A stretch of DNA of 50,074 nucleotides, taken from the NCBI GenBank assembly GCA_902572775.1, contig CACGHF010000003.1:1-50074 (forward strand), read 5' to 3'. Below are positions 1 to 50,074 of this stretch, in pieces. This DNA comes from an uncultured Pelagibacteraceae bacterium (lineage in GTDB: Bacteria > Pseudomonadota > Alphaproteobacteria > Pelagibacterales > Pelagibacteraceae). A program made the translations under genes and the position numbers. The stretch's first letter is position 1, and every line of letters starts with the position of its first letter. The notes under the pieces were generated by a model that made no database searches, was not told the origin of the DNA, and worked only from the letters and a program-made list of their open reading frames with translations.

Positions 1-47
1 TTAGACAAAAAAAATTAATATTCAAGGTCTAAATAAAAAAAGGATAT

Positions 48-121
48 GCCTTGGTGGTGAAATAGTATCACGTCGGTTTGTGGATCCGAAGTCATAGGAG
101 CGTAACCTATCCAAGGTACCA
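48..121 (+). tRNA. tRNA-His-like element (anticodon GTG, encoded CCA, A73) abutting hisS; divergent tRNA-His or tRNA mimic
   Basis: Cloverleaf by eye: acceptor GCCTTGG(48-54)/CCAAGGT(111-117), D stem GTGA/TCAC, anticodon stem TCGGT/TCCGA (one T-T mismatch) with loop TTGTGGA, T stem ATAGG/CCTAT, A118 + CCA119-121. D loop AATAGTA lacks GG; T loop AGCGTAA lacks TTC. Confidence 0.75.
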
Positions 122-125
122 AAAA

Positions 126-1520
126 ATGAAACAAGAAAAAAAATTAGTTCCTGGATTACCCTCAGGATTTGAAGATCGTTGGGATAAAAAACTTCTTCTC
201 AAAAAAAAGCTTTTAAAAGCTATTGAGAATAATTTTATTAAATTTGGAGCTGAGGCTTTAGAAACCCCTTCGTTTGAGATAAGTTCAAATATAGGATCTT
301 TTTTGGCAGAAGATGATGCTAATCCTATGTCTGATGTATTCTCGTTTCAGGATGGAGAAAAAAGCATTACTCTTAGGTATGATCTTTCAAGCCCACTAGC
401 TAGATTTGTTGCACAAAATAATCAAGAGCTTCCATCAATCTTTAAAAGGTATGCTATTCAAAATGTCTTTAGAAATGAAAAGGCTGGTAATGGAAGATAC
501 AGAGAATTTATGCAAGCGGATTTTGATATCGTGGGAAATGTTAATCCTGCGCAAGCAAATGCGGAGCTTTGCAATTTAATATCAAGTACTTTGTTAGATT
601 GTGGTCTAAAAAAAGATCAATTTACAATCAACATTAGTAACAGAAAAATAGCTCAAGGATTAATTGACGATTTAAAAATATCAGAAGAAAAGCAAGCAAA
701 AGTAATTAGGGCAATTGATAAATTAGATAAACCAGGTTTTGGTTTAAAAGGTGTTGAAGATCTGCTTAAAAAAGAAAGAAAAGATATAAGTGGTGCAATC
801 ACTAAGGGTGCAGATTTAAACGATGAACAAGCGTCTGAAATACTTAATTTTCTAAAAATTAAAGATTTAAAAGAATTAAAAGAAACATTAAAAAATCCAT
901 TGTCTCAAGAAGGTATAAAGGAATTAGAACAAGTATTTGAAGTATTGGGTTACAGTTCAAATTTAAATCAGGTCAAAACAAATTTTACAATTGTTAGGGG
1001 ATTGGCTTATTATTCAGATTTCATTGTTGAAACAAATCTAAATTTTAAAGTTACAAACAACAAAGGTAAAGAGGTTGATATAGGCAGCATTTGTTCTGGA
1101 GGAGCCTATGCAAAATTAATCTCGAGATTTAAAGGTGTGGATATTCCAGGTACTGGAATTAGTTTTGGAGTTGATCGATTGTTATTTGCTTTGATGCAAT
1201 TAGATCAAATAAAAGTAGATAGTCAAAAACCAGTTTTAGTTTGTGTTATGGATGAAAAATATATTAAAAATTACTATGAAATTTTAGATCTATTAAGAAA
1301 TAATAATATCAATGCTGAAATTTTTTTAGATACAAAGAAAAATTTAGGCAAACAACTAACCTTAGCAAATAAACGTGAGTTGGATGTTGCAATAATATGT
1401 GGTGAAAATGAATTTAATGAAAATACAGTCACTATAAAAAGTCTCAAAGGTGTTAAGGGTGAAAACAATAAAACATTTCCAAAAGAAAATTTAATCGATG
1501 AAGTCAAAAAACTTATCTGA
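126..1520 (+). CDS. hisS: Histidyl-tRNA synthetase
   Basis: Class II aaRS motifs (TLRYDLSSPLARFVAQN, FRNEKAGNGRYREFMQADFDIVG, SICSGGAYAKLI, GTGISFGVDRLLFAL). ATG at 126 preferred; the N-terminus from 78 lies in the tRNA-like element. Confidence 0.95.
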   Translation: MKQEKKLVPGLPSGFEDRWDKKLLLKKKLLKAIENNFIKFGAEALETPSFEISSNIGSFLAEDDANPMSDVFSFQDGEKSITLRYDLSSPLARFVAQNNQELPSIFKRYAIQNVFRNEKAGNGRYREFMQADFDIVGNVNPAQANAELCNLISSTLLDCGLKKDQFTINISNRKIAQGLIDDLKISEEKQAKVIRAIDKLDKPGFGLKGVEDLLKKERKDISGAITKGADLNDEQASEILNFLKIKDLKELKETLKNPLSQEGIKELEQVFEVLGYSSNLNQVKTNFTIVRGLAYYSDFIVETNLNFKVTNNKGKEVDIGSICSGGAYAKLISRFKGVDIPGTGISFGVDRLLFALMQLDQIKVDSQKPVLVCVMDEKYIKNYYEILDLLRNNNINAEIFLDTKKNLGKQLTLANKRELDVAIICGENEFNENTVTIKSLKGVKGENNKTFPKENLIDEVKKLI

Positions 1521-2544
1521 AAACATCCTTAGATCAGTAAAATCTAAGGGTTTTAAATATATTGATTTACCTTCAGTAATTGAAGCTGATCATATTGTGC
1601 AAAGATCAGGTGAAAACTTTAGAAAATTTATATTCGCATTTATTGATCAAAACGGTAGCGAGCTTTGTTTAAGGCCTGATTTAACCATCGTTTCTTGTCT
1701 TAGATATTTAGAAAATAACTTGAGAGGAAAGGAGAAGATTTTTTATAGTGGTCAAGCATATCGAAAATCGCAAAACAAAAAAAATTCTATTATTAGAAAC
1801 CAAGTTGGATTTGAAATCTTAGGGTCAAAAGATGAAAAAAATGATGATAAAGAAATAATTAATACATCTTTAAAAGCTTTAAAAAATTTAAAATATACTT
1901 CAGGTACATTAACAATCGGTAATGTTGAGATTTTTAGATTATTGATTTCAAAATTAGAAATCCCTTCTCGATGGAGATTAAGATTATTAAGACATTTTTG
2001 GCGAGATGAATATTTCAATGACTTATTAAGTCGATTAGAGACAAATGCAGATATTGACCCGACAGAAATAGCTGTGGATAAGAAAAGGTATTTAAATTTA
2101 TTAAAGAAAGATCCATCCACAATGATTGCCGGAAGATCTATTGGAGAAATTTTAAAAAGATTTGATACCAAAATGAAAGATCCTAGAAGGGCAAGCAAAG
2201 GTAAGAAAGTTTCAGCAATTATAAGATCATTTTTGAAAATTAAATGTCCAATCAATAATGCTGCAAAAGAATTAAATAAATTTTTTAAAAAAAATAAAAT
2301 TAATCTTGTTGTAGATCAAAAATATTTTCCAATTTCTTCAAATAAAGTGTCAAAATTAAATGTGATGTTTTCAACATCTTTTGGACGCCAGCTTGAATAC
2401 TATTCAGGGATGGTATTTAAAATTGATATCAAATCTAATTCTAAAATTATTAATTGTTGTGCTGGTGGTCGTTATGATGGATTAATTTCTGATCTCGGTT
2501 CTAAAAAACAAGTTCCAGCAGTTGGGGCTGCATTTAATTTATGA
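1498..2544 (+). CDS. hisZ: ATP phosphoribosyltransferase regulatory subunit
   Basis: HisRS-like paralog (LCLRPDLTIVSCLRYL, GRQLEYYSGMVF, CCAGGRYDGLISDLG) between hisS and hisG. Confidence 0.9.
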   Translation: MKSKNLSENILRSVKSKGFKYIDLPSVIEADHIVQRSGENFRKFIFAFIDQNGSELCLRPDLTIVSCLRYLENNLRGKEKIFYSGQAYRKSQNKKNSIIRNQVGFEILGSKDEKNDDKEIINTSLKALKNLKYTSGTLTIGNVEIFRLLISKLEIPSRWRLRLLRHFWRDEYFNDLLSRLETNADIDPTEIAVDKKRYLNLLKKDPSTMIAGRSIGEILKRFDTKMKDPRRASKGKKVSAIIRSFLKIKCPINNAAKELNKFFKKNKINLVVDQKYFPISSNKVSKLNVMFSTSFGRQLEYYSGMVFKIDIKSNSKIINCCAGGRYDGLISDLGSKKQVPAVGAAFNL

Positions 2545-3233
2545 AAGACCTAATTAAAATTGGAATTCCAAGTAAAGGTAGACTTCGAAAAGATGTGTTA
2601 AACATTTTTAAAAAAAATAAATTAAAATTAATCTCAAGTAGAGGAGATCGTGATCTAATTGGATCTATTAAAGGAAAGCAAAATATTGAAATTATTTATT
2701 TACACGCACGTGAAATAATAGAGCAACTAGCAGGCAAATCACTCGACCTAGGTTTTTCAGGATTAGATTTGTTAAAAGAAAGTGAAATTAATATTCAAAA
2801 TAACATTAAAATTTTTAAAAAATATCCTTATGGGCAAGCAACACTTGTTGTGGCTATCCCAACAGATTTTATAGATATATTCAGCATGGCAGACCTTGAA
2901 GAAGTAGCCTTTGAGTTTAAAGATAAAAAGAAAAAGCGATTAAGAGTTGCAACTAAATATCCAAATTTAACACGTGAATTTTTTTATAGCAAAGGAGTTA
3001 CTCAGTTTTCTATTGTTAAATCAATTGGCAGTACTGAGATAGCACCATATACAGGCAGTTCTGAGGTTATAACAGATATTACTAGTACAGGTTCAACCCT
3101 TGCAGCTAATAATTTGAGAATTATTAATGATGGATATATTTTAAAATCTGAACTTTGTATGATGGTTGCAAAATCATCTCTTCAGAATAAAAAATTGCAA
3201 AAATTAGCTAAATTACTTTCGACCAAATATTAA
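2541..3233 (+). CDS. hisG: ATP phosphoribosyltransferase catalytic subunit, short form
   Basis: IGIPSKGRLRKDV, LDLGFSGLDLL, RVATKYPNLTREFF, TGSSEVITDITSTGSTLAANNL. Confidence 0.95.
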   Translation: MKDLIKIGIPSKGRLRKDVLNIFKKNKLKLISSRGDRDLIGSIKGKQNIEIIYLHAREIIEQLAGKSLDLGFSGLDLLKESEINIQNNIKIFKKYPYGQATLVVAIPTDFIDIFSMADLEEVAFEFKDKKKKRLRVATKYPNLTREFFYSKGVTQFSIVKSIGSTEIAPYTGSSEVITDITSTGSTLAANNLRIINDGYILKSELCMMVAKSSLQNKKLQKLAKLLSTKY

Positions 3234-3347
3234 ATCTTTCCAGTAAATAAGAATTATTTTTATAATATCTAGATTTCTAACCACTGCGTATATAGTCACT
3301 ATGGCCCCAATAATTAGAAGTATTTTAAGTAGAAAGAATATTTCCAT
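3213..3347 (-). CDS. Small membrane protein, 44 aa
   Basis: Read by eye: MEIFFLLKILLIIGAIVTIYAVVRNLDIIKIILIYWKDLIFGRK*. Overlaps hisG 3' end by 21 nt. Confidence 0.4.
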   Translation of the reverse strand: MEIFFLLKILLIIGAIVTIYAVVRNLDIIKIILIYWKDLIFGRK

Positions 3348-3391
3348 AAATTAAGTTAATTTTATAATCATTATTAGATTTTTAAAATGAT

Positions 3392-3706
3392 TTATTTTTT
3401 TGTTTTTGTTTCTTCTTCAACTAATTCTTTATTATCAAAATACTCACTGATAACTTGATGAAATAGTATTAAACCCAACATTATAATTAAGAAAATTCCG
3501 CCTTTTATTAAATAAAAGTTTTCAAGAAATATACCAGAAGATAGAAATAACGGCCCACCAATTCCAAAAGACCAAACGAGGTTCATTGCAAAATTGGGTG
3601 TTTTCCCATCCTTACCAAAAATAAAAAAAATAAAGATTGCAAACAAAAGGATAGTTCCCTTCATTAATAAAATTATTGAGCTTAAAATAAATGGGGTTAC
3701 AGTCAT
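3392..3706 (-). CDS. Small multi-TM membrane protein, 104 aa
   Basis: Several hydrophobic segments; ATGA overlap with the 58-aa ORF upstream. Confidence 0.6.
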   Translation of the reverse strand: MTVTPFILSSIILLMKGTILLFAIFIFFIFGKDGKTPNFAMNLVWSFGIGGPLFLSSGIFLENFYLIKGGIFLIIMLGLILFHQVISEYFDNKELVEEETKTKK

Positions 3707-3879
3707 TTATAGTTTTTAATTTGTTTTCTTTGTTTCATTATTACTATTAATAAAAATAAAAGGATTAAAGGATAGAGTAAGATAAATATGATAATATTAA
3801 TAAGTTCGTAACTAGTACCAGTGAGTTTAGCTAGCCAAACAAGAATATCAACACACAAGTAAAATATATAATCTACCAT
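3703..3879 (-). CDS. Small membrane protein, 58 aa
   Basis: Read by eye: MVDYIFYLCVDILVWLAKLTGTSYELINIIIFILLYPLILLFLLIVIMKQRKQIKNYK*. Overlaps the next ORF by 4 nt. Confidence 0.55.
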   Translation of the reverse strand: MVDYIFYLCVDILVWLAKLTGTSYELINIIIFILLYPLILLFLLIVIMKQRKQIKNYK

Positions 3880-3886
3880 ATACCTA

Positions 3887-3916
3887 TATGTGTTTTTTTA
3901 CGGAATTTGTGCCAAA
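3887..3916 (-). promoter_or_regulatory. Promoter-like motif TTTGGCA-N17-CACATA
   Basis: Minus strand: TTTGGCA CAAATTCCGTAAAAAAA CACATA, 7 nt before ATG of the 58-aa ORF. Confidence 0.5.
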
Positions 3917-4753
3917 TTATTTTTTCCAACCATAATCAGTTACAAAATAATTTTTATTTAAATACTCATAAATATTTTCATAAAGTATTTTAATTATAAT
4001 TTTTGTTAGAATATCTTCATCAGTTCTTAACTCTAACATTCTTGGTAGTTTTTCTCTTGAATTTACTTTTTGAACAGCGCTTTGACGTATGGTGTTTTGA
4101 TCCTCAGAGTATTTATTAAAAATTTTTTCTTCATTTTTTTTTATAAAACTTAATAGATAATTTTTTTTAACAACTTTTATTTTTCTTAGTGCCTGAAATT
4201 CAAATTGTCTTACTCTTTCTCTAGTAACATCTAAAGCTGTACCTATTTCTTGTAGTGTTTTATTTTTCCAGAAACGGTCGTGTAATATTGAATATTCTTT
4301 ATCATTCAATAAATCTTTAATTTCACCTAATAAAGACTCAGTATCTACTTGTAATTCATCAATTTCTTTTTCTTTTAAAATTTTAATTTTTTCTTCTAAG
4401 TTTTCAGGAGGCCAATTTTCAATATATGTGTTAAAATTAAGTTTATAAAAATCTAATAATTCTCTTAGCTCTGTTAATGATTTTACTCCAAAATTTTGAG
4501 ATTTAAGTAAGTATTGCTCCGATAATTGAATTAAATCACCAATATTTTTAACATTTTCATTTTTAAGACAATTAAAAGTTCTAACGCTGAGATTTAGAGA
4601 TTCTATTGGTTTTATTAAGACTTCTAAATTTTCATTAAGATAACTTTCGACAGAGCTATTTTTTTTTATATTTTTGTATTTTTCTAATTCTTTTCGTAAA
4701 TATTCATTTTCATTTTTTAATTTTTCGATTTTATAATCTTTATCGTTGTTCAT
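3917..4753 (-). CDS. Chimera: coiled coil + RNA polymerase alpha-CTD + sigma-70 region 4-like HTH
   Basis: LIKPIESLNLSVRTFNCLKNENVKNIGDLIQLSEQYLLKSQNFGVKSLTELRELL...ENWPPENL matches RpoA CTD; EYSILHDRFWKNKTLQEIGTALDVTRERVRQFEFQALRKIK matches sigma region 4. Confidence 0.85.
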   Translation of the reverse strand: MNNDKDYKIEKLKNENEYLRKELEKYKNIKKNSSVESYLNENLEVLIKPIESLNLSVRTFNCLKNENVKNIGDLIQLSEQYLLKSQNFGVKSLTELRELLDFYKLNFNTYIENWPPENLEEKIKILKEKEIDELQVDTESLLGEIKDLLNDKEYSILHDRFWKNKTLQEIGTALDVTRERVRQFEFQALRKIKVVKKNYLLSFIKKNEEKIFNKYSEDQNTIRQSAVQKVNSREKLPRMLELRTDEDILTKIIIKILYENIYEYLNKNYFVTDYGWKK

Positions 4754-4756
4754 TGG

Positions 4757-6856
4757 TTATTTAGATTTTTTAATACTTACAACGTTATCTTCTGTTTCAA
4801 AGTATAATTGATCATGAATATATTTTGGCCCAAGATTTGCTAGTTTTTCCAATGTTTCATCTCTATTAATTCGCTTTATTAACCATCTTTTTAACCACGC
4901 TGATGTAATGTTTTCTGCTTTTGAGGATGTGATATTGGAAAAATTCTTTTTTTGATCAATAATTTTTTTCAAAATATTTTTCTCATGAAAAAAAATATAG
5001 TTTTTTCTTTGCATAGAATGTGCAAAAAAAGTATCAAGCTGAATATTTGATTTAGAATTATCAAGCAAGCAATCTATTCCAACTCTTGCTTTTCTTAGTT
5101 TTGGAGAAGTTCCCTCACCAAATTTATGATTTACCTCAACATATTTAAGTTTTTTAAGAGTTAAAATACCAAGTAATTTTGAGGTCTCATTACTAAAATG
5201 GTAAACACCTTGGCCTTTAGTTTTTTGTGATTGTTTGTTTTTTTTTGCTTCACTCCAAATCACATCTGTTTCAAGTTCCGGATAATCTTTTTTTAAAAAT
5301 TTTATTTTATTATACTGTGAAGATGCAACTCCATACAGACTTGTAGTTGTTAAGCACATTAAATTAGCATCTCTGTAAACAGCTTTACCTTTACTGCTAG
5401 ATGCAATTATTGAGGGGAACTTATATTTTTTTCCATTATATCTAGACTTGAACAAGGTTCTAACCTCAGTACTTCCCATCAGAGCAGCTATAAGTTTTCC
5501 TCCTATCAATTCATTATAAGGAGCTACAGCACCACATACACCAAGATCCATTATATTTTCAGCGAGGGCTTTAGTTTTTATTTCTCTTAAGGCAGCTGAA
5601 ATTAGTTCATTACCTTTTTTATTAGATGGGTGAATCAGGGTAGCATATCCTCTTGCTGGATCTTTCTGGATTTTAACCTCATTAAAAGCTTTTCTTATTT
5701 CTAAAAATTTTGAAAGTTTGATCGCTCTCTTTTTTTTAAAAACTGCTTCTTCCGACTCTTTCATCCAATCTTCAGGCTCAAAACTAGAAATTTTTGGTGG
5801 TTTTTTCTTTTCATTTTTTAAGTCACTTTTACGTCTGTTAAACTCGTCTTCATAAATTTGTTTAAGTTTTTTAATTACATCTTCGTTAGGCTCTTTAACT
5901 AATTTAGAATTTAAAAAATCAAAATCATCACTTCTAATATTATCGATTTGTTCATTTAAACAATCGACCATAGCTTTTACTAAAAAATCTATTTCAATTT
6001 CTTTTGAATAAATTTTCTTTCTTATAGTTGCTTCATCCGTCCATCCAATAGCATCTTCTCTTGCTTCATCTGCAAGAGCAGCACTTCTGAGCATAGCAAT
6101 TCCCATAATTGGTTTATTAGGCCTTGCAGCATTTCTAATTAAAATTGGAAAACTTTTTCCAGGAACAGATTTATATTCATTAGACCATGTAAGCCTGAAA
6201 TATTTCCATATATCTCCTAATCTAAGGCCAGTATATGGACAATTATTTTGCTCCTCTCTAAATAGTGGATCTTCAGGATAACAAATAACTATTTCAGGAT
6301 TAATGATTTTTTTAAGTAGTGAGATTTTTTTTTCCTCATCTAGTTGAGAAATGTCCTTAAAAATTTCAGCTAGTTCTTTACCATTATCAATTAGATCTAA
6401 TATTGATTTTTCCTCATTCCCAATTTTCCTAGGTTTCTCCATTCGTTGAATAAATCTTTGTATTTCAACACTTTTCATGTGCTTGTCCCTATTAATTTTT
6501 TGGACACGCCTCATTTTTTCTTTAGTTTCTTCTAAATTATTCCCAGTAAAGGCAGTTGAATAATCTGGCTTTGAAATTAAAAACCCTTCAAGACCTAAGC
6601 CTACATGCCAACCACCAGCAAGTAGATCAGCTAATAAAGAGCAACACGCTTGAAAAGAAATATTCTCTTTATTAAATTTCATGAAAAACGACTCATGTTC
6701 ATCTAAAGATATTTTATTAAAAATAGTAATCTGACTCTCAAGATCTTTGATTAAATCTTGAGAGTTATTATTATCTACGAATATCTTTCTTATTAACCTT
6801 AAACTGTGAGGGCTTAAGTTTGGAACAAAAGTGCTATACTTTTCTGTTTTCACCAC
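4757..6856 (-). CDS. DUF4338/Druantia DruA-like protein, 699 aa
   Basis: LGVCGAVAPYNELIGGKLIAALMGSTEVRTLFKSRYNG, LTTTSLYGVASSQYNKIKF, FGEGTSPKLRKARVGI resemble the long DUF4338 family from memory. GTG start overlaps the upstream TAG stop. Confidence 0.65.
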   Translation of the reverse strand: MVKTEKYSTFVPNLSPHSLRLIRKIFVDNNNSQDLIKDLESQITIFNKISLDEHESFFMKFNKENISFQACCSLLADLLAGGWHVGLGLEGFLISKPDYSTAFTGNNLEETKEKMRRVQKINRDKHMKSVEIQRFIQRMEKPRKIGNEEKSILDLIDNGKELAEIFKDISQLDEEKKISLLKKIINPEIVICYPEDPLFREEQNNCPYTGLRLGDIWKYFRLTWSNEYKSVPGKSFPILIRNAARPNKPIMGIAMLRSAALADEAREDAIGWTDEATIRKKIYSKEIEIDFLVKAMVDCLNEQIDNIRSDDFDFLNSKLVKEPNEDVIKKLKQIYEDEFNRRKSDLKNEKKKPPKISSFEPEDWMKESEEAVFKKKRAIKLSKFLEIRKAFNEVKIQKDPARGYATLIHPSNKKGNELISAALREIKTKALAENIMDLGVCGAVAPYNELIGGKLIAALMGSTEVRTLFKSRYNGKKYKFPSIIASSSKGKAVYRDANLMCLTTTSLYGVASSQYNKIKFLKKDYPELETDVIWSEAKKNKQSQKTKGQGVYHFSNETSKLLGILTLKKLKYVEVNHKFGEGTSPKLRKARVGIDCLLDNSKSNIQLDTFFAHSMQRKNYIFFHEKNILKKIIDQKKNFSNITSSKAENITSAWLKRWLIKRINRDETLEKLANLGPKYIHDQLYFETEDNVVSIKKSK

Positions 6857-8734
6857 TAATTTACTTTAGCATCACTACCTGGATCTGGTAATTCATCATC
6901 CATATTATCGATTGGATCTGGATCATCTTTTCTAGCTTCAGCTCTCTGTCTTGCAACAGTTTTTAAATGATCTCCCAAATCATTCATAAAATTATTTATA
7001 AAGTCTTGGTGATCTTCGGTATGTTTATAAAATAATTGAGCAAACATTAATAAAAAAGTTTCCCACCCTTGTCTAGAATCATTATTTGATCCAGGACCCA
7101 TATAAAAGTTTTTATAAAAACTGTGATCCATATTGATAATTACCTCTACAGTATCACCATGTTCATCAAATTTTATAAAATCATTATGTTTACCTAGCTT
7201 ATCCTCACTAAATTTAGTAGGTCTATCTTTATAAATATCCTCATAATCTTTAGCTGCTTGTTCAACTGATATATTTTTCTTTTCAGAAATTTCTTTTATC
7301 TTAGCATTTTTTCTAGCATCAGCTTTTTCCTTACGTTCTTGATAATCGGGAGTTGCTTTGGTTGTTCCCATCAACAAATTTGCAGTTTCTGCATCAATTT
7401 CAGACTCTCTCTTTTGAGTTTCATCTTCTTTGGGTCCTTCTTGTAATTTAGCTTTAAGAACACCTCCTTCTTCACCAAAATCTTTTTCTATTTGATTAAG
7501 ATGTCTAAATATTCCAGTTGCATCTAATGTTTCTAAAAATCTTTCATTTGGAATTATTTGTTGTTTAGAAGTGTTAACAGCGAAATGTTCATCTAATACT
7601 GGTGGAAAATTAATTTCACACTTCCAATATCTACTGTTATTTCCAACACTTATCCTGCCACCAAAGTTTTTTACTACATCCATACGTCTTCCTAACCTTC
7701 TAAAGACTATTCCATGGTTTTTTTGTGAAACTCTCCATCGCTGACTCTTTTTATCTGGTCCTCGTGTAATTTTTCCCTTTATGTAAGCCTTTTCAACATC
7801 TGGTTCATCTGACTCATTTCTTACAAAAAATAATGCAGGTAATCTTGACCATCTTATTTGAATTTCATGAGTATTACCCTCTTCATCTTTTATTTCAGAG
7901 GTCATTTCATGATAGTGATCGTCAGAAACTTTTAAATTATTCATAGAAGAATCTTCATATCCAAGCATACCAGGAGTAGCAAAACATGGATCAACAGGCT
8001 TCACCTCTTGATTATCTACAAACATTTTTGTTGTATTTAATAATTTAAAATAAGTTTGACCAAAGTCATCCATTAAGTTGTGTTTTAATGTGTTAATGCT
8101 AGTGGGTGAAATTTTATCTAATTCTTCGTAATGAATAATTGTTCCACTTTCTAACTTTTCAGCAACTAAGTTTTTTCCTTCAAATGATTTAATAAATTTT
8201 GGTAAATCGCATTTTTCAGGAACTGATCTAATATCATCTAAACTTGGTTTATCTGTTGTTTCAAGTTGGGTAATATCAAATATAATTTTGTGCCAATCAC
8301 CACCTTTAACTTTAGAGTAGATAGTATATTTTTTTGCTATACTAAGAGAGGCTGATGGTAAACCATATCCATATTTACCAAAACCTTTTCTAGAACCTTG
8401 TCTATGAGTTCCACCCCATGTAACAGCAACTGAAAGCATATCTTTCACCATTCCATGACCATCATCATATATAACCAATTCGTCAATTTTATTACTTGTG
8501 CCAATTAGTTCATAATGAATATTTCTTGCACCTGCTTGAAACGAGTTATCATTAATTTCATTTAAAGCGTATGCAGTATCTTTATAACCAAGATCTCTAA
8601 TACCTTTTAAGAAAGCTTCAACAAGTACAACACCTTGAATTCCACTTGCACCACCTTGTTTGATGAAATCCAATTGTTCTTTTAATTCTGGATTTTCGAT
8701 AAATTCTTTTTGTAATTCTAATTCTGTTTTCATA
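6856..8734 (-). CDS. GHKL (HSP90/histidine-kinase-like) ATPase
   Basis: N box ALNEINDNSFQAGA, G1 box YDDGHGM, GFGKYGYGLPSASLSIAKK. ATG at 8734 has AAAGGA upstream and is preferred to 8766, which lies in a hairpin. Confidence 0.8.
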
Positions 8735-8750
8735 ATTTTCCTTTGTTGTG

Positions 8751-8772
8751 GAGGGTGGAATTCCACCCTCCG
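8751..8772 (-). promoter_or_regulatory. GC-rich perfect palindrome/intercistronic hairpin
   Basis: GGAGGGTGGAATTCCACCCTCC, between the sigma-like gene stop (8781) and the GHKL start (8734). Confidence 0.7.
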
Positions 8773-8780
8773 TTAGTTTA

Positions 8781-9407
8781 TTAGTTTAATGTTAAACTTC
8801 CAGCGTAATATCCTTTTAAGTACATTTTCGCCTTAGAGTTGATTGAGTCTTTTAGTCTGAAAGATGTTCTTGTTGAAACACCCAATTCATTAGCAACTGT
8901 TTCAGCTGAAGCTTCATCATGAATGAACATTTTCCAAGCCTTTTTTTCCAAACCTCGAAGAGATTTAACAAAAGCTTTTCCTACTTTTTTTATATCATGA
9001 CAAAAACCTGTGTCTTCATCATGTTTCGTTCCAAACAAATTAGAGTTTGAACGAAGACCTAAAGTAGAAACTTCTTTTAGTCTCTTTTTGGTTTCAGCAT
9101 ATCTAATTTCTTTAGTTCTAATTGAACTATAGAAATTTCTTAAATGATTATAAAGATATGCCAAGATTGCATCTTTAGATTTAGCTCTACTAGGATCAAA
9201 ATAATCTAATATGCTATCAGCCCACACTTTAGTAAAAAAGTCTTGTGCTAATTCATCAGTTTGATCAGTTGAACGTTTAAAACCTGCCTTATGGTCAAGT
9301 TTTCTTATGCAAGCTTTAATTTTAGATAGATGTGATAAATACACATCGCTAAAATTTAGCGCTGTACTTGCTACATTTTTTACGCTTTGGTCTGCATGAT
9401 TGCTCAT
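8781..9407 (-). CDS. ECF-sigma-like protein
   Basis: Region 2-like TDELAQDFFTKVWADSILDYFDPSRAKSKDAILAYLYNHLRNFYSSIRTKEIR; C-terminal HTH ASAETVANELGVSTRTSFRLKDSI. SD AGAAAGG. Confidence 0.6.
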   Translation of the reverse strand: MSNHADQSVKNVASTALNFSDVYLSHLSKIKACIRKLDHKAGFKRSTDQTDELAQDFFTKVWADSILDYFDPSRAKSKDAILAYLYNHLRNFYSSIRTKEIRYAETKKRLKEVSTLGLRSNSNLFGTKHDEDTGFCHDIKKVGKAFVKSLRGLEKKAWKMFIHDEASAETVANELGVSTRTSFRLKDSINSKAKMYLKGYYAGSLTLN

Positions 9408-9408
9408 G

Positions 9409-9504
9409 TGTTCCCTTTCTACGTTGTGGGAACATCTAGAAGAAATTCTGAGTCAAAAAATACTCGAATAAGTGGACCACAATAGGATCCGTCGAGATAT
9501 TCCC
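9409..9504 (-). promoter_or_regulatory. Structured 5' leader with mutually exclusive helices (switch candidate)
   Basis: Minus RNA: GGGAAUAUCU(9504-9495)/AGAUGUUCCC(9437-9428), 10 bp incl. one G-U; alternative UGUUCCC(9434-9428)/GGGAACA(9415-9409), 7 bp, covering part of the SD. Confidence 0.5.
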
Positions 9505-9589
9505 GATTAAATTATGATCAAATTACATTAAAATGACCAAAAAAGCCAGTAAAATCTGTTATTTTAAATTTACTAACCTCTCACATATC

Positions 9590-9619
9590 TATGTTAATTT
9601 TTGCTAAATCACTGCCAAA
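9590..9619 (-). promoter_or_regulatory. Promoter-like motif TTTGGCA-N17-AACATA
   Basis: Minus strand: TTTGGCA GTGATTTAGCAAAAATT AACATAGAT, upstream of the sigma-like gene leader. Confidence 0.5.
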
Positions 9620-10164
9620 TTTTTTCGATTTATCAGAAAAAACTTTGCCTTAGACAAATATTTATTAAATTTTTGCTTTTTTTTTTCAAATATCAAATAA
9701 ATTAAGATAACTGGTTTTCTACTTTTAATTGAGTAATTAATACATTGTCTAACATGTTTATTTAAACTTTCCTTAATATTTTTTTCCGAAACCTTTAATT
9801 CAATACAGCAATCTTTATAGTTTTTACCATCAACTTCAACTTTGTTAGCATTAAAGTCAGGGTAAACGTGTCTGAACTTTTTAAATTTATAGGAAGTTAT
9901 ATCCTTTAATTTTTTAACTTTTAAAAATGTAAAAGCTTTAATGCCTGTTCTAACCAAAGAATTTATAGGTAAAGCATTATTCTTTACAATTGTCGTGGGT
10001 AAATTTTTTGTTCTTAAATAATAGATATCATTTGCATAGTTTTGAGCTGCTGGAATTGAAAATTGATCTCTATGAAAGGCATAAGAAAATCTAATTGCTT
10101 CCTCAACAGCTTTCCCTCTTATCATAGCAGCTAAATTATTTTTTTTTTTTAAAGAAGTAATCAT
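9604..10164 (-). CDS. Putative PD-(D/E)XK-type nuclease-like protein
   Basis: YPDFNANKVEVDGKNYKDCCIELKVSEKN compatible with a PD...ExK core; weak family assignment. Confidence 0.4.
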   Translation of the reverse strand: MITSLKKKNNLAAMIRGKAVEEAIRFSYAFHRDQFSIPAAQNYANDIYYLRTKNLPTTIVKNNALPINSLVRTGIKAFTFLKVKKLKDITSYKFKKFRHVYPDFNANKVEVDGKNYKDCCIELKVSEKNIKESLNKHVRQCINYSIKSRKPVILIYLIFEKKKQKFNKYLSKAKFFLINRKNLAVI

Positions 10165-10173
10165 CTAGTTACT

Positions 10174-10204
10174 TATGTAAAAATTTAATAAAAATTATGC
10201 CAAA
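10174..10204 (-). promoter_or_regulatory. Promoter-like motif TTTGGCA-N18-TACATA
   Basis: Minus strand: TTTGGCA TAATTTTTATTAAATTTT TACATAAG, 9 nt before ATG at 10164. Confidence 0.45.
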
Positions 10205-10210
10205 ATTTTA

Positions 10211-10240
10211 TTTGGCAGTATTTTTTAAAAATATCACATA
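10211..10240 (+). promoter_or_regulatory. Promoter-like motif TTTGGCA-N17-CACATA
   Basis: Plus strand: TTTGGCA GTATTTTTTAAAAATAT CACATAGAG; ends 9 nt before the RNA stem at 10250. Confidence 0.5.
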
Positions 10241-10249
10241 GAGATGTAT

Positions 10250-10328
10250 GAGCGATCACACATTTGTTTATTCATTGTTTCTAGTGTCTTTCAAACCTCC
10301 TTTCTGTTTGTTGTCAGTGTGGTCGCTC
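10250..10328 (+). ncRNA. Structured RNA with anti-Shine-Dalgarno-like loop
   Basis: Outer stem GAGCGATCACAC(10250-10261)/GTGTGGTCGCTC(10317-10328), one G-U; inner hairpin CAAAC-CTCCTTTCT-GTTTG (10292-10310). ACCTCCTTTCT equals the bacterial 16S 3' end. Confidence 0.55.
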
Positions 10329-10337
10329 TAAAAATTT

Positions 10338-10436
10338 ATGTTTAGTTTTATTTGGCAATTATTAACAAGTTTTATTTTGATAGTTATTTTAGGGTTTGGA
10401 TTATTTTATTTAGGTAAATTAATATTAGGTTTTTAA
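10338..10436 (+). CDS. Possible 32-aa hydrophobic peptide
   Basis: MFSFIWQLLTSFILIVILGFGLFYLGKLILGF*; no clear SD. Confidence 0.3.
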   Translation: MFSFIWQLLTSFILIVILGFGLFYLGKLILGF

Positions 10437-10453
10437 TGCAGAAAAATTTATAT

Positions 10454-10538
10454 GCTCAAATGGCGGAACAGTTAGACGCGACAAGTGATACTTGTTTCAC
10501 TACGGTGAGTACCAGTGCAAATCTGGTTTTGAGTACCA
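10454..10538 (+). tRNA. Class-II (long variable arm) tRNA-like element with CCA; atypical anticodon arm
   Basis: Acceptor GCTCAAA/TTTGAGT, Leu-like D arm GCGGAACAGTTAGACGC, arm GACAA-GTGATAC-TTGTT, variable arm TCAC-TACG-GTGA, T arm ACCAG-TGCAAAT-CTGGT, A + CCA. Confidence 0.6.
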
Positions 10539-10539
10539 T

Positions 10540-10578
10540 AGACGACTATGTCTTGTGGGGAGAGATAGTCCTCTCCCT
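10540..10578 (+). ncRNA. Two hairpins with complementary 6-nt loops (kissing-loop candidate)
   Basis: AGAC-GACTAT-GTCT (10540-10553) and GGGGAGAG-ATAGTC-CTCTCCCT (10557-10578); GACTAT is the reverse complement of ATAGTC. Confidence 0.65.
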
Positions 10579-10593
10579 GCAAAGAAAATAATT

Positions 10594-10773
10594 ATGAAAA
10601 AAATAAAAAATAAAATTGATAAAATAACAGAGATCAGAATAGAAGAGGTGATAGATGAAGAGAATAATGAGAATTATTTTTGGATATATTATTTCCGCAA
10701 TGGAAAAATAGAAATTATTGGAAAATCATCTGAAAAGCCACAATGCTATAGACAGGTTGTAAGATATCAATGA
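10594..10773 (+). CDS. Hypothetical protein, 59 aa
   Basis: MKKIKNKIDKITEIRIEEVIDEENNENYFWIYYFRNGKIEIIGKSSEKPQCYRQVVRYQ; in-frame N-terminus from 10492 rejected because it lies in the structured RNA. ATGA overlap with next ORF. Confidence 0.5.
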   Translation: MKKIKNKIDKITEIRIEEVIDEENNENYFWIYYFRNGKIEIIGKSSEKPQCYRQVVRYQ

Positions 10774-10997
10774 GTAAAAAATCGATTAAAAAGAAAAAAA
10801 ATAATGTAATTATTTTTTCGAATTATTTTATAAAAAAAAGAATTATTGAAGAACGTAGAATTTATCAAAATGAAGTTGTTGGTGAATGTTGTGAATGTCA
10901 CGGTTTAGGTTATACCACTGAAAAAGATATTGAGATGATCTGCATCAGTTGTGATGGAATTGGGACATTCTATTATGGAAAAGAAAATACAAATTGA
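10770..10997 (+). CDS. Small zinc-ribbon-like protein
   Basis: CCECHGLGYTTEKDIEMICISCDGIG, paired CxxCxGxG-like motifs as in DnaJ zinc fingers. Confidence 0.55.
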   Translation: MSKKSIKKKKNNVIIFSNYFIKKRIIEERRIYQNEVVGECCECHGLGYTTEKDIEMICISCDGIGTFYYGKENTN

Positions 10998-11029
10998 AAT
11001 AAAAATAAAGGAGTATAGAGTAAAGAATC

Positions 11030-12121
11030 ATGGATATAGTATCACTTAGTATTTTAGTATTATTGTTAGGAGTTGCAGTTGCAATTCTTTATTTAAATAT
11101 AAAATCAAAACCTAAAGAAGAGAGCAAAGATTTAGAGGAAATTGCCAATCTTAAAGCTGAGATTGTTACCTTAAAAGACTCGCTTAACTCAACAATCAAT
11201 ACATCATTAGGATCAATGTCTACCTCGTTTAATGCATTATCAACGGGGGTAACTAAAGATATGACTGAGACTTTGACCAAGGTAGAAGAAAAAGTTGGAA
11301 ATTTTAATCAGCAAGTTCAATTATTAAATCAAAGTCAAGAGGGTATTACTAAAATCTTGGCGGGAGTTAAGAAATACGGAGTGTTAGCTGAGTACAGTTT
11401 GGATTCACTAATTAGAGATTTATTACCTGTAAATCAATTTCTTACAAATGTTAAGATGAAGGAAGATACAAGTGAAAATGTTGAGTTTGCTATCAAACTA
11501 CAAGGAGATGTTTTAGTTCCTTTAGACTCTCATTTTCCAGTAGAAAAATTTAAAGCAATTACCGATGGTCATGACGCGGAAGACAAAAGGGCTGTTGCAG
11601 ATGCTAGAGCAAAATTAGCCTCAGCATTTAAAGCAAAAGCTAAAAGCGTTAATGAAAAATATATTGTTCCACCAAAAACTACTGATTTTGCAATTGTGTA
11701 TGCTCCTACAGAAAGCTTATACAAAGAGTTAACTGAATACCAAGATCCAAGTACAAAAGAATTATTAACTCAAGAATTAATGAAAAAATATAAAGTTGTA
11801 ATATGTGGGCCTAATACTCTTTCTGCTTACTTACAATCTTTACATATGGGCTTTCAATCATTGAAAGTACAAAAAGGTGCAACAGAAATTTATAATCATT
11901 TAAAAACAATCAGTACAAGATTTTCTAAACATTTTGACAACATTATAGTTCTTAGAAAAAAATTAGAAGACGCTATGGGTGTTGTTGATAAATTTGGAAC
12001 GGATGCAAGATCAATTTCAAGAACTTTAGAAAACATTAAAGATCCCGAGCAGGTTGAGAAAGCTGTACAAACTGAAAACGTGGAAAAATTTGTTGAACGA
12101 AATAGGCAACTTAAAAATTAA
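11030..12121 (+). CDS. rmuC: RmuC family protein (membrane-anchored coiled coil)
   Basis: N-terminal TM, coiled coil, VEFAIKLQGDVLVPLDSHFPVEKF, VICGPNTLSAYLQSLHMGFQSLKVQK. Confidence 0.85.
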   Translation: MDIVSLSILVLLLGVAVAILYLNIKSKPKEESKDLEEIANLKAEIVTLKDSLNSTINTSLGSMSTSFNALSTGVTKDMTETLTKVEEKVGNFNQQVQLLNQSQEGITKILAGVKKYGVLAEYSLDSLIRDLLPVNQFLTNVKMKEDTSENVEFAIKLQGDVLVPLDSHFPVEKFKAITDGHDAEDKRAVADARAKLASAFKAKAKSVNEKYIVPPKTTDFAIVYAPTESLYKELTEYQDPSTKELLTQELMKKYKVVICGPNTLSAYLQSLHMGFQSLKVQKGATEIYNHLKTISTRFSKHFDNIIVLRKKLEDAMGVVDKFGTDARSISRTLENIKDPEQVEKAVQTENVEKFVERNRQLKN

Positions 12122-12158
12122 TTTCTTTTTTTCCTTAATAACGTCTATAAGAAATCTC

Positions 12159-12845
12159 ATGCAGTGGAATCAAAAATATGATTATCCAAAATCATCAAGA
12201 GCAACAGTTGATGGGATTAGAAGATACTTATTAGGGGAAACAAAATTACCAAGTGTCACTTCAATTTTGGATGCAACACGATCTGAAGAAGATAAAGCGG
12301 CATTAGCAAATTGGAGAGAAAGAACTGGGCAAAAAGAAGCTGAAGCAATTACAAAAGCAGCAAGTAGTAGAGGTTCTCAAATGCACAACTATTTAGAATC
12401 TTATTTACTTGGAAGAGAAAATTTAAGTTTTTTTGAAGATAACGAACAATACAAATTAATGGCTAAAGAAATTATAGAAAAAGGTTTGAAAAATAGATTG
12501 GATGAAATTTGGGGTGTTGAATGCACTCTTTATTACCCAGAGAAGTATGCAGGTACTGCTGATTGTGTTGGAGTTTATGAAGGAAAAGAAACAATAATAG
12601 ATTTTAAACAAAGTAATAAACCTAAAAAGGCTGAGTATATAGATTCATGGCTTCTTCAAACAAGTGCATATTCTTTAGCACATAACATTGTGTATAACTC
12701 CAATATCACTTCTTGTGTAATTTTGGTTTGCACGGTAGATAAATTATTCCAAGAGTTTAAAATTCAAGGCCATGATTTAATTGTTTATCAAAATTTGTTT
12801 TTGGGAAGATTAAAAAAATTTAATGAGTTATCGGATTTAATTTAG
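12159..12845 (+). CDS. RecB-like/MGME1-like PD-(D/E)XK exonuclease
   Basis: SSRGSQMHNYLESYLLG, GTADCVGVYEGKETIIDFKQSNKPKK, LLQTSAYSLAHN. Confidence 0.7.
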   Translation: MQWNQKYDYPKSSRATVDGIRRYLLGETKLPSVTSILDATRSEEDKAALANWRERTGQKEAEAITKAASSRGSQMHNYLESYLLGRENLSFFEDNEQYKLMAKEIIEKGLKNRLDEIWGVECTLYYPEKYAGTADCVGVYEGKETIIDFKQSNKPKKAEYIDSWLLQTSAYSLAHNIVYNSNITSCVILVCTVDKLFQEFKIQGHDLIVYQNLFLGRLKKFNELSDLI

Positions 12846-12851
12846 GATTTT

Positions 12852-14288
12852 ATGGATAAAATAGTAATTTACGATACAGAAACAACAAATAGTACAATTT
12901 GGGGCTCAATAATTGAAGTAGGTGCTGTAGTTGTTGATAAAAACTTAAAAGAAATTGGTAAGTTAAATATTCGTGGCAGAATGCCCGAGGGTGAGGTTCC
13001 AAGCGCAAAAGCTTTATTAGTTAACTCAACAAGTATTGATTTACTTACTAAAGGAAATTATTCCCATTACGATTTTTTAGGAGCTGTAGAAAACTTCTTC
13101 TCAAAGGCTGCACCAGCATTGTTTATGGGTTGGAGTAATTTAAATTTTGATAGACGAATGTTTCATTTTAATTTTTTCAAAGGAAACAGATATCCTTACA
13201 TCACACATTCTTCACCTAATAAAGAACATGATGGTTTACATGTTGCAAGAGTGGCTCAAACCTTAAATCCTGAAACATTAAAGACTGAATTAACAGAAGC
13301 TGGCAACGAAAGTCTTGCTCTAGAGGGTTTAGCCAGACAACAAGGATTTGATACATCTCAACAACATACAGCTTATCATGATGCGTTCACAAGCTTAAAA
13401 ATTCTCAGAATTATAAAAGATAAACACAAAGATAATTGGGAAAATTTCCTAAGCACATCGACAAAAAATAGTGTTGAAACTATTTTAAAAACTGAGGGGA
13501 TTTATTCAATATTTGAAAATGTCAAAGGAAAAAATATGATGTATCTTGTCTCTACATTACATCCCGATCATTGTTTTCATCCTTCATATGCATCTTGGGG
13601 ATATTTATTTGATTTAAGAAGAGATCCTGAACCATTATTGAATTTATCAGTAAACGATCTTAAAGTTTATTTAAAAAAGTTTAGTCCAAAAGCACTTAGA
13701 GTAATTAAAACCAACAAAGCACCAGTTGTATTAGATAAAAAGTTTGCATTAAAGGAAAAGGCGTATGCAGACTTAGATTTAGAAACCATTCAAAAAAGAG
13801 CAAAAATGGTTAGAAATAGTGAAAATTTTTGTAAAAATATTCAAATCATTAACAGAGAAGCAGCTGAAGAAAAAGCTCAAACTAAAACTCAAGAAGATTT
13901 ACTGCCAGAAGAAACTTTATATGAAAAATTTATTCCAAACAAAGACACCCAATTATTTAAAACTTGGCATAGTTCTTCTTGGGAAGATAAATTAAGAATG
14001 TTGGATAAGTTTCAAGATAAAAGATGTAGTTGGTTTGGCCAAAAAATAATCTATCAAGAAGCACCACATATTTTGCCACCAGACTTATATAAAAATATAA
14101 AAAGTGAAATTGCTAGACGAATTTTAAGTAAAAATAGAGAAAAATGGCAAACTATAGGAATGGCTTATCAAGAAATTGATACCTTAAGAGATCAAGCATC
14201 AAATCGAGATGATGAAGAAGAACTAAAAAAATTAGATGAAATAAATGAATTTATTATGTCTATAGAAAAAAAATATGAAATTGCCTAG
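12852..14288 (+). CDS. DEDDh exonuclease, exodeoxyribonuclease I (SbcB)-like
   Basis: IYDTETTNS, GWSNLNFDRRMFHFNFF, HTAYHDAFTSLKIL; SbcB-like length. Confidence 0.7.
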   Translation: MDKIVIYDTETTNSTIWGSIIEVGAVVVDKNLKEIGKLNIRGRMPEGEVPSAKALLVNSTSIDLLTKGNYSHYDFLGAVENFFSKAAPALFMGWSNLNFDRRMFHFNFFKGNRYPYITHSSPNKEHDGLHVARVAQTLNPETLKTELTEAGNESLALEGLARQQGFDTSQQHTAYHDAFTSLKILRIIKDKHKDNWENFLSTSTKNSVETILKTEGIYSIFENVKGKNMMYLVSTLHPDHCFHPSYASWGYLFDLRRDPEPLLNLSVNDLKVYLKKFSPKALRVIKTNKAPVVLDKKFALKEKAYADLDLETIQKRAKMVRNSENFCKNIQIINREAAEEKAQTKTQEDLLPEETLYEKFIPNKDTQLFKTWHSSSWEDKLRMLDKFQDKRCSWFGQKIIYQEAPHILPPDLYKNIKSEIARRILSKNREKWQTIGMAYQEIDTLRDQASNRDDEEELKKLDEINEFIMSIEKKYEIA

Positions 14289-14322
14289 TTGACTTTAAGG
14301 CCCTAATTAATAGAAAGGATAT

Positions 14323-14640
14323 ATGCTTACAAATTTTAAAGACGAAGATTTTGATACTAAAATTAAAAATGAAGATGTTTCAGTTATTCAGTTTTCAGCT
14401 GAATGGTGTGGTCCATGTAAGGCACTAAAACCAGTAATGGATAAATTATCTGATGAATATAAAGATAAGGCTGGTTTTTATTATGCTGATGTTGAAGATG
14501 GTGGAATAAACACTGGAAGTGCGGCAGGGATTAGAGGTGTTCCAACAGTTATTATCTATAAAAAAGGTGTTGAAGTAGATAGAAAAGTTGGGGGAGTTCC
14601 TGAAAGTCATATGAAAGAATTTTTAGATAAAAATATCTAA
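14323..14640 (+). CDS. trxA: Thioredoxin
   Basis: FSAEWCGPCKALKPVMDKL, GVPTVIIYKKG. Confidence 0.9.
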   Translation: MLTNFKDEDFDTKIKNEDVSVIQFSAEWCGPCKALKPVMDKLSDEYKDKAGFYYADVEDGGINTGSAAGIRGVPTVIIYKKGVEVDRKVGGVPESHMKEFLDKNI

Positions 14641-15905
14641 TTTAAATTCAAAACTTCACCTGCAAGATATAACGATCCAGTAATTAGTATTATATCATTT
14701 TCCTTGACTGGAATTGACTTTATTGCGTCCTCTATACTTTCCTTATAATTAATATTTGAAAAGCCATTTAGCTTATTTTTAAGTTCTTCTCCTTTAATTG
14801 AATTAGGTTGATTAGGTATGTCTATTGTAGTCAATGAAGAAATATCCTTAAAGAAACTCATATATTCATTATGATCTTTATTAGCCATCATTCCAAGAAT
14901 GATATGTTTATTGCAATCTAAACTTTCCAAGTATTCATTCAAAACTTTTGCACCCAAAGGGTTATGAGACCCATCAACAAAAAGTTTGTGATCTTTTAAA
15001 AGCTCTTTAAGTTTTCCAGATTTAATTTCTTGTAATCTTGCAATACTGTTTATTTTTAAAACACCTTTTTTAATATGATCATCTTTAATATTTAAATCTT
15101 TCAAAATTCTTAGGGTTGCAATAGCTGTTGAAACATTTTCTAATTGAAATTGACCTTTAACATTTGGCATAGGTAATTTTATTCCCCCAAATTGATCTTC
15201 ATAATAAAAGAAGTCATTTTCTTGCATTGTAAAACTATAATTTTCATTATGGAAAAACTTATTTGATCTGTTATTTGAAATTGTTTTTTTAATATTTTCT
15301 TTGATTTTATTAGTACTTTGTTTTGCAACTATAATATTTGAGTTTAAAAGGGTTGATGTTTTCTCAAAAATAATTTTTTCAACAGTTTGTTCATTTTCAG
15401 GTAGCCAATCTAAATGATCGAGGCCAATAGATGTTACGACACTAGCAAGGTTATTTTTTAAGATATTAGTAGCGTCAAATCTAAAGAATAATCCACTTTC
15501 AATTAAATTTATATTATCTGGGTATTGAGATGCTTTTAAAAAATAAGCCGCAGTCAGTATTTCAAAAAAAGTAATTGGTTCACCATTGTTAGCTTCCTCA
15601 ACTTCTTCAAGTAAATTTGCCAAATCTTCATCATTCAATTCTTCATTATTAAAAACAAACCTTTCATTGATAATTTTGATATGAGGACTAGTGTAGATAT
15701 TACAATTGAAATTTGCTTCCTTTAAAATAGAAAACATTGCTTGGATAGTTGAGTACTTTCCATTAGTACCAACAATTGAAATTGCTTTGATTTTATCTTG
15801 AGGATTTCCTAATTTTTTGCAGAGACTTTGAATACGATCTAGACTTAAATCTATTTCTTTAGGATGCAGCTCTTGTAAGCGACTGACTATCTTCTGAATT
15901 TTCAT
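14637..15905 (-). CDS. folC: Folylpolyglutamate/dihydrofolate synthase
   Basis: ISIVGTNGKYSTIQAM, YTSPHIKIINERF, LFVDGSHNPLGAKVL. Confidence 0.9.
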   Translation of the reverse strand: MKIQKIVSRLQELHPKEIDLSLDRIQSLCKKLGNPQDKIKAISIVGTNGKYSTIQAMFSILKEANFNCNIYTSPHIKIINERFVFNNEELNDEDLANLLEEVEEANNGEPITFFEILTAAYFLKASQYPDNINLIESGLFFRFDATNILKNNLASVVTSIGLDHLDWLPENEQTVEKIIFEKTSTLLNSNIIVAKQSTNKIKENIKKTISNNRSNKFFHNENYSFTMQENDFFYYEDQFGGIKLPMPNVKGQFQLENVSTAIATLRILKDLNIKDDHIKKGVLKINSIARLQEIKSGKLKELLKDHKLFVDGSHNPLGAKVLNEYLESLDCNKHIILGMMANKDHNEYMSFFKDISSLTTIDIPNQPNSIKGEELKNKLNGFSNINYKESIEDAIKSIPVKENDIILITGSLYLAGEVLNLN

Positions 15906-16788
15906 TTTGTTCAGCACTTATATCAGAATTTTTCTTTAACAATATTGATAATAAGGTTCCAATTTTAGATGCAAGATCTTTACGCTCAACAATTAAATCG
16001 ACAAAACCAGTTTTTTCAACATATTCACTTTTTTGGAAACCTTCTGGAAGTTCTTCTTTAACAGTTCCTTGTATTACTCTTGCACCTGCAAATGCAATTA
16101 AAGCTCCTGGTTCTGCAATATGAATATCACCTAACATAGCGTATGATGCGGTAATACCCCCTGCAGTAGGATCAGTGACACAAACTAAATACGGAAGACC
16201 GTTTTTCTTTAATTCATTTATTGCAAGTGTTGTTCTTGTCATTTGAGATAAAGAAATTAAACTTTCCATCATTCTCATACCTCCACCAGCGCTAATACAT
16301 AAAAAAGGTGTTTGATTTTCTATCGCATGCTGTATTCCATATAAAAAAGCTTCACCTTCTGCTGCTGCCATTGAAGCTCCTAAAAAATCAAAATCAGAAG
16401 CTACAGCAGTAATTTTAATATTATTTATAGTTCCAGAAGCAACCATCATTCCACATTCTAATCCTGTTTTTTTTCGAGCACTTTTTAATCTTTCTTTATA
16501 AGGTTTAGAGTCTGTCCAATTTAGTGGATCATCTTTTGGTATTGGGGTTTTAAAAATCTCGTAATTATTTTTTCCAAACAATATATCAAATCTTTGATGA
16601 GGTTTTATTCTATGATGACGTTTACAATCAGGACATACCCATAAGTTTTCCTCTAAATCCTTTTTTAAAATTGGACCCTTACAACATGATGTCCAATCAC
16701 TTTTTGCAATATCTTCTTTCGTAGCTCTTTCACGTATAGCAGTTTTAATTTTTTCACCTGCTTTAATAATTTTAGTTATCCAGTTCAT
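15859..16788 (-). CDS. accD: Acetyl-CoA carboxylase carboxyltransferase beta subunit
   Basis: CPDCKRHHRIKPHQRFDILF, CISAGGGMRMMESLISLSQM, GALIAFAGARVIQGT. Confidence 0.95.
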   Translation of the reverse strand: MNWITKIIKAGEKIKTAIRERATKEDIAKSDWTSCCKGPILKKDLEENLWVCPDCKRHHRIKPHQRFDILFGKNNYEIFKTPIPKDDPLNWTDSKPYKERLKSARKKTGLECGMMVASGTINNIKITAVASDFDFLGASMAAAEGEAFLYGIQHAIENQTPFLCISAGGGMRMMESLISLSQMTRTTLAINELKKNGLPYLVCVTDPTAGGITASYAMLGDIHIAEPGALIAFAGARVIQGTVKEELPEGFQKSEYVEKTGFVDLIVERKDLASKIGTLLSILLKKNSDISAEQNENSEDSQSLTRAAS

Positions 16789-17585
16789 TGAATTTTATTT
16801 TTTAATCTCTTAACGATATTAGTAACATTTGTGACAGCATTTTGTCTCTTTTCAATTGATTTAGAGATTTCCTTGCAAATTGCACTACCAACCACTAAAC
16901 CATCAGCTTTTTTAAGAGATTGGATGGTTTTTTCTGTAATACCAAAGCCAATAACAACATTTTTAGATTTATTTTGTTTTTTTATTTTATTGTATTTTTC
17001 TAATATTTTCTTTGGGGACACCTTAAGCTTTCCACCTGTGGTGGATAACATGCTTATATAATAAATCATATCGTGTGAGTCTTTTATGATTTTTTTCAAT
17101 CTTATCTTAGAAGTCGTTGGAGAAACTAATTGAATAAAATTAATTCCTTTTTTTTTGCATTTTGACGCAAAATTTTTATTTTCTGGATAAGGTAAATCAA
17201 CAACAATTAAACCATCAACTTTTGATTTCTTGCATTTTTCTAAAAATCTATTTTGATTATATTGATATATCATGTTGTAATAACCCATTAATATAATCGG
17301 TTTATTTTTTTTTATTTTTTTAAAATTTTTTACTATTGAAAATACATCATTAATTTTAATACCATTTTTAATTGCTCTATAAGCACTTGTTTGTATTTGT
17401 CCTCCATCAGCTATTGGAGTGTTATGGGGAAAACCTAATTCACAAATATCTGCATAATTTGAAATTGATTTTAATATTTCTAAAGATTTTTTTTTAGTAT
17501 TGTCTCCAGCAACAGTATAAGTCAGTAAAGCTGGTCTATTCTCTTTTTTTGCAGCTGAGAAAGCTTTACTGATTAATGAATTCAT
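16785..17585 (-). CDS. trpA: Tryptophan synthase alpha subunit
   Basis: ELGFPHNTPIADGGQIQTSAYRAI, GLIVVDLPYPE, VVIGFGITE. Confidence 0.95.
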   Translation of the reverse strand: MNSLISKAFSAAKKENRPALLTYTVAGDNTKKKSLEILKSISNYADICELGFPHNTPIADGGQIQTSAYRAIKNGIKINDVFSIVKNFKKIKKNKPIILMGYYNMIYQYNQNRFLEKCKKSKVDGLIVVDLPYPENKNFASKCKKKGINFIQLVSPTTSKIRLKKIIKDSHDMIYYISMLSTTGGKLKVSPKKILEKYNKIKKQNKSKNVVIGFGITEKTIQSLKKADGLVVGSAICKEISKSIEKRQNAVTNVTNIVKRLKNKIQ

Positions 17586-18814
17586 TAATTTTTACCCAAC
17601 CTCTCTTTTAAGATATCTCTATCTTTTTTAGCATCACCACAAGAGTTAACAATTATAATTGTATCTTTATTTAATTTTGGAGCAATTTTTATAGCCTCAG
17701 CAAATGCGTGGCTAGGTTCTAAGCTTGGATTAAGTTTTTCAAATTTAGTTACCATCACATGTGCTTTAAGCGCTTCTTCGTCAGTTGCATAAGTGTATCT
17801 AGCTCGTTTTGTATCTTTTAAAAAACAATGTATTGGACTAACACCTGGGTAATCCAATCCAGCGCTAATCGACTCAGTGTCATTAATTTGACCTTCATTG
17901 TTTTGACAAACATAGGAGGCTGCACCATGTAAAATTCCAATTTTAGCATTTCTACTCAAAGGAGCGGCATGGAGTTTAGATTTTCTTGGACCCCCAGCTT
18001 CTACACCAACTAGCTCTATTTGTGATTTATTAAAATCTATAAATTCACTCCAAAAACCATATGCTGAACTCCCACCACCTACACAGTTGATTAATTTTAT
18101 TTTTTTTGGAATTTTTTTGAATTCTTGTTTAATTTGTATTTTTAATTCTCTTGAAATTTGTGTTGTGCTCCATCCACAAATTTTTACAAATATATTTGGA
18201 CCAACTGTACTTCCTACACACATATGTGTAGTGTCACAATTTGATACCCAATATCTCATACACTCACTAACTGCATCGACTAATGTTTGACTGCCTGAAT
18301 ATACAGGAACTATTTCAGCACCATTTTTTCTCATAGCATCACAATTTGGTTTTTGTCTCTTGATATCTTTTGCACCCATGAAAATTTTACATTTGAGACC
18401 AAATTTTTTTGCAGCCATACTCAACATTTTACCTGCATAACCTGCACCAGTGTCACCAACTATATATTTTTTTCCCATAGCCTTACAAATTAATGCATGA
18501 ACAGTTGCATTGTATATTTTGTGGGCTCCACCATTAGCTTCCGACACAACTTTAGCCCATATTTGAGCACCACCCAAATGATTAGATAAATTTTCTAATT
18601 TTACAAATGACGTGGGTGATCCTATGTAATTCTTAAAATAGTAATCTCTCTTTTTTAAAAATTTCTTATTATTTCTTAATTTTGAAAACTCCAGTGTAAG
18701 ATCTTCTACAGGTTTTTTTAAAGTTTCAGGAATAAAACTTCCTCCAAATTTACCACCCCAAAAACCGTTACGATCATGCTGGTCAATTAGAGGAATTTTT
18801 TTTTTAAGTTTCAT
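17585..18814 (-). CDS. trpB: Tryptophan synthase beta subunit
   Basis: GGAHKIYNATVHALICKAMGK, INCVGGGSSAYGFWSEF, SAGLDYPGVSPIH. Confidence 0.95.
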   Translation of the reverse strand: MKLKKKIPLIDQHDRNGFWGGKFGGSFIPETLKKPVEDLTLEFSKLRNNKKFLKKRDYYFKNYIGSPTSFVKLENLSNHLGGAQIWAKVVSEANGGAHKIYNATVHALICKAMGKKYIVGDTGAGYAGKMLSMAAKKFGLKCKIFMGAKDIKRQKPNCDAMRKNGAEIVPVYSGSQTLVDAVSECMRYWVSNCDTTHMCVGSTVGPNIFVKICGWSTTQISRELKIQIKQEFKKIPKKIKLINCVGGGSSAYGFWSEFIDFNKSQIELVGVEAGGPRKSKLHAAPLSRNAKIGILHGAASYVCQNNEGQINDTESISAGLDYPGVSPIHCFLKDTKRARYTYATDEEALKAHVMVTKFEKLNPSLEPSHAFAEAIKIAPKLNKDTIIIVNSCGDAKKDRDILKERLGKN

Positions 18815-19433
18815 TTATTAATTTATTTAAATTGTTTAAAAAAATATTTATTTTGGATGTATCTTTTAATCCAGAAGTTTCCAAGCCTCCAGATAAATCT
18901 AAGTAATTAGCAATTTTCTCATAATTTTTTAGGTTATCATCGAATTTTATATTACCAGCTAGCATTAATTCCTTATTTAATTTGATATTTTTAATGAAGT
19001 TATGATCAAAGCTATGACTTTTTTCATAACCTTTGCTATCAAATAAATATACATCTGTTACGTCAACAAATGACTTATACCTAAGAACATCGGTTTCATC
19101 TTTTATTGTAAGAGCTGTAATAATTTTTTTTTGATATTTATGTTTTATAGTTTTGATTTCATCTGGAGTGCAGTCATACAATTGATAATAATCAAAAGGT
19201 AAATTTTTTATTTCTTCTAAAATTTTATTATTAGGTTTTACTAAAACAGCCACAAATTCACATTTGTTTTTGTTTAAATTTAACAATTTGTTTAGAGAGT
19301 CAAGCTCAATATATCTTGAGCTTTTTGGGTAATTACATATGAAGCCAATAAATTTTGGGGGGTGAGAATGATTGATTATGTAATTTAAAGTTTCAGAATC
19401 TTTTACTCCACAAATCTTGCAACCTTTGATCAT
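18804..19433 (-). CDS. trpF: Phosphoribosylanthranilate isomerase
   Basis: KICGVKDSETLNYI, LMLAGNI, YLDLSGGLETSGLKDTSKI. Confidence 0.9.
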   Translation of the reverse strand: MIKGCKICGVKDSETLNYIINHSHPPKFIGFICNYPKSSRYIELDSLNKLLNLNKNKCEFVAVLVKPNNKILEEIKNLPFDYYQLYDCTPDEIKTIKHKYQKKIITALTIKDETDVLRYKSFVDVTDVYLFDSKGYEKSHSFDHNFIKNIKLNKELMLAGNIKFDDNLKNYEKIANYLDLSGGLETSGLKDTSKINIFLNNLNKLINET

Positions 19434-20122
19434 TTGTTTAAATGATCTGTAAGTTTTTTAATGTTATTTGTTATGTTACCTTTTGTAAGAGATCTTCCAA
19501 TAACAATACCAGAAACCTTATTTTTAAAAGCTTGTTTAGGTGTCATAATCCTCATTTGATCATTTGAACTTTCATTAGGCAATCTTATTCCTGGAGTTAC
19601 AATTAGTAATTTTTTGTATTTTTTTCTAACCATCATAGCTTCTTCTGCTGAACAAACTATTCCATCACAACCTGATTTTTTAATAAGACCAGCTTGTTTT
19701 AAAACTAGTTGTTTAACCTTTTTAGTATGACCTATTTGTTGAATAGATTTGTTATTAAGACTTGTTAAAATTGTGACACCTAATACTTTTATATTTTTAT
19801 TAATTTTTTTTGATTTTTTTTTGACTGCTTTTAGCATTTCCAAACCTCCACTAGCATGTACTGTGATATACATACATTTTTTTAAGTCTTTTAAGCTATC
19901 AATTGCAGATAAGGCAGTTTGAGGAATATCATTTATTTTTAAGTCTAGCCAAAACGTAGATTTAAACTTTTCTAAAAATTTTCTACCATGTTTTGAATAA
20001 AAAAATTGTAGCCCAAATTTAGGAATTATTTTAAGTTTTTTTGTTCTTGTTTGATTGATTATTTTTTTTATCTTAACTAAATCTGATGAATCACATGCAA
20101 CAAAAATAATTTTATCCTTCAT
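19430..20122 (-). CDS. pyrF: Orotidine 5'-phosphate decarboxylase
   Basis: FWLDLKINDIPQTALSAI, GCDGIVCSAEEA, LLIVTPGIRL. Confidence 0.9.
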   Translation of the reverse strand: MKDKIIFVACDSSDLVKIKKIINQTRTKKLKIIPKFGLQFFYSKHGRKFLEKFKSTFWLDLKINDIPQTALSAIDSLKDLKKCMYITVHASGGLEMLKAVKKKSKKINKNIKVLGVTILTSLNNKSIQQIGHTKKVKQLVLKQAGLIKKSGCDGIVCSAEEAMMVRKKYKKLLIVTPGIRLPNESSNDQMRIMTPKQAFKNKVSGIVIGRSLTKGNITNNIKKLTDHLNK

Positions 20123-20402
20123 TATTTAATTTTTTAAACAAGTCTTTAGACATTTTAAAGTGAATAGTTTTTTTTTCTGGTGTGTTTACTTTTTCGCCTG
20201 TTTTTGGGTTTCTTGAAATTCTAGCTTTTTGAATATGTGTTTCGAAGACCCCAAAACCCCTGAACTCACAACGATCACCTCTTTTAAGGGCTCTTTTAAT
20301 TTCATTAAGTATTATATTAATAAATTTTTCTAGATCTTTTTTAAGGAAATTCGGGTAGTTTTTTGAAAGTTGTTTTAAAAGCTTTGATTTTACAATAGCC
20401 AA
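20112..20402 (-). CDS. ihfB: Integration host factor beta / HU-family protein
   Basis: DRCEFRGFGVFETHIQKARISRNPKTGEKVNTPEKKTIHFK. Confidence 0.9.
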   Translation of the reverse strand: MAIVKSKLLKQLSKNYPNFLKKDLEKFINIILNEIKRALKRGDRCEFRGFGVFETHIQKARISRNPKTGEKVNTPEKKTIHFKMSKDLFKKLNNEG

Positions 20403-20421
20403 TTTAATTCTTCTTCAATTA

Positions 20422-22152
20422 TTATTGCTCTTCTTCAGTTTTTTTTTTAAGTGATTCAGAGAGATTGCTAAATGGTAAATTTTTTCCACTAGCCTCACTA
20501 CCATAAGTTTTTAGAGCTAAATCTCGAGCCTGTTCCTCTAAATATTTAATACTCAATGTTACTTTTCTCTTATCTAACTGTAGTTCCTTGATTCCAACAT
20601 CAACTTTTTCCCCGCCCGTCCATCTTGAAGGCCTTGCATCTGCTGCATTTAATGCTATCTCTGATTTTTTAATTTGAAAGTCCATTTCACAACCTTCAGT
20701 AGGTCTAACGATTAAACCCTTATTGTCTGTTTTAATTACTTTCACGGTTATTGTGCTTCCTTTTTCTTTATCTTTGAAGAAATCAAATGGATCTGCTTGA
20801 GTTTGTCTTAGACCAACTCTTATTTTTTGTTCCGATGCTTTTACCTCTAAAACTTTAACCTTAAGTTTATCACCCTTTTTGTACTTAGCTAATTCTTCCT
20901 CGCCATTATTTAGATAGGATAAATCATTACAATGTAAAAAAGCATCAATATCTAGATTTTCAATTTTAACAAACAACGAGTAGTCATTTTTATTTACAAC
21001 TTCACCTTCAACAACGCTATCAACAGGATATTTTTTCTCAAATGTTTCAAAAGGATTTTCTTGAGTTAATCTATGTGAAATAGCAATACGTCTTTTTTCC
21101 TTAGATATATCAGTTATTACACATGAAATCACCTCACCAATTTTGAACATTTTTTTTGCAGAAATATTTTTCTTCGTCCAACTAAGTTCACTAGAATGCA
21201 GCAAGGTTGTTAGTCCAGGCTCTAATTCACAAAAAGCCCCAAAGTCCATGATCTTCATTATTTTAACTTTATAAACTTTATTTAATTCATAATTATCTAT
21301 ATGTTCAAAAGGATCTGGAGACAATTGCTTAATTGAGCAACCTACCTGAAGTTTAGTTTCATCAACTGAAATTACTTTTAAGTCTTTTTTCTGGCCAATT
21401 TCTAGTATGTCAGAAGGGTGGTCAATCCTACTGTAGCTCAATTCCTGAAGGTGAGTTAAAACATCCAGCTCACCGTTTACAGAGAAGAACGCCCCGAAGC
21501 TGCTAAAGCCTTTACATTCTGCATCCTTAATAATATCACCCACTTTGTAACGAGATATTAATTGAGCCTTGTCCTGTTTCTTAAATGATGAAATTATTTC
21601 TCTTCGAGAAACGCAACAATTCCCCCGCAGTTTGTCAATTTTGATTATTGCAAATTTTTGAGGTACATTCATTAGCTTTGAAACATCTTTCATTGGAATG
21701 GTATCTACTTGTGATCCTGGAAGGAAAGCAAGAGTCCCCGTTTCAACATGTTCAACAATAAACCCTCCCTTAACCTTGGACGTTATCTTTCCAATTATTG
21801 GCTCATTTTTTTCATAATATGAAATAATTTGATCCCAGCCTTTAATTTTTTGGGCTTTACTTGCTGATACTAAGACCTCACCATTTTTATCTTCTATTTT
21901 TTCTAACAAAACAGGGATGGTCTCTCCAACTTTAATCTTTTCTGATAAACCCATGCTTTTTAATTCATTGATATCTAAAACTGGTTCTGATTTTAATCCT
22001 TCTACAAAAAGAAATACAAATTTTTCAGTAATTTTATTTATTTTACCCTCTATTATTTTACCTTCTTCAATTTTGATTTTTGATAGCTGACTATTTAGTA
22101 ATTTTTCAAATTCTTGTGATGCTGGATTTGATAAGTCGTTGTAGATTTCCAT
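20422..22152 (-). CDS. rpsA: 30S ribosomal protein S1
   Basis: Multiple S1 repeats (GAFCELEPGLTTLLHSSELSW); cmk-rpsA-ihfB order. Confidence 0.95.
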   Translation of the reverse strand: MEIYNDLSNPASQEFEKLLNSQLSKIKIEEGKIIEGKINKITEKFVFLFVEGLKSEPVLDINELKSMGLSEKIKVGETIPVLLEKIEDKNGEVLVSASKAQKIKGWDQIISYYEKNEPIIGKITSKVKGGFIVEHVETGTLAFLPGSQVDTIPMKDVSKLMNVPQKFAIIKIDKLRGNCCVSRREIISSFKKQDKAQLISRYKVGDIIKDAECKGFSSFGAFFSVNGELDVLTHLQELSYSRIDHPSDILEIGQKKDLKVISVDETKLQVGCSIKQLSPDPFEHIDNYELNKVYKVKIMKIMDFGAFCELEPGLTTLLHSSELSWTKKNISAKKMFKIGEVISCVITDISKEKRRIAISHRLTQENPFETFEKKYPVDSVVEGEVVNKNDYSLFVKIENLDIDAFLHCNDLSYLNNGEEELAKYKKGDKLKVKVLEVKASEQKIRVGLRQTQADPFDFFKDKEKGSTITVKVIKTDNKGLIVRPTEGCEMDFQIKKSEIALNAADARPSRWTGGEKVDVGIKELQLDKRKVTLSIKYLEEQARDLALKTYGSEASGKNLPFSNLSESLKKKTEEEQ

Positions 22153-22808
22153 TAAATATTAATTTTCCTATCTATTATTTTTTTTACTTTTAAAAAACAC
22201 AGTCTTCTATCTAACTTGCTGCTGTTTATCAATATAGAATCTTTAGTTTTCTTTAGGGGTGATATTTTTCGGTTTTTGTCACTTTTATCACGTTTTTTGA
22301 TGCTTTTTAGCACTTCAGAATAGGTAACTTTTTTTTTCAAGGATTTTAATTCTTTATATCTACGTAATGCTCTGATTTTAACATTTGCAGTTACATAAAA
22401 TTTAAAATCTGCGTCCGGAACAATATTGTATGTAATATCTCTGCCATCTAAACAAGAACCTTTGTATTTTTTAGGCGGGTTGTAAGCAAGATTTATTTGG
22501 AAAGAATGCACCATTTTTCTAATAGATTTAATTTTAGAAATTATAGAAGCTTCGGTTCCAACCTCATCAGATAACAAATTAATGTTAGAAAGATCTTTTA
22601 CTTTCAAAGAGTTAATTTTTGATTTAATAAATTTATTGTTAAATTTTTTTGGAAATTTTATTTTAAGATAAGCAATAAATCTATAAATTTTACCAGTATC
22701 TAAGTAGAAAAGGTTATAGTTTTTAGATATACTTTTTGCCAATGTTCCTGCACCAGCTGCAGCAGGAGAGTCAATCGCTATTTTTAAAATATTTTTTCTT
22801 TTAAACAT
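22152..22808 (-). CDS. cmk: Cytidylate kinase
   Basis: IAIDSPAAAGAGTLAK, YLDTGKIYRFIAY, CLDGRDITYNIVPDADFKFYVTA. Confidence 0.9.
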   Translation of the reverse strand: MFKRKNILKIAIDSPAAAGAGTLAKSISKNYNLFYLDTGKIYRFIAYLKIKFPKKFNNKFIKSKINSLKVKDLSNINLLSDEVGTEASIISKIKSIRKMVHSFQINLAYNPPKKYKGSCLDGRDITYNIVPDADFKFYVTANVKIRALRRYKELKSLKKKVTYSEVLKSIKKRDKSDKNRKISPLKKTKDSILINSSKLDRRLCFLKVKKIIDRKINI

Positions 22809-24127
22809 TATTTTTTAAATTTATTAATTATTTTTAAAAAATCTGGAAATGAAGTTTTTATTGAATCTTTATCATGGATATGCCAACTACCTCCAAATGA
22901 TAATGCCGCAATTAAGCTCGTCATAAAAACTCTATGATCTTTAAGATAATTTTTGATTGTAATTTTCTTATTTACTTTTAAATTTGGATTACCAAAAATT
23001 TTAATTGAATTTTCAGTTGTTATAGTTTTTATACCCATCATATTCAAAATTTTTGATCCCCACTTTAATCTTGGACTTTCTTTTTGATTAAGCTCAGACA
23101 AATCTTTGAAAAAAGATACTCCATCAGCTTTTGCAGCAACTAAAAAAATCACTAAAAATTCATCAATTGCTCCAGAATTTAATTTTATTGGACAATTAAT
23201 AGCTTTTAATTTTTTTGGACTTTTAATTTTTATATTTGCAATTTTTTCACCTTTATAAGTCTTTTTATTCTCAAATATTATTTTAACTCCCATTTTTTTT
23301 AAAATACTTATTATACCGGTTCTAGAAGGATTAATATTTACGTCTTTAATTTTCAAAGTGGAATTTTTTGTAAGAGTAGTTAGCACTATAAAAAAAGCAC
23401 TCGAACTAATATCAGAAGGAATATTATAATTAAATGATTTAATTTTTTTTGCTTTTTTTACTTTAATTACATCTAATTCTTTTTTTTTTGTTACCGTAAC
23501 TGGAATTTTTAAATGATTGCATAAAATTTCGGTATGGTCTCTGCTTTTAGCCGCTTTAATTAAAGTAGTTCCATTAGTCCTAATTCCAGCAAAAATAACA
23601 CTGCTTTTGCATTGAGCAGATCCTCTAGTTTCGTGATATTTGATGGGTTTAGGATCTTTTAATCCGTTTATTATCATCGGTAATTTTTTATTTTCTTTAA
23701 GTGATAAATTTGCCCCAAATTTTTTTAAGGGTTCAGCGATTCTTTTAAAGTCTCTTTTAGATAAACTTTTATCACCAACAATTTTTATTTTATGAGTTGA
23801 ATTAATTAATAAACCAGGCAAAAGTCTTGCAAGTGTACCTGAATTTTTTGCATCAATAATTATATTTTTTCTATACTTGTATCCATTCAGACCCTTGCCA
23901 TAAATTATACATTCTTTATTTTTTAAAATTACTTTAATTCCTAATTTTTTTACAGCTTGTATTGCCGCTAAAACGTCTTCTGAAATAAGTAAATTTTTAG
24001 ATTTAGAAATGCCAGAGGCCAATGAAGCTATTAGGATCCACCGAATACTCAAACTTTTATCGCCAGATACTCTTATAGTTTTGTTAAAGCTTTCAATTTT
24101 TTTCTTATTGATAAGAATTTTTTGCAT
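22808..24127 (-). CDS. aroA: 3-phosphoshikimate 1-carboxyvinyltransferase
   Basis: VSGDKSLSIRWILIASLA, DAKNSGTLARLLPGLL, IPSDISSSAFFIV. Confidence 0.95.
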   Translation of the reverse strand: MQKILINKKKIESFNKTIRVSGDKSLSIRWILIASLASGISKSKNLLISEDVLAAIQAVKKLGIKVILKNKECIIYGKGLNGYKYRKNIIIDAKNSGTLARLLPGLLINSTHKIKIVGDKSLSKRDFKRIAEPLKKFGANLSLKENKKLPMIINGLKDPKPIKYHETRGSAQCKSSVIFAGIRTNGTTLIKAAKSRDHTEILCNHLKIPVTVTKKKELDVIKVKKAKKIKSFNYNIPSDISSSAFFIVLTTLTKNSTLKIKDVNINPSRTGIISILKKMGVKIIFENKKTYKGEKIANIKIKSPKKLKAINCPIKLNSGAIDEFLVIFLVAAKADGVSFFKDLSELNQKESPRLKWGSKILNMMGIKTITTENSIKIFGNPNLKVNKKITIKNYLKDHRVFMTSLIAALSFGGSWHIHDKDSIKTSFPDFLKIINKFKK

Positions 24128-24139
24128 TTGGATAATTAA

Positions 24140-24916
24140 TTAATTAATTTTGAAAGATTCACCAAAGTAAGCAATTTTTGCACTTTCATTACTTACTAAG
24201 TTGATAGGTGTATCTTGAGCAACAATCTTACAGTTGTTAAGTATCATAGCTGTATCAACACAGGCAAGAAGATCTCTAGCCTGGTGATCACATATAATTA
24301 TTGTTATTTGAGTTTCTTGTTGCAATTTCACAATTATTTCTTGTAACATTTTGATTGTCATTACATCTAAAGCTGCGAAACATTCGTCTAACAATAGAAT
24401 TTTTGGATTACTTAATAAAGATAAAGCTATCACTAGTTTCTTCTTTTGACCTCCAGATAAAAATTTAGCTTTTATATTTCTTACATTATCTAGTTCAAAT
24501 TTATTAATTAAATAATTTACTTTATCTTTAATTAAAATTTTATTTTCAATTACAATTTCTCCTATAGCACTTAAATTATCCTCTAAAGAAAGGTCATTAA
24601 AATAACCTCCATACTGTGGGACATATCCAACTTTAAATTTTTTTGTTCTTAAATAAATTGGGTATTCTGTTACATCAGCGCCATTAATTTTGATTTTACC
24701 ATTATTAGGACTTATCAAACCTGTAAGAAGATTAAAAATAGTTGATTTACCCGCTCCATTTGGTCCCAACATTCCAAATATTTCACCTTTATTTATTTTA
24801 AAATTTATATTGTCCAAAATCAGTCTATTTCCATAAGATAATGAAATATTTTCGAACTCAATTTCGGAGTTTATATTTTTAAATGACTTAATTCTAAACT
24901 TTTTTATTATTCCCAT
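24140..24916 (-). CDS. lptB: LPS export ABC ATPase
   Basis: GMLGPNGAGKSTIFNLLTGL, FLSGGQKKKLVIALSL, LLLDECFAALD; next to lptC and kdsD. Confidence 0.85.
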   Translation of the reverse strand: MGIIKKFRIKSFKNINSEIEFENISLSYGNRLILDNINFKINKGEIFGMLGPNGAGKSTIFNLLTGLISPNNGKIKINGADVTEYPIYLRTKKFKVGYVPQYGGYFNDLSLEDNLSAIGEIVIENKILIKDKVNYLINKFELDNVRNIKAKFLSGGQKKKLVIALSLLSNPKILLLDECFAALDVMTIKMLQEIIVKLQQETQITIIICDHQARDLLACVDTAMILNNCKIVAQDTPINLVSNESAKIAYFGESFKIN

Positions 24917-24917
24917 T

Positions 24918-25496
24918 TTAATTTAAACTTTTTACATTAACTTTTTTATTTTTTGAATGCATGAAAATTTTAATGTTTTTTGAAGTTAAATTCATTTCAA
25001 TTACGTCAGCCTTTAAAACGTTCGTTATATTTTTATAAGTTACATTTTTAGAAATTATCATTGTATCTCTTAGTATAGAAAAATCTAAATATTCAGATTT
25101 AATATTATTATCTAAGTACTTTACTAATACATTCTTTGAAAAAATAGTATCATAATTTTTTATATTATATTTTCCAAAGTTAGAAGTAATCTTAATATTA
25201 TCAGAGTTATTTAGCTTTATTAATGCAACAACATCTGTAAGAAATATAATATCATTATTTGATATGTCTATTTCTCCTGTGGCTGCATTTATTATGTATT
25301 CATTCCCTTTGTTGTCCTTAGCGTTATAATTCACATTTTCTATAATATTTGAGCTATAAACTTCTTCAACTAATTTTGGTGTATTGTTATCTTTTTCACT
25401 TATATTGTTCTCGTTCTTAATATTAAAATAAATAAACAAAATAAAAATCGTAAATAATATTAAAAATAAAAATTTTAAATTTTTTTCAATTTTCAT
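24918..25496 (-). CDS. lptC: LPS export protein LptC-like
   Basis: N-terminal TM, LptC-like beta domain, adjacent to lptB. Confidence 0.7.
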   Translation of the reverse strand: MKIEKNLKFLFLILFTIFILFIYFNIKNENNISEKDNNTPKLVEEVYSSNIIENVNYNAKDNKGNEYIINAATGEIDISNNDIIFLTDVVALIKLNNSDNIKITSNFGKYNIKNYDTIFSKNVLVKYLDNNIKSEYLDFSILRDTMIISKNVTYKNITNVLKADVIEMNLTSKNIKIFMHSKNKKVNVKSLN

Positions 25497-26477
25497 TTAA
25501 GAAATATCATTATTCAAGATATTGTGAATATGAACTACACCAACTGTTTTTTGTTTCTTTTTATTTTCATAAACACATAAAGATGTGATCTTCTTATTTG
25601 TCATTATTGATAAAGCTTGCGCTGCTAGACAATTTTTATCCACAGAAATCGGATTTTTAGTCATAATTTCTTTTACTTTGAGTGATTGTATAGGTTTACC
25701 TTTTTGATTAAATCTACGTATATCACCATCACTAATTATTCCTTTTATAGATTTTTTTTTATCTCTAACAATTAATATTCCTAATTTTTTTTCACTTAAA
25801 ATTTTTAATGCTTTTTTCATAATTAAGTTTTCATTTACAAATGGAACATCTTTATTTTTGACCATAACATCTTCAACTGTTTTTAATTGAGCACCGAGAC
25901 TCCCAGCGGGATGTATTTTTTTAAAATCAAATTTATCAAATTTTTTATATTTCATCGTTGCGATTGCGAGAGCATCCCCAAGTGCAAGCTGAATTGTAGT
26001 GCTAGATGTTGGGACAATTCCTTCCGACTCTTTAACTTGGGGCATAAGAAGTTTTATATCAGCAGATTTATACAGAAGTGAATCTTTCTTTGACACAATA
26101 CCAATTAATAAAATTTTATTTCTTAAGGCATATTGTATTATATTTTTTAGTTCATGAGTTTGACCAGAATTACTTATTAGAATTAGAATATCTTTTTTTG
26201 AAATACTCCCCAAATCTCCGTGTGAAGAGTCTCCAGCAGACAAATTAAATGAAGGTGTTCCTACAGAAGAAAGTGTTGCTGCAATTTTTGAGGCAATTAA
26301 TCCACTTTTACCAACACCACATAAAATTACTTTTGATTGACATTTTGCTATTTCAATTACTGCTTTATTAAATGAGTTGTTAATATTTTTTTTTAATTTT
26401 TGAAGTGCTTTGATTTCAAGATTGATTACATCTTTAGCAGTAGATATAAATTTTTTTCTTTTCATTAATGTGACCAA
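25497..26477 (-). CDS. kdsD: Arabinose-5-phosphate isomerase (SIS + CBS domains)
   Basis: LCGVGKSGLIASKIAATLSSVGTPSF, HGDLGSISKKDILILISNSGQT, two CBS domains. Confidence 0.9.
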   Translation of the reverse strand: MVTLMKRKKFISTAKDVINLEIKALQKLKKNINNSFNKAVIEIAKCQSKVILCGVGKSGLIASKIAATLSSVGTPSFNLSAGDSSHGDLGSISKKDILILISNSGQTHELKNIIQYALRNKILLIGIVSKKDSLLYKSADIKLLMPQVKESEGIVPTSSTTIQLALGDALAIATMKYKKFDKFDFKKIHPAGSLGAQLKTVEDVMVKNKDVPFVNENLIMKKALKILSEKKLGILIVRDKKKSIKGIISDGDIRRFNQKGKPIQSLKVKEIMTKNPISVDKNCLAAQALSIMTNKKITSLCVYENKKKQKTVGVVHIHNILNNDIS

Positions 26478-27076
26478 ATATCATCCTTAAACTCTGATAA
26501 ATCAAGCTGAACCCTAGTCTTAATGAATTTTAAACAATCCTCATAGAGTTTAACTCTATTTTCTCTTTTAAGTATTTTATAAAGTTCTTCATGAATTTTA
26601 TGTAGATAGATTACATCATTTGCGCAGTATTTTAATTGTGCTTGTGATAATTCTCCACCGAAATCAGAACTTTGAAATTGTTTGCTAATATCTATATTTA
26701 TAAATTCTTTAATTAATGTTTTTAAGGAATGATTATCCGAGTAGGATCTTGAAAGTCGTGATGCAATCTTTGTATCTAACACATTATTTGTTTCAGTTTT
26801 CAAGTAATATTTAATATGAGCTAAATCTGCCCGTGAATAGTGGAAGATTTTTGTAATTTTATCATCACTTAATATTTTAACTAAATTAGGAGCATTATAA
26901 TTATTTCTATCAAATTGAATTATGTGTGCGTCTGAATTGCCAGATGATAATTGTATTAGACACAATGGGTCTCGTCTAACATTAAGACCCATAAATTCAC
27001 CATCAACAGCGATTCTGTTTCCTAAATTTAGTTTTTCTGGTATATCCCCTTTGTGAAGCTGAATATTATTACTCAT
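26465..27076 (-). CDS. rnd: Ribonuclease D-like 3'-5' exonuclease
   Basis: AVDGEFMGL, IFHYSRADLAHI, LKYCANDVIYLHKIHEEL; short, no HRDC. Confidence 0.85.
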   Translation of the reverse strand: MSNNIQLHKGDIPEKLNLGNRIAVDGEFMGLNVRRDPLCLIQLSSGNSDAHIIQFDRNNYNAPNLVKILSDDKITKIFHYSRADLAHIKYYLKTETNNVLDTKIASRLSRSYSDNHSLKTLIKEFINIDISKQFQSSDFGGELSQAQLKYCANDVIYLHKIHEELYKILKRENRVKLYEDCLKFIKTRVQLDLSEFKDDIWSH

Positions 27077-27111
27077 CTAAAACATATATATATGAAAGTA
27101 AAAAATTGTCT

Positions 27112-28104
27112 ATGAAAGCTAAAAATGTTTTAATATTTGGGTGCTCAGGTCAAATAGGTCGTTCAATTGTAAGAAAATTGACTAAAGATAACTATACTGT
27201 AACTGCTGTAACAAGAAATATTCACCAAAAAGGTATTGTTCTGAAAACTTTGGGCAACGCAGGCTTTATTAATATTATTGAGGCCAATATATTTGATGAA
27301 AAAAAAATTAGGGAACTTTTTAAAAAGACAGATATTTGTATAAATTTAGTAGGTATTTTATATGAACAAAAAAAAGGCAATACATTTAAAAATATCCATG
27401 CTGTCTTTCCATCACTTTTAGCTAAATTATCTAAAGAATATAATCTTAAACATTTTATCCACTTATCAGCATTAGGAATTAACGATGCAGTCGACTCTGA
27501 ATATGCCAAAAGCAAGCTTGAGGGAGAAAATGAAATCTTAAAAAACTTTCCTTTAGCTACAATTTTGAGACCATCAATAGTGTACAGTGTCGAGGATAAC
27601 TTTAGTACTTCTTTCATGACGCTCTTAAGTAGGCTCCCTTTATTTCCTCTTTATTATAATGGTAAAACAAGATTTGCTCCCATCGCTTGTAGCGATTTAA
27701 CTGATACAATTCATCATGTGATCTCAAATAATATCTATTCAAAAATAATAGAGTGTGTGGGACCTGAAATAATTACGTTCAAAGAGATATTGCAAAGGTT
27801 ATTAAAACTTATTGATAAAAAAAGAATTTTGCTTCCTTTTCCTTTGCCCTTAGCAGAATTCTCTGCAAGGTGTTTTGAGATATTACCCAAACCTTTACTT
27901 ACAAGGGATCAGTTAAGGCTTTTAAAATATGATAATATTGCATCAGGTAAATATAAAACCAATTCAGATATTGGTATGCCAAGCAAAAGATATTTTAATG
28001 ATGAGGTTAAAAAATATTGCTATATGTGGAGAGATGGTGGACAGTTTTCTACAGAAAAGTATTCTTCAAATAATAATTTGGAAAATAAAACTGGCCAGAA
28101 TTAA
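27112..28104 (+). CDS. NDUFA9-like NAD(P)-binding epimerase-type protein
   Basis: NVLIFGCSGQIGRSIVRKL, FIHLSALGI, YAKSKLEGE, LRPSIVYSVEDNF. ATG at 27112 preferred over TTG at 27106. Confidence 0.8.
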   Translation: MKAKNVLIFGCSGQIGRSIVRKLTKDNYTVTAVTRNIHQKGIVLKTLGNAGFINIIEANIFDEKKIRELFKKTDICINLVGILYEQKKGNTFKNIHAVFPSLLAKLSKEYNLKHFIHLSALGINDAVDSEYAKSKLEGENEILKNFPLATILRPSIVYSVEDNFSTSFMTLLSRLPLFPLYYNGKTRFAPIACSDLTDTIHHVISNNIYSKIIECVGPEIITFKEILQRLLKLIDKKRILLPFPLPLAEFSARCFEILPKPLLTRDQLRLLKYDNIASGKYKTNSDIGMPSKRYFNDEVKKYCYMWRDGGQFSTEKYSSNNNLENKTGQN

Positions 28105-28610
28105 GCAGATTTAATTTTCTTTTCTATAAATTCTGGGAATTCATCCTTATCAATCTGATCTCCTTTTTTGTTTTTACTATCACGACTCTGGTATGCGTAT
28201 AAAAGATGTAGCTTGCAGTAACTGAAGTCTTTTAAAGAAGTTCTCCCACAAAAATAAAAATCTTTATCTGGAGGGTGGCCAATCGGATATTTACAGTCAT
28301 TGTCAGTTAATTCCTCTAATTTTTTTGGATTTTCTGGCTCAAAATCTTTCTCAATTATTAAGGACTTAAATTTACTTCTACGACCTTTTTTTACTTTAAT
28401 AATATTGTTTTCTTCTAAATTGTTTTCTAGATTTGGATTTGAAGTAGCTTTTCTAGTTTTAATTTTTGCAGACAAACCGAGCCTTGAGGCCTTGCCAATT
28501 ATAGAATTTCTCGTAAAGCCAGCGCCCATCTTTTCACTAATTTCTCTTGCAGTGCAAGTCCCCCAATGTTTTTGAAGAAATTCAATATTTTCTTTGGTCC
28601 AATTGCTCAT
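28101..28610 (-). CDS. gcrA: GcrA cell cycle regulator
   Basis: WTKENIEFLQKHWGTCTAREISEKMGAGFTRNSIIGKASRLGL; C-terminal CKYPIG/CGR/YCKLH. Confidence 0.9.
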   Translation of the reverse strand: MSNWTKENIEFLQKHWGTCTAREISEKMGAGFTRNSIIGKASRLGLSAKIKTRKATSNPNLENNLEENNIIKVKKGRRSKFKSLIIEKDFEPENPKKLEELTDNDCKYPIGHPPDKDFYFCGRTSLKDFSYCKLHLLYAYQSRDSKNKKGDQIDKDEFPEFIEKKIKSA

Positions 28611-28796
28611 AACTAGTTATTTTTTGTGTCTCTATATATTGTGTTTATTATTTATAAGACAACAATATACTGATATAAATTAAAATTAAACAATCAAAAA
28701 ATAAGAGTTATCAACATTAATAAGCAAATTAAGTGTATGTATATTTTCAATCCCAACTTGTATTAATAGTTAAACTTTATAAAACGAATTAAATTT

Positions 28797-29963
28797 ATGA
28801 GTTATTTAGCAAAAAATTATAACAGAAAGAAAATTGCCTTTAAGCATGGAAAAGGAAGTTATCTTTTTTCAACTGATGGTAAAAAATATTTAGATTTTGT
28901 TCAAGGAATAGCCGTTAACTCATTAGGTCATGCTCATCCAAAATTAGTTAAAACAATAAGAGATCAATCAAAAAAACTTTGGCATGTTTCTAATGCTTTT
29001 CAAATTCCAGAGGGAGAAAAATTAGCTAAAAAGTTGTGCCAAAAAACATTTGCTGATTATGTTATGTTTCAAAATTCTGGAGCAGAAGCTACCGAGGCAG
29101 CAATAAAGGTTGCCAGAAGATATTTTTACTCAATAGGCAAACCAAATAAAAATAGAGTTTTATGTGTTAAAAATGCGTTTCATGGAAGAACGCTAGCTGC
29201 AATTTTTGCAAGTGGATCTAAGAAAATGACTGAAGGGTTTGGTCCAAAAGTAACAGGTTTTGATCACTTTACCTTTGGAGATCATAATTCACTTAAAAAG
29301 AAAATTAACAAAAACACAGCCGCTATTATGGTTGAAACTATAATGGGTGAAGGTGGTATAAAAGTAATACCAGATTGGTGCTTAAAAGAATTAAGAGCGT
29401 TATGTAATAAGAAAAAAATATTATTAATCCTTGATGAAGTTCAATGTGGGATTGGAAGATCTGGTGATTTCTTTGCTTTTGAAAAATCAAAAGTAAAACC
29501 TGATATTGTGCCAATTGCAAAAGGAATAGGTGGAGGATTTCCTATTGGAGCGGTTTTAATGAATAAAAAAGTTGCTTCAGGAATGGTGCCAGGTACTCAT
29601 GGATCAACATTTGGAGGTAACCCTTTGGCTATGTCCGTTGGAAACACTGTAATGAATATAGTATCAAATAAGAAATTTTTAAATAATGTAAAAAGTTTAT
29701 CAAAATATTTTTTATTTAATCTTAATAAATTTAAAAAAAAATATCCAAATGTGATTAAACAAATAAGAGGAAGAGGTTTTTTAATTGGTATACAGTTATA
29801 TAAAGATCAGACTAAATTTATTAAAAAATTGATGGATAATCAGTTATTGACTATTCGAGCAGCAGAAAATGTTGTTCGGATTTTACCTCCATTAAATGTC
29901 AAAAAAAATGAACTAGATTTAGCATTAAAAATTATTGAAAGGGTCTGTTCGCAGATAAAATAA
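28797..29963 (+). CDS. argD: Acetylornithine aminotransferase
   Basis: NSGAEATEAAIKVARRYFY, FHGRTLAAIFASG, LLILDEVQCGIGRSGDFFAFE, HGSTFGGNPLAMSVGN; before argF. Confidence 0.92.
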   Translation: MSYLAKNYNRKKIAFKHGKGSYLFSTDGKKYLDFVQGIAVNSLGHAHPKLVKTIRDQSKKLWHVSNAFQIPEGEKLAKKLCQKTFADYVMFQNSGAEATEAAIKVARRYFYSIGKPNKNRVLCVKNAFHGRTLAAIFASGSKKMTEGFGPKVTGFDHFTFGDHNSLKKKINKNTAAIMVETIMGEGGIKVIPDWCLKELRALCNKKKILLILDEVQCGIGRSGDFFAFEKSKVKPDIVPIAKGIGGGFPIGAVLMNKKVASGMVPGTHGSTFGGNPLAMSVGNTVMNIVSNKKFLNNVKSLSKYFLFNLNKFKKKYPNVIKQIRGRGFLIGIQLYKDQTKFIKKLMDNQLLTIRAAENVVRILPPLNVKKNELDLALKIIERVCSQIK

Positions 29964-29964
29964 A

Positions 29965-30894
29965 ATGAAACATTTCATTAATTTAAAAGATATACCTTCA
30001 AGAGATCTTAGAAAGATTATTATTGATGCCAAGAAAAGAAAAAGTTTAAGAAAAAAACTAAGTACATTAGAGGTTGATAAGGGTGCACCTCTTAAAGGTA
30101 AGATTTTGATCCAAATGTTCGAAAAAGCAAGTTCACGAACAAGAATTAGTTTTTATTTAGCAATCAAACAGCTAGGAGGAGGCACTTTAACTTTACGTTC
30201 TAATGAACTTCATTTAGGTCAAGGTGGAGAAAGTATTGCTGATACTGCTAAAATTCTCTCCACTTATGGGGATGGTTTTATGATTAGAACTGACAGTGAT
30301 AAAAAGATAGAAGACTTCAAAAAATATTTATCAGTACCAATTATTAATGGTCTAAGTCCGTCTTCACATCCTACTCAAGTTTTATCTGATATTTTTACGG
30401 TTGAAGAAATAATGAAAAAACCTATTTCAAAATTAAATATTTGTTGGATAGGTGACTCAAACAATGTTTTGGATAGCTTAATAGCTGCATCAGTAAAATT
30501 TTCTTTTAAACTAAGCATTGGTTGTCCAAAAAAATTTGAACCAGGAAAAGGAGTAAGAGCTTGGGTCAAAAAAAATAATAAAAAAATTTATATTTATAAT
30601 GATGCAAAAAAAGCAGTTTCAAATGCAGATGTAATTTTTTCTGATAAAGTTATTTCTTTAAATGACAAAGTAAATAAGAAGAAAAAAATAAAAGAATTTA
30701 AAAATTTTAAAATTGATAAAAAACTAATGAGTTATGCAAAAAAAAATTGCATTTTTTTACATTGTTTACCTAGAGGAGATGAAGTGAGTGATGATGTTTT
30801 CTTGGGAAAAAAATCTCACGTATGGCAACAAGCACTTAATAGAGTTCACGTACAAAAAAGTATTTTATTATATTGTTTTGGAAAATTAAGGTAG
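29965..30894 (+). CDS. argF: Ornithine carbamoyltransferase
   Basis: FEKASSRTRISFYLAIKQLGG, SSHPTQVLSDIFT, FLHCLPRGDEVSDDVF. Confidence 0.93.
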   Translation: MKHFINLKDIPSRDLRKIIIDAKKRKSLRKKLSTLEVDKGAPLKGKILIQMFEKASSRTRISFYLAIKQLGGGTLTLRSNELHLGQGGESIADTAKILSTYGDGFMIRTDSDKKIEDFKKYLSVPIINGLSPSSHPTQVLSDIFTVEEIMKKPISKLNICWIGDSNNVLDSLIAASVKFSFKLSIGCPKKFEPGKGVRAWVKKNNKKIYIYNDAKKAVSNADVIFSDKVISLNDKVNKKKKIKEFKNFKIDKKLMSYAKKNCIFLHCLPRGDEVSDDVFLGKKSHVWQQALNRVHVQKSILLYCFGKLR

Positions 30895-31425
30895 CGGTAA
30901 AGGGCTGTCTGAATTCTCATTTAGATATTTTATTACAGAGGCTCTATCTTTTTCTTTTCTAAGACCTGCATATGCCATCTTTGTTCCCTTTATCCATTTA
31001 GCGGGTTTTATTAAAAATCCGTTCAGTTCTTCAAAAGTCCAATTCTTATCATATGCTGCTAGCGCTTTGGAATATTTATAGTCTTCAATCACTCCAACTT
31101 TTCTTCCTACAACATTATACAGAGCTGGACCTATAGCATTCTTTCCTCCTTTAACAATTGAATGACAAGCTGCACATTTTTTAAAAACTTTTTCACCATG
31201 TGCAATATCTCCCATTGCCATCAATGCTGATATATCAATTTTGTCTGACGTTGTGCTTGAGCTACTTGTGGATACAGTAGTGGTAGCTTCTACTTTAACT
31301 GAATAACCAGGTGTTTCAGGTTTTTCTACGTGGAATATAACATCAGATAATTTTCCAATACCGATAACAAGCAGAGCAACCATTAAAACTGCAGCAACTA
31401 TTTTGTTTATTTCAAAAGAATCCAT
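30886..31425 (-). CDS. Membrane-anchored c-type cytochrome
   Basis: N-terminal TM, CAACHS heme motif, GTKMAYAGL distal Met. Confidence 0.9.
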   Translation of the reverse strand: MDSFEINKIVAAVLMVALLVIGIGKLSDVIFHVEKPETPGYSVKVEATTTVSTSSSSTTSDKIDISALMAMGDIAHGEKVFKKCAACHSIVKGGKNAIGPALYNVVGRKVGVIEDYKYSKALAAYDKNWTFEELNGFLIKPAKWIKGTKMAYAGLRKEKDRASVIKYLNENSDSPLPLP

Positions 31426-31538
31426 TTTTTCTAAATTTTGTAGTGAACGTATAACATGATAAATTAAAAAAAAGCTAAAATTTAATGTATAAATTTGCCT
31501 CTATAGTTGTTTAATGAGTATAATAATTTGAAAATATA

Positions 31539-32273
31539 ATGAAAACTTTAGTAATTATACCTTCTAGAATGTCTGCAATCAGGCTGCCTGGTAAACCGTT
31601 ATTAAAAATAAATGGTTTATCAATTATATCACATGTGTCTAAAAAAGCAGAAGAGGCCAATATTGGAGATGTGATTGTAGCTACAGAGGATCAAGAAATT
31701 ATTGATGATGTTAAAGGAAATGGTTTCAATGCTATTTTGACCAGCAATAAACATAAGACAGGAACAGATAGAATCCATGAAGCACTTAAAAAATCAAATA
31801 TTAAAGATGTTGATTTTATTATGAATTTACAAGGTGATGAACCAGCAATCGACATTGATGATATAAAAAGTTTGAATGACAAAATGGTAAAAAATAATTC
31901 CAATTTAGGAACTCTTGCCGCAAGAATAAAAGATAATAAAAATTTGAAAAATGAAAATATTGTTAAGGTCATCACTGAAAACAGCCTAGAAACGGATCAT
32001 TTTCCAAAGGCAGTATCCTTTTCAAGAAAATCTGAACAGTTAGAAAATATTTATCACCATATTGGAATTTATTGTTATTCAAGAGATTGTCTTAAAAAAT
32101 TTGTTAACTTGGATCAATCCAAAAATGAAATAGAAAATCGACTAGAGCAGTTAAGAGCATTAGATAATAATATTGATATCAATGTTTCACTTGCTATGTC
32201 ATCTCCAATAGGAGTAGATACAGAGGAAGATTATCTAGCCTTAAAAAAAATAATGGAATATAAGAATTTATGA
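31539..32273 (+). CDS. kdsB: 3-deoxy-manno-octulosonate cytidylyltransferase
   Basis: IIPSRMSAIRLPGKPLLKI, KTGTDRIHEAL, VDTEEDYLALKKI. Confidence 0.93.
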   Translation: MKTLVIIPSRMSAIRLPGKPLLKINGLSIISHVSKKAEEANIGDVIVATEDQEIIDDVKGNGFNAILTSNKHKTGTDRIHEALKKSNIKDVDFIMNLQGDEPAIDIDDIKSLNDKMVKNNSNLGTLAARIKDNKNLKNENIVKVITENSLETDHFPKAVSFSRKSEQLENIYHHIGIYCYSRDCLKKFVNLDQSKNEIENRLEQLRALDNNIDINVSLAMSSPIGVDTEEDYLALKKIMEYKNL

Positions 32274-33103
32274 CTAAAATTTATTTTCAAGGAACCTTTG
32301 GTGCATATTCTCACTTAGCAGCACTTTCTATTGATCCTAAAGCAGAAATCTTGCCATGTAAAACTTTTGATGAGTGTTTTAACAAAGCCTCAGAAGAACC
32401 TGAAAGTAGAATAATAATACCAGAGTCTAATAGAATTACAGGTAACATTGGTATTGAATATTTAATTTTTAAACACAGGCTTAATATTTATCAAGAGCAC
32501 TTTCAAAAAATTGAACATAATTTATTAGGACAGCCTGGAGCAAAATTAAAAGATATCAAAGAGGTATACTCTCATGCACAAGGACTATCTCAGTGTTCAA
32601 AATTTATAAAAGATAATTATTTAGCAGAACATATTAGAGCAGATACTGCTGGATCTGCAGAAATGATTTCTAAAACAAAAGATGTTAAGCAATCAGCTAT
32701 AGCATCCTCATTGAGTGCTGAAATTTATGGCTTAGAAGTAATTAAAAAAAATATAGAAAATGAAAGTGGAAATTTGACAAGATTTTTGGTTATGGGAAAA
32801 AATATTTCTCAACCAGAATTTAAAGATAAAACTTACATAACCTCTTTTTTATTTAAATTGAAAAGTAAGCCAGCTGCCCTCTATCAATCACTAGGAGGTT
32901 TTGCTATTAATGGTGTAAATTTAACTAAACTACAAAGTTATCCAGAAAAAAATAGTTTCGATTCTTATTTTTTCTTATGTGATTTAGATGGACATATTGA
33001 AGACTCAAAAGTTCAAAAATCTCTTGAAGAGCTGGGCCTACATTGTGAGGATTTTCACGTTCTAGGTGTTTTTGAAGCTGATAGTTTGAGACAAAATAAA
33101 TAA
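32270..33103 (+). CDS. pheA: Prephenate dehydratase
   Basis: YFQGTFGAYSHLAAL, ADTAGSAEMI, NLTRFLVMGK, C-terminal ACT domain. Confidence 0.9.
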   Translation: MTKIYFQGTFGAYSHLAALSIDPKAEILPCKTFDECFNKASEEPESRIIIPESNRITGNIGIEYLIFKHRLNIYQEHFQKIEHNLLGQPGAKLKDIKEVYSHAQGLSQCSKFIKDNYLAEHIRADTAGSAEMISKTKDVKQSAIASSLSAEIYGLEVIKKNIENESGNLTRFLVMGKNISQPEFKDKTYITSFLFKLKSKPAALYQSLGGFAINGVNLTKLQSYPEKNSFDSYFFLCDLDGHIEDSKVQKSLEELGLHCEDFHVLGVFEADSLRQNK

Positions 33104-33149
33104 GAATCTTTTCTTGTAGATTAGAAATTTTAACTGCTATAATAGATTT

Positions 33150-33233
33150 GGAGGCTAGAGGTGGATGCTGCTTGAACCCGACCAGATCTTAACGGAAGCA
33201 GTCGTAGAGACAGTTATTCAGGTTCTAGTCTCC
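33150..33233 (+). ncRNA. ffs: Bacterial small SRP RNA
   Basis: Terminal stem GGAGGCTAGA/TCTAGTCTCC; core GCTGCTTGAACCCGACCAGATCTTAACGGAAGCAG; TATAAT box upstream; precedes dnaX. Confidence 0.85.
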
Positions 33234-33243
33234 TTATAGATAT

Positions 33244-34899
33244 ATGAATAATAACTCAAAAGTATTAGCATTAAAATATAGACCTCAAACTTTTGATGAT
33301 CTTATTGGTCAAGAGGTTGTTGCAGAAACTATTACTAATTCGATTAAGGCTGACAAAATACCGAATGCATATTTGTTCACTGGAATAAGGGGAATAGGAA
33401 AAACTACTACTGCAAGAATTGTTGCAAAAGCACTTAATTGTTCAAATGGTATCGATAAATTATGTAAAGAAAACTTTTGTGAAAGCTGTAAATCTATAAG
33501 TGAGTCTAGTCATATAGATGTGCTTGAAATGGATGCGGCAAGCAAAACAGGTGTAGACGACGTAAGAGATTTAATCGAATTTTCAAAATATGGGCCGACT
33601 TCTGCTAAATATAAAATCTTCATTATTGATGAAGTTCATATGTTAAGCAAACAAGCATTTAATGCTTTATTAAAAACTTTAGAGGAACCACCAGAATATC
33701 TAAAATTTATTTTTGCAACAACAGAAATTAAAAAAATTCCAATTACAGTAGTATCTAGATGTCAAAGATTTGATCTATCTAGAATTAAATCCTCAGAATT
33801 GTTGGAGTTTATTAAAAAAATTAAGGACAAGGAAAATGGAAAAATAAGCGAAGATGCTTTAAAGCTTATAGTAAAAATTTCTGAGGGTTCTGTTAGAGAT
33901 TCTTTATCGTTACTCGATAGAGCATTATTAAGTTTGGATGAAGGAAAAGAATTAGACTTAAATTCAGCTCAGAAAATTTTTGGGTATTTTGATAAATCTC
34001 AATTAATTGATTTGTTTGAGTTAATTTTAAAAGGTGAAGAAACAAAAGTAATAAGTATTTATAGAAAAATTTATGATCAAGGTGTTGAACCAAAGGTTTT
34101 TATTAACGATTTCTTAGAGTTACTTTACTACTTTAAAAATATTAATTCTTTAACTTTAGAAAGTACAAACTTTTCATTAAATGATGAAGAATTTTCTAAA
34201 ATTAAAAATTTATCAAATCAAATAGATTCTGAGGTATTAATATTATTTTGGCAATTTGCCATCTCTTCTCTCGAAGAGATAGATATAGTTTCTAATCAAC
34301 ACCTTTCAATTGAGATGCTCTTAATAAGATTAATGCATTTAAGTTCTACAAAATCTGAAAATAAAATTGGAAATGTTGAGGTTGACTTGAAGAGTGAAAA
34401 TTTTGTAAAGAATATAGAAACTGAATTAACTTCTAAAACAATAAATCAAATTAAGAATGTTTCACAGGAAGAAAAAGTCAAACCAGAAGTTCAGACAGAA
34501 ATTAAAGCAGAACATGAAATTAATATAAATGCATTTGAGGATTTAATTGAAATTTGCTCAAAAAAAAGAGAGATCAAACTCAAATACGAGTTAGAAAAAA
34601 ATGTTAATCTTGTAAAATTTGAAAAAAATAGAATTGAAATATCTTTTAATGAAAGTTTAGATAAAGATTTTGTAAAAGATTTATCATCAAAGCTTTTTGA
34701 ATGGACCGGTGAAAGATGGATTATTACGTTTAGTAAATTAAAAGGGCAAATGTCAGTAAAAGATAAAGAAAAAAATGTAAAAAAACAGTTAATTGATGAA
34801 ATGAAAAATTCAGAAATATTTAAAAGTGTGATGGATAAATTTCATGATGCCGAATTAATAGATGTAAATTCAAACAAAGATGGAGTTGATAATGACTGA
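33244..34899 (+). CDS. dnaX: DNA polymerase III subunit gamma/tau
   Basis: ALKYRPQTFDDLIGQE, AYLFTGIRGIGKTTTARI, IIDEVHMLSKQAFNALLKTLEEPP. Confidence 0.95.
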   Translation: MNNNSKVLALKYRPQTFDDLIGQEVVAETITNSIKADKIPNAYLFTGIRGIGKTTTARIVAKALNCSNGIDKLCKENFCESCKSISESSHIDVLEMDAASKTGVDDVRDLIEFSKYGPTSAKYKIFIIDEVHMLSKQAFNALLKTLEEPPEYLKFIFATTEIKKIPITVVSRCQRFDLSRIKSSELLEFIKKIKDKENGKISEDALKLIVKISEGSVRDSLSLLDRALLSLDEGKELDLNSAQKIFGYFDKSQLIDLFELILKGEETKVISIYRKIYDQGVEPKVFINDFLELLYYFKNINSLTLESTNFSLNDEEFSKIKNLSNQIDSEVLILFWQFAISSLEEIDIVSNQHLSIEMLLIRLMHLSSTKSENKIGNVEVDLKSENFVKNIETELTSKTINQIKNVSQEEKVKPEVQTEIKAEHEININAFEDLIEICSKKREIKLKYELEKNVNLVKFEKNRIEISFNESLDKDFVKDLSSKLFEWTGERWIITFSKLKGQMSVKDKEKNVKKQLIDEMKNSEIFKSVMDKFHDAELIDVNSNKDGVDND

Positions 34900-35209
34900 T
34901 TTTAGTAAAATTTTAGATAAAGCAAAAGAACTTGAGGCAAAAATGAAAGAAAGCCAACAAAAGATTAAGGAAATTAGAGTTGAAGGAGTTTCGGGTTCAA
35001 ATTCTGTAAAGATAACTTTGGATGGAGAGGGAGAGATGCAAACAATAAAGTTATCTGATGAAATTATGAAAGAGGACAAAACTATAATTGAAGATTTAAT
35101 TGTTGCAGCACATAATAGTGCTAAATCTCAACTTAAATCAAAAACTACTGAGGAAATTTCAAAAGCAACTGGAGGTTTTGGAATTCCTGGTTTTAAATGG
35201 CCTTTATAA
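34892..35209 (+). CDS. YbaB/EbfC nucleoid-associated protein
   Basis: FSKILDKAKELEAKMKESQQKIKEIRVEG, GFGIPGFKWPL; between dnaX and recR. Confidence 0.9.
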   Translation: MTDFSKILDKAKELEAKMKESQQKIKEIRVEGVSGSNSVKITLDGEGEMQTIKLSDEIMKEDKTIIEDLIVAAHNSAKSQLKSKTTEEISKATGGFGIPGFKWPL

Positions 35210-35212
35210 TAA

Positions 35213-35824
35213 ATGCAAAACATCAGTGAGATAGAAGAATTAATTAAATTAATTTCAAAACTTCCAGGCTTAGGTCCCAAATCAGCAAAAAGAATTGTTT
35301 TAAAATTAATAAATAATCGTGACGAACTTGTAAAACCTATGGCAAATACATTGGCGCAGGTTTATAAAAATGTAGTTAGATGCAATTCATGTGGTGCTTT
35401 AAAGTCAAATTCAAATGGTTGTTTAAATTGTGAGAATACAAAAGAAAAATATAATAAAATTTGTGTAGTAGAGGATATTGCAGACCAATGGTCGATTGAA
35501 AATTCAAATATCTTTCAGGGCTATTTTCATATTTTGGGTGGAACAATTTCTTCAGTTGGCCAAAGAAAAGAAGATTTATTAATTAACTCATTAGTAGAAA
35601 GAGTTAACAGAGATAAAATTGAAGAGGTAATTCTAGCAACTAGTGCAACTGTGGAAGGTCAAACAACTGCATATTATATTCAAGATAGTCTTAAAAATTT
35701 AGATGTTAAAATTACTAAATTAGCACAAGGTTTACCAGTAGGAGGAGAGATTGAAAGTTTAGATGATGGGACTTTATTTTCTGCTTTTAAAAATCGATCT
35801 AATTTGGTTTCGAACTCAGATTAG
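35213..35824 (+). CDS. recR: Recombination protein RecR
   Basis: LPGLGPKSAKRIVLKL, CNSCGALKSNSNGCLNC, ICVVEDIAD, TVEGQTTAYYI. Confidence 0.95.
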   Translation: MQNISEIEELIKLISKLPGLGPKSAKRIVLKLINNRDELVKPMANTLAQVYKNVVRCNSCGALKSNSNGCLNCENTKEKYNKICVVEDIADQWSIENSNIFQGYFHILGGTISSVGQRKEDLLINSLVERVNRDKIEEVILATSATVEGQTTAYYIQDSLKNLDVKITKLAQGLPVGGEIESLDDGTLFSAFKNRSNLVSNSD

Positions 35825-37973
35825 ATTTTTTTTTTAACCTATTCAAATGAAGTAATGGCTCAGTATAACCTGATGGTTGCTCTTTACCTTTAAACACTAA
35901 ATCACACGCAGTTTGAAACGCTATAGAGTTTTCATAGTCACTACTCATTTTAACATATAGTGGATCATCTTTGTTCTGATCATCTACTATTTTAGCCATC
36001 TCTTTCATTATTTCAGTTACTTGTATTTTTGTTGTAATTCCGTGATGAATCCAATTCGCAATATGTTGTGAAGAAATTCTTAGCGTTGCTCTATCTTCCA
36101 TTAAGCCAATATTGTTAATATCAGGAACTTTCGAACAACCCACACCTTGGTCGATCCATCTTACAACATACCCTAATAAAGTTTGTGCAGAATTAGAAAT
36201 TTCTTTATTTATATCTTCTACAGACCAATTAGGTCTGTCTGCTATTGGGATTGTTAAGAGATCATCAAGCTTAGCTGGTTCTCTATCAATTAATTTTTTT
36301 TGTTCATTAAAAATATTTATTTCATGATAATGTAAAGCATGTAACGCAGCTGCTGTTGGTGACGGAACCCATGCACAGTTTGCTCCTGCTTTTAAGTGTC
36401 CTGTTTTTTGCTCCATCATATCTTTCATTTTGTCGGGCATTGCCCACATCCCTTTTCCAATTTGAGCTTTACCAGCAAACCCACAACTTAAACCAATATC
36501 AACATTGTTATTTTCGTATGCAGTAATCCATTTAGATGACTTCATATCACCTTTTTTAATCATAGGACCAGCTTCCATTGATGTATGCATTTCATCACCA
36601 GTTCTATCTAAGAAACCAGTATTAATAAAAAAAACTCTATTTTTAAGACTTCTAATACATTCTTTTAAATTTGCTGATGTTCTTCTCTCTTCATCCATAA
36701 TACCAATTTTACAAGTGTACTTAGGTAAATTTAGAACTTCTTCAACTTTAGAAAAAATTAAATCTGTAAATGCTGTCTCGTCTGGACCGTGCATTTTAGG
36801 TTTTACAATATAAATTGATCCAGTTCTTGAATTATTTTTATTTTTAATATCATGCAGTGCAGCTGCTGTAGTTATAAATGCATCCATAATACCCTCAGGT
36901 ATTTCACTTCCATCACTCAATAAAATTGAAGGGTTTGTCATTAGATGACCAACGTTTCTTACAAGTAAAAGACTTCTGCCATGTAACTTTAAACCTTTCC
37001 CATCTTTTGAGATATAGCTTCTGTGTGGATTTAATTTTCTCTCAAATAATTTTCCTTCTTTTTCAAATTTTGACTTAAGGTCTCCTTTCATTAGACCTAG
37101 CCAATTTCGATAACAAATAATTTTATCTTCTGAGTCAACAGCCGCTACACTATCTTCATTATCACAAATTGTTGACACTGCAGACTCTAGGATAATATCA
37201 CTAATACCTGCATGATCTTGTTGAGCAGCAAAAGCTCTCGAGTCTTTTAGAATTTCAATATGCAAATTATTATTCTTTAGAATAATTGCAGACGGATTAT
37301 CGCTTTCGCCTCGATGCCCAACAAATTTATTTTCGTCCTCCAAATCAAAAATATCAGCACCTTTTAAAACTTTTAATTTTCCATATTTTACAGCAAAGCT
37401 TGTAATTTTATTCCAACTTAATCCAGCTAATGGAAAGTATTTGTCTAAAAAATCTCTTCCATATTTTATAACCATTTCACCTCTTAAAGGGTCATACCGT
37501 TCAGATACACTGTCTTCAGACTGTTCAATTACATCTGTGCCATAAAGACTATCGTATAAACTCATCCATCTTGCATTAGCAGCATTTAATGCATACCTCG
37601 CATTCATGACAGGTACAACTAGCTGAGGTCCAGCTATACTTGCAATTTCTTCATCAACATTTTCAGTTTCTATTTTAAAATCAGGTCCTTCATTTTTTAA
37701 ATAACCAATTTCTAATAAAAATTTTTTGTACTTATCTAAATTAAATTCTTTACCTTTATTTTTGATATGCCAATCATCTATTTTCTTCTGTAAATCTTCC
37801 CTTAATTTAATTAATTGTTTATTTTTTGGTGCAAGCTCATCGAGGGTTTTTTCTAGACCTAACCAAAAATTTTCTGAAGATACATTTGTATTTTTTAATA
37901 ATTCATCATTTACGAAGTTTGATAGCTTTTCAGATACTTGAAGATTATTAATTTTAAAGTATTTTTCTTGCAT
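35799..37973 (-). CDS. glcB: Malate synthase G
   Basis: Full-length 724-aa MSG (NARWMSLYDSLYGTDVIEQ, IVKPKMHGPDE, GIMDEERRTSANLKECI). Confidence 0.95.
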   Translation of the reverse strand: MQEKYFKINNLQVSEKLSNFVNDELLKNTNVSSENFWLGLEKTLDELAPKNKQLIKLREDLQKKIDDWHIKNKGKEFNLDKYKKFLLEIGYLKNEGPDFKIETENVDEEIASIAGPQLVVPVMNARYALNAANARWMSLYDSLYGTDVIEQSEDSVSERYDPLRGEMVIKYGRDFLDKYFPLAGLSWNKITSFAVKYGKLKVLKGADIFDLEDENKFVGHRGESDNPSAIILKNNNLHIEILKDSRAFAAQQDHAGISDIILESAVSTICDNEDSVAAVDSEDKIICYRNWLGLMKGDLKSKFEKEGKLFERKLNPHRSYISKDGKGLKLHGRSLLLVRNVGHLMTNPSILLSDGSEIPEGIMDAFITTAAALHDIKNKNNSRTGSIYIVKPKMHGPDETAFTDLIFSKVEEVLNLPKYTCKIGIMDEERRTSANLKECIRSLKNRVFFINTGFLDRTGDEMHTSMEAGPMIKKGDMKSSKWITAYENNNVDIGLSCGFAGKAQIGKGMWAMPDKMKDMMEQKTGHLKAGANCAWVPSPTAAALHALHYHEINIFNEQKKLIDREPAKLDDLLTIPIADRPNWSVEDINKEISNSAQTLLGYVVRWIDQGVGCSKVPDINNIGLMEDRATLRISSQHIANWIHHGITTKIQVTEIMKEMAKIVDDQNKDDPLYVKMSSDYENSIAFQTACDLVFKGKEQPSGYTEPLLHLNRLKKKSNLSSKPN

Positions 37974-37984
37974 AGCACTTAATT

Positions 37985-38130
37985 TCGTACCCCATCTGTA
38001 TTTTTGCCTGAGAGTTTTACTCCTTCGGCGGAAATCAATCTCTTTCCAGAGTGTTATGCTTTAATCGGTCCTTTTGCCTGAGAGTTTCCGGGGTGGTTGC
38101 TCCTTCGGCGCTATAAATAGTCTCTCCCGA
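37985..38130 (-). promoter_or_regulatory. Tandem glycine riboswitch upstream of glcB
   Basis: Two aptamer cores on minus strand, each with CGCCGAAGGAG and CTCTCAGGCAAAA. Confidence 0.93.
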
Positions 38131-38240
38131 TAATGAATTTGTATCTGTTAAATGATTTAAGTCAATTAATAAGAATTACACCTTATTTAATATCATTTTA
38201 TTGCCTTTTTTGTATTTTAACCATCCGCTATAAATAAAAC

Positions 38241-39335
38241 ATGAAAAATTATCTAAATTTTGAAACAGAAATTAAAGATCTAGAAAACGAACTAGAAAAA
38301 TTGAAAGATCCTTACAATCAAGAGGGATTATCAGAAGTCGATACCCAAAAAATTTCAAGCACTCAAACAGAAATAGATGAAAAATTAAAAAATATTTATT
38401 CTAATTTAGATCCTTGGCAGACTACTATGGTTGCTCGTCATGAAGATAGGCCTAAAGCAAAATTTTTTATTGATAATTTGTTTGAAGACTTCATTTCATT
38501 ATCTGGGGATAGATATTATGGAGAGGATAAATCGGTATTAACTGGATTTGCAAAGTTCAATGGAAAATCTGTTTTAGTTATAGGTCAAGAAAAAGGAGAA
38601 GATTTAGATAGTAGGATTGAGAGAAATTTTGGAATGATGAGACCAGAGGGTTATAGAAAAACTATAAGATTAATGAACCTAGCTAACAAATTTAATATTC
38701 CCATAATCTCTTTTATTGATACTCCAGGAGCATATCCAGGCGTAGGAGCAGAGGAGAGAGGACAAGCCGAAGCAATTGCAAAATCAATCGAATGCTGTAT
38801 GGAGCTCAAAGTGCCAACAATTGCGATAATTATAGGCGAGGGTGGTTCTGGTGGAGCAATTGCATTAGCTTCATCAAATAAAGTCCTTATGCTAGAAAAT
38901 GCAATTTATTCAGTAATATCCCCTGAGGGATGTGCAACTATTCTATGGAGAGACCCAAAAAAAATGCTTGATGCTGCGAAAGCCATGAAACTTTCAGCTA
39001 AAGATTTATTAAAATTAAAAGTTATTGATGAAATAATTGAAGAACCTTTAGGTGGTGCGCATAGAGATAGAGATATAATATTAAATAATGTGAGGGAAAC
39101 TTTAACAAGAAATTTAAATTATTTTGATGAGTTATCTTCCGAAGAAATAATGAATGAGAGAAAAAATAAATTTCTTAAAATTGGAAGAAACGATGGTTTT
39201 ATGTCTAGTACTGAAGATCTAAGTACATTAACTATTAAGAAAAATAATTTGGATCAAATTTTTAAATCAAAAAAAATATTACTAGCAATTATTGGTGGAT
39301 TAATTTTAGTTTCTTCAATCTTTTTACTAATTTAA
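38241..39335 (+). CDS. accA: Acetyl-CoA carboxylase carboxyltransferase alpha subunit with hydrophobic C-terminal tail
   Basis: IERNFGMMRPEGYRKTIRLM, SFIDTPGAYPGVGAEERGQAEAIA, IGEGGSGGAIAL; C-terminal KKILLAIIGGLILVSSIFLLI. Confidence 0.93.
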   Translation: MKNYLNFETEIKDLENELEKLKDPYNQEGLSEVDTQKISSTQTEIDEKLKNIYSNLDPWQTTMVARHEDRPKAKFFIDNLFEDFISLSGDRYYGEDKSVLTGFAKFNGKSVLVIGQEKGEDLDSRIERNFGMMRPEGYRKTIRLMNLANKFNIPIISFIDTPGAYPGVGAEERGQAEAIAKSIECCMELKVPTIAIIIGEGGSGGAIALASSNKVLMLENAIYSVISPEGCATILWRDPKKMLDAAKAMKLSAKDLLKLKVIDEIIEEPLGGAHRDRDIILNNVRETLTRNLNYFDELSSEEIMNERKNKFLKIGRNDGFMSSTEDLSTLTIKKNNLDQIFKSKKILLAIIGGLILVSSIFLLI

Positions 39336-39338
39336 ATT

Positions 39339-41885
39339 TTATAAAGCACCGCAGCAGTGCTTATATTTTTTGCCAGAACCACAATAACATGGCTCATTTC
39401 TCCCTATTTTTTTATTTTTTGCAATTTGTTGAAATTTATCTTCTCTTTTGCTTTCTTCATTTTGGTTTGTTTCGACCACGACTCTTAAGTTCATAAGAAT
39501 TGTTACATAATCTAATTTTAATTTTTCTAGAAGATTTGAAAATAATTCGAATGCTTCTTTTTTATATTCAACCAATGGGTCCCTCTGACCATAAGATCTT
39601 AAGCCTATAACTTGTCTTAATTGCTCCAAATATTGGATATGTGATTTCCAATTTAAATCAATCGATTGCAGAAAAATTCTTTTTTCAATTTCTTTTGCAT
39701 GATCTTCACCCAGAAGTTTAATTCGATCATTTCTTGTTTCTTGAAATTTATTAGAAATTTTTTCTCTAAAATCCTTATCTTTTGCTTCAATTAAATCTTT
39801 AAACTCAGATTCTTCAAAACTTTTTCCAATTATTTGCTTAGTTTTATTATAAAATTCATTGCTTTTTGGATTGGATAAATTTGAAATTTTTAGCTTTATT
39901 AAATCATCAGATATTTCTCTTAAAAATTCATCTGAATAATCAAAGATATTGTCACTATTCATCGCATTTTTTCTTTGTGAAAACACAACATGTCTTTGAT
40001 CATTAAGAACATTATCAAATTTGATGAGTGTTTTTCTTATATCAAAATTTCTAGCTTCTACTTTCTGTTGGGCTCTCTCTAATGCTTTGTTAATCCATGG
40101 ATGATCAATACTTTCACCGTCTTTAAGTCCAAGTTTTTCTAGCATACTATTCATAGATTCTGATCCAAAAATTCTCATTAAATCATCTTCAAGACTAACA
40201 TAAAATACAGAACTACCTTCATCTCCTTGTCTTCCAGATCTCCCTCTAGCCTGGTTATCGACTCTTCTAGACTCCATTCTTTCTGTGCCAATTACAAATA
40301 AACCCCCTAATGATTTAATTTTATCTTTATTTATTTTAAGGTGTTCTTCTGGGATAGAACCTTTTTTACCACCAAGTTGAATATCGACTCCTCTTCCAGA
40401 GATACTTGTTGTAATAATTAATGAATTTTCCTTTCCTGCATTTGCAATTATTTCAGCTTCATTCTCATGATTTTTTGCATTCAAAACTACATGTTTAATA
40501 TTTTTTTTATTTAGTAAATTTGAATAAACTTCAGATTTGTTAATGCTTGAGGTAAATACTAAAATAGGCTGACCCAATTTGTTTCTCTCAATTATTTTTT
40601 CTACAATTGCATCATTCTTTTCTTTTTCTGTTCTAAAAATTAAATCATTAAAATCCTTTCGGATCATTTCTTTGTTTGTTGGAATAACAACAACTGGTAG
40701 ATTATAAATTTCATAAAACTCTTCAGATTCTGTAGCGGCTGTACCAGTGCAACCAGATATTTTTTTATAAAGTTTAAAATAATTTTGATAGGTTATTGAA
40801 GCTAGCGTTTGATTTTCAGCCTGTACTTGAATTTTTTCTTTGGCCTCCAAAGCTTGATGTAAACCATCTCCAAAACGCCTGCCTTCTAAAATTCTCCCAG
40901 TAAGTTCATCAATAATTTTAAGACTTCCATCTTTAACAATATAGTCTCTACCCTTTTCAAATAAATGATTTGCTCGCAAAGCTTGATTAACGTGGTGAAC
41001 TAAATGTAAATTTTCTGGGTCATAAAAATTATTATTTTTTAAAATACCAGCATTAGAAAAAAGTTTTTCAATATTATTTATTCCATCATTGGTTAAGTTA
41101 ATATTTTTTTCTTTCTCATCAATTTCATAATCTTTTTGATTTAAAATTCTTATTAATCTATCAATTATTGAATATTGTGTAGCCTTATCTTCTGCCGCTC
41201 CAGAAATTATTAAAGGTGTTCTTGCTTCATCTATCAAACAAGAGTCTATTTCATCTACTATTGAAAAATTATGATCTCTCTGAACCATTTGCTCTTCAGA
41301 AAATTTCATATTATCTCTTAAATAATCAAAACCTAATTCACTATTAGTTGCATAAGTGATATCACAATTATAGTTTTGTTTACGTTCTGCATCATCTTGA
41401 TAATTATTAATAAATCCTGATGAGAGGCCTAGAAAATTATAAATTTGCCCCATTTCAACCGAGTCTCTTTTTGCAAGATAATCATTTACTGTTACTATAT
41501 GAACTCCTTTACCGTTTAATGCATTTAAATAAGCAGCAAGAGTTATGGTTAAAGTTTTTCCTTCTCCAGTTCTCATTTCAGCAATTTTGCCCTCGTGTAA
41601 GGCTACACCTCCTATCAACTGAACGTTAAAGTGTCTTTCATTTCGAGTTCGTTTGGCAGCCTCCCTGACTAAAGCAAAAGCTTCTGGAAGTAACTCGTCT
41701 AAAGATTTTCCTTCCTTTAACTGATTTTTAAATTCATCGGTTTTTTTTGGAAATTCGTCGTCATTTAAATTTTTAAAATTTTTCTCATGTAAGTTTATTT
41801 TTTCAATAATTTTACCAATTCTATCTAGCTCCTTTTGATTACTAGATTTGATAAATTTTGTAATTAAATTTAATGGGTTAAACAT
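39339..41885 (-). CDS. secA: Preprotein translocase ATPase SecA
   Basis: MRTGEGKTLTITLAAYLNAL, VDEIDSCLIDEARTPLIISG, C-terminal CYCGSGKKYKHCCG. Confidence 0.97.
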   Translation of the reverse strand: MFNPLNLITKFIKSSNQKELDRIGKIIEKINLHEKNFKNLNDDEFPKKTDEFKNQLKEGKSLDELLPEAFALVREAAKRTRNERHFNVQLIGGVALHEGKIAEMRTGEGKTLTITLAAYLNALNGKGVHIVTVNDYLAKRDSVEMGQIYNFLGLSSGFINNYQDDAERKQNYNCDITYATNSELGFDYLRDNMKFSEEQMVQRDHNFSIVDEIDSCLIDEARTPLIISGAAEDKATQYSIIDRLIRILNQKDYEIDEKEKNINLTNDGINNIEKLFSNAGILKNNNFYDPENLHLVHHVNQALRANHLFEKGRDYIVKDGSLKIIDELTGRILEGRRFGDGLHQALEAKEKIQVQAENQTLASITYQNYFKLYKKISGCTGTAATESEEFYEIYNLPVVVIPTNKEMIRKDFNDLIFRTEKEKNDAIVEKIIERNKLGQPILVFTSSINKSEVYSNLLNKKNIKHVVLNAKNHENEAEIIANAGKENSLIITTSISGRGVDIQLGGKKGSIPEEHLKINKDKIKSLGGLFVIGTERMESRRVDNQARGRSGRQGDEGSSVFYVSLEDDLMRIFGSESMNSMLEKLGLKDGESIDHPWINKALERAQQKVEARNFDIRKTLIKFDNVLNDQRHVVFSQRKNAMNSDNIFDYSDEFLREISDDLIKLKISNLSNPKSNEFYNKTKQIIGKSFEESEFKDLIEAKDKDFREKISNKFQETRNDRIKLLGEDHAKEIEKRIFLQSIDLNWKSHIQYLEQLRQVIGLRSYGQRDPLVEYKKEAFELFSNLLEKLKLDYVTILMNLRVVVETNQNEESKREDKFQQIAKNKKIGRNEPCYCGSGKKYKHCCGAL

Positions 41886-41950
41886 GACTATTTGATTTAT
41901 TCTTTACTTATATTGTTTAATATATGTATTAAATAAATAATTTAAACAAT

Positions 41951-43252
41951 ATGGGAATTAATTTAACAAATTTTTTATCATCTCAATCAAAAAATACTAA
42001 AATGATTGATTTTCAAGACCTTGATCATTTAGACGGTCTTTCAATTTCAGTTGTTTCAGCAAATTTATATAAAGATATCAGAGATGATTTAACAATGTTC
42101 TATTTTAGAGAAGGCGCTAATTACGCTTCTGTCTATACACAATCAAAAATAGTATCTGAAAATATAAAATGGAATTTAAACCAAAGACCAAAAAAAATAT
42201 ATTCTCTCATTGTAAATACAAGAAACGCCAATGCTTTCACTGGAAAGCAAGGATATGAAAGTTTAAAAAAAATAGCTGATTTAACAGCTAAACAACTAAA
42301 TAAAAAACAAGAGGAAGACGAAGATAATCCTAAAAAAATTTCTTCAAAAAATATAATTTTTGGTTGCACGGGTACTATCGGAGAAATTTTTCCATATGAA
42401 AAAATATATAATAATATTCCAACTTTAATTAAAAAGATTAGTTATACCCAAAATAAATTTATTTGGATGAAAGCAGCACTTGCAATCATGACCACGGATA
42501 CGAAGCCAAAATTAGCTATGGAAGAATGTCATATTGGAAGTGAAAAAGTAAAAATTTATGGTATTGCCAAAGGATCTGGTATGATTTATCCAAATATGGC
42601 TACGACACTTGCATATGTATTTACTGATGCAACTTTATCTAATGATATTTTAGGTAAGTTATTAAAAAAAAATATAACTAATACATTTAACTCTATTTCT
42701 TGTGACGGGGACACTAGCACCAATGACATGGCAACTATTTTTGCAACCAATGAAGTAAAACATTCAGAAGTAAAAAATATAAATGAAAATAAAATTAAAA
42801 ATTTTGATAAAGCTTTAAATAACGTTCTTTTAAATCTAGCTAAAAGAGTTGTTACAGATGGTGAAGGAGCATCAAAATTCATAACAATAAATGTTAGTAA
42901 ATGTAAAAATGAGATAGATGCAAAAAAAATTGCTTTCTCAGTTGCAAATTCTCCACTAGTAAAAACTGCAATTGCTGGAGAAGACCCAAATTGGGGACGA
43001 GTTATAATGGCAATTGGTAAAGCTGGACCTAGAATAAATCTAAATAAATTGTTAATTAAATTTGGGAGTATATTAATTGTAGAAGGAGGAAAATTAAATC
43101 AAAATTACGATGAAAAGCAAACAGCAAATTATATGAAATCTGAAAATATAGAAATAAATATTGAAACTTTTACAGGAAACAAAAACTTTACAGCTTATAC
43201 AATGGATTTAACAAAAAAATATATTGAAATTAATGCAGACTATAGAAGTTAA
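41951..43252 (+). CDS. argJ: Bifunctional ornithine acetyltransferase/N-acetylglutamate synthase
   Basis: GMIYPNMATTLAYVFTDA, SCDGDTSTNDMATIFA, GEDPNWGRVIMAIGKAG. Confidence 0.93.
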   Translation: MGINLTNFLSSQSKNTKMIDFQDLDHLDGLSISVVSANLYKDIRDDLTMFYFREGANYASVYTQSKIVSENIKWNLNQRPKKIYSLIVNTRNANAFTGKQGYESLKKIADLTAKQLNKKQEEDEDNPKKISSKNIIFGCTGTIGEIFPYEKIYNNIPTLIKKISYTQNKFIWMKAALAIMTTDTKPKLAMEECHIGSEKVKIYGIAKGSGMIYPNMATTLAYVFTDATLSNDILGKLLKKNITNTFNSISCDGDTSTNDMATIFATNEVKHSEVKNINENKIKNFDKALNNVLLNLAKRVVTDGEGASKFITINVSKCKNEIDAKKIAFSVANSPLVKTAIAGEDPNWGRVIMAIGKAGPRINLNKLLIKFGSILIVEGGKLNQNYDEKQTANYMKSENIEINIETFTGNKNFTAYTMDLTKKYIEINADYRS

Positions 43253-43290
43253 CTTATTGAAAATCCAAATTGTATGATTAACTAATAATC

Positions 43291-43719
43291 ATGATTAAAT
43301 ATAAACTTTTTTGCAAAGAATGTGATTTAAAATTTGATAGTTGGTTTGCCTCTTCAAACGAGTATGAAAGATTAAAAAAGAAAAAACTTTTGAATTGTCA
43401 CAATTGTAATTCAGTAAAAATTGAAAAAACAATTATGGCACCTCAGCTAATAAGTAACAAGTTAAAAATTAATGAAAAAATAAACTTGGAAAAATATAAT
43501 GAAGTAAAAAAAACTATAAAAGATTATCAAAAATTTATTAAAGCTAATTTTAATTTTGTTGGTGACAATTTTGCTTATGAGGCGAGATCAATTCATTATA
43601 ATGGTAAAAAAAAATCAAAGGGTATTTACGGTAATGCATCAAAGGAAGATTTAAAAGAATTAAAAGAAGAAGGCATAGATGCTCAAATGATCCCTTGGAT
43701 AGATGAAAAAGAAAATTAG
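43291..43719 (+). CDS. DUF1178 family protein
   Basis: MIKYKLFCKECDLKFDSWFASSNEYERLKKKKLLNCHNC, C-terminal DAQMIPW. Confidence 0.75.
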   Translation: MIKYKLFCKECDLKFDSWFASSNEYERLKKKKLLNCHNCNSVKIEKTIMAPQLISNKLKINEKINLEKYNEVKKTIKDYQKFIKANFNFVGDNFAYEARSIHYNGKKKSKGIYGNASKEDLKELKEEGIDAQMIPWIDEKEN

Positions 43720-44438
43720 TTTTTAATGAACTTTGCTATATAGTTTACAGATAAATCTCTAGAAATACTCCATTCATCTTTAATTATATTAAAATTCATA
43801 CCCTCTAATTTATTGAGAGATAAATCATATTTTATTAAAATTTTTTTAAGATCCTCAGGTTTAACAAATTTTTCCCACTCGTGTGTTCCAATTGGAAGCC
43901 ATCTCAAAACATATTCTGCTCCAACAATTGCAAAAATATAAGATTTTAAAGTTTTATTGATTGTTGCAACAAACATTATTCCATTTTTTTTTAAAAGTTT
44001 TGAGCAAGATTTTAAAAAAAAATCTATATCCTCTACATGTTCAACAATTTCCATATTTAAAATAACATCAAATTTTTTTTTAATTTTAAGTTTTTCAGGT
44101 GACGAACATAAATAATTAATTTTTAGCTTATTTTTTTTTGAATGAAGTTTTGCAATTTTTATATTTTTATCTGATGCATCAATACCTGTCACGTTTGCAC
44201 CCATTATTGACATTGGTTCAGATAGTAAGCCTCCACCACATCCAATATCTAAAATATTTATTCCCGATAAAGGCCTGAATTTATTTTTTAATTTGAAATT
44301 ATTAATAATATTTTCCTTTATATATTTTATCCTTGTTGGATTAAATTTATGAAGTGGTTTGAATTTACCCTCTGGATCCCACCATTCATTAGCCATTTTA
44401 GAAAATTTATCTATTTCTTTTTTATTTACGCTAGTCAT
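43716..44438 (-). CDS. ubiG: Ubiquinone biosynthesis O-methyltransferase
   Basis: EWWDPEGKFKPLHKFNPTRIKYI, ILDIGCGGGLLSEPMSIMGA, NMEIVEHVED. Confidence 0.92.
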   Translation of the reverse strand: MTSVNKKEIDKFSKMANEWWDPEGKFKPLHKFNPTRIKYIKENIINNFKLKNKFRPLSGINILDIGCGGGLLSEPMSIMGANVTGIDASDKNIKIAKLHSKKNKLKINYLCSSPEKLKIKKKFDVILNMEIVEHVEDIDFFLKSCSKLLKKNGIMFVATINKTLKSYIFAIVGAEYVLRWLPIGTHEWEKFVKPEDLKKILIKYDLSLNKLEGMNFNIIKDEWSISRDLSVNYIAKFIKN

Positions 44439-44513
44439 TGTGATAAATAGTTGACATAATAATTTAGATGTATTTTATCCATTATTTATTAAATATTAAT
44501 AATTAAAGCTAGC

Positions 44514-45725
44514 ATGAAAACTATCGTATTAAAATTTGGTGGAACATCTGTAGGAACTATAGATAGAATTAAAAAGGTATGCAAAATTATTGCTTTTTAC
44601 AAAAAGAAAAAAAATAAGGTAGTAGTTGTTTCATCGGCAATGAGTGGTGTGACAAATGAGTTAGTTAATAAATCTAAACTTATAAGTAGCAATTTTGATA
44701 GAGCAGAATATGATGCATTAGTTTCGACTGGAGAACAAGTATCATGTGCGCTTATTGCTGGTAGACTAAAGCATAATGGGTTTAAATCAAGATCTTGGAC
44801 GTCTTGGCAATTACCTATTTTAACAGATGGTCCTCATTCAAGTGCAAGGATTAGTTCAGTAGGAATTAAAGAAATAAATAAATATATAAATTCAGGTGGA
44901 ATACCTATAATCACTGGTTTTCAGGGTGTTAGCAATGATTTTAGGATTACGACTATAGGAAGAAGTGGATCTGATGCAACAGCAATTATGCTTGCAAAAT
45001 TTATTAAAGCTGATGAATGTATAATTTATACTGACGTAGATGGAGTTTATACTACAGATCCAAGACAATATAAAAAAGCAAAAAAAATTAAAAAAATATT
45101 TTATGATGAGATGTTAGAAATGGCATCACTTGGCTCAAAAGTAATGCAGCCCACATCAGTTCAAGACGCTAAATTAAATAAGATTGATATCAAGGTCAAA
45201 TCTTCTTTTGTTTCAAAGAGTGGAACTTTAATTACAGGTTCTAAAAAAATTTTTAGCAATCAGATTATAACTGGAATTTCATCAACCAAAAATGATGCTA
45301 AAATCACCATTATAGGTGTGAAAGATAGACCAGGTGTTGCTGCATCAATTTTTAAACCACTATCAAATAATCTTATAAATGTAGATATGGTAGTTCAAAA
45401 CATATCTTTAGATGGCAAAGAAACTGATCTTACATTTACAATAAAATCTGAAGATTTAAAAAAAACAGAAAAATTAATTAAACAAAATAAAAAAATATCT
45501 TTTAAAAAAATATCATTTGATAAAGGTGTTTCTAAAATTTCTATTATAGGCGTTGGTATGATAACTACTCCGGGAATAACATATAGAATGTTTCAAGCTC
45601 TAGCTTCAAAAAAAATTAATATTTTGGTTATTTCTACTTCAGAGATAAAAATTTCAGTTCTAGTTTCTGTTAAGCATGCTAAAAGAGCTATAGCAGCTTT
45701 ACATAAAGAGTTTAAATTAGACTGA
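44514..45725 (+). CDS. lysC: Aspartate kinase
   Basis: [38 protein letters not shown]-terminal ACT domains. Confidence 0.95.
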
Positions 45726-45730
45726 TCATA

Positions 45731-46825
45731 ATGAGCTTAAGACCTTTTAGAGATATTAAAAGAAGAAAAACCAAAGTAATAAATGTTGGAAGAGTAAAGA
45801 TTGGTGGTGATAACCCAATTTCTGTTCAATCAATGACGAACACTTTAACTACTGATGTTAAAGCAACTATTAAACAAATAAATGATATAACAGAGGAAGG
45901 TGCAGACATTGTAAGAGTTTCTTGTCCCGATGAGAGCTCAACATTAGCACTAAAAGAAATTATAAAGCATGTCTCAATACCAGTGGTTGCAGATATTCAT
46001 TTTCATTATAAAAGAGCTATTGAGGCAGCAGAAAATGGAGCTAGCTGCTTAAGAATTAATCCAGGAAATATTGGAGATGCATCTAAGATTCATGAAGTAT
46101 TAAAAGCTGCAAAGAATAACAATTGTTCAATAAGGATTGGAGTTAATGCAGGCTCACTAGAAAAAGATATTTTAGAAAAATTTAAAGAGCCTTGCCCAGA
46201 AGCTTTAGTAGAAAGTGCTCAGAGGAATATTAAAATCTTAGAGGATAAAGACTTTTTTAATTTTAAAATTAGTGTCAAGTCATCAGATGTATTTCTATCT
46301 ATTGCAGCATACAGGCAGCTATCTAAAGTTACAAATTATCCTTTACATCTTGGAATTACAGAGGCAGGCAGTTTTGTTTCTGGTAGCATAAAATCATCAA
46401 TTGGTCTTGGTAGTTTGTTGATGGATGGAATTGGAGACACAATAAGAATTTCCTTATCTGATAATCCAACTCAGGAAGTAAAAATAGGCAACGAAATATT
46501 AAAATCACTTAATTTAAGAAATAGAGGTGTGAAGATAATATCCTGTCCATCGTGTGCGAGACAAGCATTTGAGGTGATTGACACAGTTAAAATTTTAGAG
46601 GAAAAATTAGCTCATATTAAAACACCCATAACTTTATCAATTATTGGCTGTGTTGTTAATGGACCAGGAGAAGCAGCAATGACAGATGTTGGAATTACAG
46701 GAGGGGGCAAGGGCAATAATATGCTTTATTTATCTGGTGTTCAGAACGAAAAAGTTTTAACTAAAGATATAATCAACAAAGTAATTAGTGAAGTTGAGAA
46801 GAAAGCATCTGAGCTAGAGAAATAA
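45731..46825 (+). CDS. ispG: 4-hydroxy-3-methylbut-2-en-1-yl diphosphate synthase
   Basis: [55 protein letters not shown]. Confidence 0.95.
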
Positions 46826-46827
46826 CC

Positions 46828-47901
46828 ATGATTCCCCTAAAAACGATTGAAGATCTGATAAAAAAACATTCATCTTTAGAAAAAGATTTATCATCAGGTG
46901 AATTAGATAAGAAGTTATTTGCAGAAAAATCAAAAGAGTATTCTGATTTAAATGAAATAGTTGAAAATGCTAAAGAATATATTTCTTTTCAAGTTGAAAA
47001 AGAAGATTTAGAAAAAATATTAAACGATAGTTCTGGAGATGAAGAGTTAAAAAAAATGGCAGAATTAGAATTAATAGAATTACAAAATAAACAAGAGGTT
47101 AATGAAAAAAAGTTAAAATTTTTTTTATTACCTAAGGATGAGGCAGATAAAAAAAATGCAATAATTGAAATTAGAGCAGGAACTGGTGGGTTAGAAGCAA
47201 GTTTGTTTGCATCAGATCTCTTTAAAATGTATGAAAAAGTAAGCCATAAAAAGAAATGGTCTTTAGAATTGATTTCAATTTCAAGAAGTGACGCTGGAGG
47301 ATTAAAAGAAGTTATAGCTTTGATCAAGGGAAGTAATATTTATTCAACATTAAAATATGAAAGTGGGGTTCACAGAGTGCAAAGAGTTCCAGATACAGAA
47401 ACACAAGGAAGAGTGCATACCTCAGCAGCCACAGTCGCAGTTTTGCCTGAAGCAGAGGAGGTTGATTTGAAAATAAATGATTCCGATTTAAGAATTGATG
47501 TCTTTAGAGCCGGAGGACCAGGAGGTCAATCTGTAAACACAACTGATAGCGCTGTTAGAATTACTCACATACCAACCGGGTTATCCGTATCGCAGCAAGA
47601 TGAAAAGTCACAACATAAAAATAAGGCAAAAGGAATGAAAATTTTGAGAGCTCGAATTTATGAACTTGAAAGATCAAGAATAGATCAAGAAAGGTCTCAA
47701 GATCGTAAAACAAAAATTGGTACAGGAGATAGATCGGAAAGAATAAGGACTTATAATTTTCCCCAAGGAAGGGTAACAGATCATAGAATAAATTTAACGC
47801 TACACAAATTAGATGAATTTCTAGAAGGAGAAGTATTTGATCAAATGATTGAGTCTCTAACTTTACAAGCACAAGAAGAAAGCCTTAATAATTTAAAATA
47901 A
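46828..47901 (+). CDS. prfA: Peptide chain release factor 1
   Basis: [44 protein letters not shown]. Confidence 0.95.
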
Positions 47902-47904
47902 TAT

Positions 47905-48747
47905 ATGAATATTAATTCAGCTATAATTCAGGGCGCAAAAATATTAAGGAATAAATTTATATTAAATCCAAAACTAGATTCTGAAATTTTAATGGCAAAA
48001 ACAATTAATAAAGATAGAAGTTTTATTTTATTGAATTCTAATAATCTTCTTAAGCAAAATGATTTAAATTATTTTTATGACTTAATTAAACAAAGATCTT
48101 TAGGTAAACCAATAGCCTATCTAACTAATAAAAAGTTTTTTTGGAATTCAGAGTTTTTTGTTACAAATGATACATTAATACCAAGACCTGACTCAGAGTT
48201 AATTGTTGAAAATATTTTGAGTTTAACCAAACATAAAAATAAAATAAATATTTTAGATATAGGTATTGGTTCAGGATGTATTCTTTTATCTATTTTAAAA
48301 GAAAGAAAAAATTTTTATGGAACTGGTATAGATATAAGTAAAAAATGTCTAAATATAAGTAAAATTAATGCAATTAATCTTAAAGTAAGTTCAAGATTGA
48401 AATTATATAAATCAAATGTTGACAAATTCGATTTAGGAAAATATGATTTAATTGTTTCTAATCCTCCTTATATTGAAAATTATAAGTTAAAGTATTTGGA
48501 AAAAGATGTTGTGGAGTTTGAGCCCAAACTTGCATTAAATGGTGGATTAGATGGTTTATCAGAAATCAGAAAAGTAATTAAAAAATCTTCTGAACTGATA
48601 AAAAAAAATGGCAAATTTATTTTAGAGATCGGATTTGATCAAAAAAATAAAGTTATAAACTTATTAAAAAGAGAAGGTTTTTATATAAATAGTGCTCAAA
48701 AAGACTTAGGTAACAATTATAGGTGTATTGTTAGTACAAAAATATAA
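47905..48747 (+). CDS. prmC: Release factor glutamine methyltransferase
   Basis: LIPRPDSELIVE, ILDIGIGSGCILLSIL, LIVSNPPYIE; follows prfA. Confidence 0.93.
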   Translation: MNINSAIIQGAKILRNKFILNPKLDSEILMAKTINKDRSFILLNSNNLLKQNDLNYFYDLIKQRSLGKPIAYLTNKKFFWNSEFFVTNDTLIPRPDSELIVENILSLTKHKNKINILDIGIGSGCILLSILKERKNFYGTGIDISKKCLNISKINAINLKVSSRLKLYKSNVDKFDLGKYDLIVSNPPYIENYKLKYLEKDVVEFEPKLALNGGLDGLSEIRKVIKKSSELIKKNGKFILEIGFDQKNKVINLLKREGFYINSAQKDLGNNYRCIVSTKI

Positions 48748-48758
48748 TTATTAAAATC

Positions 48759-49199
48759 ATGGTAACATTTAGAAATAATAATAATAATAGAAGAAACAAT
48801 TTTAGAAGAAGTGCAAGAAATTTTAAATCAAATGGGGATAATTCAAAATATGGCTCTAACTTTTCAAATAATGATAACTTTAAAAGAAAAGCGCCTGGAA
48901 GAAATAATCATAATGCACCAAAATTAATTGAAAAATATAATGATTTAGCTAGGGAAGCTCTCTCAAATGGTGATAAAATTTTATCTGAAAATTATTTACA
49001 ACACGCAGATCATTTTACCAGAATACTTAATGAGAGAGAAAGTTTTAAGAGAGAAAAAAATTTAGAAATTAAATCTGAAAATTCTGAAATTAGTGAGGAA
49101 AATATTGAAAACTCTGAAAAAAACTCTGATAAAAATCTAGTTGAGTCGGATGAAACTCAAATTGAAAAAATTGCAAAATCCCAGGTAGAAATAAATTAG
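48759..49199 (+). CDS. DUF4167-type low-complexity N/R-rich protein
   Basis: N-terminal NNNNRRNNFRRSARN; KLIEKYNDLAREALSNGDKILSENYLQHADHFTRIL; follows prmC. Confidence 0.75.
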   Translation: MVTFRNNNNNRRNNFRRSARNFKSNGDNSKYGSNFSNNDNFKRKAPGRNNHNAPKLIEKYNDLAREALSNGDKILSENYLQHADHFTRILNERESFKREKNLEIKSENSEISEENIENSEKNSDKNLVESDETQIEKIAKSQVEIN

Positions 49200-50074
49200 T
49201 TTAATCCTATTATTTTTTCAGATTTAAGAACATCTAATTTAATTTTATTAGTCTCAAAAATTTTTCTTTCTTCTCCTTTTAAGATTTTTCCAGACGGTAG
49301 CTTTAATTTTTGAGAATTAACTTTTTTTCCATTTACAATCACTTCATAATGAAGATGTGGGCCTGTAGATTTACCTGTCGATCCAACATATCCAATAGTT
49401 TGTCCTTGTTTAACTCTTACTCCTGTTTTGATTCCTCGAGCGAATTTTGACATATGTGCATATACTGTTTGATATGTTGAATTATGCTTAATTTTTACAC
49501 AATTACCGCCCCCTCCACACCAACCTGCTTTTTTTACAACTCCATCACCTGAAGCCATTATTGGTGTACCCATTGGTGCAGCGAAATCAGTCCCTCTATG
49601 CATTTTATTATAGCCATCTATAGGATGTTTTCGCATGCCAAAAGGTGATGAAAGTCTTGCTCCATTGATTGGAGTTTTCATTAATGCTTTCTTTACACTT
49701 TTTCCATTTTTATCATAATGTCCCTCACTACCTTTAAAATCAAAATAATATAAACTATTATCAGAACCACTTAATTTTAAATTTGCATATAGAATTTCTC
49801 CTGTTTCGACAATTTCTTTTTTTTCATTTAAATAAATTTCGTACATAATTTGAAATTTATCACCTTTCCTAATGTCTCTTTGAAAATCTACCTTAAATCC
49901 ATAAATTCCTGCAAACTCTATTATTGTATTTGCTGGTATTTTTTGATCAGTAGCACCCCTATATAAGCTTTCTAATATTATATCCTCTTTATATATAATT
50001 TTTTTTTCTAAATTTATTGATAAAATTTCTTTATTGAACTTATCGTTTTTAATATTTCTTTTCAGATATATCTT
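49196..50074 (-). CDS. M23-family peptidase (5' end beyond window)
   Basis: SPFGMRKHPIDGYNKMHRGTDFAAPMGTPIMASGDGVV, VYAHMSKF, GPHLHYEV; frame stays open upstream of 49846 toward the window end. Confidence 0.85.
   Translation of the reverse strand, partial: KIYLKRNIKNDKFNKEILSINLEKKIIYKEDIILESLYRGATDQKIPANTIIEFAGIYGFKVDFQRDIRKGDKFQIMYEIYLNEKKEIVETGEILYANLKLSGSDNSLYYFDFKGSEGHYDKNGKSVKKALMKTPINGARLSSPFGMRKHPIDGYNKMHRGTDFAAPMGTPIMASGDGVVKKAGWCGGGGNCVKIKHNSTYQTVYAHMSKFARGIKTGVRVKQGQTIGYVGSTGKSTGPHLHYEVIVNGKKVNSQKLKLPSGKILKGEERKIFETNKIKLDVLKSEKIIGLN

Follow-up and report, generated by a model that had tools for sequence, protein, structure and literature searches.

A tRNA-His(GUG) gene with a rewired elbow lies directly before hisS in an uncultured Pelagibacteraceae bacterium. 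It very probably encodes the working tRNA-His of the cell, in which the usual contacts between the D and T loops appear to be replaced by an alternative, compensated set. The gene was found near one end of a stretch of 50,074 nucleotides (assembly GCA_902572775.1, contig CACGHF010000003.1, positions 1 to 50,074), referred to here as the window. Comparison of hisS with its relatives assigns the window to the Pelagibacteraceae, within SAR11.

Results

Structure of the tRNA-His gene

The four helices, the GTG anticodon, the A73 discriminator and the encoded CCA of the original prediction were all recovered on direct reading (Table 1), with two corrections: the anticodon stem has four of five pairs, with a constant U31-U39 mismatch, and pair 1-72 is G-U. 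The CCA end at 121, the hisS ATG at 126 and the position of the SD-like AAGG (113-116) inside the acceptor stem were likewise as predicted.

Table 1. Features of the tRNA-His gene and the hisS operon, in window coordinates
Feature	Position	Strand	Basis
Approximate exchanged tract	37-170	+	L092-like inside, like canonical-tRNA relatives after it; alignment and identity bins
tRNA-His(GUG) gene, encoded CCA, G1-U72, A73, no G-1	48-121	+	RF00005, 50.2 bits; compensatory changes in relatives
Acceptor stem, GCCTTGG / CCAAGGT	48-54 / 111-117	+	Direct reading
D stem, GTGA / TCAC	57-60 / 68-71	+	Direct reading
D loop, AATAGTA (A18 = 64, G19 = 65)	61-67	+	Sprinzl positions by analogy; D/T-loop covariation in phage tRNAs
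Anticodon stem, TCGGT / TCCGA	73-77 / 85-89	+	Direct reading
Anticodon loop, TTGTGGA (GTG = 80-82)	78-84	+	Loop YTGTGGA constant in all alleles
Variable loop, AGTC	90-93	+	Direct reading
T stem, ATAGG / CCTAT	94-98 / 106-110	+	Direct reading
T loop, AGCGTAA (A54 = 99, G55 = 100, C56 = 101, G57 = 102, U58 = 103)	99-105	+	Direct reading, Rfam, covariation
Discriminator A73; CCA	118; 119-121	+	Direct reading
AAAA spacer, CCA to hisS start	122-125	+	Direct reading; spacing compared across loci
hisS, histidine--tRNA ligase, derived motif-2 loop EKAGNGRYREF	126-1520	+	TIGR00442, 338 bits; PF13393
hisZ, ATP phosphoribosyltransferase regulatory subunit	1498-2544	+	NF008953, above cut-off
hisG, ATP phosphoribosyltransferase	2541-3233	+	TIGR00070

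Evidence for a working tRNA-His

The minimum free energy fold of the single strand (z -1.06) differs from the cloverleaf, and support for the tRNA is therefore comparative rather than thermodynamic. The match to Rfam RF00005 (cut-off 29 bits) had an E value of 1.4e-9, and of 2.7e-10 in a genome-wide search; its score was low compared with the other tRNAs of the same genome, and ARAGORN missed the tRNA-His. When seven distinct sequences of the window type were compared, double-sided changes were found at four stem pairs (3-70, 6-67, 7-66 and 49-65) and no new mismatch occurred, the constant U31-U39 being the sole break. No compensated pair was obtained in a control in which the partners were slid by one to three columns. 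Thus covariation among relatives, which the original prediction had proposed as a check, supports the cloverleaf. The absence of GG and TTC from the loops and the low score beside other tRNAs could also indicate a decaying tRNA that has simply lost its elbow, as in some mitochondrial tRNAs; this is very unlikely, given that the loops remained constant among the window-type relatives while their stems changed in a compensated way, and that hundreds of other tRNAs show covariation at positions 18/55, 54/58 and 19/56 (see below).

G1-U72, A73 and the loop YTGTGGA were common to all tRNA-His alleles examined. Histidine identity in Caulobacter is set by A73, U72 and the anticodon, and G-1 is missing there as well (PMC9976931); SAR11 tRNA-His was already known to carry A73 and to lack G-1 (PMC3937112). 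The window tRNA-His is of this A73, G-1-lacking alphaproteobacterial kind, as had been anticipated, and all the identity elements for alphaproteobacterial HisRS (A73, U72 and the anticodon) are present in it.

A search of the genome for another tRNA-His(GTG), also proposed at the outset, found none in the window's own assembly, which is 64.7% complete. In G011, a Pelagibacter genome that is 99% complete and in one contig, 32 complete tRNAs were found, exactly one of them a tRNA-His; it is of the window type and is located 4 nt before hisS. An assembly chimera was ruled out, as the same type recurs before hisS in approximately 20 other genomes.

Two readings had been offered originally: an aberrant tRNA-His at the head of hisS-hisZ-hisG, or a tRNA-like operator that HisRS binds to repress its own operon. 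In Escherichia coli, the thrS operator is a tRNA-like fold just before the synthetase gene. The element in the window resembles it in preceding a synthetase gene and has the shape of tRNA-His, but differs in being a full tRNA gene, CCA included, and the sole representative of its isotype. A mimic would need a separate true tRNA-His, and the window type is the only tRNA-His of G011; moreover, it has the full histidine identity in addition to CCA, and such elbows were seen in tRNAs of many isotypes encoded far from synthetase genes. The operator is therefore exceedingly improbable. The first reading held insofar as an unusual tRNA-His does lie directly before the operon, though not in its premise that both partners of the D/T-loop contact are missing, for they are replaced together. 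Since a matching set of substitute bases is present, the gene looks like that of a real, working tRNA-His(GUG) with a different internal lock, and not like a decoy or a decayed gene. HisRS would charge this tRNA and ribosomes would use it.

The elbow is rewired and compensated

The window tRNA-His has A18, A54, G55 and U58 and retains G19 and C56, which places it outside the canonical elbow (G18, U54, U55 and A58). Relative to that elbow, G18·U55 is switched to A18·G55 and U54·A58 to A54·U58, and G19-C56 is kept. Hence the reported lack of GG in the D loop and of TTC in the T loop was correct, but the reported loss of contact was not: the outer elbow contact is not lost, because G19 (65) and C56 (101) are both present, and the 18/55 counts in viral tRNAs indicate that the two other partners were replaced by a covarying pair.

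These counts were obtained with a loop-blind tRNA finder, which ignores the loop letters except for A14/A21 and U33-type anchors. Run on 218 viral loci (2.0 Mb), it recovered 1,292 distinct tRNAs, and it gave zero hits on shuffled sequence from 177 of the loci. The loci had been chosen for containing at least one AGCGTAA tRNA, so that the share of each class does not represent phages in general; among their tRNAs, U55 was found with GG in 951 and with AG in 12, and G55 with GG in 4 and with AG in 254 (Fisher, 9e-242). With the AGCGTAA class removed, the corresponding table was 951/12/3/158 (Fisher, 1e-173), and with one tRNA per 65% cluster it was 334/6/2/107. Positions 54/58 also covaried (U-A 1004; A-U 181, compared to 30 expected; G-G 46, compared to 1.8), as did 19/56 among the U55 tRNAs (G-C 948, A-U 32, U-A 9). 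The A18/G55 tRNAs comprised 138 clusters and 28 anticodons, and pairs of viral tRNAs at least 80% alike outside the loops can bear opposite elbows. The elbow of the window is the common version among them, with A18/G55, A54/U58 and G19-C56.

Judged by this covariation, the elbow of the tRNA-His is rewired and compensated, not simply lost. We infer that A18-G55 and A54-U58 touch in three dimensions: A18 would dock in the T loop and contact G55, A54 would contact U58 where the canonical elbow has the U54-A58 reverse-Hoogsteen pair, and G19-C56 would cap the elbow. A double helix between the D and T loops (U17-A59, A18-U58), considered for AATAGTA/AGCGTAA, was set aside because A18/G55 occurs also with U54-A58 and G54-G58, combinations for which a helix of this sort offers no explanation.

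Distribution of the elbow in SAR11 and in phages

Both loops of tRNA-Val(GAC) in the same genome are identical to those of tRNA-His (AATAGTA and AGCGTAA). Within the family, 94 of 297 genomes matched the two-loop pattern, chiefly in tRNA-Val(GAC) and in some also in tRNA-His; none of the 338 good genomes of other Pseudomonadota (among 399) did. The pattern was found in at least 120 stretches of viral contigs, where it sits in complete cloverleaf tRNAs of numerous isotypes. A scan by T loop only recovered D loops that mostly have TAG where GG is expected. On short excerpts, ARAGORN missed 54 of 86 viral elbow tRNAs. An elbow of the A18/G55 type is also present in an annotated tRNA-Met of the cultured Acinetobacter phage Ac42.

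Within SAR11, the elbow was recorded in tRNA-His, -Phe, -Val(GAC) and -Thr(GGU). Three tRNAs of G011 bear it, those for His and Val(GAC) and the single tRNA-Phe detected (AGGAGTA/TGCGAAT), and the tRNA-Thr(GGU) with a rewired elbow belongs to a sister SAR11 family. The tRNA-His of genus g9 has the ancestral body and only the switch (AGTTAGTTA/TGCAACT), which is an independent double change; given this in-place switch, a phage origin need not be assumed in every case.

Loss of Psi55 and T54 modification enzymes

TruB was absent from five 99%-complete Pelagibacter genomes (G011, G025, G034, G071 and G082) and from the window's own genome, with 14 of 14 controls positive. No TrmA-type enzyme was found in the same genomes (12 of 14 controls positive), and TrmFO gave only a partial match, within a frame of 624-626 aa that was taken for MnmG. 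As TruB was readily detected in SAR11 genera g5, g9 and g12 and in family f88, its absence from Pelagibacter is unlikely to be a failure of detection. Because genes for all three enzymes are absent, Pelagibacter tRNAs are probably without Psi55 and T54, and U54 and U55 may then be freer to change.

An elbow that arose in place in SAR11 after loss of these enzymes, without involvement of phages, would agree with the missing genes and with the ancestral body of the g9 tRNA-His. Such an origin is nonetheless unlikely, though far from negligible: switched tRNAs occur in g9 and family f88 although both have TruB, and the bodies of the Pelagibacter alleles are unrelated to the ancestral tRNA-His and have a variable loop of 4 nt, as is typical of phage G55 tRNAs. 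For the first of these reasons, loss of TruB was ruled out as the sole cause of the switch and can be at most a helper. That phages avoid elbow-reading enzymes is speculation. Escape from anticodon nucleases (PMC10264068) was rejected as a cause of the elbow; that work concerns the anticodon loop, and a term search of it found no mention of D or T loops.

Replacement of alleles before hisS

At least four unrelated sequence types of tRNA-His occupy the site before hisS in Pelagibacter loci. On a hisS tree of 86 rows, these types call for 11 changes or more; for the window type by itself, supported branches force at least four. The hisS of the window shares up to 98% identity with genes adjoining a canonical tRNA, and the window tRNA equals that of locus L092. 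One viral contig (L382) has a tRNA-His with the same architecture, identity bases and elbow. No donor of the window allele was found by BLAST against 50,697 phage records, which gave only 30-base partial matches. On balance, we favor arrival of the allele by recombination of a tract of approximately 130 bp, with a phage tRNA, or a lineage that had taken one up, as its ultimate source.

At the tRNA-Phe site approximately 680 nt upstream of hisS (loci L018-L097), AGGAGTA/TGCGAAT types were found at 70 loci and canonical ones at 7, and the alleles are unrelated. Positions 1-36 of the window have approximately 47-50% identity to the upstream DNA of relatives and are not alignable with it; they contain an inverted repeat (TTAGAC...GTCTAA) where the contig ends and may be an assembly or amplification artefact. 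A truncated tRNA copy in G011 (L379, G011:C1:838387-838444; 33 bits, model positions 8-63) resembles tRNA-Met and is possibly the scar of an integrated element.

Spacing between the tRNA and hisS

Of 80 Pelagibacter loci, 78 have 4 nt between CCA and the hisS ATG and 2 have 5 nt; the 15 loci from other genera have 4-5 nt. The exception was a divergent congener (L420), with a gap of 29 nt. The spacing is kept across hisS genes that are just 45-50% identical and is the same for canonical and switched tRNA-His, indicating that the spacing is independent of the form of the loops. The alleles have no SD-like sequence in common; their acceptor strands read AAGG, CGGG or AGCTG.

The fixed spacing and the lack of a shared SD-like sequence make a putative leaderless or SD-independent initiation of hisS after release of the tRNA plausible, at somewhat short of an even chance. 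Compatible with a working tRNA-His and added to it, processing after CCA would leave a near-leaderless hisS mRNA (AAAA-AUG) and would couple tRNA maturation to HisRS synthesis; this layer has nearly even prospects, the same spacing and missing SD speaking for it, and the 29-nt gap of L420, together with the possibility that hisS is translated from the unprocessed transcript, against it.

Other features of the window

A second tRNA-like element (10454-10538, + strand) has G1-U72, A73, CCA, a long variable arm and an anticodon read as GAT. CAG replaces GG in its D loop and its T loop is TGCAAAT, which is again A18/G55. It was detected by ARAGORN only, with no match in Rfam and no phage match of note, and the long variable arm does not fit tRNA-Ile. 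Between hisG and rmuC, approximately 7 kb (3917-10164) contain a DruA homologue (PADLOC, 465 bits), an MzaB-like ATPase and sigma-like proteins. Because relatives have only approximately 50-400 bases in this interval, it has the appearance of a defence island inserted there, and the second tRNA-like element is near its end. A glycine riboswitch aptamer (65.7 bits) was found at 38056-38139 on the - strand.

Discussion

The Steinberg group reportedly selected suppressor tRNAs with altered D and T loops, and other loop combinations are said to be able to work. Those tRNAs were laboratory selections, whereas the rewired elbow described here is natural and widespread. In the literature searched, which did not extend to most subscription papers, neither A18/G55 nor a compensated elbow was found described for phages or SAR11.

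Among known tRNAs, alphaproteobacterial tRNA-His shares U72, A73, GUG, the lack of an encoded G-1 and a HisRS with a derived motif-2 glycine with the one in the window, but the studies concern the acceptor end, and in their accessible parts a change in the elbow is not described (PMC3937112, PMC9976931). Eukaryotic tRNA-Ala and initiator tRNAs with A54-A58 T loops likewise have A54 and an altered 54/58, but retain A58, G18 and U55; A54-A58 pairs are stated as not seen in bacteria (PMC7566577, PMC7912444). Finally, tRNA-Pyl and metazoan mitochondrial tRNAs are also without G18G19 and TPsiC, but have other tertiary contacts or none; in the window tRNA-His, G19-C56 is kept, the rest covaries, and the molecule is a class I cloverleaf of normal proportions (PMC7609411).

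In ordinary tRNAs, the contacts 18/55, 54/58 and 19/56 vary so little that covariation can hardly be used to test them. The phage and SAR11 tRNAs make this test possible, and they suggest that an elbow can also be built from other bases. The result is relevant to the recognition of tRNAs by RNase P, TruB, the L1 stalk of the ribosome and tRNA-cleaving defences, to tRNA-finding programs by which genes of this kind are overlooked, and to the engineering of orthogonal tRNAs. The alleles before hisS show, in addition, that a tRNA gene present in one copy was exchanged several times over in a bacterial group that ranks among the most abundant in the sea.

Tentatively, and with the odds somewhat against it, the elbow may be viewed as a switchable module: phages would spread rewired, compensated tRNAs, and SAR11 would have repeatedly adopted them as the only copies of essential isotypes, swapping alleles at fixed sites. 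If this is true, rewired phage tRNAs perhaps need no Psi55 or T54 or slip past elbow-reading enzymes, and some of the adopting SAR11 had lost the Psi55/T54 modification enzymes.

Follow-up and report, generated by a model that had tools for sequence, protein, structure and literature searches.

An uncultured Pelagibacteraceae bacterium encodes, on the forward strand of the 50,074-nucleotide stretch of DNA analysed here (the window), a compact RNA of ~131 nt (10454-10584) in which a tRNA-like cloverleaf is followed by two hairpins with fully complementary loops, and which lies directly behind the gene of a 32-aa hydrophobic peptide. This is a dedicated structured RNA, neither a decoding tRNA nor a chance pair of hairpins, and it almost certainly represents a conserved family. 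SAR11 bacteria rank with the most abundant cells on Earth, and their genomes are streamlined; to our knowledge, few regulatory RNAs or small mobile systems have been described from them.

The RNA and its conservation

The cloverleaf (10454-10538, + strand), delineated by ARAGORN and by covariance over 15 sequences, has a long variable arm, A73, a T-loop reading TGCAAAT (10516-10522) and an encoded CCA (10536-10538) that is present in 16 of the 17 copies of the RNA, the exception being CTA in copy L147. By the sequence features that it shares with tRNA-Leu, namely the long variable arm, the Leu-type D arm and A73, and by the one copy (L099) that has a normal T-loop and D-loop, the cloverleaf is derived from tRNA-Leu. 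ARAGORN calls it tRNA-Ile with anticodon GAT, and its anticodon calls vary among orthologues (GAT, AAA, TTA and TTT, i.e. Ile, Phe, Lys or 'Stop'). The anticodon arm (10481-10495) has a 5-bp stem and a 5-nt loop of variable sequence in every copy except L099, T33 is not kept, and nearly all copies deviate at G19 and T55. With a variable anticodon loop of ~5 nt, the cloverleaf cannot decode.

Six further full copies turned up when 399 genomes of the genus were searched at the DNA level. We then ran a covariance model built from seven sequences over 397 genomes of the order. Seven of these reached 134-161 bits, and the score then dropped to 70, where the matches inspected proved to be ordinary tRNA-Leu. 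Searching 85,462 species genomes with an anticodon-arm pattern that is independent of the hairpin loops gave five extra loci, which the covariance model confirmed while discarding chance matches, and a second genus of the family supplied one additional locus. In all, the RNA was recovered at 17 loci, each scoring 134-161 bits as compared with at most 71 bits for ordinary tRNA-Leu; every copy is apparently from SAR11, one of them on a chimeric MAG contig, and carriage amounts to ~2-4% of the genomes searched. The sole candidate for spread beyond SAR11, copy L144 in a MAG labelled Micavibrio, was rejected because its contig is an assembly chimera. On this Micavibrio-labelled contig (L179, PAAR01000029.1) an unrelated contig has been fused to a SAR11 island at 15960-16042; at the junction, near 16.0 kb, the GC content passes from 0.42 to 0.28 and two genes are cut, and past it the start of RmuC is similar to that of the SAR11 protein.

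The initial annotation had suggested that the tRNA-like element and the hairpins form one compact RNA, and the comparison bears this out, with the hairpins as its 3′ half. In an alignment of 15 distinct sequences (A3), whose cells count sequences and not independent events, 99.6% of the structure cells are paired, and 13 pairs have changed on both sides, where shuffles give an expectation of 5.8 and slid controls show 1-5. The covarying pairs are located in the acceptor, variable and T stems and in both hairpin stems. The stem cells hold 38 G-U pairs and a single A-C; since a functional minus strand would show the reverse, the folded, functional RNA is that of the plus strand. The segment 10454-10580 folds at -43.7 kcal/mol (z = -2.95), with one of 200 dinucleotide shuffles at least as stable.

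Over 10454-10584, no Rfam 15 family reaches its gathering score, and a permissive scan returned only a chance match at 10621-10656. Neither ARAGORN nor Rfam finds a tmRNA in the window. Look-ups by term in candidate-RNA surveys of Pelagibacter and of bacteria and metagenomes (PMC2704228, PMC2864571) brought up no tRNA-like or kissing element of this kind. The evidence points to an undescribed RNA family that is a form of the known tRNA-like RNAs. Elsewhere in the window, Rfam identifies a glycine riboswitch (38056-38139, - strand; RF00504, 65.7 bits) and, at its very start, a tRNA-His missed by ARAGORN (48-118, + strand; anticodon GTG by reading), next to hisS and then hisG.

Paired hairpins with complementary loops

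On re-reading the sequence we recovered both hairpins of the initial annotation. Hairpin 1 (10540-10553, + strand) is AGAC-GACTAT-GTCT, a 4-bp stem with its loop at 10544-10549, and hairpin 2 (10557-10578, + strand) is GGGGAGAG-ATAGTC-CTCTCCCT, with its loop at 10565-10570; the two are separated by a TGT spacer (10554-10556), and the loops GACTAT and ATAGTC are exact reverse complements. Hairpin 2 is closed by a G.U pair, and three outer pairs (U-G, G-C and U-A) extend its stem to as many as 11 bp (10554-10564 with 10571-10581), giving a full span of 10554-10581. A further suggestion, that the CCA pairs with the TGG at the base of hairpin 2, does not hold among the homologues: the TGG site reads TGG, CGG or CAG, and the CCA has become CTA in L147.

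We scanned the window for neighbouring Watson-Crick hairpins with stems of at least 4 bp and 6-nt loops that are exactly complementary. The pair at 10540-10578 is the only one in the 50 kb, and the same scan found none in 60 first-order shuffles of the window. The hairpin pair with matching loops is not due to chance.

Both loops, GACUAU and AUAG(N)UC, are unchanged in 17/17 copies and keep all six complementary pairs. In 11 of these copies the second loop contains one extra base (A, C or T) and reads ATAG-N-TC, at a position where a helix could hold a bulge. Every loop column that could pair is invariant, six in loop 1 and six in loop 2 (12/12), compared with 22/46 of the other unpaired columns and 8/22 columns in the stem of hairpin 2. 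The stems do vary, and in a compensatory manner: the loop-adjacent pair of hairpin 1 is C-G, U-A or U-G among the homologues, and in hairpin 2 six of the 11 stem pairs have changed on both sides with all cells paired. An alternative hairpin, ATAG-AYGA-CTAT, which appears in the minimum-energy fold of the window RNA, is missing in L097, L139 and L099 and was rejected. Neither loop varies, so that their complementarity is kept with no covariation between them; for the same reason, loop-loop pairing is not separable from recognition of the loops by a protein or by another RNA.

Judged by folding energy alone, hairpin 1 is marginal (0 to -2.3 kcal/mol) and hairpin 2 is stable at -14.1 to -18.6 kcal/mol; a 6-bp duplex between the loops is worth ~ -4.5 kcal/mol, which exceeds hairpin 1 on its own. 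We lean towards loop-loop pairing being used in the active form of the RNA. The initial annotation had proposed an intramolecular kissing-loop or dimerisation module, and of this proposal the conserved complementarity stands, whereas the one-molecule geometry fares less well. Only 0-3 nt separate the two stems (4 bp and 9-11 bp), and a coaxial kiss would set the stem bases ~20 bp apart, so that, from A-form geometry, a kiss within one molecule with both stems intact is unlikely. Two other arrangements would fit this geometry better: a double-kissing dimer of two copies, whose two composite helices would be equally long (4+6+11 bp), or a pseudoknot that would form once hairpin 1 opens and its GACUAU pairs with the loop of hairpin 2.

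Upstream peptide and island setting

At all 17 loci the RNA is preceded, at a distance of 12-17 nt, by the gene of a conserved 32-aa hydrophobic peptide; in the window this is the ORF MFSFIWQLLTSFILIVILGFGLFYLGKLILGF (10338-10436, + strand; stop codon 10434-10436), separated from the cloverleaf by a 17-nt AT-rich spacer (10437-10453). The predicted product is probably a single-pass membrane peptide. Its median pairwise dN/dS of 0.24 (80 comparisons) indicates purifying selection, and it has no match in Pfam or PHROGs. A profile search found the family in 13 genomes above 38 bits. Peptides of this family (30-32 aa) also occur without the RNA in varied contexts (G064, G093, G224, G144 and G012, with a weaker call in G220), that is, alone in at least five or six genomes, which means that the peptide does not need the RNA; the RNA without the peptide was never found among the 17 loci. 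One viral contig (L181) has a 48% partial match to the peptide and no RNA there. A bidirectional terminator-like hairpin, TGCCAAAATTTTATTTGGCA (10198-10217), lies upstream of the peptide gene, within the divergent intergenic region.

The downstream side is inconstant. As initially annotated, the hairpins of the window sit ahead of a 59-aa ORF (10594-10773, + strand; ATG at 10594), and the RNA had been taken for a cis-regulator or a stand-alone ncRNA. Among the copies, however, the gene that follows the RNA belongs to any of four unrelated families, whose products are an HNH nuclease, a 75-aa zinc-finger-like protein and proteins of 59 and 97 aa. The upstream gene, in contrast, is without exception that of the peptide, and for this reason cis-regulation of the 59-aa ORF is not supported. 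The copies occupy two unrelated genomic sites, 14 being located upstream of rmuC (L183 judged by its next gene) and three beside an HNH nuclease near groEL. A constant peptide, a varying downstream gene and two sites imply that the unit consists of the peptide and the RNA, and that the 59-aa ORF is a mere neighbour.

In the window, this unit is part of a variable island (3392-10997) between hisG, which ends at 3233, and rmuC, which begins at 11030; in relatives such as L033, hisG directly adjoins rmuC. On the plus strand, small genes are followed by rmuC and by RecB-type and SbcB-type exonuclease genes. A divergent operon on the minus strand encodes, according to Pfam and PADLOC, a DruA-like protein (4757-6856), a HATPase resembling MzaB (6856-8766) and a sigma-like protein (8781-9407); an uncharacterised gene (9604-10164) is listed with it. 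In one draw of 329 genomes the RNA is present in 5 of the 7 that carry the HATPase and in 7 overall. We rejected a functional link between the RNA and this operon: genome G281 has the same operon and no RNA, and shared location explains the association. In G281 the same island carries other small genes in the slot of the peptide and the RNA, which means that the neighbouring island genes do not need the pair.

The island has further features of its own. Several SAR11 genomes carry the DruA-like/HATPase/sigma-like operon (4757-9407, - strand) at this site, and it may be an undescribed defence system. Adjoining the DruA-like gene, 3917-4753 (- strand) encodes a 278-aa protein that fuses an RNA polymerase alpha C-terminal domain to sigma-70 region 4 (Pfam E-values 2e-20 and 3e-14), an unusual combination. 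RmuC and the SbcB-like exonuclease (11030-14288, + strand) are recognised by PADLOC models for proteins that accompany defence reverse transcriptases; no reverse transcriptase model matched any island gene that was scanned. As to a phage origin, blastn of 10430-11000 against 50,697 phage records gave chance matches only, and three patterns derived from the RNA had no match in 2.9 million viral contigs.

Proposed mechanism, alternatives and known systems

The explanation that we tentatively put forward, at a little short of an even chance for the whole, is that the RNA is a structured partner of the peptide: processed, making a contact through its loops, and forming with the peptide an island-borne accessory pair. 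The RNA would be made as the 3′ part of the peptide transcript. RNase P could recognise the cloverleaf and free the RNA from the peptide message, and the hairpins, which begin 1-4 nt after the CCA, may block normal tRNA 3′ maturation and so leave a stable product. A processed, stand-alone RNA is somewhat favoured. The invariant complementary loops would then provide an RNA-RNA contact. The accessory pair might be toxin-antitoxin-like or defence-like, a role that we place on the unlikely side; antisense matching of the RNA to the peptide message does not rise above shuffled controls, which disfavours a classical type I antitoxin.

Two other readings accept a functional element here and assign it a different task. 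The loops could be a binding site for a protein or for an RNA acting in trans, with their mutual complementarity secondary. Loop invariance across the 17 copies exceeds what pairing alone requires, but an exact 6/6 complementarity would be unexpected of a plain site, and the second loop tolerates its inserted base precisely where a paired helix could bulge; we regard this reading as doubtful. Still less do we favour a cis-regulatory leader, in which the RNA, situated in the 5′ region of the downstream operon, would switch the next gene through loop-loop contact or by sensing a tRNA-binding factor. At the loci read, the next start codon does follow the end of hairpin 2 by ~10-35 nt, and the downstream operons often run into nuclease genes (rmuC, exonucleases, HNH). 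Such a leader is nevertheless quite improbable given the unrelated genes downstream and the constant peptide upstream, and given that neither strand has a rho-independent terminator-like site at the hairpins and that nearly all genomes have rmuC without the RNA.

The remaining readings make the RNA a by-product or an ordinary gene, and each meets stronger objections. The 3′ end of a tRNA-Leu might be kept as DNA, as an attachment site or relic for site-specific integration of a phage or island: tRNA genes are common integration sites, and the cassette is located in variable islands. This is very improbable, since the compensatory changes and the preponderance of G-U pairs reveal selection acting on the structure of the RNA; moreover, no locus has a long repeat of the RNA elsewhere (the best other match is 14-15 nt), the flanking genes examined include no integrase, and the viral contigs searched gave no match to the RNA patterns. 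We give hardly any weight to a further short ORF, overlapping the peptide stop codon (TAATG) and running on through the RNA (51 aa, 10436-10591). The window and nine other copies have this frame open, but stops or frameshifts interrupt it in 6/16 copies (L068, L097, L139, L069, L150 and L099), and the RNA structure persists in all. A working, decoding tRNA, such as the tRNA-Ile of the ARAGORN call, can practically be dismissed: acceptor stem, T arm and D arm do form a cloverleaf with CCA, but this has to be set against the inconstant anticodon in its short loop, the loss of T33, the altered G19 and T55, and a score below threshold with the Rfam tRNA model.

The structured partner RNA that we propose recalls several known systems. 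The nearest comparison for a tRNA-Leu trailer acting by pairing is the 3′ external transcribed spacer of the E. coli glyW-cysT-leuZ transcript (3′ETS-LeuZ), which lies immediately behind tRNA-Leu and works by base pairing; in that case the tRNA is a functional one, the spacer is removed by cleavage and no peptide gene is involved (PMC6191717). In the SAR11 RNA, by contrast, a non-decoding tRNA and the hairpins are conserved as one, behind a peptide gene.

In tmRNA (SsrA), a single stable RNA combines other helices with a tRNA-like domain that lacks the normal anticodon arm. The SAR11 RNA shares such a domain and further helices, but has no tag reading frame, its body is of the Leu and not the Ala type, and its hairpins are placed 3′ of the CCA rather than inside. 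Viral 3′ tRNA-like structures, for example those of plant RNA viruses, are non-decoding tRNA mimics that end a message, and the SAR11 RNA resembles them in description; it is bacterial and DNA-encoded, and two more hairpins follow. Fully complementary loops of 6 or 7 nt are also found in the kissing hairpins TAR-TAR* and ColE1 RNAI-RNAII; here, however, both loops are carried by one RNA, too close together for an intramolecular kiss with both stems closed. Finally, type I toxin-antitoxin loci such as Fst and Ldr encode small hydrophobic peptides, and the SAR11 cassette similarly has a membrane peptide of ~30 aa beside a structured RNA. Unlike a type I antitoxin, this RNA follows the peptide gene in the same orientation and has no antisense relation to its message.

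In its most far-reaching form, our proposal would define a class of non-decoding tRNAs in which a tRNA-Leu scaffold carries a self-complementary two-hairpin module, and the resulting dimeric RNA and its 32-residue membrane peptide form a mobile defence or toxin-antitoxin cassette in SAR11; we consider so extended a claim rather unlikely. The invariance of the loops makes the RNA-RNA contact directly testable by compensatory loop mutations. If the proposal is true, the cassette would be a specific candidate for an accessory system of RNA and peptide in SAR11, and a tRNA body would have been reused as a non-decoding scaffold tied to a tiny membrane peptide, a new bacterial use of the tRNA fold.
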